This document shows, piece after piece, positions 1 through 64,000 of a DNA stretch of 64,000 nucleotides. Position 1 is the first letter of the stretch; each line of letters begins with the position of its first letter. A program made the translations under genes and the position numbers. Below the pieces are notes generated by a model that saw only the letters and a program-made list of their open reading frames with translations, did no database searches and was not told the origin of the DNA. The DNA is from Acidobacteriota bacterium (lineage in GTDB: Bacteria; Acidobacteriota; UBA6911), in contig JAAYCX010000057.1 of assembly GCA_012729555.1 (NCBI GenBank), positions 1 to 64,000 of the forward strand, written 5' to 3'.

Positions 1-1
1 G

Positions 2-343
2 GACGACAAGCGCCGATGCGTCAAGATTGCCCTTACCGATGCATCCGCTAGGGTCCAACTGGGAGAATCTCCCAGTTCTCCCGAACCCCCCAAGCGCATC
101 GGCGCAGACGGCAAGCGCCGTTGCGTCAAGATCGCGCTGGACGAATCCCCCGATTGGAGCGACCGGAGGATTGCGGAGGCGTGCGGGGTGTCGGACCGTT
201 TCGTTAACAAGATCGGCCCTGAACTGCGAACGATTCGCAGTTCATCCGAACCCCCCAAGCGAATCGGCGCAGACGGCAAAGCCCGATCAATGCCGACTCC
301 GCGCGAAAGCCGGGGATGGACCGCGCCGGAGGTGGCGCAATAG
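2..343 (+). CDS. ParB-like / HTH DNA-binding protein, C-terminal part (5' end outside window)
   Basis: An open frame runs from the window edge to a TAG at 341-343 (113 residues visible, no start). It contains a helix-turn-helix stretch (SDRRIAEACGVSDRFVNKI, about residues 56-74) followed by RIGADGK. HTH segments followed by R-[VI]-G-x-DGK are typical of the C-terminal halves of ParB/Spo0J-like proteins carried by plasmids, phages and integrative elements; this assignment rests on recalled family features. The RIGADGK motif occurs twice, each after PEPPK or SEPPK, and a KRRCVKIAL segment also occurs twice, so part of the protein is internally duplicated. The first copy lacks the HTH, suggesting decay or domain loss. 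It belongs to the integrated element ending at the tRNA-Lys gene. The longer frame starting near base 27 is a shadow. Confidence 0.55.
   Translation, partial: DDKRRCVKIALTDASARVQLGESPSSPEPPKRIGADGKRRCVKIALDESPDWSDRRIAEACGVSDRFVNKIGPELRTIRSSSEPPKRIGADGKARSMPTPRESRGWTAPEVAQ
79..283 (+). repeat. Intragenic direct repeat pair in the ParB-like gene
   Basis: A block of about 36 bases at 79-115 (starting cccgaaccccccaagcg) recurs at about 247-283 with only a few substitutions. A shorter pair (cgccgatgcgtcaaga at 11-26 and cgccgttgcgtcaaga at 116-131) flanks the first copy. Spacing is in frame, so the repeats encode duplicated protein segments rather than a CRISPR or att structure. Confidence 0.7.
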
Positions 344-378
344 GTAATCGGCTTTATGGCATAAAGTGAAAAAAGGGG

Positions 379-406
379 TTGACATATGGACACCTGTCTA
401 TATAAT
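379..406 (+). promoter_or_regulatory. Near-perfect sigma70-type promoter of the RHH gene
   Basis: TTGACA (379-384) and TATAAT (401-406) are separated by 16 bp; both hexamers match consensus exactly. The expected transcription start, 6-8 bases after the -10, falls at about 412-414, which is the ATG of the ribbon-helix-helix gene. Confidence 0.8.
384..403. promoter_or_regulatory. Palindromic operator candidate inside the promoter spacer
   Basis: A 20-bp near-palindrome with 8 of 10 pairs (core GGACAccTGTC flanked by ATAT) fills the space between the -35 and -10 and overlaps both. Its position would block RNA polymerase when occupied. The gene just downstream encodes a ribbon-helix-helix protein, a family that often represses its own promoter through short inverted repeats, so autoregulation is the simplest inference. 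Confidence 0.55.
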
Positions 407-413
407 CGACTGC

Positions 414-560
414 ATGAAACACCTAAACATTCCACTTCCCGACGACTTCCACAAAAGGCTAAAGCGGCACTGTCTCGAAACGGATCGGAATATGGCCGAT
501 CTCGTAAGGGAACTTTTGCAGAGGTTTTTGGAGAAGGCGGAAAAGGAACTGAAGAAATAA
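414..560 (+). CDS. Small ribbon-helix-helix (CopG/Arc-type) regulator, probably leaderless
   Basis: Forty-eight residues. A short N-terminal beta-like segment (KHLNIPLPDDFHKRLKR) precedes two predicted helices (DRNMADLVRELLQRFLEKAEK), the layout of CopG/Arc ribbon-helix-helix proteins that dimerise and insert a beta ribbon into the major groove. An upstream ATG at 366 lies before the -35 box and cannot be on the transcript from the promoter at 379-406, so the ATG at 414 is preferred. It sits where transcription should begin, which makes the message leaderless. It probably represses its own promoter via the palindrome at 384-403 and may control the downstream cassette. No toxin or antitoxin partner is recognisable next to it. 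Confidence 0.65.
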   Translation: MKHLNIPLPDDFHKRLKRHCLETDRNMADLVRELLQRFLEKAEKELKK

Positions 561-635
561 CCGCACGGAGCGGGCCCGCCAGGTGTTACGAGCACCGGAC
601 GGACCCTGACCGCGCATTGCATGGAGGTGCAACGC

Positions 636-944
636 ATGGCTAGTTTGAATTCTATCAGCGACACAACCCCTTCACCAACCAAAACGCCAGCCGAAATTAT
701 CACCCGGGCGGAGCGCGACCTGGCCGCTTCGGTCGCCATGCTGGCGGCACTGAAAACCTACCTTGTGGCGGTTGACGAATCGTCCGGCTCCCAGTTTATC
801 GACCTGCACGATTTCGTCTGCGGCATGGAAACCCTGTTCGACGTCGCGACGGAGACCGTCGACCGGGCACGGGAGAGCGTCAAGGCGCTTGTGGCGGTTC
901 CCCTTGGGGTCGTGGTGCCGATGCCGGAAGGGGGTGACGAATGA
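636..944 (+). CDS. Unrecognised small protein of the integrated element
   Basis: 102 residues from the ATG at 636, chosen because GGAGGT lies at 622-627 with suitable spacing; an ATG at 621 overlaps that ribosome-binding site. After a Ser/Thr/Pro-rich start the protein is largely helical (AEIITRAERDLAASVAMLAALKTYL, then a second helix ending VDRARESVKALVAV). No signal peptide or membrane segment and no family recognised. Its stop overlaps the next start (ATGA at 941-944), so the genes are translationally coupled. It lies between the RHH regulator and the integrase, so it is mobile-element cargo or an accessory replication or transfer protein. Confidence 0.5.
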   Translation: MASLNSISDTTPSPTKTPAEIITRAERDLAASVAMLAALKTYLVAVDESSGSQFIDLHDFVCGMETLFDVATETVDRARESVKALVAVPLGVVVPMPEGGDE

Positions 945-1198
945 TTATCAACATTTCCCCTTCATGGATTCTCACCGACGAACACCCGGCTTGCAGCTAT
1001 GGACAGCCGGTTCTGCTTCACAAGACCGACCAGGACCCCTTCGGGCCCGGGGACATTGTCCGATGCTATCCCGGCTGGCCGTTTCAACCGGCGCGGGAGG
1101 CCGTCGCCCGGATGGCCCGGACGAAACCGGGGCTGTCCAAAGCGAAGCGGGCCCTGGTGGCGAAATTCATCGGCAACGTGAAAGGGGGTGTAGCGTGA
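941..1198 (+). CDS. Unrecognised small protein of the integrated element
   Basis: 85 residues, coupled to both neighbours: its ATG shares ATGA with the previous stop and its TGA shares GTGA with the next start. The centre is rich in Gly/Pro (DPFGPGDIVRCYPGWPF) and the C-terminus is basic (ARTKPGLSKAKRALVAKFIG), which could bind nucleic acid. No family recognised. The chain of overlaps on the plus strand, not homology, is the evidence that it is a real gene. Confidence 0.45.
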   Translation: MIINISPSWILTDEHPACSYGQPVLLHKTDQDPFGPGDIVRCYPGWPFQPAREAVARMARTKPGLSKAKRALVAKFIGNVKGGVA

Positions 1199-1608
1199 AC
1201 CGATACGGCATCCCCCGACTGCGGCGGCAATATGTCTTCCTCATGGGGCTACTTTCCGGCATGGCGTTCACGGCGGCGGCATTCTGTTTGACTGCGGCGA
1301 CCGTCAAGCCGGAGCCCACGCCCGGCTGGAATCGTTCCGCCATCGTTTCTGCGGGGCGTTCCGGCGGGCGCTGGTACATCCGCAACACCGGGGGCCGGGA
1401 CTACCACCTGACCCCGGAGGCGGCCCGCATATTTGAGCGCGGGGGGCTTGGGCTTATGGATTCATCCGCCCGGCTGGCCGCTCCGGCATTCGTTCCGTCC
1501 GGGGAGACCGTGGCGCTTTCTATCGACCCGGAGCCCGAGGCCGACCTGGTTGTCTTCGACACCGCCCGGCACATTCGGATTGAACTAGGGCGAGGGGGTG
1601 GGCGATGA
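1195..1608 (+). CDS. Unrecognised single-pass membrane protein of the integrated element
   Basis: 137 residues from a GTG at 1195 that overlaps the preceding stop (GTGA). Residues 1-12 are basic (NRYGIPRLRRQY) and are followed by one hydrophobic helix (VFLMGLLSGMAFTAAAFCL, about 13-31), giving an N-in anchor or uncleaved signal. The rest (about 100 residues) would lie outside the membrane and is beta-rich, with segments such as GGRWYIRNTGGRDYHL and GETVALSIDPEPEADLVV. No family recognised. It ends with a 4-base overlap with the next gene. The frame is open upstream to 763, but that part overlaps two better-supported genes. Confidence 0.5.
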   Translation: MNRYGIPRLRRQYVFLMGLLSGMAFTAAAFCLTAATVKPEPTPGWNRSAIVSAGRSGGRWYIRNTGGRDYHLTPEAARIFERGGLGLMDSSARLAAPAFVPSGETVALSIDPEPEADLVVFDTARHIRIELGRGGGR

Positions 1609-1787
1609 TCGACCACGCCGACAATTCCAGACTCATCATCGACCAGCTGACGCCCCGTGAACTGCGCCGGGCGTGTGAGGCGATTACGCGGTTAATTCAC
1701 CTGGCCGGGAAGCGGCAGGATTGTGACCTGATGGCCATGGCAACGGAGAAACTCCGGCTGTTACAGCGGAGCATGAAGGCGGAATGA
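1605..1787 (+). CDS. Unrecognised 60-residue helical protein of the integrated element
   Basis: Sixty residues, starting in an ATGA overlap with the previous gene. The sequence is predominantly alpha-helical with charged faces (LTPRELRRACEAITRLIHLA, then MAMATEKLRLLQRSMKAE), consistent with a small helical hairpin. No membrane segment, cysteine motif or recognised family. It is the last gene of the coupled 636-1787 cassette before the integrase. Confidence 0.4.
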   Translation: MIDHADNSRLIIDQLTPRELRRACEAITRLIHLAGKRQDCDLMAMATEKLRLLQRSMKAE

Positions 1788-1791
1788 TGGG

Positions 1792-1825
1792 ATGAGGGGG
1801 GCCCCTTCGCGGGGGCTCCCGGGAG
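1792..1825 (+). other. GC-rich hairpin over the integrase ribosome-binding region
   Basis: Between the 60-residue gene and the integrase, CCCC-TTCGC-GGGG with flanking G and CTCCC runs forms a strong stem-loop. Its 3' arm leads into CTCCCGGGAG, a 10-bp palindrome containing the likely integrase ribosome-binding site (GGGAGG). There is no T-run, so it is not a typical terminator; it could limit read-through or integrase translation. Confidence 0.35.
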
Positions 1826-1831
1826 GCTGGT

Positions 1832-2968
1832 ATGGCACGAAAAGGGGAAGGCATCTACAAGCGCGGCAATGTCTGGTGGCTCGACTGCCGGATCAATGGC
1901 ACCCGGCACCAGCTACCATTAGGGAAAGGCATCAATCGCAAGGTGGCGCTGGAACTGGCGGCAATCAAGCGGACCGCGATCCTGCGCGGGGAAGCCGGGA
2001 TTGCCAAGAAACGTAAGGATATGTCCTTCCAGAAGGCCGCAGGGGAGTTTCTGGCGTGGGCGCGGGCCAACAAGCGCCCGAAGACCACGGCGGGATATGA
2101 GAGCATCCTGCGCCGGTTGGGGGAGTTTTTCGGGGATAAGATGCTTTCCGAGATCCACCCCTTTCTGGTGGAGAAGTACAAGCAAAAGAGGCTGGCCGAT
2201 GGGGCCAAGGTAGGGGTAAACCGGGAGCTTTCCCGGCTCCGGACCCTGTTCAATCTCTGCATCAAGTGGGGCAAATTTGAGGGGGTGAATCCCGCCAGCC
2301 GATACCAGCGGGCACCCGAAAGCCGGGGGCGGCTCCGGTTCCTGACCGAGGAAGAGGAAGCACGGCTGCTACAGGCGGCAGAGGAACCCCTCCGGAGCGT
2401 CATCATCCTGGCAATCCATACGGGCCTTCGGGCGCAGTCCGAGGCGCTCACCATGACGTGGGATTGCGTAGACTTCGCGCAGAAGAACGTCACCGTAATG
2501 GACCACTTCGCCAAGAACGGGGAGACCCGGACCGTACCCCTTAATTCGACCGTCCTAGCGGCCCTGAAAGCCCTGAAGGGCAGGGGTCCCGGACCCGAGG
2601 TATTCATGGTCCACAAGGGCAGTAAACGCCGGGGGGATAAGAACTGGGAGCCCTACAAAAGCTTTAGAACGGCCTTTCAAAGCGCCTGTCAACGTGCTAA
2701 CCTTTCGGGCGTTACGCCGCACGTCCTCCGGCATACGTTTGCAAGCCGGTTGGTTATGCGGGGGGCCGATCTCCGGACGGTCCAGGAACTGGGAGGGTGG
2801 AAGAGCTTGAATATGGTTCAACGATACGCGCACCTCAGCCAGGAGCACAAGCGCAACGCTGTAGAACTGCTCGTCGAGAATTCCACTACGATTTTCACTA
2901 ATGCAGGGGAATCGACCGGCACCCCGGAAACCCGTAACGTCAAGTCTGTGAATAGTTTGGGCCGTTAG
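1832..2968 (+). CDS. Tyrosine integrase of the mobile element
   Basis: 378 residues. Residues 1-60 form a small arm-type DNA-binding region (GIYKRGNVWWLDCRINGTRH), about 65-155 the SAM-like core-binding domain, and about 165-345 the catalytic domain. Catalytic residues are visible: Arg200 (HTGLR), Lys228 (FAKNGETRTVPL), His297-x-x-Arg300 (PHVLRHTFAS), Trp323 (ELGGWKS) in the usual His/Trp position, and the nucleophile Tyr332 (VQRYAHLS). It catalyses site-specific integration and excision of the element. The stop codon (2966-2968) lies inside the acceptor-stem region of tRNA-Lys (which starts at 2959), so the gene's 3' end overlaps the probable attachment site. Start ATG 1832 follows GGGAGG. 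Confidence 0.93.
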   Translation: MARKGEGIYKRGNVWWLDCRINGTRHQLPLGKGINRKVALELAAIKRTAILRGEAGIAKKRKDMSFQKAAGEFLAWARANKRPKTTAGYESILRRLGEFFGDKMLSEIHPFLVEKYKQKRLADGAKVGVNRELSRLRTLFNLCIKWGKFEGVNPASRYQRAPESRGRLRFLTEEEEARLLQAAEEPLRSVIILAIHTGLRAQSEALTMTWDCVDFAQKNVTVMDHFAKNGETRTVPLNSTVLAALKALKGRGPGPEVFMVHKGSKRRGDKNWEPYKSFRTAFQSACQRANLSGVTPHVLRHTFASRLVMRGADLRTVQELGGWKSLNMVQRYAHLSQEHKRNAVELLVENSTTIFTNAGESTGTPETRNVKSVNSLGR

Positions 2969-3034
2969 CTCAGTCGGCAGAGCATCTGCCTTTTAAGCAG
3001 AGGGTCGCTGGTTCGAATCCAGCACGGCTCACCA
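2959..3034 (+). tRNA. tRNA-Lys (anticodon UUU)
   Basis: 76 bases including encoded CCA (3032-3034). The acceptor stem pairs 2959-2965 with 3024-3030 (one G-U pair); the D stem is GCTC/GAGC; the anticodon loop CTTTTAA has TTT at 2992-2994; the T arm is CTGG-TTCGAATCC-AG. The 5' end overlaps the integrase stop, so the mobile element abuts or supplies the tRNA 5' end. No good promoter is visible immediately upstream within the integrase gene. Confidence 0.95.
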
Positions 3035-3058
3035 CCATCCCCCCCGGCCTTTCACGCG

Positions 3059-3754
3059 TTACTCCGAAAGATTCTTCGGCGACTTCCGGTTGAGGACGTC
3101 GGCCAGGGTCCTTGCCGACGGGGGCATGGGCACCGCTCCCTTCAGGATGATCTCCTCGGCGTCGAGCTCCTTGCGGTAGAGGTTCTCGTTCGCGCCCCCG
3201 TCGGAGCGCAGCGTCGAGCCTTCCAGGGAGACGCCGGCGAACAGCCCGCGGGAGCGGGAGTAGCTGAGGATTTCGGCCTTCAGGACCACATCGGTGGCGG
3301 CGGTCGCGGTGCGCCCCTTGGGGCCGGCGGCGGCCGCGGCATCGGCGCCCAGCTTGACCTTGCTGTTGAGCACCGATCTGGCCCCCTTGCTGTTCATGAT
3401 CAGGAGCACGAAATCCGTGGCCTGCCCGCCGAGCTGGAAGCCGACATTCGCCCCCTCGAGGGCGTACAGGGCCGGGACCCCCCAGGGACCGGTGTAATCG
3501 GCCCCGCCGCGGCAGATCATGGCCCCCCTGCCGTAGCTGGCGCCGATTCCGATGGCGAATTTCTTTACCGATGGAAAGACCACGACGCATTCCGCCTTGT
3601 CGAGCAGTTCGGCCGGGATGGCGTCGGGCACGTCCAGGATTTCCTTCATAACCATGCCGCATTGTTCCAGTCGCTCCTGTTCCTTTTCCTGCGCCAGCGA
3701 GAGGGGAGCGAGAATCAGGAGAATGGCTGCTGCTGCTATCCACGATCGGGTCAT
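3059..3754 (-). CDS. Exported SYLF-domain (Ysc84-type) lipid-binding protein
   Basis: 231 residues from the ATG at 3754, which follows GGAGGT; upstream in-frame ATGs lack a ribosome-binding site and lie before the promoter. A Sec signal peptide is clear (TRSWIAAAAILLILAPLSLA). The mature part matches the SYLF layout: CGMVMKEILDVPDAIPAELL, then AECVVVFPSVKKFAIGIG, GRGAMICR and the glycine-rich beta segments typical of Ysc84/SYLF phosphoinositide-binding proteins, ending in SYSRSRGLFAGVSLEGSTL. In bacteria such proteins are exported and of unknown physiological role. Promoter TTGGCA-17-TATAAT at 3797-3825. It is convergent with tRNA-Lys. Confidence 0.85.
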   Translation of the reverse strand: MTRSWIAAAAILLILAPLSLAQEKEQERLEQCGMVMKEILDVPDAIPAELLDKAECVVVFPSVKKFAIGIGASYGRGAMICRGGADYTGPWGVPALYALEGANVGFQLGGQATDFVLLIMNSKGARSVLNSKVKLGADAAAAAGPKGRTATAATDVVLKAEILSYSRSRGLFAGVSLEGSTLRSDGGANENLYRKELDAEEIILKGAVPMPPSARTLADVLNRKSPKNLSE

Positions 3755-3796
3755 GGCGATACCTCCGGTTGTTTTGTTTTCATCGATCCTTCGATC

Positions 3797-3825
3797 ATTA
3801 TACCCGCCCGGTCCGCAAATGCCAA
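3797..3825 (-). promoter_or_regulatory. Promoter of the SYLF gene
   Basis: On the minus strand, TTGGCA (3825-3820), a 17-bp spacer, and TATAAT (3802-3797). The predicted leader to the ATG at 3754 is about 36 bases and contains GGAGGT. Confidence 0.65.
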
Positions 3826-3907
3826 AAGGGGGGCGGGGCCGCGCGGCGGCCGCAGACGTGCGGGGGGTGAAAAATGCGGGGGCGAAGGATTTTGCCGGTG
3901 GCAAGCC

Positions 3908-3936
3908 TTGAAATGCCGTGGAAAACATGCGAGAAT
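3908..3936 (+). promoter_or_regulatory. Possible promoter of tRNA-Glu
   Basis: TTGAAA (3908-3913), 17-bp spacer, GAGAAT (3931-3936). The -10 is a weak match, but the start would fall a few bases before the tRNA 5' end at 3955. Confidence 0.35.
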
Positions 3937-3954
3937 GTGACGCTTTTTGGACGC

Positions 3955-4031
3955 GTCCCTATCGTCTAGACGGCCTAGGACACCGCGCTTTCAATGCGGC
4001 AACACGGGTTCGAATCCCGTTGGGGACGCCA
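3955..4031 (+). tRNA. tRNA-Glu (anticodon UUC)
   Basis: 77 bases with encoded CCA (4029-4031). Acceptor stem GTCCCTA pairs with TGGGGAC (one G-U pair). The anticodon stem CCGCG/TGCGG encloses CTTTCAA with TTC as anticodon, and the T arm ACGGG-TTCGAAT-CCCGT is perfect. It stands alone between the divergent SYLF gene and the SDR gene. Confidence 0.95.
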
Positions 4032-4109
4032 GACTCCAGCACGCCCCTCCCACCCGGGATCCTGACCCGCGTGCGCCCCCTCCGGGCCCGCCGCCGCCCA
4101 TTTCATGCC

Positions 4110-4139
4110 TTGAGTCGCGCTTTGCAATGGGTTTATAAT
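4110..4139 (+). promoter_or_regulatory. Promoter of the SDR gene
   Basis: TTGAGT (4110-4115), 18-bp spacer, TATAAT (4134-4139). The leader to the ATG at 4238 is about 90 bases. Confidence 0.55.
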
Positions 4140-4237
4140 CGCGAGCGAGCACGATGAGCCGCTGTTGTCGCTAGGCACCGCAGGCTCTGTACCACGGGAG
4201 GCTCCATCAAAGGAAACATCATTAGGAGATACTACTC

Positions 4238-5047
4238 ATGAGACTTGACGGTAAAGTGGCACTGATCACGGGAGGCGGCAGGGGCATCGGCGCCGCGATC
4301 GCAAAACGGTTCGTGGACGACGGGGCCAAGATCGTCATCAGCGACGTGCGGGCCGAACTCCTCGACGAGGTGGTCCAGAACCTGAAGCCCGGCATGGCCA
4401 AGGCCTGCGCCGGCGACGTCACCAAATGGGAAGACGTGCAGAAGATGGTGGACGCCACGGTGGACTTCGGCGGCAAGATCGACATCCTGGTCAACAACGC
4501 GGGGATCGATCCCGGCGGGAGCATCGTGGACATCGACATCGACCTCTGGAAGAAGATCCTGGACGTCAACCTGAACGGCCCCTTCTACTGCATGCGGGCG
4601 GCCATCCCCCACATGATCCAGCAGGGGGGCGGATCGATCGTCAGCATCGCCTCGCTGGCGGGCGTGCGCTGCCTCCCCTCGATGCCGGCCTATTGCGCCT
4701 CCAAGGGGGGCCTGATGCAGCTGGCGCGGCAGGCGGCCCTCGAATACGGGCCGAAGGGGATCCGGAGCAACCTGGTAGCCCCCGGCGCCACCAGGACGGA
4801 GATGCTGGTGAACGCGATGGCGGGGTTGTCGAAAGCCATCAAGAAGGACGCCTTCGAAGTGCTGACCGAGAGCGTGCCCCTGCGCCGCGGCGCGATGCCG
4901 GAGGAGATCACCGGCGCGGTTTCCTTCCTCGCCAGCGACGACGCCTCCTTCATCAACGGCGCGTTCCTGCTCGTGGACGGCGGAGCCGCGATCGTGGACG
5001 TCTCGGGTGCTTCCGTGGCCAAGGCCGGAGCGGGTTGGGGAGTGTAG
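4238..5047 (+). CDS. Short-chain dehydrogenase/reductase (SDR)
   Basis: 269 residues, a classical SDR oxidoreductase. The cofactor motif TGGGRGIG is at 11-18, NNAG at 86-89, and the catalytic set is Ser139 with Tyr152-x3-Lys156 (YCASK). Asp36 after the second strand suggests NAD preference (inference). The family oxidises or reduces alcohols, sugars and steroid or fatty-acyl groups; the substrate cannot be read from sequence. AGGAG lies shortly before the ATG. It is monocistronic, followed by hairpins at 5051-5079 and 5093-5118 and convergent with the rhodanese gene. The 20-residue C-terminal tail is Ala/Gly-rich and slightly longer than usual. Confidence 0.88.
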   Translation: MRLDGKVALITGGGRGIGAAIAKRFVDDGAKIVISDVRAELLDEVVQNLKPGMAKACAGDVTKWEDVQKMVDATVDFGGKIDILVNNAGIDPGGSIVDIDIDLWKKILDVNLNGPFYCMRAAIPHMIQQGGGSIVSIASLAGVRCLPSMPAYCASKGGLMQLARQAALEYGPKGIRSNLVAPGATRTEMLVNAMAGLSKAIKKDAFEVLTESVPLRRGAMPEEITGAVSFLASDDASFINGAFLLVDGGAAIVDVSGASVAKAGAGWGV

Positions 5048-5050
5048 AGT

Positions 5051-5079
5051 TCCGGGATCGCGGGCTTGCGGATCCCGGG
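5051..5079. terminator. Hairpin after the SDR gene
   Basis: CCGGGATC and GATCCCGG form an 8-bp stem immediately after the SDR stop codon. No T-run follows. Confidence 0.35.
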
Positions 5080-5092
5080 GAGTGAAGAGCAG

Positions 5093-5118
5093 GGCGGCGG
5101 GAACGCGTTCCCGCCGCC
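5093..5118. terminator. Bidirectional terminator-like palindrome
   Basis: A perfect 26-bp palindrome (arms GGCGGCGGGAACG and its complement) lies between convergent SDR and rhodanese genes, with TTGCGTGTTT after it on the plus strand. The position suits a two-way terminator. Confidence 0.55.
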
Positions 5119-5135
5119 TTGCGTGTTTCAGGAGG

Positions 5136-5579
5136 TCAGTTGCTCGGCACCATGGGGTAACCGAGTTCCACCCAGCGCAGCGAACCGCCGCTCAGCACCT
5201 TGATCTTTTCCCGCTCGTAGCCGAGGATGTACAGCTCGTCGGCGATGGTGGCGCTGCTGGCGTCATCGGTGCAGTCGCAGTAGGTGACGATCAGCTTGTC
5301 CATCGGCAGGGCCAGAAGCATCATCTGCCGCTCCATGGGATCGGCGGTGGAATCGTAATGGATGTTGACGGCCCCCTTGATGTGGCCGGCGGTGTAACTG
5401 CCGGCGTCCCGCACGTCCACCACGACGAAGTCCCCCCCCTCGTCGACCATTTGTTTGAGGTCTTCCACCGAGATCCGGGGGATTTCCGGGAGCACCACAT
5501 TTTCCTCCCCCGCCCGGACCCCGGTCGCGGGGAGGAGAAACACCGTCAGCATCAGGACAACCAAAGCTTTGATCTTCAT
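5136..5579 (-). CDS. Exported single-domain rhodanese-like protein
   Basis: 147 residues. A Sec signal (MKIKALVVLMLTVFLLPATG, cleavage near VRA-GE) precedes one rhodanese domain. Recognisable landmarks are FVVVDVRDAGSYTAGHIKGA and the catalytic-loop cysteine in TYCDCTDDASSAT, so the active-site Cys is kept. Such proteins carry persulfide sulfur or act in periplasmic redox and sulfur handling; the partner is unknown. It is divergent from the alcohol dehydrogenase gene and convergent with the SDR gene. AGAGAGGG precedes the ATG. Confidence 0.82.
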   Translation of the reverse strand: MKIKALVVLMLTVFLLPATGVRAGEENVVLPEIPRISVEDLKQMVDEGGDFVVVDVRDAGSYTAGHIKGAVNIHYDSTADPMERQMMLLALPMDKLIVTYCDCTDDASSATIADELYILGYEREKIKVLSGGSLRWVELGYPMVPSN

Positions 5580-5677
5580 TTTCCCTCTCTTTGCGGTCGC
5601 TGCAAACCCTTGCAGAATTCGTTTGTATCCTCCACGGCTATAAGTTTAACCGGCCGGGCGCGCGTGTCAATCAATGC

Positions 5678-5706
5678 TTGAGTCTCCCTGCGGAATGTCC
5701 TATAAG
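5678..5706 (+). promoter_or_regulatory. Promoter of the zinc alcohol dehydrogenase gene
   Basis: TTGAGT (5678-5683), 17-bp spacer, TATAAG (5701-5706). The leader to the ATG at 5800 is about 87 bases and ends with GGGAGG. Confidence 0.55.
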
Positions 5707-5799
5707 TAAAACGCTGCACCAACAGTGCTCCGGTCTTGATAACCGCCAGATACCGGGTTCGGGCGGCAGCCGGCAAAAACGTCTATTGGGAGGTTTGAG

Positions 5800-6894
5800 A
5801 TGAAGATCAAAGCAGCCGTAGTGCGCGAAAAGGGTGGACCGTTTCTCCTCGAGGAGATCGAACTGGACGAGCCGAGGGATGACGAGATCCTGGTGCGCAT
5901 CGTCAGTTCCGGCCTTTGCCATACGGACCTGGTGGCGCGCATGCAGTACCTGCCCATACCCCTTCCCGGCGTGTTCGGGCATGAGGGCGCCGGAATTGTC
6001 GAGAAGGTCGGAGCCCAGGTGACCAAGGTGAAACCGGGCGACCACGTGGCCACCAGCTACATGTCCTGCGGTGTCTGCCCCGCGTGTACGATGGCCCGGC
6101 CGGGCTGGTGCACCGAGTTCAGACGGTTGAATTTCGGCGGGCGCCGCAGCGACGGGACCGCGACCATGAAAAAGGGGGGGGAGACCGTCTACGGCTCCTT
6201 CTTCGGCCAGTCCACCTTCGCCACCCACGCCCTGGTGACCGAGCGCAACACGGTCAAGGTGCGGCCGGACGTGCCGCTGGAGATCCTCAGCCCGATGGGC
6301 TGCGGCATCCAGACCGGAGCGGGCGGCGTTTTCAATTCGCTGAAACCCGAACCGGGATCGAACATCGTCGTCTTCGGGATCGGCCCCGTGGGCCTCAGCG
6401 CCATCATGGCGGCCGTGATCTCGGGCTGCACGAGCATCATCGCGGTCGATATCCAGGAGGGGCGGCTCCAGCTCGCCAAGGAATTCGGCGCTACCGACGT
6501 CATCAATTCGTCGCAGGCGGACGCGGTGGAGGAAATCCGCAAGCTGACCGGCGGCGGGGCCCAGTACACCCTGGAATGCACCGGAATTCCCGCGGTGTTC
6601 CGGCAGTCGGTCGATTGCCTCCGGATGGGGGGCGTCTGCGGCCTGATCGGGGTGGCCCCCGTCGGGGTGGAGGCGAAGCTGGAGATGCAGACCATTCTCG
6701 ACGGGCGCACCATCAAGGGCGTCGTGGAGGGGGACAGCGTGAGCGAGCTCTTCATTCCCCAGCTGATCGAATTCTACCGGCTCGGCCGGTTCCCCTTCGA
6801 CCGCCTGCTGACCTTCTACCCGTTCGACAAGATCAACGAAGCGGTCGAGGACGCCGAAAAGGGAAAGGTGATGAAGGCGGTGCTGAAACCGTAA
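5800..6894 (+). CDS. Zinc-dependent alcohol dehydrogenase (MDR family)
   Basis: 364 residues of the medium-chain dehydrogenase family. Catalytic zinc ligands are Cys40 (GLCHTD), His61/Glu62 (FGHEGAG) and a cysteine in SPMGCG near 168. All four structural-zinc cysteines are present at 90, 93, 96 and 104. The nucleotide-binding motif is GIGPVG, followed by VDI, suggesting NAD use. The pattern of an aryl/benzyl-alcohol-type NAD-dependent dehydrogenase fits best, for example the long segment rich in Arg/Gly after the structural zinc site; the exact alcohol is not determinable. GGGAGG precedes the ATG. Convergent with rnhB, 15 bases away. Confidence 0.88.
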   Translation: MKIKAAVVREKGGPFLLEEIELDEPRDDEILVRIVSSGLCHTDLVARMQYLPIPLPGVFGHEGAGIVEKVGAQVTKVKPGDHVATSYMSCGVCPACTMARPGWCTEFRRLNFGGRRSDGTATMKKGGETVYGSFFGQSTFATHALVTERNTVKVRPDVPLEILSPMGCGIQTGAGGVFNSLKPEPGSNIVVFGIGPVGLSAIMAAVISGCTSIIAVDIQEGRLQLAKEFGATDVINSSQADAVEEIRKLTGGGAQYTLECTGIPAVFRQSVDCLRMGGVCGLIGVAPVGVEAKLEMQTILDGRTIKGVVEGDSVSELFIPQLIEFYRLGRFPFDRLLTFYPFDKINEAVEDAEKGKVMKAVLKP

Positions 6895-6909
6895 TCGTCC
6901 CCGCCCGTG

Positions 6910-7734
6910 TCAGAATAGGTTTTTCTGTACCGCTTCGCCCCCGAGCGCCGCGCGCACGGGGGCGAAGCTTTTTCTGTGGATCGGCAGCGGGCCGAGCCGC
7001 TCGAGCGCCTCGAGGTGCTCGGGGGTCGGGTACCCCTTGTGGGAGGCGAACCCGTACCCCGGGTACAGCCGGTCCATTTCCTCCATCTCCCCGTCGCGCA
7101 GGGTCTTGGCGATCACGCTGGCCGCCGCGATGCTGAGCGAGAGGGAGTCGCCGTGGACGAGCCCGCGCTGGGGGCACCCGGCGGCGGGGATCGTGCGTGC
7201 GTCCACCAGGGCGAAATCGGGCGGGCAGGCCAGGCCGGAAAGCGCCCGCTGCATGGCCAGGAGCCCCGCGCGATAGATGTTGAGCGCGTCGATCTCCTCC
7301 GGTTCCGCCCGGCCCGAGTTCCAGCAGACGGCGTCGGCCCGGATCCTCGAGGCGAGCGCGCCGCGTTTTTGCGCGCTCGGGATTTTCTTGGAGTCGTCGA
7401 GCCCCTCCAGCAGGTACCCTTCGGGAAGGATGACGGCCGCGGCCACCACCGGCCCAGCCAGCGGCGCCATCCCCGCTTCGTCCACCCCGGCGATGAGGCG
7501 GTAGCCCTCCAGGCGGAGTTCGCACTCGAAGCGCCGCATCGCGGCGAGCCGCTGGAGCTCCCTGGCTCGCGCGAGGGCGCGGGCGCGGGCTCTCGCGGCC
7601 AGGCGCCGCACCCCGGCCCGGGGGTCGGTCTCGAGCGCCGGCAGCACCCGATCAAGCCCGGGGGGGTCGAGTCCCTCGATCAGCGATCCGATTTCGGCGA
7701 GCGTCAGCCCCGCCAGTTCTTCGCGTCGTTTCAC
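6910..7734 (-). CDS. rnhB: Ribonuclease HII
   Basis: 274 residues from a GTG start behind GAGGAAG. It cleaves RNA in RNA/DNA hybrids and at misincorporated ribonucleotides. The four acidic active-site residues are present: Asp85/Glu86 (GVDEAG), Asp178 (ALVDAR) and Asp214 (KTLRDGEM), together with HGDSLSLSIAAASVIAK. The usual DEAGRGPLAGP is DEAGMAPLAGP here, so the Arg and second Gly of the Gly-Arg-Gly motif that contacts the ribonucleotide are replaced by Met89 and Ala90. There is an N-terminal extension of about 75 Arg/Ala/Leu-rich residues, longer than in E. coli and similar in position to that of Bacillus enzymes. It follows the MFS gene by 13 bases, so the two are probably cotranscribed. 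Confidence 0.9.
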   Translation of the reverse strand: MKRREELAGLTLAEIGSLIEGLDPPGLDRVLPALETDPRAGVRRLAARARARALARARELQRLAAMRRFECELRLEGYRLIAGVDEAGMAPLAGPVVAAAVILPEGYLLEGLDDSKKIPSAQKRGALASRIRADAVCWNSGRAEPEEIDALNIYRAGLLAMQRALSGLACPPDFALVDARTIPAAGCPQRGLVHGDSLSLSIAAASVIAKTLRDGEMEEMDRLYPGYGFASHKGYPTPEHLEALERLGPLPIHRKSFAPVRAALGGEAVQKNLF

Positions 7735-7747
7735 GCTTCCTCATCCG

Positions 7748-8989
7748 TCAGGCGGCGGCCTTTCTCCGGGCGACCACCAGCGGGGCGGATTCGCGGTAAA
7801 ACAGGCCGACCAAAAAGCAGACGCCGATACAGGCCGCACAGATGTACATGACCGCCGTGAGCCCGTATTTGTCGGCCACGATGCCGCACAGGATCGCGCC
7901 CAGCGTGGCTCCGAGCAACTCGCCCGTCAGCTGGTTGGAGCCGATGATGGTCGAAACGAAGCGCGGGTCGCCCGATTCGGCCGGAATGGTGGACTGCATC
8001 AGGGCGTTGACTCCCGTGCCGCCCCAGCCGATGAATGCGATGAACATGAGGAGCGGGACGCTGGCGGGAGCGTAGACCATGCCGAGGGGGGCGATCACGC
8101 CCAAAAGCGAGGCGATCGCGACCAACGGCTTGCGGCCGTACCTGTCGGACAGGCGCGGAATCAGCACTCCCCAGAGAATGGCCCCGACCCCGAAGCTGGA
8201 CATCACCCAGCTCATCTGGGTGTCGGTGAGCCCTTTGACTTTCGTCAGGTAGCCGGGCCCGTAGGTGAGAACGCAGAAGTACCAGCAGAGCAGAAAGAGC
8301 GTCCCGATGATCGACAGAATCACATTTCTGTTCCTGAAGATTTCGAGATAGTTGATCTTCTCTTTGGGTTTTTCCGCTCCGGTTTCATGGACGTTAATGG
8401 ACGTGACCGGATTCACCAGGAATTTCCAGATCAGGAGGGAAATGACGATCCCCGGGATGATCGTGACGACGAAGGCGGCCCTCCAACCGATCGATTCGGC
8501 CAGGGCGACCTGGATGAGGGGGCCGAGCATCGACGAGATCAAACCGACCGCCGAAACCTGCATCAATCCCATGTTCATTCCCCTCCGGTGGGGGGACGAC
8601 TGGGGAATGATGAAACTCTGGGAAACGGGCATGACCGGCCCCTCGAACGCCCCCATCAGCAGGCGCACCGCAAGGAGCATCGCGAATCCCGTCACCAGGC
8701 CCGTGAGCATGGAACAGACCGAAAAGCAGAAGACCAGGATCGCCAGCAGTTTTTTGCGCGACACCCGGGTGTCGGCGATGTAGCTGCCGAACAGGCCGAT
8801 GATGGACCAGGAAAACGAGAACACCGAAGTCGCCAGCCCGAGCTGGGTGTAGGTGATGTTCAGGTCCTCCATGATGAAGGTCTGCAGATTGGCGATGGCC
8901 AGGCGGTCGAACATGACAAAGCCGAATGCCAGGGAGAGAATGATCACCATCCGATTTTCATAGCCCTTTTTCAGCACCTGCTGCTCCAC
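7748..8989 (-). CDS. MFS transporter (anion:cation symporter-like)
   Basis: 413 residues with about twelve hydrophobic helices in two sets of six and a charged central loop (ETGAEKPKEKINYLEIFRN). The cytoplasmic loop 2-3 carries ADTRVSRKK and loop 8-9 carries LSDRYGRKP, the MFS signature. Overall layout resembles organic-anion (sialate, hexuronate, phthalate) symporters of the MFS, so an organic acid is a reasonable guess at substrate. Start is a GTG at 8989 preceded by GAGGTG. First gene of a likely two-gene unit with rnhB. Confidence 0.82.
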   Translation of the reverse strand: MEQQVLKKGYENRMVIILSLAFGFVMFDRLAIANLQTFIMEDLNITYTQLGLATSVFSFSWSIIGLFGSYIADTRVSRKKLLAILVFCFSVCSMLTGLVTGFAMLLAVRLLMGAFEGPVMPVSQSFIIPQSSPHRRGMNMGLMQVSAVGLISSMLGPLIQVALAESIGWRAAFVVTIIPGIVISLLIWKFLVNPVTSINVHETGAEKPKEKINYLEIFRNRNVILSIIGTLFLLCWYFCVLTYGPGYLTKVKGLTDTQMSWVMSSFGVGAILWGVLIPRLSDRYGRKPLVAIASLLGVIAPLGMVYAPASVPLLMFIAFIGWGGTGVNALMQSTIPAESGDPRFVSTIIGSNQLTGELLGATLGAILCGIVADKYGLTAVMYICAACIGVCFLVGLFYRESAPLVVARRKAAA

Positions 8990-9070
8990 GGAAGCACCTC
9001 GCTTTCATCGGCAAAAAATCTTTATGGCCGTCGGACCGACAAGGTTTCGGCACGGATTCGACGAGATACT

Positions 9071-9099
9071 ACTATAGATCGTCGGCATGGATGCAACAA
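9071..9099 (-). promoter_or_regulatory. Possible promoter of the MFS gene
   Basis: Minus strand TTGTTG (9099-9094), 17-bp spacer, TATAGT (9076-9071). The leader would be about 75 bases. Confidence 0.4.
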
Positions 9100-9251
9100 T
9101 TTACGGGGATGGGCGCCCTTACGGGAATCCTCGTCGGCGTGGTATCCTTTTTTCATATCGAGAGGGCGCACCGGTGCGCGGCCCGGATGAAACCTAAGGG
9201 GGCGCCCGGGCATCTAAGGGTATCGGGCATCATTACAGGATGGAGGATCGT

Positions 9252-10121
9252 ATGAAACTGACGACAGGGATCTTCCTGGCGCTCGCGCTGGGGGCGACGG
9301 GATGCAGCAGAAACAGGAACGAAAGCGCCGGGGAGACGCTCCCGGCGCCCGAGCCGCCGGCGGTGAGCGAACCCGCCGTCGCCCCGGCCCCGGCCCCGGC
9401 GCCCCGGCCCGAGCCGGCGCCCGTGGCCGAGCCCGCCCCGAGGGCGCCGAAGCCCGCCAGGGCGGCGCCCTCGGCGCGCAGGGCGGAGGCAGAGGTTCCG
9501 GCGCCCGCCCCGCCCGAACCCGCGGCGCCTCCGGTCGAGCCCCTGCCGGCGCGGCAGGCCACGGTACAGGAAGCCCCCCCGGCCCCCAAACCGCCGGAGC
9601 CGAGGTACGCCGTGATCCCGGCGGGAACCCTCCTGCAGGCGCGGTTGCAGGACCCGCTCGATTCGGCCGTCAACCTGACCGGCGACGGCTTCCGCGCCAT
9701 TCTCGACCAGGACCTCGTCATCGACGGAGAGATCGCCATCCCCCGGGGGAGCGCGCTGGACGGGAAGGTGTCGCACGTCCAGAGGGCGGGCCGGGTACAG
9801 GGGCGCGCCACCCTTTCCCTGCAGCTGGTGAGGGTGTCGGCGCGTGATTCCAGCTACGCCCTGCAGACGGCGCTCCGGACCTTCGAAGCCCAGGCCAGCA
9901 CCAAGAAGGACGCGGCCAAGGTGGGGATCGGGGCGGGGCTCGGCGCCGTTATCGGCGCCATCGCCGGAGGCGGGAAGGGAGCGGCGATCGGGGCCGCCGC
10001 CGGCGCCGGGGCGGGGGGCGCCACCGTGATGGCCACCCGCGGCGACGAAGTCAAGCTCGAAGCGGAACAGGCGCTGGATTTCGAGCTCACGGAGGAGCTG
10101 CGCGTCGCCTTGCCCCGTTAG
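9252..10121 (+). CDS. Glycine-zipper lipoprotein with Pro/Ala-rich linker
   Basis: 289 residues from the ATG at 9252 (GGAGG at 9242-9246; the ATG at 9240 overlaps that site). A lipoprotein signal ends in LGATGC, so the mature N-terminal Cys is probably acylated. Residues about 25-120 are a Pro/Ala/Glu low-complexity linker able to span periplasm or peptidoglycan. A folded part (YAVIPAGTLLQARLQDPLDSA through VSHVQRAG) is followed by a glycine zipper (IGAGLGAVIGAIAGGG) and a C-terminal segment ending LTEELRVALP. No enzymatic motif. Probably an envelope structural protein; convergent with bshA across a strong hairpin. Confidence 0.75.
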   Translation: MKLTTGIFLALALGATGCSRNRNESAGETLPAPEPPAVSEPAVAPAPAPAPRPEPAPVAEPAPRAPKPARAAPSARRAEAEVPAPAPPEPAAPPVEPLPARQATVQEAPPAPKPPEPRYAVIPAGTLLQARLQDPLDSAVNLTGDGFRAILDQDLVIDGEIAIPRGSALDGKVSHVQRAGRVQGRATLSLQLVRVSARDSSYALQTALRTFEAQASTKKDAAKVGIGAGLGAVIGAIAGGGKGAAIGAAAGAGAGGATVMATRGDEVKLEAEQALDFELTEELRVALPR

Positions 10122-10126
10122 GCGCG

Positions 10127-10154
10127 CCGGGCGGCGGCGCGGGCCGCCGCCCGG
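10127..10154. terminator. Bidirectional terminator-like hairpin
   Basis: CCGGGCGGCGG and CCGCCGCCCGG form a perfect 11-bp stem with a 6-base loop between the convergent lipoprotein gene and bshA. There is no T-run. Confidence 0.5.
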
Positions 10155-10160
10155 GGAGGA

Positions 10161-11285
10161 TCATCCCGATTGCAGCACCCTGCGGTAATGCGCCTCGTAC
10201 ATCGGGAGGATGCGGGAGGCGCAGAAGCGCTCGAGCGCCTTGAGGCGCCCGCTCCGCCCCATGCGGGAGGCGAGGGTGTCGTCGGCCAGGACGCGGAGGG
10301 CGCGCTCGGCCATGGCGGGGATATCCCCGGCATCCACAAGGAACCCGTCTTCGCCGTCCGTAACCACCTCCGGGAGGCCGCCCACGCGGCTGGCCACCAC
10401 CGGGACGCCGCACGCCATCGCCTCGAGCGCCACCAGCCCGAACGACTCCGTCTGACTGGGAAGGAGCAGGAGATCGGACGCTCCGATCCACTGCTCGATG
10501 CTGTCCTGCTTGCCCAGGAAATGCACCTTTCGCTGCAATCCCGCCTCGCGCGCGGCCCATTCCGCCCGCCCCCGTTCGGGGCCGTCTCCCACCATCAGGA
10601 GGGTGGCGGGAATCTCCTTCTCGACGCGCGCGAAAATCTCCACGACCCCCACCGGCCGCTTGACGGGGCGGAAATTGGAGACATGGATCAGGATCTTCTC
10701 CCCGCCGGGGCCGAAGTGGCTCTTCAGCGCCGTCCTGTCGCCGGGCGCGTATATCCCGCAGTCGATGAAATTGGGGATGACTTCGATCTCGTGCGAGGTC
10801 CCGATGCTGCGCCGGGTGGCCTCGGCCAGGTAGGCGCTGACGGCCGTCACGCCGTCCGACCGGTCGATCGAAAAGCGCGTGATCGGCAGGTAGGAACGGT
10901 CCGCGCCGACCAGGGTGATGTCGGTCCCGTGCAGGGTGGTCACGACCCGGAGCCTGCGCGGCAGGAGCATCGCCTTGGCCAGGTAGGCGCTGACGGAGTG
11001 GGGGATGGCGTAATGGCAGTGCAGCAGGTCCAGCTGGTGGTCGGCGGCGACCTCGGCCATCTTGGCGGCCAGCGCCAGGGTGTAGGGGGCATGATCGAAA
11101 AGGGGGTAGGTGGTGACCTCCACCTCGTGGAACTGGATGTTCGCGCGCGCCGCGTTGAGGCGCTGGGGGAGGGCGTAGCTGATGAAATGGATGTCATGCC
11201 CCCGGTCGGCGAGCTCCTTTCCGAGTTCGGTCGCCACGATACCGCTCCCGCCGTAGGTCGGGTAACAGGTGATGCCGATTTTCAC
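10161..11285 (-). CDS. bshA: N-acetyl-alpha-D-glucosaminyl L-malate synthase (bacillithiol synthesis)
   Basis: 374 residues from a GTG at 11285 behind GGAGGAC; this start places KIGITCYPTYGGSG at the N-terminus as in BshA proteins. It is a GT-B glycosyltransferase that joins UDP-GlcNAc and L-malate, the first step of bacillithiol. Visible marks are the N-terminal YGGSGIVATELG, LLHCHYAIPHSVSAYLA, TTLHGTDITLVG, and the C-terminal donor site with SNFRPVKRP and ESFGLVALEAMACGVPVV. No other bacillithiol genes (bshB, bshC) are in the window. Its presence indicates a bacillithiol-using lineage, which helps place the organism. Confidence 0.88.
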   Translation of the reverse strand: MKIGITCYPTYGGSGIVATELGKELADRGHDIHFISYALPQRLNAARANIQFHEVEVTTYPLFDHAPYTLALAAKMAEVAADHQLDLLHCHYAIPHSVSAYLAKAMLLPRRLRVVTTLHGTDITLVGADRSYLPITRFSIDRSDGVTAVSAYLAEATRRSIGTSHEIEVIPNFIDCGIYAPGDRTALKSHFGPGGEKILIHVSNFRPVKRPVGVVEIFARVEKEIPATLLMVGDGPERGRAEWAAREAGLQRKVHFLGKQDSIEQWIGASDLLLLPSQTESFGLVALEAMACGVPVVASRVGGLPEVVTDGEDGFLVDAGDIPAMAERALRVLADDTLASRMGRSGRLKALERFCASRILPMYEAHYRRVLQSG

Positions 11286-11380
11286 TGGATCCGTCCTCCG
11301 CGCCGGACATCTCACCGGCGCCAGAGGAGGTTATAGCACAAAGCGGCGCCGGCCGACAGCGCGGGCGCGCCGCAGCCGGT

Positions 11381-11408
11381 TTGAAATCGGGCCGCCAGCT
11401 GCTATAAT
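11381..11408 (+). promoter_or_regulatory. Promoter of the TerB-like gene
   Basis: TTGAAA (11381-11386), 16-bp spacer, TATAAT (11403-11408). The leader to the ATG at 11443 is about 28 bases. Confidence 0.65.
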
Positions 11409-11442
11409 CAAATTTTTCCCGAAGCCCGTGGAACGAACCCTT

Positions 11443-11976
11443 ATGTCCCTATTCGACCTGTTTCGGCGCGGCGCCCGGTCCGAGGACCCCTCCTCGCCGG
11501 AAACGGCCACGGTCCGGAAGATCATCCAGGCCCTCGATCAGCTGGAACCCGCGCGCGCCAAGTTTCTCGCCGCCTTCGCCTACCTGCTCAGCCGCGCGGC
11601 CAGGGCGGACCTGGAGATCAGCCCCGAGGAAACCGGCGTGATGGAGAGGATCGTGAGCCGGCAGGGGGGGCTTCCGGACGAACAGGCGGCGTTTGTCATC
11701 CAGCTGGCCAAGACGCAGAACATCCTGTTCGGCGCGACCGAAAATTATCTCGTAACGCGCGAGTTCAACGCGATCGCCACCCACGAGGAAAAGATGCACC
11801 TCCTCGACTGCATCTATGCCGTGGCCGCCGCCGACGGTTCGGTGTCCACCGTCGAGGACAACGAGATCAGCCAGATCGCCGATGAACTCCGGATCGAGCA
11901 CCCGGATTTCATTTCGGTGAGGACACGCTACCGCGGGCAGCTGGCGGTGCTGCAGGACGGCGGGCAGAACGATTGA
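11443..11976 (+). CDS. TerB-like (tellurite-resistance/DUF533-type) cytoplasmic protein
   Basis: 177 residues from ATG 11443, immediately downstream of a good promoter; a longer frame begins before the promoter. The helical core shows two acid-rich TerB half-motifs, the first in RAARADLEISPEETGVMERIV and the second in YAVAAADGSVSTVEDNEISQIA, which pair to form the metal-binding site typical of TerB-like domains. The role is unknown; such proteins are linked to stress and membrane-associated assemblies. It is divergent from bshA. Confidence 0.75.
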   Translation: MSLFDLFRRGARSEDPSSPETATVRKIIQALDQLEPARAKFLAAFAYLLSRAARADLEISPEETGVMERIVSRQGGLPDEQAAFVIQLAKTQNILFGATENYLVTREFNAIATHEEKMHLLDCIYAVAAADGSVSTVEDNEISQIADELRIEHPDFISVRTRYRGQLAVLQDGGQND

Positions 11977-12111
11977 CAAGGTTTTCGCCTCGGGGCATAC
12001 TGCCGCTGAGGCCCGATCCGCGGGATGTTCCGGCGGGAAACGATCAACACAGGCGACGGCCGCGGGCGAGGGAGGAATCCCCCGGGACGCGCCCTTACGA
12101 AGCACCCGATT

Positions 12112-12651
12112 ATGACTGAGTCCAGAACACATCGTCGCGTCTGCGGGGGCAGCAGGAAAAGGGCCGTCCCTCTGTCCAAGCTCCGGGCCTCGGATGTCCT
12201 GAGGGTGGTTTTGGACAACCCGCGCCGGCTGGAGGAACTCGCCGGCATGCTCGAGGACCGGGACCGCTGCGTCCGGGACCGCGCCGCGGCGACCCTGGGC
12301 CAGGTGGCCGACCGGCATCCGGGCCGGCTGCTCCGCATCCTCGTCCGCCTCACGCACTCGCTCGCCGACGACTCGGCTTACGTGCGCTGGCACCTGGTCT
12401 ACATCCTGGGGAGCCTGGGGTGCCGGTGCGACGACGGCGCGCGCGACCTCGTCGGGAGCCTGGCCGAGCGCCTGGAAGATCCCAACCGTGTCGTGCGCGC
12501 CACGGCCGTCCGTTCGCTCGCGCGCATCGCCGCATGCCGGCCGGGGCCCGTCGAGGAGTTTTTCGCCAACCAGAAAAGGGAGATTCCCTCCGCCGTGGCG
12601 CGTTTCATCCGCAGCGCGCGCCAAAGCCGGGCCCGGAAAGACGGGCAATGA
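12112..12651 (+). CDS. HEAT-repeat protein
   Basis: 179 residues from the ATG at 12112; a GGAGGAA further upstream (12071) is too distant, so the start is uncertain. After a basic N-terminus (RTHRRVCGGSRKRAVPLSK) the chain is two-helix HEAT-like units, for example DRDRCVRDRAAATLGQVADR, SAYVRWHLVYILGSLG and DPNRVVRATAVRSLARIAA. These make a scaffold for protein binding. Partner unknown. Ends 97 bases before folB with a hairpin between. Confidence 0.7.
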   Translation: MTESRTHRRVCGGSRKRAVPLSKLRASDVLRVVLDNPRRLEELAGMLEDRDRCVRDRAAATLGQVADRHPGRLLRILVRLTHSLADDSAYVRWHLVYILGSLGCRCDDGARDLVGSLAERLEDPNRVVRATAVRSLARIAACRPGPVEEFFANQKREIPSAVARFIRSARQSRARKDGQ

Positions 12652-12684
12652 TCGATAGCGCCCCGCGGGCGCTGGACGACCCGA

Positions 12685-12718
12685 AGGTGCCGGCCGATGC
12701 GCGATCGGCCCGGCGCCT
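12685..12718. terminator. Hairpin between the HEAT gene and folB
   Basis: AGGTGCCGGCCGAT and ATCGGCCCGGCGCCT pair over 14 bases with one bulge and one wobble. Terminator-like but without a T-run. Confidence 0.35.
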
Positions 12719-12748
12719 GGAAGGCGCGCGGGGCTAAGGGGTACATTC

Positions 12749-13132
12749 TTGGAAGACCGGGACCGCATGACGCTGGCCGATGTGAGGCTGCTGGCCCGCA
12801 TCGGCGTCAGCGAGGAGGAGCGGGAGGCGCCGCAGGAATGCCGGGCGGACCTGGAGCTGTACGGCAGCTTCAGGGCCGCGGCCGAGACGGACGATCTCGC
12901 GCTCTCCATGGACTACTGCCGGATCCTGGACTGTGTCGAGGAGACGGCCGCGGAGCGGCCCTACCGGCTGGTCGAAACCCTCGCCTGGGCCCTCGCCCGC
13001 AAGGTCCTCGGGAATTTCCCCGTAGCCCTCGCCCGCGTGAGACTGAGAAAACGCCCGGCCGCTCTCGAGGGGCGGCTTTCCTTCGTCGAGGTGGAAATGG
13101 AGCAGCGGCGCCCCCCCGGGAGGCCGGAATGA
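12749..13132 (+). CDS. folB: Dihydroneopterin aldolase (folate pathway)
   Basis: 127 residues from a TTG at 12749 preceded by AAGGGG, or 121 from the ATG at 12767, which lacks a clear ribosome-binding site. The T-fold landmarks of FolB are present: [20 protein letters not shown], then [16 protein letters not shown] and [16 protein letters not shown], where the Glu of LVETLA is the conserved substrate-binding residue. It converts dihydroneopterin to hydroxymethyl-dihydropterin and glycolaldehyde. Its stop overlaps the nuoB ATG (ATGA), so a folate gene leads the operon containing complex I subunits. Confidence 0.85.
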
Positions 13133-13608
13133 AACCGCACTCCGGCGACCGGCCGGGCCCGGTCGCCTCCGGCGTCGAACGCGTGGTGGCCTGGGCTCAG
13201 CAATATTCCCTCTTCGTCTACCCGTTCGTCACCGCCTGCTGCGGGATGGAATACATGTCGACCGCGAGCGGCCATTACGACATGGACCGGTTCGGAGCCG
13301 GCCTGCCCCGTTTCTCTCCCAGGCAGGCGGACGTGCTGCTGGTGGTGGGCACCATCAGCCACAAGATCGCCCCCGTGCTGCGGCGGGTGTACGACCAGAT
13401 GTGCGAACCCAAGTGGGTGGTCGCCTTCGGCGTCTGTACGTGCACGGGGGGGTTCTACGACAACTACGCGACCGTGCAGGGGATCGATACCATAGTTCCC
13501 GTCGATGTCTACATTCCGGGCTGCCCCCCCCGGCCCGAGGCGGTCCTGGAAGGAATCATGAAGCTTCAGACCAAGATCGGCCGCCAGCGGCCCGTCCTCC
13601 TCAGGTGA
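13129..13608 (+). CDS. nuoB: NADH-quinone oxidoreductase subunit B
   Basis: 159 residues. It carries the N2 4Fe-4S cluster of complex I at the inner membrane. The ligands are visible: tandem Cys37-Cys38 (TACCGMEY), Cys103 in [13 protein letters not shown], and Cys132 in [12 protein letters not shown]. Length is normal. It overlaps folB by four bases and precedes nuoD by four bases. nuoA is not upstream and nuoC is not between nuoB and nuoD, unlike standard nuo operons. Confidence 0.93.
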
Positions 13609-13612
13609 TGCC

Positions 13613-14953
13613 ATGGCCTCCTCCCCCGGCGGCACGGAAACGCGCAGCATGCGGCTCAACATCGGCCCCTCCCACCCGGCCATGCACGGGGTCATCCGCC
13701 TCGTCACCGAGCTGGAAGGGGAGAAGGTCCTGAGGGTGGAGGCCGAAATCGGCTACCTCCACCGCGCCTTCGAAAAGAAGTGCGAGGACTCCACCTGGAG
13801 CCAGGCCATTCCCTACACCGACCGATTGAACTATGTCTCGCCGCTGATCAACAATTTCGGCTACTGCGCCGCCGTCGAAAAGCTGATGGGGATCGAGGTG
13901 CCCGAGCGCGCCGGGTACATCCGCGTCCTCATGAGCGAAATCTCGCGCATCACGGACCACCTGACCTGCATCGGCGCCACGGCCATGGAGCTGGGCGCCA
14001 TGACGGCCTTCCTCTACCTGATGAAGGCGCGCGAATACCTCTACGACATCGTGGAGCGGGTCACGGGCGCGCGGCTGACGGTGTCTTACGGGAGGATCGG
14101 CGGCGTCAAGGCCGACCTCCCCGAAGGGCTGGCCGAGGATCTTCCCGGGACGCTGGACGCCGTCGCGCGGGAAATCGGGGAAGTGGACCGGCTGCTGACG
14201 CGCAACCGGATCTTCGTCGACCGGATGCGGGACGTGGGCGCCCTTTCCCGGCAGGACGCCCTCGGCTACTCGATAACGGGCCCCGTCGGGCGCGCGTCGG
14301 GGATCGATTACGACGTTCGCAGGGATTTCCCCTATTTCGTCTACGACCGGGTCGATTTCGAGGTGCCCCTGGGGGAAAGGGGGGACACCTACGACCGGTA
14401 TCTCGTGCGGATGGAGGAAATGCGGCAGAGCATGCGCATCATCCGGCAGTGCCTCGACCGGCTTCCCGGCGGCCCGGTGCGGGCGGGGGAAAAGGAGAAG
14501 GTCGTGGAATCGTTCGAGCTGGTGGACAGGGCGAAGCGGGGGCGCACGGCAGGACTCGTCGGCATCGAGTGCACCCTGCCGCCGACGCTGGGCGGGGCGG
14601 AACGCGCCGTCTACGACCGGGTCATGGCCCGCGAGAAGCGGACGGCGCTTCCGGTCAAGGCCGATACCTACGCCAACATCGAGGGGCTCATGAACCATTT
14701 CATGCTCGTCATGGACGGGCACGGGGTGCGCCCCCCGGCCGGGGACGCCTACTTCGCGGTGGAGGGGGCCAACGGGGAACTCGGGTTTTTCGTCGTCAGC
14801 GACGGAACCGACCGGCCCTGCAGGGTGCGGGTGCGCCCCCCCTGTTTTTTTGCCATGGCCGGGCTTCACAAGATGCTGGAAGGGGGGCTGGTGGCCGACA
14901 TCGTGGCCACCTTCGGTTCCATCAACATGATCGCGGGGGAACTGGACCGCTGA
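13613..14953 (+). CDS. nuoD: NADH-quinone oxidoreductase subunit D (49-kDa type)
   Basis: 446 residues; quinone-site subunit of complex I. It opens with LNIGPSHPAMHGVIRL, the NuoD form of the usual GPQHPxxHG, and has EIGYLHRAFEK, SRITDHLTCIGA and the C-terminal AGLHKMLEGGLVADIVATFGS...GELDR. The nickel-binding CxxC pairs of [NiFe]-hydrogenase large subunits are absent, so this is a complex I protein and not a hydrogenase. About 35 extra residues (roughly 305-340, around RTAGLVGIECTLPPTLGG) precede the conserved YANIEGLMNHF. An ATG at 13649 is an alternative start. Confidence 0.93.
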   Translation: MASSPGGTETRSMRLNIGPSHPAMHGVIRLVTELEGEKVLRVEAEIGYLHRAFEKKCEDSTWSQAIPYTDRLNYVSPLINNFGYCAAVEKLMGIEVPERAGYIRVLMSEISRITDHLTCIGATAMELGAMTAFLYLMKAREYLYDIVERVTGARLTVSYGRIGGVKADLPEGLAEDLPGTLDAVAREIGEVDRLLTRNRIFVDRMRDVGALSRQDALGYSITGPVGRASGIDYDVRRDFPYFVYDRVDFEVPLGERGDTYDRYLVRMEEMRQSMRIIRQCLDRLPGGPVRAGEKEKVVESFELVDRAKRGRTAGLVGIECTLPPTLGGAERAVYDRVMAREKRTALPVKADTYANIEGLMNHFMLVMDGHGVRPPAGDAYFAVEGANGELGFFVVSDGTDRPCRVRVRPPCFFAMAGLHKMLEGGLVADIVATFGSINMIAGELDR

Positions 14954-14971
14954 CGCCCCTCCATATACGGG

Positions 14972-15733
14972 ATGACTCTGATGATAACGTTGAAATCAAA
15001 ACGTGAAATCGAAATCATGCGCGCGAGCGGCCGCATCGTCGCGGAAGTGCTGGCCGAGGTGCGGCAGAAGTGCAGGGCGGGCGTCACCACGCTCGAACTC
15101 GACCGGGCGGCGGAGGCGGCGACGGCGAGAAACGGCGCCGTTCCCGCCTTCAAGGACTACCGGGGGTATCCCGGGTCCCTCTGCACCTCGGTCAATCACC
15201 AGGTGGTGCACGGCATCCCCGGCGATTACGAGATCAAGGAGGGGGACATCGTTTCGATGGACTTCGGCGTGCTCTACAAGGGCTATTACGGCGACAGCGC
15301 GATAACGGTCGGCGTCCCGCCCCTCGCGGGGGATACCGCGCGGCTGCTCGAAGTGACGGAGCAGTGTCTTTACCGCGGCATCGAGCAGATGCTGCCGGGG
15401 AATCACCTTGTGGACCTTTCGCGCGCCATCCAGGTGCACGCGGAGTCGGCCGGCTTTTCCCTGGTCAGGGAATTCGGCGGACACGGGATCGGCCGCAGCC
15501 TGCACGAGGACCCGATGGTATTGAACTATGTCTCCAATGGCAGGGGCATCCGGCTGAAGGCGGGGCTGGTGCTGGCCGTCGAGCCGATGGTCAACCAGGG
15601 AGGGGAGGAGGTGGAAATCCTGCCGGACGGCTGGACCGTCGTGACCTGCGACCGCAGCCCCTCCGCTCATTTCGAACACACGATCGCGGTCACCGAAAAC
15701 GGCCCCGAGATCCTCACGCAGACGGCCGGGTGA
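14972..15733 (+). CDS. map: Methionine aminopeptidase, type I
   Basis: 253 residues. Removes the initiator methionine from nascent proteins. Metal ligands are in order: Asp in VSMDFGVLYKGY, Asp in YYGDSAITV, His in FGGHGIGRSLHEDP, Glu in AVEPMVN, and Glu in HFEHTIAVTENG; the catalytic His lies in SVNHQVVHGIP. No N-terminal zinc-finger extension. ATG 14972 and ATG 14981 are both possible. It is the fourth gene of the folB-nuoB-nuoD run. Confidence 0.93.
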   Translation: MTLMITLKSKREIEIMRASGRIVAEVLAEVRQKCRAGVTTLELDRAAEAATARNGAVPAFKDYRGYPGSLCTSVNHQVVHGIPGDYEIKEGDIVSMDFGVLYKGYYGDSAITVGVPPLAGDTARLLEVTEQCLYRGIEQMLPGNHLVDLSRAIQVHAESAGFSLVREFGGHGIGRSLHEDPMVLNYVSNGRGIRLKAGLVLAVEPMVNQGGEEVEILPDGWTVVTCDRSPSAHFEHTIAVTENGPEILTQTAG

Positions 15734-15738
15734 GGCGC

Positions 15739-16545
15739 ATGCTCTCGCGGATTCTCCCCTACATGCGCTGCCCGCGATGCTCGGCCGACCGGCTCGAACT
15801 CCGTCCCGACGGGCTGTCCTGCCCGGCCTGCGGCTCCGGCTTCGATTCGCAGGAGGGGGTCCTCGACATGATCGGGGAGGATCCCGGCGAGGTGATCACT
15901 CCCTTCCAGCGCCTCATGCAGTCGCGGGCGGTCGTCTCGGTCTACGAAAACTCCTGGAGGCACCTGGGCTATTTCCTCGCCAGTTCCCGCTCCTTCTCCC
16001 GGGAAATGGAGACCGTGCTGAGCCTCGCCGGGGAGCGGGGGGACGGTCCGGCTATGGACCTGGCCTGCGGCCCGGGGGTCTTTACGCGCCCCCTGGCGCG
16101 CCGCCTGGGCGGAATCGTCATCGGGCTCGATCTTTCCCGCCCCATGCTGCGTCAGGCCGCGCGGCGGATCGCCGAGGAGGGAATCTCCAACATCCAGCTG
16201 GTCCGGGCCTCGGCGTTCGCCCTCCCCTTCGCGGACGGCGTCTTTTCGCACGTGAACTGCTGCGGCGCCCTGCACCTGTTCGATCGGCCGGAAAAGGCTC
16301 TCGCGGAGATCGCCCGCGTGACCCGGCCCGCGGGGGGATTGTCGGTGCAGACGACCATCCGGCCCGAGCGCTCGGCCGGACTGGCCTACATCCTGGAGCG
16401 CTTCATCCGCTTCGGCTTCTTCGACGAACAGGAACTGCGCCGCCTGCTGCTGTCCCAGGGCTTTTCCATCGAGCGGGATGAGCGCCACCGCATCAGCTTT
16501 ACCTTCCTGGCCAGACGCCTCTCCCCCAGCAGCTCGCCGGTATAA
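15739..16545 (+). CDS. SAM-dependent methyltransferase with N-terminal zinc ribbon
   Basis: 268 residues. A CxxC...CxxC ribbon (MRCPRCSADRLELR and SCPACGSGF, residues 9-35) precedes a class I methyltransferase fold: motif I MDLACGPGVFTRPLA, the acidic end of strand 2 in VIGLDLSRPMLRQA, then VRASAFALPFADGVFSHV and CGALHLFDRPEKAL. The layout resembles RlmA-like and UbiE-like proteins, but the substrate (RNA, quinone or other) cannot be told. An ATG at 15739, six bases after the map stop, is chosen; a GTG at 15730 is an alternative. Probably cotranscribed with map. Confidence 0.8.
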   Translation: MLSRILPYMRCPRCSADRLELRPDGLSCPACGSGFDSQEGVLDMIGEDPGEVITPFQRLMQSRAVVSVYENSWRHLGYFLASSRSFSREMETVLSLAGERGDGPAMDLACGPGVFTRPLARRLGGIVIGLDLSRPMLRQAARRIAEEGISNIQLVRASAFALPFADGVFSHVNCCGALHLFDRPEKALAEIARVTRPAGGLSVQTTIRPERSAGLAYILERFIRFGFFDEQELRRLLLSQGFSIERDERHRISFTFLARRLSPSSSPV

Positions 16546-16566
16546 ACTGCAAACACGGCTTTTAAC

Positions 16567-16592
16567 ACTTTGTTGAAGATCATTTGCAAAGT
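16567..16592. promoter_or_regulatory. Inverted repeat upstream of the Fur-like gene
   Basis: ACTTTG (16567-16572) and CAAAGT (16587-16592) are arms around a GATC centre; 9 of 13 positions pair. It lies just upstream of the -10 at 16599, a plausible site for autoregulation by the Fur-like protein. Confidence 0.35.
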
Positions 16593-16595
16593 AAG

Positions 16596-16604
16596 TGCTA
16601 TGAT
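16596..16604 (+). promoter_or_regulatory. Extended -10 promoter of the Fur-like gene
   Basis: TGCTATGAT is an extended -10 (TGn-TATGAT, hexamer 16599-16604). The nearest -35-like element, TTGAAG at 16573, is 20 bp away. The predicted leader to ATG 16636 is about 25 bases with GGAGG in it. Confidence 0.5.
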
Positions 16605-16635
16605 GGAGTCCCGAAATCAGGGAGGAACGAACCCG

Positions 16636-17604
16636 ATGTCCATGCGAAAACTGAAGGAAGAGACCGAGCTTTTTTATTCCTACCTGCGCCGGAATGGACT
16701 GAAAAAAACCTACCAGAAGGACCTGATCCTGGAGACCTTCCTCAGCACCGAGGGGCACCTGAGCGTCGAGGATATCTACGCCCTGGTCAAGAAACGGGAC
16801 CGCAAGGTGGGTGTGGTCACCGTATTTCGCACCCTCAAGTCCCTCACCGCCTGCGGCATAGCCCGGGAAATCACGCTGGGGGACGGCCTGACCCGGTTCG
16901 AACACAACTACCGGCATCCGCGCCATCACCACATCGTCTGCACCAAGTGCCACAGGGCGATCGAGTTCGTCTGCCCCGAACTGGAGCGGATCCAGGAGGA
17001 GGTTCTCCGGAATTACCGGTTCCAGCCGGTCGACAGCGTGTTCCAGACCTACGGCCTGTGCGAGGACTGCCTCGCGGAACGCACTCCCCGCGAGGGGCCC
17101 AAGCACGACACCGACAGGATCTTCGCGCGCGATGCGGTCCGAATGGCGCTCGACGTGGCCTCCCGCTTCGCAGACTTTTACCGGTCGGCGGAGAGGCGGA
17201 ACCAGGACCCGGAGGGGAAGAGAGTCTGGGCCCGCATGGTGGAGGAGGAGGAGCGCCAGATCGCCGGGCTCAGCGGAAGGCTCGACGAGATCCTGCGGCA
17301 GGAAAAGGAGCTGGAAAGCGCTCCGGTCTTCCTGCACCTCGAGCCGCGGCGGTTCGCAGCGCTCTGCCCCGACCTGGCGGGTTACGAAAGGGACGGGGAA
17401 TTCCGGATGGACGCCCGGGCATCGCTGGGGCTGGTTCAGGCGCTCGGCCGCGCCTCGGCCGAATTCTTTCGCACCTTCGCGGAGCAGTTTGAAGAGACTC
17501 AGGGGAAGCAGGTCCTGCTGGCCTTTGCCGGCCAGGAGGAGTCTCACGCGGACTCGGTCCGGCAGGCGATGGAGCAGACCAGGGGCGCGGCCGAGGAGGC
17601 GTGA
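16636..17604 (+). CDS. Fur-family regulator fused to a ferritin-like domain
   Basis: 322 residues, about twice a normal Fur protein. Residues 10-75 are the winged helix (LKKTYQKDLILETFLSTEGH, GVVTVFRTLKSLTACGI). Residues 85-150 are the metal-binding dimerisation domain with RHPRHHHIVC and structural-zinc cysteines 102, 105, 142 and 145. After a linker, 165-322 form four predicted helices arranged like a rubrerythrin or ferritin-like domain (DVASRFADFYRSAE; MVEEEERQIAGL; GRASAEFFRTFAEQFE; FAGQEESHADSV). Only one ExxH pair (Glu301-His304) remains of the usual diiron ligands, so the second domain may sense or bind metal, or a partner, without catalysis. It lies between a methyltransferase and nuoI; the nuoI start region overlaps its stop. 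DNA target and metal are unknown. Confidence 0.75.
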   Translation: MSMRKLKEETELFYSYLRRNGLKKTYQKDLILETFLSTEGHLSVEDIYALVKKRDRKVGVVTVFRTLKSLTACGIAREITLGDGLTRFEHNYRHPRHHHIVCTKCHRAIEFVCPELERIQEEVLRNYRFQPVDSVFQTYGLCEDCLAERTPREGPKHDTDRIFARDAVRMALDVASRFADFYRSAERRNQDPEGKRVWARMVEEEERQIAGLSGRLDEILRQEKELESAPVFLHLEPRRFAALCPDLAGYERDGEFRMDARASLGLVQALGRASAEFFRTFAEQFEETQGKQVLLAFAGQEESHADSVRQAMEQTRGAAEEA

Positions 17605-17627
17605 GGCCGATCGTCAACGGGGGAGAC

Positions 17628-18128
17628 ATGGACAACCCTAAACAGAGACCGCTCGGCGTTCTGGAAGCCCTCTACCTGGTGGAGGCCGCCCGCGGGCTGA
17701 TGCTGACCGCCCGGCACTTCCTGGTCAATTTTCCCCGGCATGTCCTGCGCGGCACCGGGATAGGGGCGGGGAAGGGGAACACGGTCACCATAGAGTACCC
17801 CGAGGAACGGCGCCCCTTTCCGCCGAGGCTGCGCACGCGCCACCGGCTGGTCCGGCGCCCCGACGGGTCGCCCCGATGCGTGGCCTGCATGATGTGCGAA
17901 ACGATCTGCCCGGCCCACTGCATCCACATCACTGCGGGGCAGCACCCCGATCCCGACGTCGAAAAGATGCCGGTCGCGTTCGATATCGACCTGGGGGTGT
18001 GCGTATTCTGCGGATTCTGCGTGGAAGCGTGCCCGGAGGACGCCATCCGGATGGACACGGGGGTGGTGGAGCTGTCGGCCTACACCCGCGAGGGGATGAT
18101 CTACCGCATGGATCAGCTGCTCGGCTGA
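17628..18128 (+). CDS. nuoI: NADH-quinone oxidoreductase subunit I (8Fe ferredoxin type)
   Basis: 166 residues from the ATG at 17628 (GGGGGAG just before it); a GTG at 17601 overlapping the previous stop is an alternative. Two 4Fe-4S motifs are intact: Cys84, 87, 90, 94 (CVACMMCETIC-P) and Cys125, 128, 131, 135 (CVFCGFCVEAC-P). The N-terminal amphipathic segment (ARGLMLTARHFLVNF) docks NuoI to the membrane arm. It carries electrons between the peripheral arm and N2. It is separated from nuoB and nuoD by three non-nuo genes. Its 3' end overlaps the convergent XdhC-like gene by 16 bases. Confidence 0.92.
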   Translation: MDNPKQRPLGVLEALYLVEAARGLMLTARHFLVNFPRHVLRGTGIGAGKGNTVTIEYPEERRPFPPRLRTRHRLVRRPDGSPRCVACMMCETICPAHCIHITAGQHPDPDVEKMPVAFDIDLGVCVFCGFCVEACPEDAIRMDTGVVELSAYTREGMIYRMDQLLG

Positions 18129-18976
18129 TTCCGGGCGGCGGCGCCGGCCCCGGCCCCCCCGCTTTTGACCCCGCGCACCGCCTCCCGCATCCTCCGGAGA
18201 TCCAGGTTCTTCCTGGCCGCCACCAGTTCCGCAGCAACGCTGACGGCTATTTCCTCCGGCGTCTCGGAATCGATATCGAGGCCCGCGGGGATGCACACCC
18301 TCTCGAGCTCGGACATCGCCACCCCCTCCCGCCGCATGGCGTCGAAGAGGATGTCGGTCTTCGCCAGGCTCCCCAGCATTCCGATATAGCGGGCGGAGGT
18401 CCCGGCCGCGAAGCGGAGGCAGAGGCGGTCGGTCTTCGGCCGTTGGGTGGCGATGAAGAAATAGGAGGATTCGGGCGGCGCGAGCCGCCCGAGTTCCGTT
18501 TCCCAATCGCCGACGAGCCGGACCTCGGCGCCGGGAAAGCGCCCGGCACACGCGTATTTCTCGCGGTCGTCCAGGATCGTGATTTGGAACCCGAGGGGAC
18601 CGGCGGCGGCCGCCACCGCGCCGGCCACGTGCCCCGCCCCGAATATGAAGAGCGAGGGGTCGGGGAGAATGGCTTCGAGGTAGATCTGCATCGAACCTCC
18701 GCACACGAGCGCGCGCTCGTCATGATCGATCCCGGACAGGTCGAACGTCATCAGGCGCGATTTCCCGCTCTCGATGAGGCGCGCGGCCTCGCGGCAGACC
18801 TCCTCCTCCACCAGCCCGCCGCCCACGCTCCCGTATCGCGACCCGTCCTCGCCCAGGAGCATCTTGGCCGCGTCCTTGCGCGGGCTCGCGCCCCGGTGGG
18901 CGATCACGATGGCCAGGACCGCGCGCCGGCCCCCGGCCCGCAGCGCCCCTATTCTCTCGTACAGGTCGTCGCGCAT
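18113..18976 (-). CDS. XdhC/CoxI-family protein (molybdenum hydroxylase maturation type)
   Basis: 287 residues. The N-terminal CoxI-like part has IVIAHRGASPRKDAAKMLL and YGSVGGGLVEEEV, and the second part is a Rossmann domain (LFIFGAGHVAGAVAAAA with DDREKYACAGRFP), the order seen in XdhC/CoxI proteins. Family members bind and insert molybdenum cofactor into xanthine-dehydrogenase or CO-dehydrogenase-like enzymes. No such enzyme is encoded in the window, so the client is elsewhere. No strong ribosome-binding site precedes the ATG. Confidence 0.8.
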   Translation of the reverse strand: MRDDLYERIGALRAGGRRAVLAIVIAHRGASPRKDAAKMLLGEDGSRYGSVGGGLVEEEVCREAARLIESGKSRLMTFDLSGIDHDERALVCGGSMQIYLEAILPDPSLFIFGAGHVAGAVAAAAGPLGFQITILDDREKYACAGRFPGAEVRLVGDWETELGRLAPPESSYFFIATQRPKTDRLCLRFAAGTSARYIGMLGSLAKTDILFDAMRREGVAMSELERVCIPAGLDIDSETPEEIAVSVAAELVAARKNLDLRRMREAVRGVKSGGAGAGAAARNQPSS

Positions 18977-19026
18977 TCCAAGAAGGTATCACACCCCCGG
19001 CGCGCTCCCAAGGCTGTATCGGGGCA

Positions 19027-19056
19027 TTGACTGCGGCCTTCCGCCCAATGTACTAT
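19027..19056 (+). promoter_or_regulatory. Promoter of the lpd-lipB-E2 operon
   Basis: TTGACT (19027-19032), 18-bp spacer, TACTAT (19051-19056). The leader to the TTG start at 19140 is about 77 bases. Confidence 0.5.
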
Positions 19057-19139
19057 CAAACCGTTGACATCCCATGGCTTATAGAGGCCCGGGTCCGGCC
19101 CGGGCCGATCACCCACTTCGATGCCACAGGGGAGGAACC

Positions 19140-20546
19140 TTGAGCGATCCAGCGAGCACATTCGATGTCGCCGTCCTCGGGAGCGGGCCCGGCGGATACG
19201 TGGCGGCGATCAGGGGGAGCCAGTTGGGGCTGCGCGTGGCCCTGGTCGAGCCGTATTCCCGATTCGGCGGCACCTGCCTGCACTGGGGGTGCGTCCCCAC
19301 GAAGGCCCTCGTCGAGTCCGCCGGGCTCTACGGGCGGGCGCGCGAGGGGAAGGAATTCGGCGTCCTCTGCGACGACGTGCGGCTGGACCTCGCCCTCGTG
19401 CGGGCGCGCAAGGACCGCCTGATCAAGAAACTCTCCGCCGGGGTCGGGTTCCTGCTGAAGAAGAACAAGGTCGAGACGTTTCGGGGGACCGGCCGCCTGG
19501 GCGCCCGCGGCGTCGTGGAGGTGCGCGGCGAGGAGGCGCGGGAGATCCGCGCCCGCAACATCATCATCGCCACCGGATCGGTCAACAAGGACATTCCCGG
19601 GATGGAACCGGACGGCCGGTACATTCTCACCCACAAGGAGATCCTCGACCTGGACCGGGTTCCGGAAAGCCTCCTTGTCGTCGGGGCGGGCGCCATCGGC
19701 ATCGAGTTCGCGTCCATCTTCTCCCGTTTCGGGGCCAGGGTCACGGTGGTGGAAATGCTGCCCCGCATCCTTCCGCTCGAGGATCCGGAGATCTCCGGCG
19801 AACTCCGCAAAATCCTGGCCAAGCGGGGGATCCGCATCCTCACCGGCGCCCGGCTGGAAAAACTGGAGGTGCGGGAGGAAAGGGTCCATGCCGAGATCGT
19901 CGATTCGGAGGGGAGGCGGGAGGGGATCGAGGCGCAAAAGGGGCTGATGGCCGTGGGGCGCACCCCGGCCACGGGCGATCTGGGCCTGGAGCGGGCGGGC
20001 GTGAAAACCGAACGCGGCTTCATACCGGTCGACGGCCGGATGCGGACCGGGGTCGAGGGCGTGTACGCGATCGGCGACGTCGTCCCGACGGCGGCCCTGG
20101 CCCACCTGGCGTCCCGCGAGGGAATGGCGGCGATGGAATCGATCGCCGGCGGGCGGGTCCCCCCCATAAACTACGACCTGGTTCCGAACTGCACCTTCTG
20201 CGAGCCGGAGGTGGCCAGCGTGGGGCTCACGGAAAAGGAGGCCGCCGGGCGGGGGTTCGACGTGATCGCCGCCCGGTTTCCCTTCGCGGGCGTGAGCAAG
20301 GGGACGATCCTGGGGGACAGCGCCGGGTTCGTCAAAATCGTCGGCGAGAAGGAGCACGGGCGGATCCTCGGGGTGCACATGATCGGCCCGCGCGTCACCG
20401 AACTGATTTCGGAAGGGACCGCCGTCATCGGCCTGGAGGGGAGGGCGGCCGACCTTTCGGCCCTGATCCACCCGCACCCCACCCTTTCCGAAGGACTCAT
20501 GGAGGCGGCCCATGCGCTCTATGCGGGGGCGGCCATCCATATCTGA
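19140..20546 (+). CDS. lpdA: Dihydrolipoyl dehydrogenase (E3)
   Basis: 468 residues from a TTG at 19140, chosen because GGGGAGG lies at the right distance and the protein then begins as lipoamide dehydrogenases do; the ATG at 19074 has no ribosome-binding site. FAD site GSGPGGYVAA (14-23), redox disulfide Cys46-Cys51 (GGTCLHWGCVPTK), NAD site VVGAGAIGIEFAS, second FAD motif VYAIGDV, and the active-site His-Glu pair HPHPTLSEG near the C-terminus. It reoxidises dihydrolipoamide of 2-oxoacid dehydrogenase complexes. Followed by lipB and E2 in overlapping order. Confidence 0.92.
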   Translation: MSDPASTFDVAVLGSGPGGYVAAIRGSQLGLRVALVEPYSRFGGTCLHWGCVPTKALVESAGLYGRAREGKEFGVLCDDVRLDLALVRARKDRLIKKLSAGVGFLLKKNKVETFRGTGRLGARGVVEVRGEEAREIRARNIIIATGSVNKDIPGMEPDGRYILTHKEILDLDRVPESLLVVGAGAIGIEFASIFSRFGARVTVVEMLPRILPLEDPEISGELRKILAKRGIRILTGARLEKLEVREERVHAEIVDSEGRREGIEAQKGLMAVGRTPATGDLGLERAGVKTERGFIPVDGRMRTGVEGVYAIGDVVPTAALAHLASREGMAAMESIAGGRVPPINYDLVPNCTFCEPEVASVGLTEKEAAGRGFDVIAARFPFAGVSKGTILGDSAGFVKIVGEKEHGRILGVHMIGPRVTELISEGTAVIGLEGRAADLSALIHPHPTLSEGLMEAAHALYAGAAIHI

Positions 20547-21255
20547 GCGCCCCGTGGCCGCCGTCGAATGCCTGGCCGCATGGCTGGGAAGATTGCCGTT
20601 TTCCGAAGCCCTGGACCTGCAGATGCGGATCTGCGAGCTGAAAAAGCGGGGGAACGCCCCGGACGTTCTCCTGCTGCTCGAGCATCCCCCCACGATCACC
20701 CTGGGCCGCAGCGGCCTCCGGGAGAACCTGCTGGTGGACGAGGCGGCGCTCGCGCGGCGGGGGATCGAACTCCACCACATCGATCGCGGAGGGGACATCA
20801 CCTATCACGGCCCGGGGCAACTGGTCGGCTATCCCCTCCTGCTGCTGGAAAACGGGGAGCGGGACGTGAGGGGCTACATGCGCAACCTGGAGCAATCGCT
20901 CATCGACCTGCTGGGCGGCTACGGGGTGGCGGCGGGGCGGGAGGACGGGTTTACGGGAGTCTGGACCCCCGCCGGGAAGGTCGCCGCCATGGGGGTTCAC
21001 ATCAGCCGCTGGGTGACGCGCCACGGTTTCGCCCTGAACGTCAACACCGATCTTTCCTACTACGACCTGATCGTGCCGTGCGGGATCAGGGGCAAGGGCG
21101 TCACCTCCATGAGCGCGCTTCTCCGCCGGCCGCTGGAAATGGACGAGGTGGCCTCGCGGTACCTGCCCCTGTTCGGGGCGGTGTTTCACCGCAGCGTGAC
21201 CCCGGTCGACCGGGACTTCCTCGAAAACATCATCGGAAGGAGCCGATCCGCATGA
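20512..21255 (+). CDS. lipB: Octanoyl-[acyl-carrier-protein] transferase (lipoate synthesis)
   Basis: 247 residues. It transfers octanoate from ACP to lipoyl domains. Landmarks: LLLLEHPPTITLGRSG, the substrate site DRGGDITYHGPGQLVGYP, KVAAMGVHISRWVTRHGFALNVN with the catalytic Lys in KVAAMG, and the catalytic Cys in IVPCGI, in line with LipB. The start at 20512 follows GGAGG (20501-20505) and overlaps the end of lpd by 35 bases; a GTG at 20554 is possible but lacks such a site. Its stop overlaps the E2 ATG. The client lipoyl domain is the E2 protein just downstream. No lipA in the window. Confidence 0.92.
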   Translation: MRSMRGRPSISERPVAAVECLAAWLGRLPFSEALDLQMRICELKKRGNAPDVLLLLEHPPTITLGRSGLRENLLVDEAALARRGIELHHIDRGGDITYHGPGQLVGYPLLLLENGERDVRGYMRNLEQSLIDLLGGYGVAAGREDGFTGVWTPAGKVAAMGVHISRWVTRHGFALNVNTDLSYYDLIVPCGIRGKGVTSMSALLRRPLEMDEVASRYLPLFGAVFHRSVTPVDRDFLENIIGRSRSA

Positions 21256-22574
21256 ATACCAAAGTCATCATGCCTCAGTTGGGAGAATCCGTTTACGAGG
21301 GCACCCTCACGAAATGGCTCAAAAAGACGGGAGACCCCGTCGTGAAGGACGAACCCCTGTTCGAGGTTTCCACCGACAAGGTCGATTCCGAAATCCCCGC
21401 GCCGGCATCGGGCATCCTCGACGAAATCCTGGTGGACGAGGGGACGACCATAAAGATCGACACCGTGGTGGCCGTCATCCGGGAATCCGCCGGCGACGGG
21501 GATGCCGGCGGGGAGGAGCCCGGCGAAGAGACCGCGCGGGAGCCGGCCGCGGAGACGGGGACGGAGGCCGGGGGGGAAGCAGGGAAAACCGGGGAGGAAG
21601 GTGCGGAAGCGGCCGGGGGAAAGGCGAAGGAGGACTCCGCGGCCCCCTCCATCCGTCCGCAGTCGCTGCTGGCCTCCCCGCTGGTGCGAAAGATAGCGCG
21701 CGAAAACGGGGTGGACCTGGCCGACGTCGCCGGCACGGGACTCGAGGGGAGGATCACCAAGGACGACCTCGAGAAGCATCTCTCCCGGGTCGGGGCCGCC
21801 AGGCCCGCGGCGCCGGCCGCCGCGGGCGGGGCGGGAGGCGCCGCCGCCGCGCCGGAGAGCGGGCCGGGGGGGAGCGCCGGCGACGATGCCGAAACGGTTC
21901 CCATGACCCCGATGCGCCGGGCGATCGCGGAGCGGATGGTCGAGAGCAAGAGGACTTCGGCTCATGTCAATACGATGTTTGAAATCGACATGAGCGCCAT
22001 CGTGCGCCTGCGCCAGGCGCGCAAGGAGGATTTCCTGAAGAGGGAAGGGATCCCGCTGACCTACACCCCCTTCTTCGCAAAGGCCCTGGTCGAATCGGTC
22101 CGCAATTTCCCGGTTTTCAACTCCTCGGTCAGCGGGGACGCCATCGTCTACAAGAAGGGGATCCACCTCGGGATCGCGGTGGCGCTCGAAGCGGGGTTGA
22201 TCGTGCCCGTGGTCCGTGCCGCCCATCTGAAGAATTTCACGGGGATCGCCCTGGCGATTCACGACCTGGCCGAGCGGGCCCGCACGAAGAGGCTGAAGCC
22301 GGAGGAGGTCCAGAACGGCACCATCACCCTCACCAACCCGGGGATCTACGGATCCCTTTTCGGCACCCCCGTGATCAACCAGCCGCAGGTCGCCATCCTG
22401 GGAATCGGGGCCATCACCAAGCGCCCCGTGGTGATCGACGACGCCATCGCCATCCGGTCCATGGCCTATCTATCGCTCTCGTTCGATCACCGCGTCATCG
22501 ACGGGGCGGTGGCGGACCAGTTCATGGCGGATCTGAAAGCGCGGCTGGAAGCCTGGACCGAGTGGCAGGATTAG
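21252..22574 (+). CDS. 2-oxoacid dehydrogenase E2 (dihydrolipoyl acyltransferase)
   Basis: 440 residues. One lipoyl domain (1-78) with the modified Lys43 in EVSTDKVDSE; an acidic Gly/Glu/Ala-rich linker (80-135); a peripheral-subunit-binding domain (about 143-180, SPLVRKIARENGVDLADVAGTGLEGRI, split by short motifs); a second Ala/Gly linker; and the acyltransferase core (about 210-440) with the catalytic His in DHRVIDG at about 413. Whether the acyl group is acetyl, succinyl or branched-chain cannot be decided, since no E1 genes are next to it. ATGA overlap with lipB and GGAAGGAG upstream indicate coupled expression. Convergent with the zincin gene, three bases away. Confidence 0.9.
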   Translation: MNTKVIMPQLGESVYEGTLTKWLKKTGDPVVKDEPLFEVSTDKVDSEIPAPASGILDEILVDEGTTIKIDTVVAVIRESAGDGDAGGEEPGEETAREPAAETGTEAGGEAGKTGEEGAEAAGGKAKEDSAAPSIRPQSLLASPLVRKIARENGVDLADVAGTGLEGRITKDDLEKHLSRVGAARPAAPAAAGGAGGAAAAPESGPGGSAGDDAETVPMTPMRRAIAERMVESKRTSAHVNTMFEIDMSAIVRLRQARKEDFLKREGIPLTYTPFFAKALVESVRNFPVFNSSVSGDAIVYKKGIHLGIAVALEAGLIVPVVRAAHLKNFTGIALAIHDLAERARTKRLKPEEVQNGTITLTNPGIYGSLFGTPVINQPQVAILGIGAITKRPVVIDDAIAIRSMAYLSLSFDHRVIDGAVADQFMADLKARLEAWTEWQD

Positions 22575-22577
22575 GTC

Positions 22578-23633
22578 TCAGTCGGAAATGTAGCGACCGG
22601 TGTGGATGTAATTCATCACGATGGTGGTCCCGAGCGAGGCCAGGGAGGCCAGGTTGCGGCTCTCCCTCCCGGGAGCCTGCACGAGGTCGAGATCCCGGCA
22701 GCGGCGGTCAAACCAGCCGATGACGGGGGCCACCACCCGGTTGCGGGCCCCGGTCCAGCGCGAGATCGTCTCCAGCAGGAAACGCCGGTTCTTTCGAATC
22801 AGCCCGGTGGCCGGGATCGACTTCTTGTGCCCGTTGGCCGCCGACGGGAAAATCTTCCTCAGTTCCTCGTCGTACAGCCCCAGGGCCTTGGCCTTGAAGC
22901 GGTCGAGCGTCCTCCCGTAATACTCGATCAGGGTATAGGTCTTCGAATCGTAGGGGGAATCGAGGTAGGTCACGTTGACGACCGGCTTTTTCCGGGCAAT
23001 CCTTTTCATGGCCCGGTCCACGTACTCGAGCTTCTTGATGGCGGGAGTCCGGCTGTACACCTTCCTCCAGTTCGAGCGGGGAGTCAGCCAGACCGAAAAG
23101 GTTTCCGCAAAATCCTCATCGGGGTGCGCCTGGGCGTAATATTTGGGATTACTCAAGCTTTTTACGTAAGATTTGCTGTATGGGTTAAACTTATACCTGA
23201 AGTTTAATGGGTATTTAGCGTTGAAATCACCAAATATTTCGCTCCACTCCCGATCCTTATATAACCGGTAGGCATAGTTGACGGCGTGTCCCGCCTCGTG
23301 CCGCAGGAGAAGGAGCAGGTCCTTCCGGTCGTAGCGGATGTATCCCATCTCCGCCTCGATGCGCATGAGGCGCCTGTCGGCGAGGTAAAAAGGGATGCCG
23401 ATGATGGGCACCCGGTCGGGACACCCCCACTCGTCCCCGGTGCAGGAGAAGTAATAGGGGGGCTTGAACCTGAGCCCCTTGCGGTCCATTTCATGATAAA
23501 GCTTTTGGATACAGCGATATAAGAGCGTTTCCTCCAGGCGCAGCTCCAGGTCGCACACCCTGGTGTTGAGCAGGGCGTACCTCTCGGTCTCCCAATTGTG
23601 CTTGAATTCAAGCGCCGTTGCCATCCTAGCCAT
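22578..23633 (-). CDS. Zincin-like putative metallopeptidase
   Basis: 351 residues from the ATG at 23633 (GGAAGGG close upstream); a GTG at 23636 and an ATG at 23621 are alternatives. The zinc motif HEAGH (112-116) sits in LLLLLRHEAGHAVNYAYRLY, and a downstream HPDEDFAETFSVWLTP offers Glu177 as third ligand, the arrangement of the putative zinc-binding metallopeptidase family. No signal peptide or membrane segment, so it is cytoplasmic or leaves by another route. A short Cys pair (SCTGDEWGC, about 64-71) precedes the motif. Bases about 23150-23260 are strikingly AT-rich compared with the rest of the gene. Substrate unknown. Confidence 0.7.
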   Translation of the reverse strand: MARMATALEFKHNWETERYALLNTRVCDLELRLEETLLYRCIQKLYHEMDRKGLRFKPPYYFSCTGDEWGCPDRVPIIGIPFYLADRRLMRIEAEMGYIRYDRKDLLLLLRHEAGHAVNYAYRLYKDREWSEIFGDFNAKYPLNFRYKFNPYSKSYVKSLSNPKYYAQAHPDEDFAETFSVWLTPRSNWRKVYSRTPAIKKLEYVDRAMKRIARKKPVVNVTYLDSPYDSKTYTLIEYYGRTLDRFKAKALGLYDEELRKIFPSAANGHKKSIPATGLIRKNRRFLLETISRWTGARNRVVAPVIGWFDRRCRDLDLVQAPGRESRNLASLASLGTTIVMNYIHTGRYISD

Positions 23634-23743
23634 CACCCTTCCGTTGTGCTGATTATATTCGACGGTGGCGCGGGGGCATAGCTAAATTTGCCGAAATCTG
23701 CATTCAGGTAGGATACTGAAAAATTTAGGCTTATCCTGCACAA

Positions 23744-24100
23744 CTAGGGGGCTGCCGGCGGCGGCGCAATCCGGATTTCGGTGGCGAAACCGTCCAGCTC
23801 GACCCCGTTGCGCTTCTCCTTTTTGAGTTCCAGCTCGACCTGGATTGAGGAAAACTGCTCCAGGTTTTCGAATTCGACCGGTTTTCCATCCATCGTTATC
23901 CTGGCCGAGGAGGCGTCCAGGAGGTACTTGTTCTTCTCCGGCACACTGGAAACCAGGATCAGCCTTTCGGAGGTCGAAATGGAAAGCAGGCGATAGATTC
24001 CGGCCTCCAGGGCGTGCGCGCGGTCCATCAGCCCGGGCCAGCCCTGCAGCAGCAGCATGGCCAAAAAGATCCCCGTCCACGGCCCCGTTCTTTTATGCAT
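23744..24100 (-). CDS. Small exported protein of unknown function
   Basis: 118 residues. A Sec signal (basic HKRTGPWTG, then IFLAMLLLQGWPGL, cleavage near AHALEA) precedes about 85 residues with a beta-strand pattern (ERLILVSSV, NKYLLDASSARITMDGKPV, SIQVELELKKEK) and a Pro/Ala tail. No family recognised. AAGGAGAG precedes the ATG. It is divergent from the exported TPR protein gene and lies between it and the zincin gene. Confidence 0.6.
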   Translation of the reverse strand: MHKRTGPWTGIFLAMLLLQGWPGLMDRAHALEAGIYRLLSISTSERLILVSSVPEKNKYLLDASSARITMDGKPVEFENLEQFSSIQVELELKKEKRNGVELDGFATEIRIAPPPAAP

Positions 24101-24126
24101 ACCCTCTCTCCTTGCACCTGTATAGT

Positions 24127-24132
24127 ATTATA
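24127..24132 (-). promoter_or_regulatory. Possible -10 of the small exported protein gene
   Basis: TATAAT on the minus strand about 27 bases before the ATG at 24100; no clear -35 was found 16-18 bp upstream. Confidence 0.3.
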
Positions 24133-24176
24133 GCCGGAAGAGGATTGCGGGCCTCATTTTTTTCGGAGCGATGACC

Positions 24177-25394
24177 ATGAACAGAGTGGCCACCCGGTTT
24201 TTGATTGTTGTGGCGCTGGGGATTTTCTGTTGCAGCGCCGCCGGCGCCAGGACATTCCTTTTCTTTCCCTTCGACGAAGCGTTCTCCGAAGGGGCTCTCG
24301 ACTGGGTCGGGGAGGGGATGGCAGAATCGCTGACGGGACAGCTGGCGGCGCTGGGGATCGGCGCCGTCGGACGCGATGCGCGCCTGGACCTGGTGGAGCG
24401 GAACGACCTCCCCCCTTCGGCGCGTCTGAGCCGGGGGACCATGATCCGGGTGGCGCAGTCCTCCGGGGCCGACATGCTGGTACTGGGCCGGTGCGGCGGC
24501 ACGGAGCGGGACCTGCAGATTTCCCTCAGGATCCTGGATGTGGCGTCGCTCAAGCTGGGCGGGAGGATCACGGCCGGCGGTCCCGTGGCGATGCTGCCGC
24601 AACTGGAGAACGAGCTGGTCTGGAGGATACTGGTCCATACGGGGCTCGATGCCGGCTTCACCCGGGAAAGCGTGGCGGCCCGGACCCGGAAGGTTCCCAA
24701 CCCCGCCTGGGCCGGCTATATCCGGAGCTTTTACGCCCCGAGCGAAAAGGAACAGGCGCGGCTGCTCGGTGAGGCGATCGACGGCAACGCGGACTTCCCG
24801 GCGGCCCATTTCCAGCTCGGCCGTCTGTATTATCAGAACCGGCAGTGGCCCCAGGCCGTCGCACACCTCCTGAAAGCGACGGGAGACGGGTTGCCCCGTT
24901 GGCGGAGAGACTTCTGGCTCGGAAACAGCTTCCTGCAATCGGGGCGCCTCCAGGAGGCGATCCGCATGCTTGCGCCGGGCGCTTTTCTGCTGCAGCACCC
25001 GCCCGCGCTGAACAATCTCGGCGTCACCTGCCTCCGGATCGGGGAGGATACCGCGGCGGCCTACGCCTTCGCCTTCGCCCACGCGCATTCCCCCGGGGAC
25101 CCGACCATCGGCACCAACCTGGCCCTGGTGCGCGGCATCCGGGGGGATTCCGGGGGGGCGCTGGCCGCCCTCGATGCGGCGATCCCGGACTACCCGGAAA
25201 GCGGCATGCTCCATTTCATCCGGGGGTTTCTGCTGCGCGCGAGCGGGGATGCCGGCAGGGCGGCCGATGCTTTCGAGCGGGCGCGGGCGCTGGGAGTCTC
25301 CCTGGAAAGACTGGAATCGTCCGATCCCCGGAGCTGGACCCGCCCGGTGCTGCAGGAGCATCCGGTAGAACGGGTGGGTCCGCCGCCGAAATAA
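24177..25394 (+). CDS. Exported TPR-repeat protein with FlgO/TolB-N-like domain
   Basis: 405 residues from ATG 24177 (CGGAGCG upstream; ATG 24171 is too close to it). A signal peptide (VATRFLIVVALGIFCCSAAGA) is followed by an alpha/beta domain (FLFFPFDEAFSEGALDWVGE, LVERNDLPPSARL, GADMLVLGRCGGTERDLQIS) resembling the domain at the head of many periplasmic TPR proteins and FlgO/CsgG-like proteins. From about 185 on there are tetratricopeptide repeats, for example FPAAHFQLGRLYYQNRQWPQ and NNLGVTCLRIGEDTAAAYAF. Likely a periplasmic or outer-membrane-associated scaffold. Cotranscription with the tRNA-Leu gene downstream is unlikely because that has its own promoter. Confidence 0.72.
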   Translation: MNRVATRFLIVVALGIFCCSAAGARTFLFFPFDEAFSEGALDWVGEGMAESLTGQLAALGIGAVGRDARLDLVERNDLPPSARLSRGTMIRVAQSSGADMLVLGRCGGTERDLQISLRILDVASLKLGGRITAGGPVAMLPQLENELVWRILVHTGLDAGFTRESVAARTRKVPNPAWAGYIRSFYAPSEKEQARLLGEAIDGNADFPAAHFQLGRLYYQNRQWPQAVAHLLKATGDGLPRWRRDFWLGNSFLQSGRLQEAIRMLAPGAFLLQHPPALNNLGVTCLRIGEDTAAAYAFAFAHAHSPGDPTIGTNLALVRGIRGDSGGALAALDAAIPDYPESGMLHFIRGFLLRASGDAGRAADAFERARALGVSLERLESSDPRSWTRPVLQEHPVERVGPPPK

Positions 25395-25408
25395 GATCGT
25401 GCGGCATC

Positions 25409-25437
25409 TTGACAACCTCCCCGCGCACCCATAAGAT
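25409..25437 (+). promoter_or_regulatory. Promoter of tRNA-Leu
   Basis: TTGACA (25409-25414), 17-bp spacer, TAAGAT (25432-25437), ending 14 bases before the tRNA 5' end. Confidence 0.65.
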
Positions 25438-25451
25438 AGCGATTCTGAAAT

Positions 25452-25538
25452 GCCGAAGTGGCGGAATTGGCAGACGCGCTAGGTTCAGGGTCTAGTGGGC
25501 TTACGCTCGTGGGGGTTCGACTCCCCCCTTCGGCACCA
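25452..25538 (+). tRNA. tRNA-Leu (anticodon CAG)
   Basis: 87 bases with encoded CCA (25536-25538). Acceptor stem GCCGAAG pairs with CTTCGGC. The anticodon loop TTCAGGG (CAG anticodon) is closed by CTAGG/TCTAG. A long variable arm (TGGGCTTACGCTCG) marks a class II tRNA. Closely similar in layout to E. coli tRNA-Leu(CAG). Confidence 0.95.
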
Positions 25539-25554
25539 CCCCCTCCCCCCATCG

Positions 25555-26484
25555 CTATAAAATCGTAACCGGGACCGGTGTAAAGGAAAGCACGAGGATC
25601 GCCAGGGCGGCCAGGGCGAGCCAGCGCCGTGCGGCGCCCAGGTCCTCACCGTCATCGAGCGTCGCGGGATGGAGGAAGCGCACGCGGAGCCCGATCACGA
25701 GCAGCATCGCGGCGAACAGAAGGTAGGAGGGGGTGGGCCATCCCGCCAGGCTCAGCCCCATCAGGGCGACGAGGGCGGCGACCGAAAGGTTTTTCTGCCG
25801 CTTGCGGCCCAGGATGGCGTAGGCGATGTGCCCGCCGTCGAGCTGCCAGATGGGCAGGAGATTCAGGCTGGTGGCCAGCAGCCCGATCCAGGCCGCCATC
25901 GCCATCGGGTGCGCCATGAGGTCCTGCCGCTCCGGTGCGTACCCCAGCATCAGCATTCCCGCCAGCCGGAACAGGAGCGGTTCGCCGAAGCTCAGGCCGC
26001 CATCCCCGAGCGCCCCCCTGGGCACCAGGGTGGAAAGGCGGATGCCGATCGCCAGCACGGGCAGGGTGAAGACGAAACCGGCCAAAGGGCCGGCGATCCC
26101 GATGTCGAACAGGGCGCGCAAACCCCGGAACGGAGAGTGAATCCGGATGAAGGCCCCCAGCGTGCCGGTAAGGGGAAACGGCGCGGGAATGAACCAGGGG
26201 GGGGTCGAGCGCATCCCGTAATGCCGGCAGGCCAGGAAATGCCCGAATTCATGCGCCAGCAGGATGCCGACGAGCGACAGGGAGAAGGGGAGCCCCGCCA
26301 GGAGGATCCCGGGGCGGGAGAGAGCGATCAGGAGAAGGGAAAGAGGGCCCGGACCGCCCAGGGCATAGAAGAGGCCGGCAAGAGTGGTGGACAGGAGAGT
26401 CAGCCCCAGCAGCAACCAGAAGACGCCCCATTGTCGCCGGGACGGCGCCGGATTCGCCTGGACTGCCGGAAAATTACCGCTCAC
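25555..26484 (-). CDS. Site-2 protease family (M50) intramembrane metalloprotease
   Basis: 309 residues with six or more membrane segments. The zinc motif HEFGH (His78, Glu79, His82) lies in a helix (LVGILLAHEFGHFLACRHYG), and the third ligand is Asp216 in LPIWQLDGGH. The conserved PPWFIPAPF loop follows the first motif. No PDZ domain, so it is a compact S2P like those of plants and cyanobacteria (EGY-like layout), not RseP. Likely cleaves membrane-anchored regulators; target unknown. It is convergent with tRNA-Leu. Confidence 0.85.
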   Translation of the reverse strand: MSGNFPAVQANPAPSRRQWGVFWLLLGLTLLSTTLAGLFYALGGPGPLSLLLIALSRPGILLAGLPFSLSLVGILLAHEFGHFLACRHYGMRSTPPWFIPAPFPLTGTLGAFIRIHSPFRGLRALFDIGIAGPLAGFVFTLPVLAIGIRLSTLVPRGALGDGGLSFGEPLLFRLAGMLMLGYAPERQDLMAHPMAMAAWIGLLATSLNLLPIWQLDGGHIAYAILGRKRQKNLSVAALVALMGLSLAGWPTPSYLLFAAMLLVIGLRVRFLHPATLDDGEDLGAARRWLALAALAILVLSFTPVPVTIL

Positions 26485-26522
26485 AACAATATTAGGCTTT
26501 CTGGCGACTGCGGAGCGGGGCT

Positions 26523-26813
26523 CTAGCCGTCGATACCGGGTGCGATCTTCTCCGCGCGGATTTCCTTGCCGGGCTTGAACCGGATGGTCTTTCCGGGTGG
26601 GATGGCCACCTCCTCGCCCGTGCGCGGATTGCGCCCGACACCGCTCTTTCTCGGTTTGACGATGAAGACGCCAAAGCCTCGCAGTTCAATTCTTTCGCCG
26701 CGCTTCAGCGCGTTCTTGAGCGAATTGAACACAGATTCCACCGCAATTTCCGCCTTTACCTTGGTGATATTCAGCTGCTCCGCGACACGGTTTACGATGT
26801 CCTGCTTTATCAC
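26523..26813 (-). CDS. HU/IHF-family nucleoid protein
   Basis: 96 residues from a GTG at 26813 behind GGGAGG; the start gives the typical VIKQDIVNRVAEQLNITKVK opening. The DNA-binding arm signature GFGVFIVKPRKSGVGRNPRTG is present in two motifs (ELRGFGVFIV, RNPRTGEEV) with the Pro at the arm tip. The tail KPGKEIRAEKI fits HU or IHF-alpha. It bends and packages DNA. Monocistronic with a near-consensus promoter, divergent from dcd. Confidence 0.9.
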   Translation of the reverse strand: MIKQDIVNRVAEQLNITKVKAEIAVESVFNSLKNALKRGERIELRGFGVFIVKPRKSGVGRNPRTGEEVAIPPGKTIRFKPGKEIRAEKIAPGIDG

Positions 26814-26841
26814 GCTGAACCTCCCATAAATTGGTGAGAGC

Positions 26842-26870
26842 ATTTTACTTGTGGTTAAAAAAGCTGTCAA
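26842..26870 (-). promoter_or_regulatory. Promoter of the HU-family gene
   Basis: Minus strand TTGACA (26870-26865), 17-bp spacer, TAAAAT (26847-26842); eleven of twelve positions match consensus, fitting an abundant protein. Leader about 22 bases with GGGAGG. Confidence 0.8.
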
Positions 26871-26935
26871 GCCATTTCTATTTACACTATTTTGCCCGAG
26901 TGATAGACTCCCACTCTTTCGAGGAGTTCCCGAAG

Positions 26936-27487
26936 ATGGTGCTACCCGATCACTGGATCCGCTCGATGGCCAAAAGCGAGCGCATGATTTCACCCTACGC
27001 CGAGCAGCGGCGGCGCAAGGGCAAGATCTCCTACGGCGCTTCCTCCTATGGCTACGATTTCAGGCTGGCCGATGACTATAAGATCCCCGATTTCAGCGGG
27101 ATGAAAATTTCCGATCCGAAAAATATGGATGCGGCCCCCTTCACCGATTTCAAGGGGCCCTCCTGCGTCATCGCGCCGAATTCGTTCATCCTGGGGCGTT
27201 CGCTGGAATATTTCCGCATCCCGCGCGATGTCCTGGTGCTGTGCCAGGGCAAGTCCACCTACGCGCGTTCCGGCGTCATCGTCAACGTCACCCCCCTGGA
27301 ACCGGAATGGGAGGGGTATATAACCGTATCGCTGGTCAATGCCTCCCCCGTTCCGGCCCGCGTCTGGTCGGGGGAGGGGATCGCCCAGTGCGTGTTTCTG
27401 CGCGCCGAGAGCGCCTGCAGGGTCTCCTACGCCGACCGCAAGGGGAAGTACCAGGCCCAGCAGCAGATCCACCTTGCCCGGGTATAG
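26936..27487 (+). CDS. dcd: dCTP deaminase
   Basis: 183 residues from ATG 26936 (GAGGAG nine bases upstream). It deaminates dCTP to dUTP for thymidylate synthesis. The signature CQGKSTYARSGVIVNVTPLE contains the catalytic and nucleotide-binding residues of the Dcd branch with GKST in place of the enterobacterial RSS, and LEPEWEGYI holds the catalytic Glu. SYGYDFRLAD near residue 42-51 is also typical. First gene of dcd-lptE-holA. Confidence 0.9.
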   Translation: MVLPDHWIRSMAKSERMISPYAEQRRRKGKISYGASSYGYDFRLADDYKIPDFSGMKISDPKNMDAAPFTDFKGPSCVIAPNSFILGRSLEYFRIPRDVLVLCQGKSTYARSGVIVNVTPLEPEWEGYITVSLVNASPVPARVWSGEGIAQCVFLRAESACRVSYADRKGKYQAQQQIHLARV

Positions 27488-27505
27488 GGGGAGGGGACGG
27501 CCCGA

Positions 27506-28087
27506 ATGAATACGTTCCGACACCGGAGGGCGATGGGAGGGCGCATGCGGGCGCTGGCGCCTGCGCTCCTGGCACTGGCGCTGCTGGCGCCGCTCGCCGG
27601 CTGCGGCTACCGCCTTGCGGGCTCCGGGGGCCGGCTGCCGGGGGGCTCCCGGTCGCTCGGGATCCCCACCCTGCGCAACCTGACCCACCAGCACGGGATC
27701 GAGCAGACGCTTACGGCGGCGCTGCTCGAGGAATTCACGCTGCGGAGCGGGGGGCGGGTCGATTCCCGGAGCACGGGGGCCGACGTGGTGCTGCTGGGGG
27801 ACATTCTCGAGGTGACCTCCACCCCGGTCACCTTCGGCACCGAGCAGGCGGGCTCCCGCACCTTCGGTACCTCGTTCCTGGTGACGGTCCGGACCAGCGT
27901 GAGGCTCGTGCGCACCGGGGACGGCGCCGTGCTCTGGCAGAAGCCCGATTTCGTCTTCCGGGAACGGTACGCGCTCAATCCGAGCGTCGCGGACTTCTTC
28001 TCGGAGGAGAATCCCGCCCTCCGGCGGCTCGCGCGCAGCTTTGCCGCCAGTATCGCCGGCGCCGTCCTCGAGAGGGGAAGCCCATGA
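27506..28087 (+). CDS. lptE: LPS-assembly lipoprotein LptE
   Basis: 193 residues. A lipoprotein signal ends in APLAGCGYRLAGSG, the classic LptE start (GCGY). The mature part has the LptE pattern of LGIPTLRNLTHQHGIEQTLT, then ADVVLLGDILEVTSTPVTFG and a central strand region, ending with a helix (LRRLARSFAASIAGAVLE). It plugs the LptD barrel at the outer membrane during LPS insertion. GGGGAGGGG precedes the ATG. Overlaps holA by four bases, the same lptE-holA pairing seen in proteobacteria. Confidence 0.85.
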   Translation: MNTFRHRRAMGGRMRALAPALLALALLAPLAGCGYRLAGSGGRLPGGSRSLGIPTLRNLTHQHGIEQTLTAALLEEFTLRSGGRVDSRSTGADVVLLGDILEVTSTPVTFGTEQAGSRTFGTSFLVTVRTSVRLVRTGDGAVLWQKPDFVFRERYALNPSVADFFSEENPALRRLARSFAASIAGAVLERGSP

Positions 28088-29076
28088 TCCTCAGGAACCT
28101 GGAGGCCCTCGAGGCCGACCTCGGCGCCCGGCTGAGGCCGGTCTACCTCGTGCTGGGGCCGGAGGAGTTTCTCTGCCGCGAAGCGGTGCGGCTGTTGAAG
28201 CGGAAGGTCCTGTCTCCCGGGTCGGCCGATTTCGACCTTACCGATTTCGAGGCCGGAGCCGTCTCTGCGGACGGGATCCTCGAAGCGGCCAATACCTTTC
28301 CGATGGTGTCCGGCCGGCGGCTGGTCCTTGTGCGCGATGCCGCCCGGATCCGGGAGAGCGACCAGGAGGCGCTGATCGCCGGGCTGGAAACCCTCTCCCC
28401 GAAAACGGTCATGGTTTTCCTGGCGGGCGAAATGGATCACCGCAGGAAGTTTTACCGAACGCTCCTCGAGCGGCACTGCGTGTGCGAGTTCCAGAAACTC
28501 AAGGATGCGGCGCTGGAAAAGTGGGCGGCGGCGTGGCTGCGGCGGGAGGGGCGCACGCTGGCGCCCGGGGCGCTCAAACGGCTGCTGCAGATGGCGGGTT
28601 CGGACCTCGAGGCGCTCGCGGCGGAACTTGAAAAACTGGTGCTCTACGCGGGAGTCGCCGGGACGATCCCCGCCGAGGCGGTCGAGGGCCTGGTGCGCTC
28701 GAGCCGCCAGCACGACATCTTCCAGCTCATCGACGCGGTCGGGGCGAAAGACCGCAGCGGCGCCCTGCAGAAGCTGGCCGGGCTGCTGGGAACGGGGGAG
28801 CATCCGCTCGTCGTCGTCACCATGCTGGCCCGCCACTGCCGGCAGGTCCTGATCGCCCGGGAATGCCTCGAAAAACGGGTGAATGCGCGCGAGATCGCCG
28901 CCGCCGCCCAGGTCCCCCCCTTCGTCCTGGAGAAACTCCTGGGGCAGGCGAAGCGGGCGGAAACGGCGGTCATAGAGGAGATGTTTCTGCGCCTTGCGGC
29001 CATCGACAAGCAGCTGAAATCCTCCGCGCTCGACGGGCGCAGGCTGCTCGAGGGGTTGATCTGCGGGCTGGTGTGA
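28084..29076 (+). CDS. holA: DNA polymerase III subunit delta
   Basis: 330 residues, normal length. The clamp-loader subunit that opens the beta clamp. It starts MILRNLEALEADLGAR, with YLVLGPEEFLCREAV as domain I, FLAGEMDHRRKFYRTL, and LLQMAGSDLEALAAELEKL matching the conserved helix of domain II, then RQHDIFQLIDAVGAKD. ATGA overlap with lptE. Convergent with rpsT. Confidence 0.88.
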   Translation: MILRNLEALEADLGARLRPVYLVLGPEEFLCREAVRLLKRKVLSPGSADFDLTDFEAGAVSADGILEAANTFPMVSGRRLVLVRDAARIRESDQEALIAGLETLSPKTVMVFLAGEMDHRRKFYRTLLERHCVCEFQKLKDAALEKWAAAWLRREGRTLAPGALKRLLQMAGSDLEALAAELEKLVLYAGVAGTIPAEAVEGLVRSSRQHDIFQLIDAVGAKDRSGALQKLAGLLGTGEHPLVVVTMLARHCRQVLIARECLEKRVNAREIAAAAQVPPFVLEKLLGQAKRAETAVIEEMFLRLAAIDKQLKSSALDGRRLLEGLICGLV

Positions 29077-29097
29077 CCGCCCGGGCCCGCGGGGTCC

Positions 29098-29115
29098 CGG
29101 GCGTCATGACGCCCG
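29098..29115. terminator. Palindrome between holA and rpsT
   Basis: CGGGCGTCATGACGCCCG is a perfect 18-bp palindrome between convergent genes, with GC-rich flanks and no T-run. Terminator-like by position. Confidence 0.4.
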
Positions 29116-29123
29116 CGGGGGAA

Positions 29124-29405
29124 TCAGTCCTGCGCCGGGCGCGGGTGCGCCGCGTTCAGTCGCCGGGTGAGGCGTGATTTCTGCCGCGCCGCCGCATTGC
29201 GGCTGATGGCCTTTTTCTGCCGGGACTTGTCGATCACGGAATAGAGTTCGGCCAGGGATTTGCCGGATTCCGCCGAGACCTCCCCCTCGAGCTGTTCCCC
29301 GAACTTCTTCAGGCAGGTGCGGAGGGTGCTGCGGTTGCTGCGATTGTTCTCCCGGTGCTTCAGATTCTGCCGGTGTGCCTTGAGGGCCGACGCATGATTC
29401 GCCAT
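29124..29405 (-). CDS. rpsT: 30S ribosomal protein S20
   Basis: 93 residues from ATG 29405 (the longer frame adds 11 residues before MANHASALKAHRQ, which is the typical S20 start). It is highly basic and helical: RENNRSNRSTLRTCLKKF, SRQKKAISRNAAARQKSRLTRRL. It binds 16S rRNA early in 30S assembly. Promoter at 29479-29507, divergent from phoH. Confidence 0.93.
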   Translation of the reverse strand: MANHASALKAHRQNLKHRENNRSNRSTLRTCLKKFGEQLEGEVSAESGKSLAELYSVIDKSRQKKAISRNAAARQKSRLTRRLNAAHPRPAQD

Positions 29406-29478
29406 TCGGACTTGCTCCCATTGTGTGTGCCAGACCAACGGAGCAGAGGGTGCTCTCCTCTCCTCCTAAAAACTCCTT

Positions 29479-29507
29479 ACGATACAATCAGTTAAGATCA
29501 ATGTCAA
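29479..29507 (-). promoter_or_regulatory. Promoter of rpsT
   Basis: Minus strand TTGACA (29507-29502), 17-bp spacer, TATCGT (29484-29479). Leader about 65 bases. Confidence 0.5.
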
Positions 29508-29521
29508 ATAAATTTTTCCGA

Positions 29522-29550
29522 TTGACTTCCCCGGCGGCCGGACCTAGAAT
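29522..29550 (+). promoter_or_regulatory. Promoter of the phoH-ddl unit
   Basis: TTGACT (29522-29527), 17-bp spacer, TAGAAT (29545-29550). Leader of about 97 bases to the ATG at 29654. Confidence 0.6.
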
Positions 29551-29653
29551 TCCTTTTGAACATGAAAGCTCGATCTTGTTTTGGAAGCATGCTTTCCGGC
29601 AACATTCCGAATCCGCCTTTTCCCCCGTATTCGAGGTCAAACCCGGTTTGTAG

Positions 29654-30631
29654 ATGAGAAAAGTCCTACTGTCCGACCGCAGCCTGCAGCTCCTGTTCGG
29701 CCCTCTTGACGAGAACGCGAAATTTCTCGAAAACCTTTTCGACGTCACGATCCAGACGCGCGACGGCGGGCTGACGATCGACGGCGAGGAGAAGGACGTC
29801 GCCGCGCTCGAAAGGATCCTGCTCGATTTCTCCGCGCTCGCCGACAGGGGGCACGCCATCACCAACGGCGACCTGAAATCGGCCTTCCGGCAGATCGCGG
29901 AAAACGCCGCGCTGTCGCTTCACGATTTCTTTCCCAAGATGCAGCTGCTGACCGGGGGGAAGCGCCAGGTGACGCCCAAGAGCCCGAACCAGCGGCGCTA
30001 TATCGAGGCGATCAGGGGCAACGACATCGTCTTCGGCATCGGGCCGGGGGGGACGGGGAAGACGTTCCTGGCGGTCGCCATGGCCCTTACCTGCCTGATC
30101 GAGAAGAAGGTGTCGCGCATCATTCTCACCCGCCCCGCGGTCGAAGCGGGGGAGCGGCTGGGATTCCTCCCCGGCGACATCGAGGAGAAGATCAACCCCT
30201 ACCTGCGGCCGCTGTACGACGCGCTCCATACCCTGCTCGAGAGCGAAAGGATCCAGCGCTACGTCGAGGAGAGGACCATCGAGATCGCCCCCCTGGCATT
30301 CATGCGCGGCAGGACTCTGGGGGACGCCTTCATCATCCTGGACGAGGCGCAGAACACCACCTCGGAGCAGATGAAGATGTTTCTGACCCGGATCGGGACG
30401 CGGTCCAAGGCCGTCATCACGGGCGACGTCACCCAGATCGACCTCCCCTTCGGGCGCGCCTCCGGGCTGGTGGAGGCCCGGAAGATCCTGGGCAGCGTCG
30501 AGGGGATCGCCTTCTGCTCCTTCAACGAGAACGACGTGGTTCGGCACCACCTGGTGCGGCTGATCATCAAGGCGTACCAGCGGCACGCCGAAAACGAACC
30601 GGGGAACGGGGACCATGCGCCAAGACCGTAG
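29654..30631 (+). CDS. PhoH-like ATPase
   Basis: 325 residues. An N-terminal KH-like region ([20 protein letters not shown], residues 14-60) precedes a P-loop ATPase: Walker A GPGGTGKT (130-137), Walker [11 protein letters not shown], and the motif [10 protein letters not shown]. This is the PhoH/PhoL family, cytoplasmic ATPases tied to RNA metabolism near ybeY in many genomes. No ybeY follows here; instead it overlaps ddl by 17 bases. Confidence 0.88.
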
Positions 30632-31733
30632 GACCAGGCTGGGCATCCTCTTCGGGGGCCGATCGGGGGAGCACGAGGTTTCGCTCACCTCCGCCGCCAG
30701 CGTGATCGCGGCCCTGGATCCCGGGGACTACGAGATCTTCGCCGCCGGCATCACCCCCTCCGGCCGGATTGCCCGCCCCTCCGAACTGAAGCGCATGCTG
30801 CCGGCCGAACTCCTCGGGCGGATCCGGCCGCTCGCGGCGATCGGAACGGAGGCCTCGGTGCTGCGGGTCGCCTCGGGCGCCCCCGAGGACCCGCCGGCGG
30901 CCGGCGGCGGCGACGGGGGGCCCGAGATCTGGTTTCCCCTGCTGCACGGCCCTTACGGCGAGGACGGCACCATGCAGGGTCTGCTGGAAATGGCCGGCCT
31001 CCCCTATATCGGGTGCGGCGTGCTGGCTTCGGCCGCCGCCATGGACAAGGACCTGGCCAAGCGGCTGCTCGCGCAGTCGGGGCTTCCGGTGACCCCTTCG
31101 ATGACGGTCTTTGCGCGCGAACTGGAGGCCGGCCTGGGTTCGGTACGCGGGCGGGCCGAGCGCGCGTGGGGCTACCCGATGTTTTCCAAGCCCGCCAACC
31201 TCGGTTCTTCCGTGGGAGTGCACAAGATCCGGCGCCGGGAGGAATTCGGGGACGCCGTGCGCGATTCGGCCCGGTACGACCGGAAGATCCTGATCGAAAA
31301 GGGGATCGACGGCAGGGAGCTGGAATGCGCCGTTCTGGGCAACGACGGCGCGCGCGCCTCGGTGGTGGGGGAGGTGATTTCCGCCGGCGAGTTTTACGAC
31401 TACGCATCGAAATATGTCAGCACGGAAAGCCGGCTGGAGATCCCGGCGCGGATCGACGCGGCGACGGCGGACGAAATCCGGACGCTGGCGCTCAGGGCCT
31501 TTGCCGCGCTGGACGGCAGCGGCCTGGCCCGGGTCGACTTCTTTCTGGACCGGGCTTCGGGCGGGGTCTGGATCAACGAGATCAACACCATGCCGGGCTT
31601 CACCCCCATCAGCATGTATACCAAGCTCTGGGCGGCCGCGGGGGTGCCGTTCGCGCAGCTGGTGAGGGAGCTGATCCGCCTGGGCCTGGAGCGCTTCGAG
31701 GAGAGAAACGGCCGGACCATGTCCCATCGGTGA
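30615..31733 (+). CDS. ddl: D-alanine--D-alanine ligase
   Basis: 372 residues. An ATP-grasp enzyme making D-Ala-D-Ala for peptidoglycan. Motifs: [48 protein letters not shown] (given here as its two halves, [11 protein letters not shown] and GLPYIGCGV), [38 protein letters not shown] and the metal site [16 protein letters not shown]. The set of EHEVS and SMYTKLW fits the Ddl A-type. It overlaps phoH, so both come from the promoter at 29522. Confidence 0.93.
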
Positions 31734-31810
31734 GCGCGCCGGGAGCGATCCGGCTTGAACCCCCGGCGGCGGTCAAGCTAATATCGTGAAAACGGCAGGA
31801 GGATTTGGCC

Positions 31811-32038
31811 ATGAGTTCTTTTACACCGGAAGATGCGCTCCGCGACCGGCTGCTGCGGGAAGACGACGAATACCGGGAGCTGGCCGCGGAGCATCGGAGA
31901 TACGAGCAACAGCTCGAAGATCTGACGCGCAAGCATTTTCTCAGCGAAGAGGAAGAACTGCTGGAAAAGACCCTGAAGAAGAAGAAGCTGGCGCTCAAGG
32001 ACAAGATGCATTTCCTGGTCCTGCGGCAGCGGAGGTAG
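31811..32038 (+). CDS. DUF465/YdcH-type small coiled-coil protein
   Basis: 75 residues from ATG 31811 (GGAGG seven bases upstream). Almost wholly helical and charged: LLREDDEYRELAAEHRRYEQ, then LSEEEELLEKTLKKKKLALK and DKMHFLVLRQRR. The pattern of a helical hairpin ending in K-D-x-[IM] is that of DUF465. Function unknown; a cytoplasmic dimer is likely. Confidence 0.75.
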   Translation: MSSFTPEDALRDRLLREDDEYRELAAEHRRYEQQLEDLTRKHFLSEEEELLEKTLKKKKLALKDKMHFLVLRQRR

Positions 32039-32134
32039 GCGGCAAGGAGACGCCCGTCAGGCGCCGGAATCCCGTCCGGACAGGGGGTGCCACGGGTTTC
32101 CTGTTCATTCACCCCTGTCCAGGAAAGCGGCCCC

Positions 32135-32737
32135 ATGGCAAGCGACGCATACCGGTTTTTGATCCCCCTCCTGATCCTGGGCGGCCTGGCCGCTTTTTTC
32201 TCCCTCCCCCTCCCGGCCGGGATCCTCTTCGTTCTCGCGCTCTTCACCGCGTTTTTCTTCCGCAACCCGGAGCGGCGTGTTCCGGGCGATCCCGGCCTGG
32301 TGGTCTCTCCGGCGGACGGAAAGGTCGTGAAGATCGCGCGCCGGGAGGACGGCGAACAGACCCTCAGCATATTCCTCAGCATCTTTGACGTTCACATCAA
32401 CCGTTCCCCCATAGACGGGGTGCTGGAGGATCTCCTGTACAAGCGGGGGAAATTCAAGGTGGCCTTCGACGAGGAGGCGTCCCGCGTCAACGAGCAGAAC
32501 ATCCTCACGATCTCGGGCGGCGGCGTGCGGCTGGTGGTCAAGCAGGTCGCCGGGATGATCGCGCGCCGGGTGATCTGCTGGAAGAAGCCGGGGGAGCCGG
32601 TCCGCCGGGGTGAGGTGATCGGACTGATCCGGTTCGGCTCGCGGGTGGATGTCGTCCTTCCGGAGGGGGTACGGATTCCGGTCAAGGTGGGCGACCGGGT
32701 CCGGGGCGGATCGAGCGTGATCGGAGAGTGCGTATGA
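32135..32737 (+). CDS. psd: Phosphatidylserine decarboxylase (short type)
   Basis: 200 residues from ATG 32135. Two hydrophobic segments near the N-terminus (FLIPLLILGGLAAFFSLPLP and ILFVLALFTAFFF) anchor it; the catalytic domain shows VVSPADGKVVKI, FLSIFDVHINRSPIDG and QVAGMIARRVICW. The C-terminal RGGSSVIG (Gly192-Ser193) is the self-cleavage site that yields the pyruvoyl group. The short form is typical of Psd proteins near 200-230 residues. It makes phosphatidylethanolamine and overlaps pssA, which supplies its substrate. Confidence 0.9.
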   Translation: MASDAYRFLIPLLILGGLAAFFSLPLPAGILFVLALFTAFFFRNPERRVPGDPGLVVSPADGKVVKIARREDGEQTLSIFLSIFDVHINRSPIDGVLEDLLYKRGKFKVAFDEEASRVNEQNILTISGGGVRLVVKQVAGMIARRVICWKKPGEPVRRGEVIGLIRFGSRVDVVLPEGVRIPVKVGDRVRGGSSVIGECV

Positions 32738-33507
32738 GCGACCCGGTGCTCGAGGACACGGGCGGCGGCGCGCGCCGCCTGGGACGCAGCGTTATCGTCC
32801 TTCCCACCCTTTTCACGGTGGGGAACCTGTTCTGCGGGTATTACGCCATCCTGTCCACGATGAACGGCTTGTACTCCCACGCCGCCTACGCCATCGGGAT
32901 CGCCATCGTCCTCGATTCGATGGACGGGTTCATCGCCCGGCTCACCCATTCGACCTCCGCCTTCGGGCTGCAGCTCGACTCGCTCGCCGACGTCATCTCC
33001 TTCGGCATCGCACCGTCGGTGCTCGCCCTGGTCTGGGGGCTCGGGCCCGTGGACCAGCGGCTGGCCTGGATCGCCGCCTTCACCTTCACCATCTGCGGCG
33101 CCATGCGCCTGGCGCGCTACAACCTCCAGGCGGGAAATCTCAAGCACTTCGTCGGGCTGCCCATCCCCGCGGCGGGAGGGGCGGTGGCCGCCATCGTTCA
33201 TTTTTTCGGCGGGCGCGTGACCGGCGTGCCGGCCGCCAGCCTGATGGCCGCCGTCGTCTTCGCGCTGGCGTTTCTGATGATCAGCACGCTGCGCTTCAGC
33301 AGCCTGAAGCACGTGGCGCTGGGGAAGAAATCCCACCTGGCGGTCCTCGTCATGGGGCTCCTCCTGGCGCTGATTTTCTATCTGTCCCGGCCGACCCTGC
33401 TGGCCCTGGCGGGGGTATACGTGCTGTCGGGCCCGGCGGCGCGCCTGTACTCCATGCTGCGGCGCAGGAAACCGGCGGAAGAAGAAGCGGAATCCGACCC
33501 CCGGTGA
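32734..33507 (+). CDS. pssA: CDP-diacylglycerol--serine O-phosphatidyltransferase
   Basis: 257 residues from ATG 32734 sharing ATGA with psd. A CDP-alcohol phosphotransferase with the metal motif Asp61-x2-Asp64-Gly-x2-Ala-Arg, then Gly78-x3-Asp82-x3-Asp86 (DSMDGFIARL and GLQLDSLADV). About seven membrane helices; the opening VLPTLFTVGNLFCGYYAIL is typical of PssA. Makes phosphatidylserine at the inner membrane for Psd. The C-terminal tail (RRRKPAEEEAESDP) is charged and cytoplasmic. Confidence 0.92.
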   Translation: MSDPVLEDTGGGARRLGRSVIVLPTLFTVGNLFCGYYAILSTMNGLYSHAAYAIGIAIVLDSMDGFIARLTHSTSAFGLQLDSLADVISFGIAPSVLALVWGLGPVDQRLAWIAAFTFTICGAMRLARYNLQAGNLKHFVGLPIPAAGGAVAAIVHFFGGRVTGVPAASLMAAVVFALAFLMISTLRFSSLKHVALGKKSHLAVLVMGLLLALIFYLSRPTLLALAGVYVLSGPAARLYSMLRRRKPAEEEAESDPR

Positions 33508-33543
33508 CCGCGCCCCTCCCGCCGGCCGCACCCGATCGCCCCT

Positions 33544-34296
33544 ATGCCCGTACATGAGCTGGAAGCCATCATTTTGAGACAGTACGCCCTCTCGGACGCC
33601 GATCGCGTCATCGTGGCGCTCTCGAGGGAGCAGGGGAAGGTGCGCGCCGCGGCCCGGGGGATCAAGAAGCCGCGAAGCCCCCTCGCCGGGTGCCTGGAAC
33701 CCTCGAACCACGTGCGGCTGGAACTCTGGGTCCGGGAGGGGAGGGACCTCGGCCGGGTCCGGGGGGCGGAGCTCATCCACTCCTTCCTGGGCCGTACCCC
33801 CGATTACGGGAGGATGTGCGTTTTTTCCTACTTCGCCGAGCTGGTCGGCGAACTGGTCCCCGAGGGCCAGTCCAGCCCCGCGATGTTCCGGCTCCTGCTG
33901 GCCTGCCAGCACGCCGCGGAGGCGCGCCCCTCGTCCCGGGCGCTCGTGCGCTATTTTGAGGTGTGGTGCCTGAAACTCGGCGGCCTTCTGCCGAATTATG
34001 CCTATTGCTCCGGTTGTGGCAAGTGTGTTAAAGATGAGGGGTTTTTTGCATGGATCGAAGCCGGTCAAGCGCGCTGCGCGGCCTGTGCCGGGGGGCGGGG
34101 CATGCGGGTGGGGCCGGCGGCCGCCGCGGCTCTCGGGGAGATGATGGGCACCCCCCCCGAAAAGTTCGCGGCGAGCACCTTCCCGAGGGGCGCCCTGGAG
34201 GATCTCGAGCGCCTTTTCCGGAAGCTGCTCGAGCTGCACCTGGACAGACAACTTAAATCCTACAGGATTATGTGCGAGGCGGTTCAAGAAGAATAG
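33544..34296 (+). CDS. recO: DNA repair protein RecO
   Basis: 250 residues. The N-terminal OB-fold (ELEAIILRQYALSDADRVIV, GKVRAAARGIKKPRSPLAG) leads to a helical domain with a zinc finger (Cys in AYCSGCGKC and RCAACAG). RecO loads RecA onto SSB-coated DNA and anneals strands. It ends immediately before glyQ with no gap, so the two are cotranscribed. The stretch around the zinc finger (about 34000-34070) is more AT-rich than its surroundings. Confidence 0.88.
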   Translation: MPVHELEAIILRQYALSDADRVIVALSREQGKVRAAARGIKKPRSPLAGCLEPSNHVRLELWVREGRDLGRVRGAELIHSFLGRTPDYGRMCVFSYFAELVGELVPEGQSSPAMFRLLLACQHAAEARPSSRALVRYFEVWCLKLGGLLPNYAYCSGCGKCVKDEGFFAWIEAGQARCAACAGGRGMRVGPAAAAALGEMMGTPPEKFAASTFPRGALEDLERLFRKLLELHLDRQLKSYRIMCEAVQEE

Positions 34297-35205
<909 letters not shown>

Positions 35206-35214
35206 GACGGGGAT

Positions 35215-37317
35215 ATGGAAAAATCAGAGCTTGTCGTCGAATTGGGAATGGAAGAAATCCCGGCGTCCATGATCGCCGATGCCGCGGAGCAGCTTGCGGG
35301 CCGCCTCGCCGCGGCGCTCCTGGAGCATCGCCTTCCGGCGGGGAAGCGCACGCTGTGGCACACCCCGCGCCGGATCATCCTGGGCCTCGAGGATATCCCG
35401 GTGCGGCAAAGCGACCTCGAGGAAACGATCATGGGGCCGCCCAGGAGGGTGGCCTACGACGCCGCCGGCAAACCGACGCGGGCGGCGCTCGGTTTCGCCG
35501 AAAAGAACGGGGTGTCCCTCGCGAGGGTCGGCGTCGTCGAAACCCCGAAGGGGGAATACCTATCGCTCGTGCGCCGGGTGCGCGGGGAACCCGCGGGCCG
35601 GATCCTCGCGCGGCTGATCCCCGAAGCCATCGGGTCCATCCAGTTCCCCAAGACGATGCACTGGAGCCCGGACCACTTCCGGTTCGCCCGGCCGGTGCGC
35701 TGGATCGTCGCCCTGTTTGGCGGCAGGGTGGTCCGGTTCCGGCTCGCGGACGTCGCCTCCTCGCGCTACACCTCCGGGCACCGGTTCCTGGGCCGTCGGC
35801 GGATCGCGGTGCGTTCCCTCGAATCCCTCGGGGAGGCGCTCCAGCGGAACGCGGTGCTGGCGGACCCCGCCCAGCGGCGCGCGCGCATCGAGGCGGGCCT
35901 CGCCGAGTGCGCCGCCCGGGCCGGAGGCCGGCTGCTCGAGGACGCGGCGCTGCTGGAAACGGTGGTGAACCTCAACGAGGCCCCGTCGGTGGTCCTGGGG
36001 AACTTCGAGGAGCGGTTTCTGGCGCTCCCGCAGGAGATCCTGATCACGGTCATGCGGGAACACCAGAAATACTTCTCGGTCCTCGACGGCGAGGGGAGGC
36101 TGCTCCCCTGTTTCCTGGCGGTGGTCAACCTGTTCTCCGACCCCGGGGGGGATATCCAGGCCGGGCATGAGCGCGTGCTCCGGGCCCGGCTGGCCGACGC
36201 GGCCTTCTTCTGGGAGACCGACCGCAGGCAGGCGCTCGCCGATCGGGCCCCCGCCCTCCGGAACGTGCTTTTCCAGGAAAAGCTCGGGTCCTACGACGAA
36301 AAGAGCCGCCGCGTCCTCGAGCTGCTCCCCCGCCTCGCCGAGGCGCTGGGCCGCCGGGAATGGCTCGCCGATCTCGAGACCGCCGCCCGCATGTACAAGT
36401 GCGACCTCATCACCGAAATGGTCAAGGAGTTCACCGACCTTCAGGGGGTCGTCGGGGGCCTGTACGCCCGCGCGGAGGGCTACCCGGAGACGGTCTGGCG
36501 CGCGGTATACGAACAGTACTATCCCAAATCCACGGCCTCCCCCTCGCCTTCGACGGGGCACGGGGCCGTCCTGGCGCTGGCCGACCGCCTCGACACCGTC
36601 ACGGGGTGTTTCGCGATCGGGCTGGTCCCGTCGGGGTCGGGCGATCCCTTCGCGGTCCGCAGGCAGGGGAACGGGATCCTCAAGATCCTCTTCGACCACC
36701 GGTTGAGCCTCTCGCTCGGCCGGGCCATCGAGTGGAGCCTGGCCGCTCACGGCCGGGTGCCGGCGGACACCGCGGCGGAACTCGGACGCTTCTTCGAGGG
36801 GCGCCTCCGTTTCCTATTCGAGGAAATGGGTTTTGCCTACGACTGCGTTCATGCCGTGCTGGCGGCGGGCTTCGACGATCCCCTGGACGCGCTCGACCGG
36901 CTGCGCGCCCTCGAGGAAATCAGGCAGGAGGCCGATTTCCTCTCCCTGGCCTCCAATTTCAAACGGGTGGTCAACATCCTGGCCAAGGCGGGGGAAGGGA
37001 CGGACCCGGCCGCCGGGCCGACCGGCTCCGAGGTGGAGGAATCCCTGCTGACCGAGACGGCGGAACGGGCCCTGTACCGGAGCTTCCTCGGCATCCGTCC
37101 CGAGGTGGATGCGGCGCGACGGCGCCATGATTACGTGCGCACGCTCCGGCTGATGGCCTCCATGCGGGGCGCGGTCGATACCTTTTTCAACGATGTCATG
37201 GTCATGGCCGAAGATCCGGCGACCCGGCGAAACCGGATCGCCCTGCTCTCCGCCATTTCCCGGCTTTTCAACAGCGTGGCGGACATTTCGAGGATAGTCG
37301 TCGAAAAGGGGGCGTGA
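35215..37317 (+). CDS. glyS: Glycyl-tRNA synthetase beta subunit
   Basis: 700 residues, the normal size. Opens LVVELGMEEIPASMIADAAE and contains GPPRRVAYD, FPKTMHWSPDHFRFARPVRW (given in full as a 20-residue motif), DAAFFWETDRR, FQEKLGSYDEKSRR and EQYYPKSTAS, all typical of GlyS; the C-terminal part is the HD-like and anticodon-binding helical region. Needed for tRNA recognition by the GlyQ partner. Confidence 0.95.
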   Translation: MEKSELVVELGMEEIPASMIADAAEQLAGRLAAALLEHRLPAGKRTLWHTPRRIILGLEDIPVRQSDLEETIMGPPRRVAYDAAGKPTRAALGFAEKNGVSLARVGVVETPKGEYLSLVRRVRGEPAGRILARLIPEAIGSIQFPKTMHWSPDHFRFARPVRWIVALFGGRVVRFRLADVASSRYTSGHRFLGRRRIAVRSLESLGEALQRNAVLADPAQRRARIEAGLAECAARAGGRLLEDAALLETVVNLNEAPSVVLGNFEERFLALPQEILITVMREHQKYFSVLDGEGRLLPCFLAVVNLFSDPGGDIQAGHERVLRARLADAAFFWETDRRQALADRAPALRNVLFQEKLGSYDEKSRRVLELLPRLAEALGRREWLADLETAARMYKCDLITEMVKEFTDLQGVVGGLYARAEGYPETVWRAVYEQYYPKSTASPSPSTGHGAVLALADRLDTVTGCFAIGLVPSGSGDPFAVRRQGNGILKILFDHRLSLSLGRAIEWSLAAHGRVPADTAAELGRFFEGRLRFLFEEMGFAYDCVHAVLAAGFDDPLDALDRLRALEEIRQEADFLSLASNFKRVVNILAKAGEGTDPAAGPTGSEVEESLLTETAERALYRSFLGIRPEVDAARRRHDYVRTLRLMASMRGAVDTFFNDVMVMAEDPATRRNRIALLSAISRLFNSVADISRIVVEKGA

Positions 37318-37364
37318 CGTGGATCGCACCCGGTTTTCCGTCCGGCGGGCTCTGGAATTGTTCG

Positions 37365-37391
37365 AGCCCTTTGACGACCGGTCGAAGGGCT
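37365..37391. promoter_or_regulatory. Inverted repeat overlapping the inositol-phosphate synthase promoter
   Basis: AGCCCTT (37365-37371) and AAGGGCT (37385-37391) plus inner GAC/GTC form an 11-position inverted repeat that contains the -35 hexamer and most of the spacer. Operator-like by position; it could also act as a stem-loop after glyS, though no T-run follows. Confidence 0.45.
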
Positions 37392-37399
37392 GCAATAAT
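37371..37399 (+). promoter_or_regulatory. Promoter of the inositol-phosphate synthase gene
   Basis: TTGACG (37371-37376), 17-bp spacer, AATAAT (37394-37399). The leader to ATG 37515 is about 108 bases and folds into two hairpins. Confidence 0.6.
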
Positions 37400-37419
37400 T
37401 CCAAAGCGCTTTATGTCCC

Positions 37420-37494
37420 GGGGGCCGCAGCAGGTTGCCCCCCCAGGTGCTCTTAATAATCCCGATGGCGCCGGCGCGGCTGGCGCGGCGCCAT
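37420..37494 (+). promoter_or_regulatory. Structured leader with two hairpins
   Basis: First hairpin GGGGGC/GCCCCC (37420-37425 with 37437-37442). Second hairpin ATGGCGCCGGCGC/GCGCGGCGCCAT (37465-37477 with 37483-37494), ending about 20 bases before the start codon. No known riboswitch consensus was recognised. Confidence 0.4.
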
Positions 37495-37514
37495 TCTACT
37501 TGAGGAACTGAAAG

Positions 37515-38831
37515 ATGATCTCCAAAGGAATCACTATTGCCCCCCCAGAGGGGAAACTGGGCGTTGTCATCCCCGGCATGGGCGCGGTCACCTCCACCTT
37601 CATCGCCGGAGTCCTGGCCATCAGGAAAGGCCTGGCCAAGCCGATCGGGTCGCTCACGCAGATGGGCACCATCCGGCTGGGAAAGCGCACCGACAACCGC
37701 ATCCCGATGATCAAGGAGTTTCTCCCGCTCGCCTCCCTCGAGGACATCGTCTTCGGGGGATGGGACATCTTCTCCGACGACATGTACACCGCCAGCGTCA
37801 AGGCGGGGGTACTGGAGAAGAGCCTGCTCGACCAGATCCGCCCGGAAATGGAAGCCATCAAGCCGTGGCCGGCGGCCTTCGACAAGGCCTACGTCAAGAA
37901 GCTGGACGGCACGCACGTGAAAAAGGGCGCCAACAAGATGGAGCTGGCGGAGCAGGTCATGGAGGATATCCGCAACTTCCAGAAGGCCAACAACCTGACC
38001 CGCACCGTCATGGTGTGGATCGGCAGCACCGAGGTCTTCCTGAAGGCGTCGGCGGTGCACGCGACCATCGAGAGCTTTGAAAAGGGGATGAGGGAAAACG
38101 ACCCCGGCATCGCCCCGAGCATGATCTACGCCTACGCCGCCATCAAGATGGGGATCCCGTACGCCAACGGCGCCCCCAACCTCACGGCCGACATCCCCGC
38201 GCTGCTGGAGCTGGCCAAACAGAACAACGTCCCGGTATGCGGCAAGGACTTCAAGACCGGGCAGACGCTCATGAAGACCATCCTGGCCCCGGGTTTGAAA
38301 TCGCGCATGCTGGGCCTGAACGGCTGGTTCTCCACCAACATCCTGGGGAACCGGGACGGCGAGGTCCTGGACGACCCCGAGTCGTTCAAGACCAAGGAGG
38401 AGAGCAAGCTGTCGGTGCTGGAACACATCCTGCAGCCGAAGCTCTATCCCGACCTCTATTCCAACTACACCCACAAGGTCCGCATCAATTACTACCCGCC
38501 CAGGGGGGACGCCAAGGAGGGCTGGGACAACATCGACATCTTCGGCTGGCTCGGCTACCCGATGCAGATCAAGGTCGATTTCCTGTGCCGCGATTCCATC
38601 CTGGCGGCGCCCATCGCGCTCGACCTGGTGATCCTGCTCGACCTGGCGCACCGCTGCGGCATGGGCGGGATCCAGGAATGGCTGTCGTTCTACTTCAAGA
38701 GCCCGATGGTCGCACCGGGGCTCTACCCGGAGCACGACCTGTTCATCCAGCTCATCAAGCTGAAGAACACCATGCGCCACCTGAAGGGGGAGGACCTGAT
38801 CACCCACCTGGGCCTGGAGTATTACGATTAG
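37515..38831 (+). CDS. myo-Inositol-1(3)-phosphate synthase
   Basis: 438 residues. NAD-dependent conversion of glucose 6-phosphate to inositol 3-phosphate. It starts with a Rossmann-type GKLGVVIPGMGAVTSTFIAG and carries GWDIFSDDMYTAS, VWIGSTEVFLKASAVH, YANGAPNLTADIPALLELA and the catalytic lysine stretch KDFKTGQTLMKT, followed by GLNGWFSTNILGNRDG and KVRINYYPPRGDAKEGWDNI in separate motifs. In bacteria the product feeds phosphatidylinositol, inositol-based solutes or thiols. Single gene with its own promoter and a strong terminator. No inositol monophosphatase nearby. Confidence 0.92.
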   Translation: MISKGITIAPPEGKLGVVIPGMGAVTSTFIAGVLAIRKGLAKPIGSLTQMGTIRLGKRTDNRIPMIKEFLPLASLEDIVFGGWDIFSDDMYTASVKAGVLEKSLLDQIRPEMEAIKPWPAAFDKAYVKKLDGTHVKKGANKMELAEQVMEDIRNFQKANNLTRTVMVWIGSTEVFLKASAVHATIESFEKGMRENDPGIAPSMIYAYAAIKMGIPYANGAPNLTADIPALLELAKQNNVPVCGKDFKTGQTLMKTILAPGLKSRMLGLNGWFSTNILGNRDGEVLDDPESFKTKEESKLSVLEHILQPKLYPDLYSNYTHKVRINYYPPRGDAKEGWDNIDIFGWLGYPMQIKVDFLCRDSILAAPIALDLVILLDLAHRCGMGGIQEWLSFYFKSPMVAPGLYPEHDLFIQLIKLKNTMRHLKGEDLITHLGLEYYD

Positions 38832-38854
38832 GGAGCAGGAAGGAAAGGGAAAGG

Positions 38855-38884
38855 AAAGGGGGAGCCTCGGCTCCCCCTTTTTTT
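38855..38884 (+). terminator. Intrinsic terminator after the inositol-phosphate synthase gene
   Basis: The G-rich arm AAAGGGGGAGCC pairs with GGCTCCCCCTTT around a TC loop, and a run of seven T follows (38878-38884). The clearest rho-independent terminator in the window; convergent ppdK ends at 38913. Confidence 0.9.
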
Positions 38885-38912
38885 GCGCCGCGCCCGCCGG
38901 GGCGCGGCGGGC

Positions 38913-41687
38913 CTACGCGGTGCGGGACACCGTCTCTTCGGACCCCAGCGCCGCCTGCGCCGCGGCCAGCCGGGCGATCGGCACGCGGTAGGGGGAGCAG
39001 GACACGTAGTTCATGCCCACGCTGTGGCAGAAATGGACCGAGGAGGGTTCGCCCCCGTGCTCCCCGCAGATGCCCACCTTCAGGTCGGGCCGGGTCTTTC
39101 TCCCCCTTTCGGTTCCCATCTGCACCAGCTGTCCCACCCCTTCGCGGTCGAGCACCTGGAAGGGGTCCTCCGCCAGGATCCGGTTTTCGATATAGAAGGG
39201 GAGGAACTTGCCCGAATCGTCGCGCGAGATGCCGAACGTCGTCTGGGTCAGGTCGTTGGTCCCGAAGGAGAAGAACTCGGCCACCTCCGCGATGCGGTCG
39301 GCCGTCAGCGCCGCGCGCGGGAGTTCGATCATGGTGCCGACCAGGTAGTCCACCCGGCGCCCCGCCTTTTCGAACACCTCCGCGGCCACGCGCCGCACCA
39401 CCTCCGCCTGGAGCCGGAGCTCGCTCACGTCCCCCACCAGCGGGATCATGACCTCGGGGAACACCTCGCCCCCCTTCTTCTGCACCCTCACGGCCGCCTC
39501 GAAGATGGCGCGCGCCTGCATCTCGGTGATCTCGGGGAACACCACCCCCAGGCGGCAGCCCCGGTGGCCCAGCATCGGGTTGGCCTCGTGCAGGGCCTGG
39601 ACCCTGTCCCACAGGACCCTGGAGTTGACCTTGAGCTTGCGCGCCAGCTTGCGCGTTTCCTCCTCGGTGTGCGGCAAAAACTCGTGCAGCGGCGGGTCCA
39701 GGGCGCGGACCGTCACGGGCAGCCCGCTCATCGCCTTGAAGATCCCCTCGAAGTCCTTGCGCTGCAGCTTGAGCAGCTCCTTGAGCCCGCCCAGGTAGAG
39801 GCGCCTGGGTTCGGCGATCGCCTTCTCGACCTTCCGGCGGGCGTCGGCGAGTTCCTTGCGCTTCTTGGGCGAGGTCGCCTTGCCGATCTCGGACTCGAGC
39901 GCCCCGAGCTCGCGCTCCAGGCGCTTGTACTCCAGCGAGCCCAGGATCATCTGGCGCACGTGATCGATGCGTTCCCCCGCGAAGAACATGTGTTCGGTGC
40001 GGCACAGGCCGATCCCCTGGGCGCCGTACTTGCGCGCGATCGCGGCGTCGGCCGGCGTGTCGGCGTTGGTGCGCACCTTCAGCACGCGGGCCTTGTCGGC
40101 CCACTCCATCAGGCGCCGGAAATGGTCTCCCAGCTCGGGGTCGATCAGGGGCGCCTGGCCGAGGATGACCTGGCCGCTGGTGCCGTCCACCGTGATCCAG
40201 TCCCCCTTGCGCACCTTGACCTTGCCCACCGAGAACTCGTTTTTGGCGTAATTGATGGCGACCTCCCCCGCCCCCACCACGCACGGTTTGCCCCAGCCCC
40301 TGGCCACCACGGCGGCGTGGCTGGTGGGCCCGCCGGTCGAGGTCAGGATCGCCTGCGCGGCGTCCATCCCCCGCACATCCTCCGGCGAGGTTTCCCGCCG
40401 GACCAGCACGGCGGGCACGCCCTTTTCCTTCAGCTGCTCGGCGTCCTTCGGGGTGAACACGACCCTTCCCGCGGCCGCGCCCGGGCTGGCGTTGATCCCC
40501 CGCGTCAGCACGGTGAGCGCGGCCTTGGGGTCGACCATCTTGTGCAGCAGCTGGTCGAGGTCCCCGGCCGGCACGCGCATGACGGCCGTAGTCTCGTCGA
40601 TGATGCCCTCCTGGACCATATCCACGGCGATGCGGACCGCGGCCGGCCCGGTGCGTTTGCCGTTGCGCGTCTGGAGCATCCAGAGCTTGCCGCGCTCCAC
40701 CGTGAATTCGAGGTCCTGCATGTCGCGGTAATGGCGCTCCAGCTTCCGGGCCACCTCCACGAACTGGCGGTAGATCTCGGGCATGTAGTCCTTCAGCTCA
40801 TCGATATGTTTCGGGGTCCGGATGCCGGCGACGACATCCTCCCCCTGGGCGTTGACGAGGTAGTCCCCGAAGAGCTTCGGCTCCCCGGTGGCCGGGTTGC
40901 GGGTGAACGCCACCCCGGTGCCCGAATCCTCCCCCATGTTGCCGAACACCATGGTGACGATGTTCACCCCCGTGCCCAGGTCGTCCGGGATCCGCTCGCG
41001 GCGCCGGTAGGCGATCGCGCGGTCCCCGTTCCAGGAGCGGAAGACGGCCTTGATCGACTCCTCGAGCTGCAGGTAGGGATCGGAGGGGAACTCGCTCCCG
41101 GTCTCGGAGCGGACGATCTTCTTGAACTCGCGGCAGAGGGCGGAAAGGTTTTCGGTTTTGAGGTCGGTGTCGAGTTTCACCCGCAGGGAGCGCTTCATCT
41201 TGTCGAGCGCCTGCTCGAACAGTTCCCCGTCCACCCCGAGGACGATCTTGGAAAACATCTGGATGAACCGGCGGTAGGCGTCGAGCGCGAACCTCTGGTT
41301 GGAGGTCAGCTCGGCCAGGCCCCGCATCGTCTCGTCGTTCAGGCCGAGGTTGAGGATGGTGTCCATCATGCCGGGCATGGAAAACTTGGCCCCCGACCGG
41401 ACGGAGACCAGCAGGGGATTGGACGGGTTGCCGAATTCCTTGCCCGTGGCCCCCTCCACCTTTTTGAGCGCCGCCAGGACCTGGTTCCACATCCCGTCCG
41501 GAAACTTCTCCCCGGCGCCGTAATAGGAGTTACAGGCCTCGGTGGTGATGGTGAACCCGGGAGGAACGGGCAACCCCGCGTTGGTCATCTCGGCGAGCCC
41601 GGCGCCCTTGCCGCCGAGCAGGTCCTTCATCCCGCCGTTCCCGTCCGATTCTCCGTTTGCAAAAAGGTATACGTATTTGGTGGACAT
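38913..41687 (-). CDS. ppdK: Pyruvate, phosphate dikinase
   Basis: 924 residues from ATG 41687 (AGGAGA upstream); the longer frame adds 16 residues before the typical MSTKYVYLFANG. Interconverts pyruvate + ATP + Pi and phosphoenolpyruvate + AMP + PPi. The N-terminal ATP-grasp half has LLGGKGAGLAEMTNAGLPVPPGF in two motifs and MVFGNMGEDSGTGVAFTRNP; the central swivelling domain carries the phosphohistidine in TSTGGPTSHAAVVARGWGKP (His within PTSHAA); the C-terminal PEP/pyruvate domain holds GICGEHGGEPSSV with the catalytic Cys. A charged helical insert (about 618-660, SEIGKATSPKKRKELADARR) is slightly extended. Allows PEP formation from pyruvate or PPi-linked glycolysis. Confidence 0.95.
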   Translation of the reverse strand: MSTKYVYLFANGESDGNGGMKDLLGGKGAGLAEMTNAGLPVPPGFTITTEACNSYYGAGEKFPDGMWNQVLAALKKVEGATGKEFGNPSNPLLVSVRSGAKFSMPGMMDTILNLGLNDETMRGLAELTSNQRFALDAYRRFIQMFSKIVLGVDGELFEQALDKMKRSLRVKLDTDLKTENLSALCREFKKIVRSETGSEFPSDPYLQLEESIKAVFRSWNGDRAIAYRRRERIPDDLGTGVNIVTMVFGNMGEDSGTGVAFTRNPATGEPKLFGDYLVNAQGEDVVAGIRTPKHIDELKDYMPEIYRQFVEVARKLERHYRDMQDLEFTVERGKLWMLQTRNGKRTGPAAVRIAVDMVQEGIIDETTAVMRVPAGDLDQLLHKMVDPKAALTVLTRGINASPGAAAGRVVFTPKDAEQLKEKGVPAVLVRRETSPEDVRGMDAAQAILTSTGGPTSHAAVVARGWGKPCVVGAGEVAINYAKNEFSVGKVKVRKGDWITVDGTSGQVILGQAPLIDPELGDHFRRLMEWADKARVLKVRTNADTPADAAIARKYGAQGIGLCRTEHMFFAGERIDHVRQMILGSLEYKRLERELGALESEIGKATSPKKRKELADARRKVEKAIAEPRRLYLGGLKELLKLQRKDFEGIFKAMSGLPVTVRALDPPLHEFLPHTEEETRKLARKLKVNSRVLWDRVQALHEANPMLGHRGCRLGVVFPEITEMQARAIFEAAVRVQKKGGEVFPEVMIPLVGDVSELRLQAEVVRRVAAEVFEKAGRRVDYLVGTMIELPRAALTADRIAEVAEFFSFGTNDLTQTTFGISRDDSGKFLPFYIENRILAEDPFQVLDREGVGQLVQMGTERGRKTRPDLKVGICGEHGGEPSSVHFCHSVGMNYVSCSPYRVPIARLAAAQAALGSEETVSRTA

Positions 41688-41743
41688 CTCTGGTCTCCTG
41701 CGAAAAATGAGTCTGAAAATGGGTGCTGACGGCACAACCCCTT

Positions 41744-41772
41744 ATGCTACCTCAAAACGGGATGCCGATCAA
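41744..41772 (-). promoter_or_regulatory. Possible promoter of ppdK
   Basis: Minus strand TTGATC (41772-41767), 17-bp spacer, TAGCAT (41749-41744). Leader about 50 bases. Confidence 0.35.
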
Positions 41773-41819
41773 AACAGAAAGGGATGGAGAGCGGAATCGG
41801 GGCGGCGGGGGGAGTTTCC

Positions 41820-41882
41820 CAGCCTGCGACCGTACCGGAAGCCCGGTTGCCCGGGCTCCCGGCAGGCGCCGATCGCAGGCTG
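41820..41882 (-). other. Nested stem-loop with GNRA tetraloop between lpxD and ppdK
   Basis: On the minus strand the outer stem CAGCCTGCGA/TCGCAGGCTG (10 perfect pairs) encloses an inner 12-bp stem CCGGGAGCCCGG/CCGGGCTTCCGG (one G-U pair) capped by a GCAA tetraloop. Ten bases separate the stems on the 5' side and five on the 3' side. No T-run follows. It could be a processing or termination signal after lpxD or a small structured RNA. Confidence 0.5.
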
Positions 41883-41944
41883 AGATCAGCTTTCTCGAAT
41901 AGCCTGATTTCCTTATCGGCCGGCGGGCGCGGGGGATGAGCCCA

Positions 41945-42982
41945 TTATGAATTTTTTTCGCTCCCCCGGCCGGCGCGCAGGGCGCGGAACTCCCCCTCGA
42001 GCGCCCGTACCTTCTTCACCAGGTCCGGCAGCCGGGCGAAAGCGGCCGACGCGCGCAGCCAGGCGGCGCTCGCGAAGGCCGGGGAACCGGAGACGGCGCT
42101 CCCGGCCGGCACGTCGTGGGAGGTGCCGCTCTGGGCGGTGATGACGGCGCCGTCCCCCACCTCCAGGTGCCCGGCGAATCCCGCCTGTCCGCCCACCATG
42201 ACCCCCCTGCCGAGGCGAGTGGACCCCGCCAGGCCCGCCTGTGCGGCCACCACCGAGCAGGCCCCCACCTCGGCCCCGTGTCCCACCTGCACGAGGTTGT
42301 CCAGCTTCGCCCCGCGCCGGACGACCGTATCCCCGACGGCGGCCCGGTCGATGGTGGAATTGGCCCCCACCTCGACGTCGTCCTCGATGACGGCCCTCCC
42401 CGTCTGGGGAATCTTGTGCCAGGCCCCGTCACGGGTCGGGGCGAAACCGAACCCGTCGCCGCCGACCACCACCCCGTTCTGCAGCACCACGCGGTCGCCC
42501 ACCCGGCACCCTTCGCGCACCACGACCCCCGAATGGAGCACGCACCCGGGACCGATCTCGGCGCCGGGATAGAGGACCACGTGGGGGTGGATCACCGTGC
42601 CCGCGCCGACGCGGCAGCGCTCCCCTATGACGGCGCAGGGGCCGACGGAGACTCCCGGGCCGAGGAGGGCGGTGGGGGCCACCACGGCCGCGGGGTGGAC
42701 CCCCGGTTCCGGCCGGCAGGGTTCGAAAAAGAGTTCCAGGGCGCGCGCGAAGGCGAGATAGGGGTCGTCCGTCCTCAGGCTCGGGATCTCGACCGCGGGG
42801 ATATCCTCCCCGAGGATGATGGCGGACGCCCGCGTGCCCGGGATGTGCCGGATATATTTCCGGTTGGAGACGAAGGTCAGGTCCCCCGCCCCGGCCTGTT
42901 CGATCCCGGCCACGCGGACGATGTCCGCGTCCGGGCCGACCATCCGGCACCCGATTCTTTCGGCAATCTGGGAAAGCTTCAT
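41945..42982 (-). CDS. lpxD: UDP-3-O-acylglucosamine N-acyltransferase (lipid A)
   Basis: 345 residues from ATG 42982 (MKLSQIAERIG); starts at 42994 and 43015 are possible and none has a strong ribosome-binding site. An N-terminal uridine-binding domain (AGAGDLTFVSNRKYIRHI, DPYLAFARALELFF) precedes left-handed beta-helix hexapeptide repeats (for example SVGPCAVIGERCRVGAGTVI), with the catalytic His in VQVGHGAEVG. The C-terminal helix (LPDLVKKVRALEGEFRAL) completes the trimer. Third acylation step of lipid A; evidence that the cell makes LPS. Divergent from murJ with a gap of about 52 bases. Confidence 0.93.
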   Translation of the reverse strand: MKLSQIAERIGCRMVGPDADIVRVAGIEQAGAGDLTFVSNRKYIRHIPGTRASAIILGEDIPAVEIPSLRTDDPYLAFARALELFFEPCRPEPGVHPAAVVAPTALLGPGVSVGPCAVIGERCRVGAGTVIHPHVVLYPGAEIGPGCVLHSGVVVREGCRVGDRVVLQNGVVVGGDGFGFAPTRDGAWHKIPQTGRAVIEDDVEVGANSTIDRAAVGDTVVRRGAKLDNLVQVGHGAEVGACSVVAAQAGLAGSTRLGRGVMVGGQAGFAGHLEVGDGAVITAQSGTSHDVPAGSAVSGSPAFASAAWLRASAAFARLPDLVKKVRALEGEFRALRAGRGSEKNS

Positions 42983-43034
42983 GGCGAGGGACATGGTAGA
43001 CTTAGAGGCCCGCATCCGTCAAGAAGAGGCCGCA

Positions 43035-44651
43035 GTGAACAGTGACGCGACACCCCTCCCGCCCGGCGCCGACATCCCGCACCGGACGCGCAGCATCGGC
43101 GCCGCCATCGCCATCAGCCGGGTCCTGGGGCTGGTGCGCGAGATGGTGCTGGCCCGCTATTTCGGCGCCGGCTCCTTCACCGACGCCTTTTACATCGCCT
43201 ACCGGATCCCCAACATGCTGAGGGACCTTTTCGCCGAGGGAGCGCTCTCGGCCGCCCTGGTGCCGGCCTTCATCCGGCGCCTGACAGGGGGGGGGAGGGA
43301 AGAGGCCTGGGTCCTGGTCAACCGCCTCGTCAGCGCCCTGCTCCTCATCCTGGGCGCCGTCACGCTCGGCATCTACTTCGGGTCCCGCGGGATGGTCTGG
43401 ATGCTGGCGGCGGGATTCCGGGAAAGCCCGGAAAAGTTCGAGCTGACGGCCCAGATGACGCGCATCCTCTCCCCCTTCCTCCTTTCGGTGTCGCTCGCCG
43501 CCGTGGGCATGGCCGTGCTCAACGCCTGCGGCCGCTTTTTTCTCCCGGCGCTGGCGTCCTCGGTCTTCAACCTCTCCTGCATCCTGGCCGCGGTCCTGCT
43601 CAGCCCCCTGATGCCGGGCTGGGGGCTCGATCCGATCGTCTCCATGGCCGTGGGCGCGGTCGTGGGGGGCGCGGGCCAGTTCCTGGTGATGGTCCCGCCG
43701 ACGCGGGCGCTCGGCCACCGCTTCCGCCTCGATTTCGGGTTTTCCGACCCGGACCTCCGCGCCATCGGGCGGTTGGCCCTCCCCGCCGTCCTCGGCCTCT
43801 CGGCCACCCAGATCAGCATCGTCGTCGACAGTCAGCTCGCCTCCCTTCACGGGGACGGCCCCGTGTCCTGGCTCGGCTACGGGTTCCGGCTGATGCAGCT
43901 CCCCACCGGCCTCATCGGGGTGGCCGTGGCGACCGCGACCATGACGGCGGTCTCGGAGTTCGCCGCACGCGGCATGCGCGACCGCATCGGGCCCGCGCTC
44001 GGCTCCGCGCTGAGGCTGTCGGCCTGCCTCCTCTTTCCCGCCATGGCCGGCCTCCTCCTTTTCCGCGGGGAGATCGTGCAGCTCCTGTACCAGCGGGGGG
44101 CCTTCCTGGAGGCGGACACGCTGGCGACGAGCCGCGTCGTCCTCTTCTACACGCTGGGGCTCTTTTCCTTTTCCGCGGTGAAGATCCTCACGCCGGCCTT
44201 TTACGCGCTCGAAAACACGAGGACGCCCGTCCGCCTGAGCCTCGTGGCGGTCGCGGTCAAGGTCGCCCTGAGCTTCCTGCTGATCCGCCCCCTGGGCTTC
44301 CTGTGCCTGCCGCTGGCCACTTCGCTCTCCTCGTGGCTCCATTTCGCCCTCCTCTCCCGCCGTCTCCGGCGCGTCCTCCCCCGGGGGGCCGCCCGCGGGA
44401 AGGAGCGCCCCGGGGGCGCCTACCTCCGCATCGCGCTCGCCTCCTCGGCGATGGCGGGGGTAGCCCTGGCCGTTCACCGCGCGGCGGCGCTCGTGTTGCC
44501 CGGCCCCGGCGCCCTCCCTTTGCTTTTTCGCCTCGGGGCGGCCATAATGGCGGCTCTGGCGGTGCTCGTGCCGCTGCTCGGGCTGTTCAGAGTGGAGGAG
44601 GCCGGGGAACTGGCCCGCCTGGCGGGCGGTTTCCGGCGCAAGGGACGATGA
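43035..44651 (+). CDS. murJ: Lipid II flippase MurJ
   Basis: 538 residues from a GTG at 43035 (AAGAGG upstream); an ATG at 42993 is an alternative that would overlap the lpxD start region. Fourteen predicted membrane helices of the MOP superfamily. MurJ marks: [40 protein letters not shown] and [15 protein letters not shown], with essential Arg residues in the first two. Flips lipid II across the inner membrane for peptidoglycan. Overlaps xerD by four bases. Confidence 0.93.
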
Positions 44652-45535
44652 AGAGGAACCTGGTCGGTGAATTCACGGCCTACCTGCGGGTGGAAAAGGG
44701 CCTGGCGGACAACACCGTCTCCGCCTACGCCCGCGACCTCCGAAAGCTGTACGCGTTTGCCGGGGAGTACGGCCGGGAGCCGGAGGCCCTCTCCCACGAC
44801 GACCTCGCCCGCTGGATGGAGCGCCTGCTCGAGGAGGGGCTGAGCCCGCGCTCCACCGCCCGGGCGTGCAACGCCGTGCGCGGATTTTACCGTTTCCTCC
44901 TGGGGGACCGGATCATCGAGGCGGATCCCACCGAACACCTCGAGACCCCCCGCGCCCGCAAGCCGCTCCCCCGGTTTCTCCACCGCACCGAGGTGGAGGC
45001 TCTGCTGCGCGCGCCCGACGCGGAGACCCCCCTGGGGAGCCGCGACCGGGCGATGCTCGAAACGCTCTACGCCTCGGGGCTGCGCGTCAGCGAGCTGGTC
45101 CGGCTGGCGCTCGCCGGAATCGATTTCGATCTGGGCGTCCTCGTCTGCACGGGCAAGGGGAACAAGGAGCGTCTCGTCCCGGTCGGCGCCGCCGCGCTCG
45201 ACCAATTGCGGGAGTATGTGCGCAGGCACCGGCCGGAAATCCTCGGGAAGCGCCGGAGCCCCTACCTGTTCGTCACCCGCCGCGGGGGGGCCATGACGCG
45301 GCAGGGCTTCTGGAAGATCGTACGGGAGTGCGGCCGCCGGGCCGGGATCCGCAAAACCCTCTCCCCCCACATGCTGCGGCACAGTTTCGCCACCCACCTG
45401 CTCGAAAACGGCGCCGACCTGCGCTCCGTCCAGGTCATGCTGGGGCACGCGGATATTTCGACGACGCAGATCTACACCCACATCACGCGCGAGCGCCTGA
45501 AGCGGGTCTACCGCAAATACCACCCGAGGGCCTGA
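44648..45535 (+). CDS. xerD: Tyrosine recombinase XerD-like
   Basis: 295 residues, normal Xer length. SAM-like core-binding domain ([20 protein letters not shown], then a helix through [15 protein letters not shown]) and catalytic domain with Arg in [13 protein letters not shown], Lys in [12 protein letters not shown], His-x-x-Arg in [20 protein letters not shown], His in [12 protein letters not shown] and Tyr in TQIYTHI. Resolves chromosome dimers at dif together with a second Xer protein not in this window. No arm-binding extension, unlike the element integrase at 1832. ATGA overlap with murJ. Confidence 0.9.
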
Positions 45536-45539
45536 ACCG

Positions 45540-47858
45540 TCAGGTGCGGAGCTTCAGGAAGAGGATGCATCCCGCGGCGCCGAAGAGAAGGTTGGGGGCC
45601 CAGGCCGCGAGCATCGGCAGCAGGATCCCGTAGGCCCCCATCGCCTCGAACGCCCCCGAAACCCCCCAATAGGCTATGGCGACGGCGACGCTTATGCCGA
45701 TGCCGAAAAACGCCCCCCTCTTGCCCGCCGCGAAGGAAAAGGGGATTCCCACGAGCGCCATGACCAGGCAGCTGAGGGGAAAGGACGCCTTCTTGTGCAG
45801 CTGCACCTGCAGTTCCATGGCGTTGTAGCCCGCCTGCTTCAGGTAGCGGATGTAGCGCGCCAGCTCCAGGTAGGTCAGCTTGGAGGACTCGCGGGGCTGG
45901 AAGATCTCCCTCTTGAAATAGGAGGCCTTTTCCGGGAAACGCTCCGTCGCCGTCCGGATGATCTCGAAGCCGGAGCCGCCGGCGTCGTAGCTGCGGCTCC
46001 ATCCGTCCGCCAGGAGCCAGAAGCCGTCGGGGCGGATCCGGGCGCTCGAGGCGTGGATCCGTCGCCGGATGCGGACCGCGTCGAAGTCCACGTCGTAGAC
46101 GTTGAGATCCACGAAGGAGTCCTTGTTTTCGTCGAAATACTCGTAGTTGTAAATCCTGCCCCCCTCGCCGAGGATCCATTTCCGCTCCAGCCGGCGCGCG
46201 CTGCGCGGCGGTTTGTTCAGGATGGTGCTGCGCAGCCCGTCCTGCCGGTCGTTGGCGTAGGGCAGGACGTAATCCTGCAGCACGAACAGGCCCAGGGAGA
46301 GCAGGCAGGCGGCCGCGAGGATCGGCACCGCCAGCCGGTACAGGCTCCACCCCCCGGCCTTGAGCGCCGTGATCTCCGAGTTCTTCTCCAGGATCCCGAA
46401 GTGGATCAGGATGCCGAGCAGCACCGAAACCGGGATGGCGAACATCAGGATCTGCGGTATGAGAAAGAACAGGTAATCGAGCACGGAGAGGGTCGGGATG
46501 CCGTTCTTGATGATGTCGTCCATCAGCTCGAACAGGGTCAGGAGCAGAAAGAGCGAGGCGCAGGAGGCCAGGGACCAGAGGAAGAAGCCCCAGAACCCCC
46601 GGAGCATGTGAAGGTCCAGGACGCGCGGGAACAGCCGCCGCACCGCGCGCCCCGCCCACCCGAGCAGCGCGTAGTCCATGCGGGCGAGCCGCCCGGGGAG
46701 GGCTCCCGGGCGCGGGCGGGCGACCAGGGGGAGGGAAAGAGGCCCGAGCCGGTGACCCAGCCCGAAGGTTTTTTCCACCCTCCCGAGCAGCAGCCAGCCG
46801 GCCAGGGTGAGGACGATGTTGGCCCCCCAGGCTCCCATCCAGGGGGGGATTCTGCCGACCCCCGCCAGGCGGAGCCCGTTGAAGAAGAGCATGTAAAACA
46901 GGATCACCGCGAGGAGGCTGAGGGCCAGGCCGAAGGTACGCCCCGATTTCGGGTTGCTGACCCCGAGGGTAAGGCCCAGAAGACCAAATGGTATTATCGT
47001 TAAAGGAAGAGCTATTCGACGATGTAGCTCAAGTACTTCCTTAATATTTGAATTCTCTCCGCCCGCCACCGAGCGCCGCAGGAGTTCGAGGCTCCCCATT
47101 TCTTCGGCCCTTGGCGGGCGCGCCCCGACCGGGTCCCGCTTCTTCAGCTCCATGGATATATCTGTTGATTTAAATAGGCTTACGCTATCGCGGTCCGGAT
47201 GCTCCGGGTCGGTCGCATAGCTGGCCCCCTCCTCGAGGTGCAGCTGCATCGAACGGTTGGCCGCATCGGGGATCCAGAGGACGCTCCTGGCGACGATGAC
47301 CCGGGGAGCCCGGGGGTCGGAACCGTCGGCCAGGAAAATGCGGCTCCCGCGCTGCCGGTCCGCGCTCACGTCATCGAGGTACACGACCAGCTTCGGGATC
47401 TCCTCGTAAAACACCCTCGGCTGGATGCGCGTGATCCCGGCCGACAGTTCGATCTCCGCGACCGCCTGGCGGCGCCAGTCGTTGGTACGCGGCATGACCC
47501 AGAGGGAAAGCGCCGCGGTGGCGGCTCCGACGAGGCCGCCCAGGACCAGGATGAAGACGAGCAGGCGCCTGAGCGGGATGCCGCAGGCACGCAGCGCCAG
47601 CACCTGGCTTTCGCCCGAAAGCCCGCTCATGCCGACCAGCACCCCGATCAGGAAGGAGAGCGGCAGAGAAAAGATGAGAATGGCGGGGAGGATCGAACCC
47701 GCGATCCTGAGGAGGACCCCGAGGGAGGCGCTCCTGGACAGGAGCAGTTCGGCGAGCGAACCGAACTCGCGCACCGTGACGACAAAGGTCAGGACCACCA
47801 GCGCGATGAGGAAAGGGGCGGCGATGGCGTGAAGGAGGAGCTTGTTAATCCGGTTCAT
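45540..47858 (-). CDS. LPS export ABC permease, LptF-LptG fusion
   Basis: 772 residues, twice a normal LptF or LptG. The N-terminal half (about 1-365) is a complete permease: helices 1-3, a periplasmic beta-jellyroll (about 130-270) and helices 4-6 (LPLTIIPFGLLGLTLGVSNP). A short basic linker (RPRPGALPGRLARMDYALLG) leads to the second half with the same order (LHMLRGFWGFFLWSLASCAS; KNSEITALKAGGWSLYRLAV; FPLSCLVMALVGIPFSFAAG). The coupling-helix motifs (SQVLALRACGIPLRR and SEITALKAGGWSLYR) that contact the LptB ATPase occur in both halves. One polypeptide therefore probably replaces the LptF/LptG heterodimer that extracts LPS from the inner membrane. It is convergent with xerD, five bases apart. 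Two AT-rich patches occur at about 46975-47055 and 47150-47200. Confidence 0.9.
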   Translation of the reverse strand: MNRINKLLLHAIAAPFLIALVVLTFVVTVREFGSLAELLLSRSASLGVLLRIAGSILPAILIFSLPLSFLIGVLVGMSGLSGESQVLALRACGIPLRRLLVFILVLGGLVGAATAALSLWVMPRTNDWRRQAVAEIELSAGITRIQPRVFYEEIPKLVVYLDDVSADRQRGSRIFLADGSDPRAPRVIVARSVLWIPDAANRSMQLHLEEGASYATDPEHPDRDSVSLFKSTDISMELKKRDPVGARPPRAEEMGSLELLRRSVAGGENSNIKEVLELHRRIALPLTIIPFGLLGLTLGVSNPKSGRTFGLALSLLAVILFYMLFFNGLRLAGVGRIPPWMGAWGANIVLTLAGWLLLGRVEKTFGLGHRLGPLSLPLVARPRPGALPGRLARMDYALLGWAGRAVRRLFPRVLDLHMLRGFWGFFLWSLASCASLFLLLTLFELMDDIIKNGIPTLSVLDYLFFLIPQILMFAIPVSVLLGILIHFGILEKNSEITALKAGGWSLYRLAVPILAAACLLSLGLFVLQDYVLPYANDRQDGLRSTILNKPPRSARRLERKWILGEGGRIYNYEYFDENKDSFVDLNVYDVDFDAVRIRRRIHASSARIRPDGFWLLADGWSRSYDAGGSGFEIIRTATERFPEKASYFKREIFQPRESSKLTYLELARYIRYLKQAGYNAMELQVQLHKKASFPLSCLVMALVGIPFSFAAGKRGAFFGIGISVAVAIAYWGVSGAFEAMGAYGILLPMLAAWAPNLLFGAAGCILFLKLRT

Positions 47859-47870
47859 AGACCGCTTACT

Positions 47871-47889
47871 TTATATTATTGCAATATAA
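47871..47889. other. AT-rich inverted repeat upstream of the LptFG gene
   Basis: TTATATT and AATATAA (7-bp arms, loop ATTGC) lie 13 bases before the LptFG start codon, in the place of a -10 region or 5' leader. Confidence 0.45.
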
Positions 47890-47939
47890 TGGTTTAGACT
47901 GATCCGGCGGCACTCCGCCCTCTCCCGGCTCAACTTCTG

Positions 47940-47953
47940 ATAAGATATCTTAT
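47940..47953. other. Perfect 14-bp palindrome
   Basis: ATAAGATATCTTAT lies in the 141-base gap between the bifunctional nuclease stop and the LptFG start, with TTGACA abutting it on the minus strand. Operator-like; no partner recognised. Confidence 0.4.
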
Positions 47954-47999
47954 GTCAACTAGCCTGGATGGGCCGGAATCCCGCACTCCCCCGCCGCGC

Positions 48000-48491
48000 C
48001 TACATCTTGTACTTGCCCAGATCCTCGGGATTGAGGTTCTCCAGCCATTTGCGGATATCCTCGGGGGTGCTCCGTTCGGCCGACTCCGAAGAGGCGCTCG
48101 AAGATTTGGCCAGCACCTCGTCCGTGACGAATATGGGGGACCGGGTGCGCAGCGCCAGGGCGATGGCGTCGGACGGGCGCGAATCGACCGTGATCACCCT
48201 CCCCCCCGCGTCGAGAAAGATCAGGGCATAGAAGGTGTTGTCCTTGAGCTCGGTCACCACGATCTTGGTCACCTTGACGTCCAGGTGGCCCAGCAGCCCC
48301 TTGATCAGGTCGTGCGTCATGGGGCGCGGCGTGTCGACCTTTTCGATCTCGAGGGCTATGGCGTTGGCCTCGAAGATACCGACCCAGATGGGAAGGAGCG
48401 TGTCGCTCGACGCCTCCTGGAGCACCACGATGGGGGCGTTGGTCAGCGGGTCCATCATCAACCCCTTTATCTTGAATTCGATCTCCTTCAT
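48000..48491 (-). CDS. Bifunctional nuclease family protein (DUF151)
   Basis: 163 residues. The DUF151 core is easily seen: MKEIEFKIKGLMMDPLTNAP, PIWVGIFEANAIALEIE, RPMTHDLIKGLLGHLDVKVT and the GRVITVDSRPSDAIALALRT motif that defines the family, followed by PIFVTDEVLAKSS. A charged Ser/Glu-rich tail of about 30 residues follows. Described members are stress-linked RNase/DNase-like proteins; the role here is not established. Overlaps miaB by four bases. Confidence 0.85.
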   Translation of the reverse strand: MKEIEFKIKGLMMDPLTNAPIVVLQEASSDTLLPIWVGIFEANAIALEIEKVDTPRPMTHDLIKGLLGHLDVKVTKIVVTELKDNTFYALIFLDAGGRVITVDSRPSDAIALALRTRSPIFVTDEVLAKSSSASSESAERSTPEDIRKWLENLNPEDLGKYKM

Positions 48492-49849
48492 TTTCCCTCC
48501 ATTCCGGGCGGACGGGCCCGGCGGGCGTCCCGGGTCTGCCCGGCCCGGACCCCCTTCAGGCTGTTGGGCCCGAACCCGGTGATTTCTACCTCGGCGAAGG
48601 AGCCGGGCGGAGTTTCGGGGCCGTCGAAATTCACGATCCGGTTGTCGGAGCTGCGGCCGGCCAGGGCCATCCGGCTGCGGGCCTTCCCCTCGACGAGAAC
48701 CTCCACGATCCGTCCCACGTAGCGGGAGTTTCGGGCGGATTGAATGTGGCGCTGCCGCTCCTGGAGAAGCGTGAGCCTCCTCCCCTTCTCCTCGTCCGGG
48801 ACATCGTCCTCGAGGGCGAGGGCCGCGGTGTCCGGGCGCGGGGAATATTTGAAGGAAAAGGCACTGTCGTATTGTACCTCATCGAGCAGGGTGAGGGTAT
48901 CCTCAAAGTCCCCCTCGGTTTCGCCCGGAAAGCCGACGATCAGGTCGGTGGAGACGGCGATGGGGCGTGCCGCGGCGCGGATCCTCCGGATGATGTCCAG
49001 GTACTGCTCGCGCGTGTAGCCGCGCCTCATGGCCCTGAGGACCCGCGTGGACCCGGACTGCACCGGGAGGTGGATCTGGTTGCACACCGCCGGGCAGGAA
49101 ACCATCGTCTCGAGCAGCTCGTCGGTGAAATCGCCCGGGTGGGGGGAGGTGAACCGGATGCGCCGGATGCCGGGGACCGCGGCCGCCTCCCGGAGCAGGC
49201 GCGCGAAACCGACGCCCGCCTCCCGGTCGCGGTAGGAGTTGACCGTCTGCCCGAGGAGGACGATTTCGACGTACCCTTCATCCGCCAGGGCCCGCACCTC
49301 CTCGAGGATGCGGGCGCTGGGGCGCGGCCGCTCGGGCCCCCGGGCGAGCGGCACCACGCAGAAGGAGCAGCGGCGGTTGCACCCCTCGCTGATGGTGACC
49401 CACGCGCTGTAGGTGCTGCGCCGGCGGATATACGGGGTTTCGGCCGCCGCGGCTGGCGGGTCGCCCCTCCGGGCGATGACGCTCCCGCCCGAGCCCCGGG
49501 CGCGCTCGATCAGTCCGGGCAGCAGCAGCCCCTTCTGCGGGCCGGCCACCACGTCGACGTAAGGCGCCCGCGCGAGGATTCTCCCCGGTTCGAGCTGGGC
49601 CATGCACCCGGCGACGCAGATACGCAGGTCGGGGCGCTCCCGCTTCAGGCGCCGGAACTCGCCGAGGCGCGCGTAGACCTTCTCCACCGCCTTGTCGCGG
49701 ACGCTGCAGGTGTTGAGCACGATCACGTCGGCCGATTCGGGGCCGTCCGCCTCTTCGTAGCCGGCATGGTCCAGGACGCCGGAGATTTTCTCCGAATCCA
49801 GCTCGTTCATCTGGCATCCGAAGGTTTCGATCAGGTATTTCGGTTTCAT
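48488..49849 (-). CDS. miaB: tRNA-2-methylthio-N6-isopentenyladenosine synthase MiaB
   Basis: 453 residues. N-terminal UPF0004 domain with three Cys ligands (TFGCQMNELDSEKISG, LNTCSVRDKA, VAGCMAQLEPG), radical-SAM triad in ISEGCNRRCSFCVVPLARG, and a C-terminal TRAM domain (about 385-450). The motifs LLGQTVNSYRD and QIHLPVQSGSTRVLRAMRRG match MiaB rather than RimO (inferred from overall similarity). It methylthiolates i6A37 of tRNAs reading UNN codons. Coupled to recN (4-base overlap) and to the DUF151 gene. Confidence 0.9.
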   Translation of the reverse strand: MKPKYLIETFGCQMNELDSEKISGVLDHAGYEEADGPESADVIVLNTCSVRDKAVEKVYARLGEFRRLKRERPDLRICVAGCMAQLEPGRILARAPYVDVVAGPQKGLLLPGLIERARGSGGSVIARRGDPPAAAAETPYIRRRSTYSAWVTISEGCNRRCSFCVVPLARGPERPRPSARILEEVRALADEGYVEIVLLGQTVNSYRDREAGVGFARLLREAAAVPGIRRIRFTSPHPGDFTDELLETMVSCPAVCNQIHLPVQSGSTRVLRAMRRGYTREQYLDIIRRIRAAARPIAVSTDLIVGFPGETEGDFEDTLTLLDEVQYDSAFSFKYSPRPDTAALALEDDVPDEEKGRRLTLLQERQRHIQSARNSRYVGRIVEVLVEGKARSRMALAGRSSDNRIVNFDGPETPPGSFAEVEITGFGPNSLKGVRAGQTRDARRARPPGMEGK

Positions 49850-51576
49850 GGCGCCTTCGCGGTCGACTCCTTTTGCGGCGGCCGGGAGCGTTCCAGCATC
49901 TCGAGGGCGTAATGCCGCGTTTTCTCGGTGATCGTCTCCCCGCCCAGCATCCGGGAGAGTTCCTCCACGCGCGCCCCCTCGTCGAGCGGGAGCACCGCGG
50001 TTTCGGTCCTCCCCCCGGCGCTCTCCTTGCAGACGCGGTAGTGGCGGTGGGCGAAGGCGGCGATGTGCGGCAGGTGCGTGACGCACAGCACCTGGTTCGA
50101 CCGGGCCAGGTCCCGGAGGCGCCTCCCGACGGCCTCCGCCACGCGCCCGCCGATTCCGGCGTCCACCTCGTCGAACACCAGGGTCCCTCCCGCGCGGGCG
50201 CCGCCGCACAGCGACTGGACCGCCAGCATGATGCGCGAAAGCTCCCCGCCCGAGGCGATGGTTTCGAGGGGCCGCATCTCCTCCCCCTCGTTGGGCGCTA
50301 TCCAGAACTCTACCCGGTCCATGCCCCGAGGTCCATACCCCGCCGGGATCCCCCGCGCGCCCTCCCCTTCCCCGGCCGGGTGAAAGCGTACCTCGAGCCG
50401 CATGCGGTCCATCGCGAGGGCCCCGAATTCCGCGCGGATCCTCTGCTCGAGCGCCGCGGCGTCCCGCCGGCGTTTTTCCGAAAGGGTGCGGGCGAGCGCG
50501 GCGTAGGCGTCGAGCGCCCGGGCGAGTTCTTCCCGGAGGCGCCCGGCGGAGCCGGAGGCCGATTCGAGCGCCTCCAGTTCCCCGGCGCACCGGCTGCCCG
50601 AGGCCAGGACCTCCTCGCAGGAGGCGCCGTATTTGCGGGCGAGGGCATCGAGCGCCTGCAGCCGCTGGTGGACCTCCTCGAGCCTTTCGGCGCTGAAATC
50701 GCTGCGGGATCCGTAGTCCCTTGCGGCGTAGGCCAGGTCCTCCAGCCGGTAACGGCTTTCCTCGACCGGCGCGCGGTGCGCGGCCCAGTCGGGGTCGAGC
50801 GCCTCCAGTTCGCCGAGGAGGCGCCCGAGCTGGGCCAGCCCCCCGAGGAGCGGGGTTTCCCCCTCGTAGAGGAGTCTATAGATCCCCGCCGCCCGCTCGA
50901 GGATCCGCTCGCGGTTGGACAGGAGGGCGCGCTCGTTCTCGAGCTCCTCCCGTTCCCCCGGGCGGGGATCGACCCTGCGGATCTCCTCGACCTGGAAGCG
51001 GAGGATGTCGATGCGGCGCGCCCTTTCCTCCTCCCCCGTTTCCACCTTTTCCAGCTCCCGGGCGGCGTCGCGCAGCCTTCGGTAGAGGGCGCCCGCCTCC
51101 CGGCGCAGCTCGGCGTTCCCGCCGAAATCGTCGAGCCACGCGAGGTGGGTCGCGAGGTCGAGGAGAGAGCGCTGCTCCTGCTGCCCGCAGATGTCGGCCA
51201 GCGCGCCCCCCATCGCCTTCAGGAACCCGAGCGTCGCCAGCCCCTGGTTCACGTGGATCCGGTTGCGTCCCGAGGCCGAGATTTCGCGCCGGATCCGCAG
51301 CCGCTGCTCCCCGGGGGTGTCGAACCCCGCCTCCCTGAGAAGAGAGCGGACCTTCCGCCGCCCCCGGAGGTCGAAAATCCCCTCGATGACGGCGGCGTCG
51401 CACCCCGACCGGACATAGTCCACGGAGGAGCGGGAGCCGAGCAGCAGCCCCAGCGCGTCCACGAGGATCGATTTGCCCGATCCGGTCTCCCCCGTCAGGA
51501 GGTTGAGCCCGGCCCCGAACTCGATCTCCAGCTCGCGGATCAGCGCAAAATTGCGGATTCTGAGCAGTTGCAGCAT
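49846..51576 (-). CDS. recN: DNA repair protein RecN
   Basis: 576 residues from ATG 51576, giving MLQLLRIRNFALIRELEIEF, the usual RecN start. Walker A GETGSGKS (29-36); a long central coiled coil (about 150-400) rich in Glu/Arg/Leu; the ABC signature in TIASGGELSRIMLAVQ and Walker B in TLVFDEVDAGIGG. An SMC-like protein acting in double-strand break repair. First gene of recN-miaB-DUF151, with its own promoter and an 11-bp tandem repeat in the leader. Confidence 0.92.
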   Translation of the reverse strand: MLQLLRIRNFALIRELEIEFGAGLNLLTGETGSGKSILVDALGLLLGSRSSVDYVRSGCDAAVIEGIFDLRGRRKVRSLLREAGFDTPGEQRLRIRREISASGRNRIHVNQGLATLGFLKAMGGALADICGQQEQRSLLDLATHLAWLDDFGGNAELRREAGALYRRLRDAARELEKVETGEEERARRIDILRFQVEEIRRVDPRPGEREELENERALLSNRERILERAAGIYRLLYEGETPLLGGLAQLGRLLGELEALDPDWAAHRAPVEESRYRLEDLAYAARDYGSRSDFSAERLEEVHQRLQALDALARKYGASCEEVLASGSRCAGELEALESASGSAGRLREELARALDAYAALARTLSEKRRRDAAALEQRIRAEFGALAMDRMRLEVRFHPAGEGEGARGIPAGYGPRGMDRVEFWIAPNEGEEMRPLETIASGGELSRIMLAVQSLCGGARAGGTLVFDEVDAGIGGRVAEAVGRRLRDLARSNQVLCVTHLPHIAAFAHRHYRVCKESAGGRTETAVLPLDEGARVEELSRMLGGETITEKTRHYALEMLERSRPPQKESTAKAP

Positions 51577-51607
51577 CTCACGGACCTTTACGTGACAGGA
51601 TCGGACT

Positions 51608-51629
51608 CCCTGCACGCGCCCTGCACGCG
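51608..51629. repeat. Tandem 11-bp direct repeat in the recN leader
   Basis: CCCTGCACGCG occurs twice in direct succession (51608-51618, 51619-51629), just downstream of the expected recN transcription start. The spacing equals one helical turn, so it could be an operator. Confidence 0.5.
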
Positions 51630-51644
51630 GCGCGGCCGAAACCC

Positions 51645-51673
51645 ATTGTATTAAACGGCCCCGCGACAATCAA
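51645..51673 (-). promoter_or_regulatory. Promoter of recN
   Basis: Minus strand TTGATT (51673-51668), 17-bp spacer, TACAAT (51650-51645). Leader about 62 bases. Confidence 0.6.
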
Positions 51674-51759
51674 AACAACCTTTTTTCCGCCCCGGGGCGC
51701 CCGGTCGCCCGGCGTCCGGAAACGGTGCGGGGCCCCGGCCGGGACTTCGGGCAAAGGGA

Positions 51760-51787
51760 TTGACTTGCTCGGCGGCCATATGATACT
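51760..51787 (+). promoter_or_regulatory. Promoter of the tol-pal operon
   Basis: TTGACT (51760-51765), 16-bp spacer, GATACT (51782-51787). The start would be near 51794, so a TTG at 51787 could not be translated from it. Confidence 0.45.
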
Positions 51788-51825
51788 TGTGCCAGCTGCA
51801 CCCACTTTCGCGCGGAGGGATCGCC

Positions 51826-52569
51826 ATCGACATCGTCACACTGTTGCTGCTGCAGGCCACGCCGACCGAACTTGCGCCGCCCGAAGCCGTTTCGGGTTCG
51901 CTCTGGACCGTTTTCGCCCACGCCAGCGGGTTCGCCTTCGCGATCCTTCTGCTCCTCATCCTCTTCTCGCTCCTATCCTGGACCATCATTTTCCGCAAGT
52001 GGATGACTTTCAGGCAGATCGGCCGCCAGAGCCGGGAGTTCGTCTCCTTCTTCCGCAAGAGCGAGCGCCTCAGCGAGGTCCACGCCGCCTGCGAACACTA
52101 CCACGGCTCCCCCCTGCCGGGGATCTTCAGCGCGGGGTACCAGGAACTCAACGCCCAGATCCAGGCCCTGAAGCCCCCGCAGAACGACTCGATCGCCCTC
52201 GGCGAGCGTCATATCGCGGGCGTCCAGCGCGCGCTCGAGCGCGCCGCGGCCGCCGAACTTTCGGTGCTCGAACGGAGCATGAGCTGGCTGGCCACCACCG
52301 GCTCGGTCACCCCCTTCATAGGGCTGCTCGGCACGGTGATCGGCATCATCAACGCCTTCAACGGCCTGGGGATGGTCAAGACGGCCTCGATCCAGGCCGT
52401 GGCCCCCGGCATCGCCGAGGCCCTCATCGCGACGGCGGCCGGGCTGTTCGCGGCGATTCCGGCCGTCATCGCCTACAACCATTTCCTCGCGCGGCTCAAA
52501 GGGGTGGCCGCCGAAATGGACGACTTTTCGATGGAATTCGTCAACCTGGTAGAACGGAGTTTCCGCTGA
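51826..52569 (+). CDS. tolQ: TolQ/ExbB-family proton channel subunit
   Basis: 247 residues if translation starts at the ATC at 51826, which lies six bases after GGAGGG (51814-51819). The only conventional alternative in frame upstream is a TTG at 51787 without a ribosome-binding site and within the predicted promoter. Three membrane segments: FAFAILLLLILFSLLSWTII, SVTPFIGLLGTVIGIINAF and LIATAAGLFAAIPAVIAYN, with the Thr/Gly-rich channel helices typical of TolQ. It uses the proton gradient with TolR to power envelope constriction. First gene of tolQ-tolR-tonB/tolA-tolB-pal-cpoB. Confidence 0.88.
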   Translation: MDIVTLLLLQATPTELAPPEAVSGSLWTVFAHASGFAFAILLLLILFSLLSWTIIFRKWMTFRQIGRQSREFVSFFRKSERLSEVHAACEHYHGSPLPGIFSAGYQELNAQIQALKPPQNDSIALGERHIAGVQRALERAAAAELSVLERSMSWLATTGSVTPFIGLLGTVIGIINAFNGLGMVKTASIQAVAPGIAEALIATAAGLFAAIPAVIAYNHFLARLKGVAAEMDDFSMEFVNLVERSFR

Positions 52570-52989
52570 ATGGCGTTCACGAACCCGCAGGGGCGCACGT
52601 CGACGTCCCTTTCCGAAATCAACGTCACCCCGCTGGTAGACGTCATGCTGGTGCTGCTCGTCATCTTCATGGTGACCGCCCCGATGCTGCAGACGGGGAT
52701 CGACGTCGAGCTCCCCGAGACCCGCAACGTCCGGGACGTCAATCCCGAGGAACGCATCATCATCTCCATCAGCCGGCAGGGGGACATCTTCTACGGGTCC
52801 GAGGCGGTCAATTTCTCGACCATCCCCGAGCGCCTGCACAAGGACGCCCGCGGCCCGAAGGACGCCATCTTTCTCCGGGCGGACAAGGACGTCAAATGGA
52901 ACTCCATAGTCTCCGTGATCGATGCGGTCCGGGGCGCCGGTTTCAGCGAAATCAAACTTGTCACCAAGCCTTTCACGACGCCCCGATAG
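52570..52989 (+). CDS. tolR: TolR/ExbD-family protein
   Basis: 139 residues, starting directly after the tolQ stop. One N-terminal membrane helix with the proton-carrying Asp (INVTPLVDVMLVLLVIFMVT), followed by a periplasmic domain ending LRADKDVKWNSIVSVIDAVR and an Ala/Gly-Phe segment, as in TolR and ExbD. Works with TolQ as the energised channel. The conserved Asp and Pro of TPLVDVMLVLL are both present. Confidence 0.92.
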   Translation: MAFTNPQGRTSTSLSEINVTPLVDVMLVLLVIFMVTAPMLQTGIDVELPETRNVRDVNPEERIIISISRQGDIFYGSEAVNFSTIPERLHKDARGPKDAIFLRADKDVKWNSIVSVIDAVRGAGFSEIKLVTKPFTTPR

Positions 52990-53017
52990 GGCCCGCAGAG
53001 GCGCTTTTGGCCCGACC

Positions 53018-53803
53018 ATGAACCGATCCCGCAATCCCGGCACGCTTCTCGAGATCCCGCTTGTCCGGGAAACGTACGGCCGGTCGTGGCTCACCTCCGT
53101 AGCGGTCCACGCGGTGGCCGTCCTCGTGGCCTTTTTCGGCGCGCGGCTGCTCCCCCAGAGGACGATCCAGCTCGGGGGCGGCCCCGGCGGGGGGATCGGG
53201 GCCGATGTTTCCACCGTGGGGGTGGTGGACACCCTGTCGGGAGGAGCCGGGATGGTCAAGCCCTCCATGGTGCCGCGGCCTCCCGCCCTCCTGAAGGAGG
53301 CCCCTGCCAAACCCGAGAAGGCGATCCCCCTGCCGGGGACCACGGAAACCCCCAAACGCAAGCCCCCCGTGGCCACCCCCGCGCCCCCGCCGGAGGCGAT
53401 CCGGAACATCATCCCCACGGCGCCCGAGCCCGGGTCGGGGGGCGCCGCCGCGGCGGGGGCCGGAAGCGGCGGGGGGAGCGGCGGCGGCAGCGGGGTCTCC
53501 ATCGGTGGGGGCTCGGGGGGGTTCGGCGACTCCTATTACGCCCTCGGGGTCGAAAAACGGATCAGCGACAACTGGATGAGGCCCCCCGAAGGGCTGCGGG
53601 TCCGGATCGTCTACAGCTTTTACATCGCGGCCAACGGCGCGATCTACAACGTCAAACTGGAAACATCATCGGGCAACTCGCAGATGGACCTGACGGCGCT
53701 GCGCGCCATCAACGCCTCCAACCCGCTCTCGCCGCCGCCGCTAGAATACCGGGGGAAGGCCATACAGTTCGTCGCCGAGTTCATCTACCCGCCCGTTCCA
53801 TAG
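53018..53803 (+). CDS. TonB/TolA-like energy-transducing protein
   Basis: 261 residues. Cytoplasmic tail, one membrane helix (SVAVHAVAVLVAFFGARLL), then a Pro/Lys-rich and later Gly/Ser-rich spacer (GGSGGGSGVSIGGGSGGFGD) crossing the periplasm, and a C-terminal TonB-like domain (ALGVEKRISDNWMRPPEGLR, FYIAANGAIYNVKLETSSGN). By place in the operon it does the job of TolA, while its C-terminal domain follows TonB family patterns (S-x-x-x-D-x-x-A-L-x-A-I). No strong ribosome-binding site; translation may depend on coupling with tolR. Confidence 0.82.
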   Translation: MNRSRNPGTLLEIPLVRETYGRSWLTSVAVHAVAVLVAFFGARLLPQRTIQLGGGPGGGIGADVSTVGVVDTLSGGAGMVKPSMVPRPPALLKEAPAKPEKAIPLPGTTETPKRKPPVATPAPPPEAIRNIIPTAPEPGSGGAAAAGAGSGGGSGGGSGVSIGGGSGGFGDSYYALGVEKRISDNWMRPPEGLRVRIVYSFYIAANGAIYNVKLETSSGNSQMDLTALRAINASNPLSPPPLEYRGKAIQFVAEFIYPPVP

Positions 53804-53825
53804 CCGATTCCGACAAAGGAGCGTC

Positions 53826-55154
53826 ATGCCGGTCAAAACAGCCTGTTTTCTTCTGCTGGCCTTTCTCAGCGTCCAGCCTTCCCTGCTGACCCAGGAATCC
53901 TCCAGGGTCACGCTCTTTCCCAAGCCCTCCGAGGACCTCATCCTCGCCGTGGGGGACGTGCAGGCCGCCCCGGGCGGCGCCGGGACCGAACTCGCGACCG
54001 CGGTCGAAACCTTCAACCGCGTCCTCTGGGACGATCTCTCCTTCGCCGGCTTCTTCACCATCGCGGGGAGGGGGTTTTACCCTCCCGCGCCGATCGTACG
54101 CCCCGAAACCGACATCGATTACGAGGCCTGGAACGCCATCCCGTTCAAGGTCAGCTTCCTGACCGTCGGGACCGTGAGCCTCTCCCGCAACGTCCTCCGG
54201 GCGGAGGTGAGCGTTTACGACATGAAGCAGAGAAAGCGCGCGTTCGGCAAGGCCTACACCGGTGACCCGGGACAGATCCGCACCATGGCCCATTACTGGG
54301 CGGACGAGATCGTCTACCAGCTCACCGCCGGGACCTCCCGCGGCATCGCCTCCAGCCGGATCGCCTACGTCGCGCGCAAGGGGAACGCAAAGGAGATCCA
54401 CACCATGGATTACGACGGCCACAATTCCCGCGCCTTCACCCACGGCGGGAGCCTGAACCTGTTCCCCCACTGGGCGCCCGACAACTCCAAGCTGGCTTTC
54501 GTCAGCTACCGGCCGAAGCCCGAGATCACCATCTATTCCTACCTCGACGGTTCCCGCCTCCCCTTCCCGATGTTCAACACCTTCGCCTCCTCCCCGGCGA
54601 TTTCTCCCGACGGCAGCGAGGTCATCTTCGCGCTGCGCACCCCGAGGGGGGACCCCGATCTCTTCATTTCCCGGCTGGACGGGTCGAACCGCCGCAACAT
54701 CACCAACAATCCCGCGATCGACAGCTCCCCCACCTGGTCCCCCTCCGGGCGGCAGATCGCCTACATCTCGGGGATGCCGGGCCAGATCCACATCTGCGAC
54801 GCCGACGGGTCCAACGTCCGGCGCATCGTCAAGGAGGGGGGGGACGCCGACGGCGTGGCCTGGTCCCCGGACGGGAAATGGCTCGCCTTTCACTGGAAGC
54901 CGCGCCGCAGCCCGAACTACGAGATCTTCGTCGTCGACTCCACCGGCGGCACCATCCGCCAGTTGACCAGCGGCGGCGGCAGCAACGAATACCCGACCTG
55001 GGCCCCGGACGGGCGCCACCTGGCGTTCCAGTCCAACCGGACCGGGAGCTGGCAGATCTACACCATGCTGCTCGAGGGGAGCGAGCCGCGCAGGATCACC
55101 CACTCGGGGAACAACACGAGCCCGTCCTGGAGCGGCTATTTCCGCAGGGACTAG
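53826..55154 (+). CDS. tolB: Tol-Pal system protein TolB
   Basis: 442 residues. Signal peptide (KTACFLLLAFLSVQPSLL), N-terminal alpha/beta domain (FNRVLWDDLSFAGFFTI), and a C-terminal six-bladed beta-propeller with repeated SPDG/SPSG motifs such as FPHWAPDNSKLAFVSYR, SSPAISPDGSEVIFAL and SPTWSPSGRQIAYISG. TolB binds Pal in the periplasm. Its N-terminus is not preceded by the usual lipobox. Located between the tonB-like gene and pal. Confidence 0.92.
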   Translation: MPVKTACFLLLAFLSVQPSLLTQESSRVTLFPKPSEDLILAVGDVQAAPGGAGTELATAVETFNRVLWDDLSFAGFFTIAGRGFYPPAPIVRPETDIDYEAWNAIPFKVSFLTVGTVSLSRNVLRAEVSVYDMKQRKRAFGKAYTGDPGQIRTMAHYWADEIVYQLTAGTSRGIASSRIAYVARKGNAKEIHTMDYDGHNSRAFTHGGSLNLFPHWAPDNSKLAFVSYRPKPEITIYSYLDGSRLPFPMFNTFASSPAISPDGSEVIFALRTPRGDPDLFISRLDGSNRRNITNNPAIDSSPTWSPSGRQIAYISGMPGQIHICDADGSNVRRIVKEGGDADGVAWSPDGKWLAFHWKPRRSPNYEIFVVDSTGGTIRQLTSGGGSNEYPTWAPDGRHLAFQSNRTGSWQIYTMLLEGSEPRRITHSGNNTSPSWSGYFRRD

Positions 55155-55190
55155 TTTCGTCCCGGACAGGTTTCCCGCGGCCGGCGCGCG

Positions 55191-55199
55191 TGTTATACT
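55191..55199 (+). promoter_or_regulatory. Extended -10 promoter before pal
   Basis: TGTTATACT (extended -10 TGn-TATACT, hexamer 55194-55199) in the tolB-pal gap; the -35 is poor. It would allow extra pal expression apart from the tol genes. Confidence 0.4.
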
Positions 55200-55243
55200 C
55201 ACCCTCATATAACCCGAACGTTTCTGGAAGGAGAGATCGCCCC

Positions 55244-56008
55244 ATGAAGAGATCACCGGTTCTGCTCGCCTCGACGGCCTTGCTCCTGCTGGCCGTCATG
55301 ATTTCGGCCCCGGGCTGCGCCAAAAAAGTGTCGCCGCCCCCTCCCGCCGCGGAGCCCGAGGTGGCCGTGAGGGAAACCCCCGCGGCGCCGGCCCCGACCA
55401 TCACGCTGACGGCATCCCCCTCGGCGATCGAGAAGGGACAGGCCACGACCCTCTCATGGCGGTCGACCAACGCCACCGGGGTCAACATCACGGGCGGCAT
55501 CGGGACCGTGGAGGAATCGGGGAGCCGGACGGTGAGCCCCGGCGCCTCCACCACCTATACGGCGCGGGCCACCGGGCCCGGAGGGGACGCCGTGGCCGAA
55601 GCGCGCGTCACCGTCTCCGCACCGGTCGCCGTCACCCCGCCCCCGTCGGCGGCGGTGAGCGACGCCGCGTTCTTCGAGGCCAGCATCAGGGACTGCTTCT
55701 TCGACCTGGACGAGTATTCCATCAACGAGGACGCCCGGCGCGCCCTCCTCGCCAACGCCCGCGCGCTGGCCGAGCGCCCCTCGCTGCGGGTGACGATCGA
55801 GGGACATTGCGACGAGCGGGGATCGGAAAAATACAACCTGGCGCTGGGGGACCGCCGCGCCAATTCCGCCCGGGATTTCCTGATTTCCCAGGGGATCGAC
55901 TCCTCCCGCATCGACACCATATCCTACGGCGAGGAACGCCCCTTCTGCGAGGAACAGAGCGAGGAGTGCTGGCAGCTGAACCGGCGCGCGCACTTCGTCA
56001 TGCGTTAG
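55244..56008 (+). CDS. pal: Peptidoglycan-associated lipoprotein Pal with Ig-like insert
   Basis: 254 residues from ATG 55244 (GGAAGGAG upstream). Lipoprotein signal ending MISAPGCAKK. Residues about 52-120 form an extra beta-sandwich module (TITLTASPSAIEKGQATTLS...NITGG), and 150-254 the OmpA-like domain: CFFDLDEYSINEDARRALL, VTIEGHCDERGSEKYNLALG and RRANSARDFLISQG, with the diaminopimelate-binding Asp and Arg. It ties the outer membrane to peptidoglycan. A Cys pair near the C-terminus (PFCEEQSEECW) may form a disulfide. Confidence 0.92.
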   Translation: MKRSPVLLASTALLLLAVMISAPGCAKKVSPPPPAAEPEVAVRETPAAPAPTITLTASPSAIEKGQATTLSWRSTNATGVNITGGIGTVEESGSRTVSPGASTTYTARATGPGGDAVAEARVTVSAPVAVTPPPSAAVSDAAFFEASIRDCFFDLDEYSINEDARRALLANARALAERPSLRVTIEGHCDERGSEKYNLALGDRRANSARDFLISQGIDSSRIDTISYGEERPFCEEQSEECWQLNRRAHFVMR

Positions 56009-56023
56009 ACCTGGAGAAAACCG

Positions 56024-56848
56024 ATGAAGCGTAATTTTTTGTTCTGCCTTCTGGCGGCGTCGATCGCCGCCTGCCCCCTCGCCGAGGCCGGCACCAAGGA
56101 GGAACTGGTGAGGCTTCAGAGCGACGTCCTGGCGCTGCAGAACCAGATCCGCGAGTTCGACAAGGGCTATACGGAAAAGCTGGACAGCCTGCGCAGCCTG
56201 GTGATCCAGCTCAACGACCAGGCGGCCCGCTCCGGCCTGGTCCTCGACAGGATCGTCGCGGCCATGGAGAACACCGAGGCCGGAGCGCGCGAGGCCGACC
56301 GGGGCCTGCTCGAGGAGGTGCGGCGGCTCTCGGAAAAGGTGGATGACCTCGGCACGCGCACCAGCGCGCTGGCCCAGCAGCTCGGCGAGCTCAAGGTGCA
56401 GTCGGCCAGCCTCGGGCCGGCCGCCTCCCCGGGCCTCTCCCCGGAGGTTCTCTACAACCAGGCCTTCGGCGATTTCGTGCAGGGGAATTTCGACCTGGCG
56501 ATCGAGGGATTCAGCGCCTACGTCGCCACCTACCCCGCCGGGGAGAAGGCGCCCGACGCGCTGCTCAACATCGGGGACGCCCACATCGGCCAGAACCGCC
56601 TGCCGCAGGCCGTGGCCGCCTTCACGCGCGTCATCAACGAATACGCGGAATCGCAAAAGGTCCCGAGCGCCCTCTTCAAGAGGGCCAGGGTGGAACTGGC
56701 GATGCAGGAGAAGGAAAACGCCGCCGCGGACCTGCGCAACATCGTCGAGAAGTTCCCCCAGTCTCCCGAGGCCGGGCTGGCCGAGGCGGAACTCGAGAAG
56801 CTGCGCACGGCGAAGCCCTCGGCCGCCCCGCGCCGACGGACCCGCTGA
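56024..56848 (+). CDS. Tol-Pal associated TPR protein CpoB/YbgF-like
   Basis: 274 residues. N-terminal signal (FLFCLLAASIAACPLAEAG); IAAC could also be a lipobox, so soluble or lipoprotein is undecided. A trimeric coiled coil follows (about 25-125, TKEELVRLQSDVLALQNQIR), then TPR repeats with the YbgF pattern: LYNQAFGDFVQGNFDLAIEG, ALLNIGDAHIGQNRLPQAVA and the phrase AYVATYPAG. In proteobacteria CpoB links Tol to peptidoglycan synthesis. Last tol gene, 16 bases after pal. Confidence 0.85.
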   Translation: MKRNFLFCLLAASIAACPLAEAGTKEELVRLQSDVLALQNQIREFDKGYTEKLDSLRSLVIQLNDQAARSGLVLDRIVAAMENTEAGAREADRGLLEEVRRLSEKVDDLGTRTSALAQQLGELKVQSASLGPAASPGLSPEVLYNQAFGDFVQGNFDLAIEGFSAYVATYPAGEKAPDALLNIGDAHIGQNRLPQAVAAFTRVINEYAESQKVPSALFKRARVELAMQEKENAAADLRNIVEKFPQSPEAGLAEAELEKLRTAKPSAAPRRRTR

Positions 56849-56878
56849 TATCATCAACCCCACACAAGGATCACGACA

Positions 56879-57316
56879 ATGAGTTCACTCAACAAGGTCA
56901 TGCTCATCGGAAACCTGGGAAAGGACCCCGAGGTCCGCTACACCCCCGACGGGACCCCGGTCGCCACCTTCAGCCTGGCGACCAGCGAGAACTGGACCGA
57001 CAAGAGCGGCACGAAGCAGGAGCGCACGGAATGGCACACGGTCGTCGTCTGGAGGAAGCTGGCCGAGATCTGCAAGCGCTACCTCACGAAAGGGCGGCAG
57101 GTCTACATCGAGGGCCGGATCCAGAGCCGGGAATGGAACGACAAGGAAGGCAACAAGCGGCGCACCACCGAAATCATAGCCACGCAGATGGTCATGCTGG
57201 GGAGCCGCCAGCAGGGCGCGTCCTCCGGGCCGGGCGATGACAGTTACGACCCGGGACCGGAAACGGGTCAGCCCTTCGGGGACGCCGGCATCACCGACAG
57301 CGATATTCCCTTCTAG
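56879..57316 (+). CDS. ssb: Single-stranded DNA-binding protein
   Basis: 145 residues. OB-fold (residues 1-105) with [40 protein letters not shown] and [20 protein letters not shown]; a disordered tail ([20 protein letters not shown]) leads to DSDIPF, the acidic C-terminal tip that recruits repair and replication partners. Normal length. AAGGA precedes the ATG. Confidence 0.95.
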
Positions 57317-57363
57317 CCCGGATTCCCCGGGGCGCCCCGAGGGCGGCCCCGGGGAAGGTCCCA

Positions 57364-58704
57364 ATGCCCCCCTCTTTCGAATACGGACGGGTGATCCGCC
57401 TGGCGCTGCCCCTGGTGCTGACCCAGGCCGGCCAGATGACGGTCCACCTGGTCGACAACGCCATGATCGGCCGCGTGGGGACGACGGAGCTCGCCGCCGC
57501 CTCCTTCGCCAACAGCATCTACGTGGTGATCATGCTGTTCGGGATCGGCGTGTTCATGGGCGTCACCCCCCTCGTTTCCCGGGCCCGGGGGGGGCGGGAC
57601 GACCTCGCCGCCGCCGCCCTCATGAAAAGCAGCCTGGCCTTTTCGGGTCTGCTGATCGGGGCCGTGACGGCGCTGGCCGCCGCCGTCGCCCTGGCCATGC
57701 CCCTGATGGGGCAGACGGAGGCCGTCGTCCGGCTTTCCCTCCCCTATTACGGCCTCCTGGCCCTGTCCACGATCCCCCTGCTGACGTTCATCCTGCTCAA
57801 GCAGATCGGGGAGGGGCTGGGGAACACGACGGCGGCCATGGGCGCCACGGTGATCGCCAACCTCGTCAACGTGACCGGCAACTACGTCCTGATCTTCGGG
57901 AAGTTCGGGTTCCCGGAACTGGGCCTGCTGGGCGCCGGCTACGCCACCCTTCTTTCCCGCATCGTCTCCCCCCTGCTGCTCGTGGCGCTGTTTGCGTGCG
58001 TCCCCTCGATCCGGGCCTCGTTCGCGCTCATGCGACGGGTGCGGGCGTCGTTCGCCCGGTTCGCGAGGGTGCTCTCGGTGGGACTCCCCATCGCCGGCCA
58101 GATGGTGCTCGAGGTGGCCGCCTTCTCCTGGAGCGCCGTCATGATGGGGTGGCTGGGGGAAGTGCCCCTGGCTTCGCACCAGATCGCCATGGGACTGGCC
58201 ACCTTCTCCTTCATGATAGCCAACGCCGTGGCCATGGCCACGACGATCCGCGTGAGTTTCACGCTGGGCGGCGCGGACTACGGGGGTCTCCGGCGCCTCG
58301 CCTGGTCCGCGGTGCACGTGGCCGGCGCCTCCATGGGCTGCTGCGCCCTGGCCTTCCTGCTGCTGCGCCACGACATCCCCCGCCTCTTCACCCCCGACGG
58401 GCGGGTGATCGCCCAGGCGGCCTCGCTGCTGGCCATCGCCGCCCTCTTCCAGGTTTTCGACGGGCTGCAGATCACGTGCATCGGGATCCTGCGCGGGTTC
58501 GCCGATGTCAGGGTCCCGATGCTGATATCGGGATTCTCCTACATGGTCATAGGCCTCGGCATGAGCTGGTTTCTGGCGTTCCGGCTCGGCTTCGGCCCCG
58601 AGGGGATCTGGTTCGGGTTCCTGGCCGGCCTCGCGGCCGCCTGCGCCCTCCTCGTCCTGCGCATCCGGATGCAGCTCCGCCCGGGGGTCCCGGAGCCGGG
58701 TTAG
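57364..58704 (+). CDS. MATE-family multidrug/sodium exporter
   Basis: 446 residues with twelve membrane segments in two pseudo-symmetric halves. It opens EYGRVIRLALPLVLTQAGQM and has VDNAMIGRVGTTELAAASFA, a MATE signature, mirrored in half two by FSWSAVMMGWLGEVPLASHQ. Exports cationic compounds against Na+ or H+. The substrate is not known. It converges with the DnaC-like gene with a 4-base overlap of stop codons, and has no terminator between. Confidence 0.85.
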   Translation: MPPSFEYGRVIRLALPLVLTQAGQMTVHLVDNAMIGRVGTTELAAASFANSIYVVIMLFGIGVFMGVTPLVSRARGGRDDLAAAALMKSSLAFSGLLIGAVTALAAAVALAMPLMGQTEAVVRLSLPYYGLLALSTIPLLTFILLKQIGEGLGNTTAAMGATVIANLVNVTGNYVLIFGKFGFPELGLLGAGYATLLSRIVSPLLLVALFACVPSIRASFALMRRVRASFARFARVLSVGLPIAGQMVLEVAAFSWSAVMMGWLGEVPLASHQIAMGLATFSFMIANAVAMATTIRVSFTLGGADYGGLRRLAWSAVHVAGASMGCCALAFLLLRHDIPRLFTPDGRVIAQAASLLAIAALFQVFDGLQITCIGILRGFADVRVPMLISGFSYMVIGLGMSWFLAFRLGFGPEGIWFGFLAGLAAACALLVLRIRMQLRPGVPEPG

Positions 58705-59420
58705 AACCGGTACTTGGCCTGCTTGATCTCGCGGCGGAAATCCTCCCCGCCGACTTCGACCGCGCGGCACATCTCGTAGAGGCGTGAACGCAGGCGTGCC
58801 CCGATGCGGTCGGTGAGGGTCTCTTCCCCCGCCTTTTTGGGGACGTCGAGATAATTGGAGGTGAACACGGTGAGCTTTTTTTCGTTGTACCGGCAGTTGA
58901 TGATGTAGGCGATGGTGTCCCGCACCCACTCGGTCGGCTTGTTGGCCCCGAGTTCGTCCAGCACCAGCACCCGGGCTTCGAACACCGGGCGCAGGACCTG
59001 GAGTTCCGAAGTCTGAGAGACCGGGTTCCAGCTCCCCTGGATTTCGCGCAGCAGGTCGCGGAAATCGTAGAAGAGCCCGCTGTCCCCCTTCTCCCGGATC
59101 ACCTGTTTCAGGAGGGAAACGGCCAGGTGCGTCTTCCCGACGCCGCAGGTCCCGACGAAAAGCAACCCGACGTCGATCTGCGGGTATTTTTCCAGGAAAC
59201 GCTGGACGAAGAGCTTGGCCTTCTTCTGCGACTCGTGGATCGGACCGTAGGAATCCAGATCGCAGTGCTCGTAGCGTCCGGGGATGCGGGCCGCGGCGAG
59301 CAGCCGCTCCACCCGCGCGCCGTCGAGGCAGCGGCAGCGCCGCACCCCTTCCCCGGCCGGCTCCCAGCCGGAGCCGCCGCAGACCGGACAGACATCGCTT
59401 CGGGGATTTTCAGCATTCAT
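58701..59420 (-). CDS. DnaC/DnaI-like ATPase with N-terminal zinc ribbon
   Basis: 239 residues. A Cys-rich head (Cys11, 14, 29, 31 in DVCPVCGGSGW and RRCRCLDG) is followed by a AAA+ ATPase: Walker A GTCGVGKT (90-97), Walker B VLVLDELGA, and the sensor-1 segment TVFTSNYLDV. The arginine in RIGARLRSRLYEMC near the end fits the DnaC/DnaI/IstB group. Likely a helicase-loader type protein; not next to dnaB. Last gene of the minus-strand run after the metallo-beta-lactamase gene. Confidence 0.8.
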   Translation of the reverse strand: MNAENPRSDVCPVCGGSGWEPAGEGVRRCRCLDGARVERLLAAARIPGRYEHCDLDSYGPIHESQKKAKLFVQRFLEKYPQIDVGLLFVGTCGVGKTHLAVSLLKQVIREKGDSGLFYDFRDLLREIQGSWNPVSQTSELQVLRPVFEARVLVLDELGANKPTEWVRDTIAYIINCRYNEKKLTVFTSNYLDVPKKAGEETLTDRIGARLRSRLYEMCRAVEVGGEDFRREIKQAKYRF

Positions 59421-59466
59421 GGCGCGATCAGAGTACCACAGATCGAGGTCTGCATGCAGCCCCGGG

Positions 59467-60537
59467 CTACCTCTCCCCCGAGGGGTTCCCCTCCGGCGGG
59501 GGCGCCTGCAGCTCCTTCAGCTCTATGTACATCTTCTGCACGTTGGCCGGGAAGAAATTCTGGAAGCCCCAGGAGGCGTAAGCGGCCGGAACGGGGATTT
59601 CCGTGATCGCCTGCTGCAGGCTGTCCCCGCGCTCGACGGCGGGCCGTACGAGCGAACGGAGCTCCCGGAGGTAGCGGGCGAAGGCGCGCACATCCTCCCT
59701 GGAACCGACATCGCCGTGTCCCGGGATGAAGGTTTCGGCGTCGAGCGCGAGCAAAGCGTCCACGGTCGCGCCCCACTCGAGCACTCGGGCGTCATCGGTG
59801 TTCGGGATCGCGCGGTTGAAGAACAGGTCCCCCACGAAGGCGATCTTCTCCCCGGGGAGGTAGAGGACGATGTCCCCCTCGGTATGGGCGTTGCCCAGGT
59901 GGAGCAGCCGGACTTCGCGCCCCCCCTCCCGGATGGAAAGCGTACGCTCGAAAGTGACCTGCGGGGGAAGGATCCTGAGGCGGGAGATGTTGTCCAGGTA
60001 CCGCTGGCGCTGCCGGAGGCGTCCGCCGCCCGCCCCTGTGGAGGCGCCCGCCCCTGTGGAGGCGCCCGCCTCCGCAGAGGCGCTCTCGGCCCGCAGCGCC
60101 CGGATTTCGGCCGTGGCTGCCGCCACGGACCGCTCCCAGGCGGGGAGGTCGATCTCGACCACGTCCCGCCGCGCCCGGTCGCTCCCGACGATCTGGGCGC
60201 CGGCAAACACCTGGTTCCCATGGGTGTGGTCCGTATGCCCGTGGCTGTTGATCACGTAGCGCACGGGCCGGTCGGTGACGGTGCGGACGGCGTCGCGGAG
60301 CTCTGCGCCCGCTTCGGGGGTGAAGTGGGTGTCGAACACGAGGACCGAGTGATCGAGCACCACGAAACCGGAATTGGCGACCGCGTTCGAATCGGGGCTG
60401 ACGACGCGGGCGTAGACCCCGTCGGCGAGGCGCGCGAATCCGGGCGCCTCCGCCCCGGACGCGAAGAGGGCCGGGAGGACCACCGCCAGGGCGGCCGAAA
60501 GCCAGAGGGAAACGCGGGTGTGGACTCTGTCGGAAAT
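59467..60537 (-). CDS. Exported metallo-beta-lactamase-fold hydrolase
   Basis: 356 residues if initiated at the ATT at 60537, seven bases after GGGAGG; this gives a complete Sec signal (DRVHTR, then VSLWLSAALAVVLPALFAS). The GTG at 60483 would leave only half the signal and lacks a ribosome-binding site. Zinc ligands HGHTDH (about 99-104), His in LLHLGNAHTEGD, Asp in VGDLFF and His in IPGHGDVG complete the MBL site. The pattern resembles the SoxH-like/quinoprotein relay hydrolase branch; substrate unknown. A minisatellite at 60031-60084 encodes a Gly/Ala/Ser/Thr insert. It follows the HtrA gene by 13 bases. Confidence 0.8.
   Translation of the reverse strand: MSDRVHTRVSLWLSAALAVVLPALFASGAEAPGFARLADGVYARVVSPDSNAVANSGFVVLDHSVLVFDTHFTPEAGAELRDAVRTVTDRPVRYVINSHGHTDHTHGNQVFAGAQIVGSDRARRDVVEIDLPAWERSVAAATAEIRALRAESASAEAGASTGAGASTGAGGGRLRQRQRYLDNISRLRILPPQVTFERTLSIREGGREVRLLHLGNAHTEGDIVLYLPGEKIAFVGDLFFNRAIPNTDDARVLEWGATVDALLALDAETFIPGHGDVGSREDVRAFARYLRELRSLVRPAVERGDSLQQAITEIPVPAAYASWGFQNFFPANVQKMYIELKELQAPPPEGNPSGER
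60031..60084 (-). repeat. 18-bp minisatellite in the metallo-beta-lactamase gene
   Basis: CGCCCCTGTGGAGGCGCC occurs twice back to back (60031-60048, 60049-60066), and a diverged third copy follows (60067-60084). Each unit encodes a Gly-Ala-Ser-Thr type hexapeptide. Length change would be in frame. Confidence 0.7.
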
Positions 60538-60550
60538 GGCGCGACCTCCC

Positions 60551-61714
<1,164 letters not shown>

Positions 61715-61723
61715 TCAGATGCC

Positions 61724-61753
61724 GGCCCCCGGCCGGAGAGTCCGCCGGGGGCC
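61724..61753. other. Intercistronic hairpin before the HtrA gene
   Basis: GGCCCCCGG and CCGGGGGCC form a 9-bp stem with a 12-base loop between the stop of the solute-binding gene and the HtrA start. Confidence 0.5.
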
Positions 61754-61760
61754 GCCCCCG

Positions 61761-62900
61761 TTACCGGAATCGGATGGTCGTGTCCCGGCCGATGTTGAGG
61801 TCCATGGTCAGCGACGTCTTGGCCAGGTTGGGAACCGGGACCGTGGTCACCAGCCTCAGGATGCTGATGTTGAGCCGGTATTCGCCCGGAGGCACCGGGC
61901 GCACGAAGCGGCAGGTGCCCTTGTTCCCCTCGGTGAGGATGGGGGTGGATTCGTAGCGCCCCGAGGCCCCCTCGAGCACGAACTTGAACCCGTCGAGCCG
62001 GTCCATTCTCCAGTCCCCCGCCAGCTTGTTGATGTTGACGTTGATGGTCTTGGGCGCCTTCTTGGCCTCGTCCGTCTTGCGGTCCCCTTCGGCCCGCTTG
62101 CCCGCCTGTTCGCGGGCATCCCCCATCCACTGCGCCTCCAGCTCGGCCAGCCGCCCCGCGGATTTCATCCGCTCGATGGTGGCGTTGATCTTCGCCAGCA
62201 GGGCGGTTTCCGTTTTTCTCACGGCCACCGCGTACTGGTACTTGTTGACCAGGGTGGAGAGCACGTTCGTGTTGGGGTAGCTCTGGGCGCTGCTGTAGGT
62301 GATGAAGGGCTCGTCGCCCACCACGGCGTCGACCTCCCCCCGGTTCAGCGCGCCCAGCGCGTCGTCGATGGTCGGGTACTTGGTCAGGGTAACGCCCGTC
62401 GCCTCGGTCTGGGACGCCATGAAGGCGTCCGCCGGGCGACCTTCGGCCACGCCCACCGTTTTTCCCGAAAGGCTGGCCAGGCCCGTGATGTCGAATTCCT
62501 TGCGCTGGAAGGCGATGACGTCGCCCGTTTCGTAGTAGGGGGTCGAATAGGCGAAGTCCTGGGTGCGGCCCTGGTCGAGTTCCGTCGAGGAGAGGAGGAT
62601 CTCGGCCTGCCCCTCCTTCATGACCTCGTACATCCGCTCCACGCCCGAGATCTTGACCCAGCGGGGCTCGTAACCCAGGTCTTTCGCGATCTCGTTGCCG
62701 ATGTCGACGCCGAAACCCTGGACCCCTGTTCCGGAGCCGAATTCAAAAGGCGCGTTCACGGCGAAGGTGAGGATGCGCACCGCCTTGTTCTTCATCATGC
62801 TTTCCTCGGCGGGAGGGATGATCTCCTTTTTCTCGCCACCACAGCCGACGACCGAAAGCGCTACGATTGCCATCAATACCAGATATTTTATGCTTCGCAC
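61761..62900 (-). CDS. Family-3 solute-binding lipoprotein with extra C-terminal domain
   Basis: 379 residues. Lipobox ALSVVGCGGEKKE. Residues about 40-265 are a periplasmic binding protein fold of the polar-amino-acid type (VDIGNEIAKDLGYEPRWVK, LSSTELDQGRTQDFAYSTPY, GKTVGVAEGRPADAFM, DAVVGDEPFITY). After a charged linker (REQAGKRAEGDRKTDEAKK) comes a beta-rich domain of about 95 residues (DGFKFVLEGASGRYESTPIL, PPGEYRLNISILRL). No ABC permease or ATPase is adjacent, so it may serve a distant transporter or a sensory role. Two modules in one lipoprotein is unusual. Confidence 0.78.
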   Translation of the reverse strand: MRSIKYLVLMAIVALSVVGCGGEKKEIIPPAEESMMKNKAVRILTFAVNAPFEFGSGTGVQGFGVDIGNEIAKDLGYEPRWVKISGVERMYEVMKEGQAEILLSSTELDQGRTQDFAYSTPYYETGDVIAFQRKEFDITGLASLSGKTVGVAEGRPADAFMASQTEATGVTLTKYPTIDDALGALNRGEVDAVVGDEPFITYSSAQSYPNTNVLSTLVNKYQYAVAVRKTETALLAKINATIERMKSAGRLAELEAQWMGDAREQAGKRAEGDRKTDEAKKAPKTINVNINKLAGDWRMDRLDGFKFVLEGASGRYESTPILTEGNKGTCRFVRPVPPGEYRLNISILRLVTTVPVPNLAKTSLTMDLNIGRDTTIRFR

Positions 62901-63039
62901 TCCTACCTCCTCGAAACGGGATCCATGGACTGCTCAAACCGTCGACCAGCCTGACCGCACGTATTTTAGCCAAACTGCACCCGCGACAAAAGCTTTTTCG
63001 GCAGACGCCGGCCCGGCGCGCCGGCCCCGCGGGGGACAC

Positions 63040-63537
63040 CTAAAGCTTCTTTTCCATCACCCAGGCGTCCTCGACCGGATTGGTGTAGTAGTTGACGCGC
63101 GTCCCGGCGATGCCGAAACCGTGGGCGCGGTAGAACTGCAGGGCGGGCTGGTTCGATTTTCTCACCTCGAGAAAGCAGCGGGAGCAGCCGCGCCGGACCC
63201 CCTCCGCCCGGCAGGAGTCCATCAGCCGCGTCCCGATCCCCCTGCGCTGCAGGCCGGGGAGCACCCCCAGTTTCAGGACTTCGAGGTCCCCGTCGACGGC
63301 GCGCGCCAGGTAAAACCCGACGAGGCGCCTTTTTCCCCCGTCGGGGAGCACCACCGCCTTGGCGCCGAAATATCCCGGGAGATCCTCGAGAAACTTCCGG
63401 TAGTTGTCCACCCCCCAGAAGGTGAGGCGCACCCGCTCCTCGAGAGGCTCGAGCGACGCCAGGTCCTCGACCTCGAGGCGGGCCAGGTAGCAGCGCGCGG
63501 CTTCTTCAGCGTCCGCGGCTTTTGTTTCTGACAGCAT
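63040..63537 (-). CDS. rimI: GNAT acetyltransferase, RimI-like
   Basis: 165 residues. The acetyl-CoA site is QRRGIGTRLMD, and FLEVRKSNQPALQFYRAHGF is the typical RimI end motif. RimI acetylates the N-terminus of ribosomal protein S18 and other proteins; assignment rests on this motif and on its position after tsaB, a common pairing. Its start lies inside the end of tsaB (32-base overlap). Confidence 0.85.
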   Translation of the reverse strand: MLSETKAADAEEAARCYLARLEVEDLASLEPLEERVRLTFWGVDNYRKFLEDLPGYFGAKAVVLPDGGKRRLVGFYLARAVDGDLEVLKLGVLPGLQRRGIGTRLMDSCRAEGVRRGCSRCFLEVRKSNQPALQFYRAHGFGIAGTRVNYYTNPVEDAWVMEKKL

Positions 63538-64000
63538 CGGGAGGCCTTATGTACAGGGGCTCGGCCGCCGGCGCGTCCCCCGTTTGCCAGTATCTTCTGC
63601 GTCCGAGCGCCAGGCGGCCGACGCCGGCCGCAAGGAACAGGTCTGCCGGGACCCGCCGCGGCCAACGGTCCGCCCCTTTCCCACTCCCCTCCCACGGGGA
63701 TGCGCCGAGATCGCTCACTATATATAAATGCCTGCCCGCGAGCGCGCGTTCAAGCTCCGATATCTTCCAGAGCGCCGGCCGCCCGGAGCGGGCCGGGCGG
63801 CCGGCGCGGCAGGTGTATTCGCCGTAATAGACCTCGTCGCGGTGCGCGTCCACGGCCACGCCGATCTTCCCCCCGAGCCACCCGGCCTGGCACGCAAGCA
63901 CATCGAGGCCCGAAATCCCCGCAAAAGGTATCCCGAGCGACTGGGAAAGCCCGAGGGCCGTGCTGATACCGATCCGGATCCCGGTGAAGGATCCCGGCCC
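63506..64000 (-). CDS. tsaB: tRNA threonylcarbamoyladenosine synthesis protein TsaB (5' end outside window)
   Basis: 164 C-terminal residues are visible; the start lies beyond base 64000. The frame reads GPGSFTGIRIGISTALGLSQ at the window edge, the TsaB signature of the ASKHA fold, and goes on GIPFAGISGLDVLACQAGWL and AVDAHRDEVYYGEYT. TsaB scaffolds TsaD in making t6A37 on ANN-reading tRNAs. The later frame start at 63901 is internal. Overlaps rimI. Confidence 0.9.
   Translation of the reverse strand, partial: GPGSFTGIRIGISTALGLSQSLGIPFAGISGLDVLACQAGWLGGKIGVAVDAHRDEVYYGEYTCRAGRPARSGRPALWKISELERALAGRHLYIVSDLGASPWEGSGKGADRWPRRVPADLFLAAGVGRLALGRRRYWQTGDAPAAEPLYIRPPDAVRNKSRGR

Follow-up and report, generated by a model that had tools for sequence, protein, structure and literature searches.

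We analysed a window of 64,000 nucleotides, the stretch from position 1 to 64,000 of an Acidobacteriota contig (JAAYCX010000057.1). It contains a gene, with GGGAGG preceding its ATG start, that encodes a Fur regulator fused to a rubrerythrin-like domain (Table 1). The gene lies downstream of nuoB, nuoD, a methionine aminopeptidase gene and a methyltransferase gene, and is preceded by an intergenic stretch of 90 nt which holds a block conserved within the genus; a sigma-70 scan gave no match. The nuoI-like gene directly downstream is probably co-transcribed with the fusion gene. An earlier note on this DNA had placed the fusion in an operon with complex I genes. This argument is weak. The nuoI-like gene does follow the fusion directly, and in one further family (f3, locus L097) the fusion again has a NuoI-like neighbor, located there upstream, 590-135 bases before the fusion gene, instead of downstream as in the window. 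On the upstream side, however, there is the 90-nt gap with its conserved block. The linkage to complex I is local, as these genes are not adjacent to the fusion in most families; the neighbor conserved across the phylum is a gene for an ErpA-type carrier, described below.

Table 1. Fusion gene, its domains and helices, and neighboring features (window coordinates)
Feature	Position	Strand	Remarks
nuoB and nuoD genes, upstream of the fusion	12697..14953	+	PF01058 (nuoB), PF00346 (nuoD)
Methionine aminopeptidase and methyltransferase genes, between nuoD and the fusion	14972..16545	+	
Genus-conserved upstream block, TTGAAGATCATTTGCA ... TATGAT	16573..16604	+	Candidate promoter/operator (putative function)
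Fusion gene, Fur + rubrerythrin-like	16636..17604	+	322 aa
Fur domain, residues 20-134	16693..17037	+	PF01475 match
Ferritin-like four-helix domain, residues 159-321	17110..17598	+	Predicted (AlphaFold2), structural alignment
Helix 1, residues 159-188	17110..17199	+	Ala175 (17158-17160) in place of the canonical ligand Glu
Helix 2, residues 192-222	17209..17301	+	E205 kept; Gln208 (17257-17259) in place of the ligand His
Helix 3, residues 260-282	17413..17481	+	Ligand Glu replaced by Gly271 (17446-17448)
Helix 4, residues 289-321	17497..17598	+	ExxH kept: E301 (17536-17538), H304 (17545-17547)
nuoI-like gene, 2x[4Fe-4S] ferredoxin subunit, directly downstream of the fusion	17629..18128 (or 17601-18128)	+	

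The N-terminal part is a Fur domain. PF01475 matches it with an E-value of 4.4e-27 (95 bits against a curated cut-off of 23.1), and the residues of both the structural Zn site (C102, C105, C142 and C145, in two CxxC pairs) and the regulatory metal site (H41, E89, H97, H99 and E110) are present. These metal-site residues are intact also in every homologue readable at those positions. The domain matches solved Fur structures down to 2.7e-21. With the Fur proteins of C. jejuni (4ets/6d57), B. cereus (9ire) and H. pylori (2xig) it shares the winged-helix and dimerisation domain, the two CxxC pairs, the regulatory His and Glu residues and the length to about residue 150, whereas the fusion carries about 170 extra residues with a ferritin-like bundle. 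The PerR models of NCBIfam reached at most 61 bits against cut-offs of 180-250, and the Fur equivalog models likewise stayed under their own cut-offs, so the window protein could be assigned to no named subfamily.

For the C-terminal tail, AlphaFold2 run on the window protein with 26 locus-derived homologues (mean pLDDT 88.4, pTM 0.80) predicted four long helices. Structural alignment against the PDB (VIA-align) gave 2oh3, of COG1633, as the best match (Z 13.9 over 141 residues), followed by rubrerythrin 1ryt (Z 11.7) and by Dps and bacterioferritin (Z about 11-12.6). A Z of up to about 13 can be obtained with a generic helical bundle and the values of the window tail are near this level; therefore, the homologues weigh more than the fold alone. 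Among homologues with a canonical ligand set, L023 aligns with 2oh3 at Z 15.4 over 136 residues and passes the Pfam Rubrerythrin cut-off (E 2.9e-9, residues 166-310, profile positions 1-135 of 137). The canonical homologues score 37.9-52.1 bits on PF02915, over the cut-off of 22.8, whereas the window tail remains under it with 16-18.5 bits and, searched alone in Pfam, shows sub-threshold matches to DUF2383 and Rubrerythrin. When a profile of 13 canonical tails was compared with the PDB, it matched TM1526 (1vjx, 4.9e-11) and also 2fzf, de novo diiron proteins and 2oh3. Besides Pfam Rubrerythrin, canonical homologues gave weaker matches to the MbfA/EncB ferritin-like domains. The modelled window tail has a rubrerythrin/COG1633-type ferritin-like fold. 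In this sense, the joining of Fur to a degenerate ferritin-like domain claimed in the earlier note was borne out by the PF01475 match, the predicted four-helix bundle and its ferritin-like structural matches, and the homologues argue for a real ferritin-like domain and not for a lineage-specific spacer. Additionally, the tails of L023 and L101 resemble the ferritin domain at the C-terminus of PRK12775, with E-values down to 1e-15. This match starts ahead of the bundle, where the Fur domain ends; a common origin of the fusion tail and the PRK12775 ferritin module is possible.

The same architecture was searched for in other genomes, as had been proposed. Of 396 Acidobacteriota genomes sampled and searched with a profile, 67, from about 20 families, encode the full-length fusion, and for this reason the open reading frame of the window is no assembly artefact. 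Many other genomes of the phylum contain a Fur that ends near residue 150. The fusion is thus a Fur variant that recurs in the Acidobacteriota and whose C-terminal domain is of rubrerythrin type (COG1633-like). In a plasmid set searched by tblastn we found Fur-domain matches only and not the fusion, and viral contigs gave no match. According to a Pfam FUR search, the fusion is the sole Fur-family match in 10 of 26 fusion-bearing genomes (G015, G018, G030, G036, G050, G075, G188, G195, G263 and G298), which are 93-100% complete. The window genome encodes two Fur-family proteins, the fusion and another one on contig C10. The gene of the latter (L002, 1501-2000) is directly beside a katG-like catalase-peroxidase gene, identified by reading its sequence, and its product is probably a PerR-like peroxide regulator. 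Since the other Fur of its own genome adjoins this catalase-peroxidase-like gene, the fusion is probably the iron regulator of the organism. A palindromic CCTAATTAGG-type element was also observed upstream of the C10 Fur gene.

The ligands of a diiron site were compared in an alignment of 51 homologues, at six columns that correspond to window positions 175, 205, 208, 271, 301 and 304. The complete set of E, ExxH, E and ExxH (E/E/H/E/E/H) is present in 41 of the 51, including every homologue examined outside f1 (the family of the window), these homologues spanning about 19 families. Inside f1 only one of 11 keeps all six ligands (the genus of L013); each of the ten other rows lacks between one and four, and the combination varies among them. 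H304 is the only ligand never changed across all the homologues aligned. In the tree, a branch with support of 91/72 sets the ten degenerate rows apart, the canonical f1 member being their sister. The window copy reads A175, E205, Q208, G271, E301 and H304, a combination that departs from the diiron set at three columns. The residues previously singled out are confirmed (the missing Glu of helix 1, the Gln in place of the helix 2 His and the ExxH kept in helix 4), although that inventory did not mention the loss of the helix 3 Glu. Classic diiron chemistry is unlikely in the window copy judging from these residues, as the earlier note had argued. D173 was considered as a substitute ligand and set aside, as it is two residues off on the helix and would point to another face. 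In the degenerate clade, erosion at the ligand columns does not significantly exceed that at the remaining strictly conserved columns of the tail (Fisher p about 0.07-0.15), so that an extra change at the ligand columns is suggestive only. A role of the tail in sensing iron, peroxide or redox state, as proposed in the earlier note, becomes less likely for the window copy, in which the ligand set that would serve it is broken; in most of its relatives this set is intact.

Loss of ligands does not imply loss of constraint. Against its nearest relatives G004 and G006, the window tail has a dN/dS of 0.092 and 0.165, lower in both comparisons than that of the Fur part (0.162 and 0.265). The tail of this trio has no stops or frameshifts, and fold-core residues are fixed in the window clade (R165, D166, F181, L212, P230, F277, F278, G290 and F297). 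The degenerate window tail is under purifying selection. It could be argued that the tail of the window lineage is a decaying relic on its way out, as ligands were lost in different combinations across f1 and, in two other g1 pairs, the tail protein changes faster than Fur (dN 0.253 vs 0.039 and 0.166 vs 0.058). However, the low dN/dS of the trio (0.09-0.17), its uninterrupted reading frame and the confident fold prediction make a relic highly improbable. The same persistence of fold core and selection after ligand loss would be expected if the tail were, in all members, a mere dimerisation, oligomerisation or docking scaffold whose ligands hold a structural metal. Nevertheless, six ligands that are invariant in the homologues examined outside f1, from some 19 families, exceed what is expected for a dispensable metal, and we regard a scaffold-only role throughout the family as distinctly unlikely.

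Across the phylum the fusion has a conserved neighbor. In all 22 divergent loci examined, a gene for an ErpA-type Fe-S carrier is directly upstream of the fusion on the same strand, with gaps of at most 235 nt; one predicted fusion start overlaps the carrier gene. These A-type carriers show the CSGF...CGCG signature, and for one of them the family was confirmed with PF01521 (4.3e-21). Sequence reading also identified a class-I-fumarase-like gene upstream of the erpA-fusion pair in 13 loci, without a family search, and a PHP-type phosphoesterase gene that often follows the fusion. The cluster erpA - fur-rubrerythrin - PHP phosphoesterase was observed in L069-L086 and L100-L103, from many Acidobacteriota families. 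No common operator was evident by eye upstream of erpA, and a canonical Fur-box search in the window organism's own genome returned only two near-matches, neither of them beside recognisable iron genes.

Several families of the class to which the window belongs did not show the erpA link, and in five genomes of the window's genus erpA is 2.5-4.9 kb upstream of the fusion. In the nearest relative, G004 (L003, 1767-2084), the carrier upstream of the fusion has two of its three cluster cysteines replaced (RDGF, CGYG); no erpA was found near the window fusion, nor any counterpart in the window of this degenerate carrier. We considered that loss of erpA might track loss of the diiron site, which is not strictly the case, as erpA is intact in several g1 genomes whose site is broken. 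Elsewhere in the window organism's genome (C12, L109, about 1165-1810) two adjacent genes have an in-frame TGA at an expected Cys, one thioredoxin-like ('FYADW[TGA]PSC') and the other HesB/IscA-like ('LNEGG[TGA]SG'), the latter being the only PF01521 match in this genome. A tRNA-Sec over the Rfam cut-off was detected there too and, because of it, both are probably genes for selenoproteins.

Fur is known as a dimeric DNA-binding protein that responds to Fe(II), and bundles with the E-ExxH-E-ExxH set are known to hold a diiron centre reactive towards O2 or peroxide. We lean modestly towards a Fur variant in which the attached diiron domain tunes iron, O2 or peroxide sensing for Fe-S homeostasis, and in which the window lineage lost the site and retained the bundle in a structural or docking role. 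The ancestral fusion would regulate genes of iron and Fe-S homeostasis, including its own erpA operon. Its Fur domain would read Fe(II), and the diiron bundle would add information on O2/peroxide or iron load through the Fur dimer; alternatively, the bundle may give local ferroxidase protection to the Fur site. In the window lineage this diiron input appears to have been dismantled (A175, Q208, G271), the bundle probably persisting as a module that stabilises the dimer or docks a partner, and Fe(II) may be read via the Fur sites alone. More tentatively, the fusion could be a dual-input Fur operating phylum-wide in Acidobacteriota, often as the sole Fur. Its rubrerythrin diiron centre would be the sensor of O2/peroxide or iron load and would act directly on the Fur repressor of Fe-S cluster assembly; the site-loss series of one family would then represent an input switched off with the regulator retained.

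A different explanation takes the tail as an enzyme with rubrerythrin-like peroxidase or ferroxidase activity. Tethered to Fur, it would remove peroxide or oxidise Fe(II) in the vicinity of the regulator, with no effect on DNA binding. The complete ligand set of canonical members and their Pfam Rubrerythrin and MbfA/EncB matches are in agreement with such an activity. However, the tail is permanently joined to a DNA-binding protein, often the sole Fur of the genome and encoded in an operon-like cluster with erpA, which suggests regulatory coupling. No electron-transfer domain of the rubredoxin type is seen, and the window copy, devoid of the site, is still under selection. We therefore judge a tethered enzyme unlikely.

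The fold of the tail is common to the rubrerythrin/COG1633 group (PF02915; 2oh3, TM1526 1vjx, 2fzf, 1ryt). Canonical members of the fusion share with rubrerythrin the ligand set and a Pfam score over the cut-off, and differ in being attached to a DNA-binding regulator and in having no visible rubredoxin part; the window copy differs further in its three missing ligands and its score under the cut-off. An analogy, and only that, may be drawn with FBXL5, an animal hemerythrin-type iron/O2 sensor with ubiquitin ligase output: it also has a diiron four-helix domain on a regulator of iron homeostasis, but its fold family is unrelated and its output different. Ferritin-like add-on modules are known from Ava_4496 (3fse, DJ-1/PfpI with a ferritin-like domain), from PRK12775 (a redox enzyme with a ferritin domain) and from MbfA, in which a non-cage ferritin-like domain is joined to a VIT transporter (PMC7762939). 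Unlike in the fusion, none of their partners is a transcription factor. No published description of a Fur-ferritin-like fusion was found among the open-access papers searched; both domains are known, and their combination in a transcription factor is apparently undescribed in that literature.

The sensing of iron and that of oxygen or peroxide are usually divided among separate proteins, namely Fur, PerR and IscR. If the proposed role is true, the attached diiron domain would make Fur a compact alternative to such separate sensors in many Acidobacteriota, sometimes as the only Fur of the cell, and its tight linkage to an A-type Fe-S carrier would offer a ready-made target operon. Family f1 is also a natural experiment, with close relatives whose diiron sites are intact, partly broken or heavily broken.
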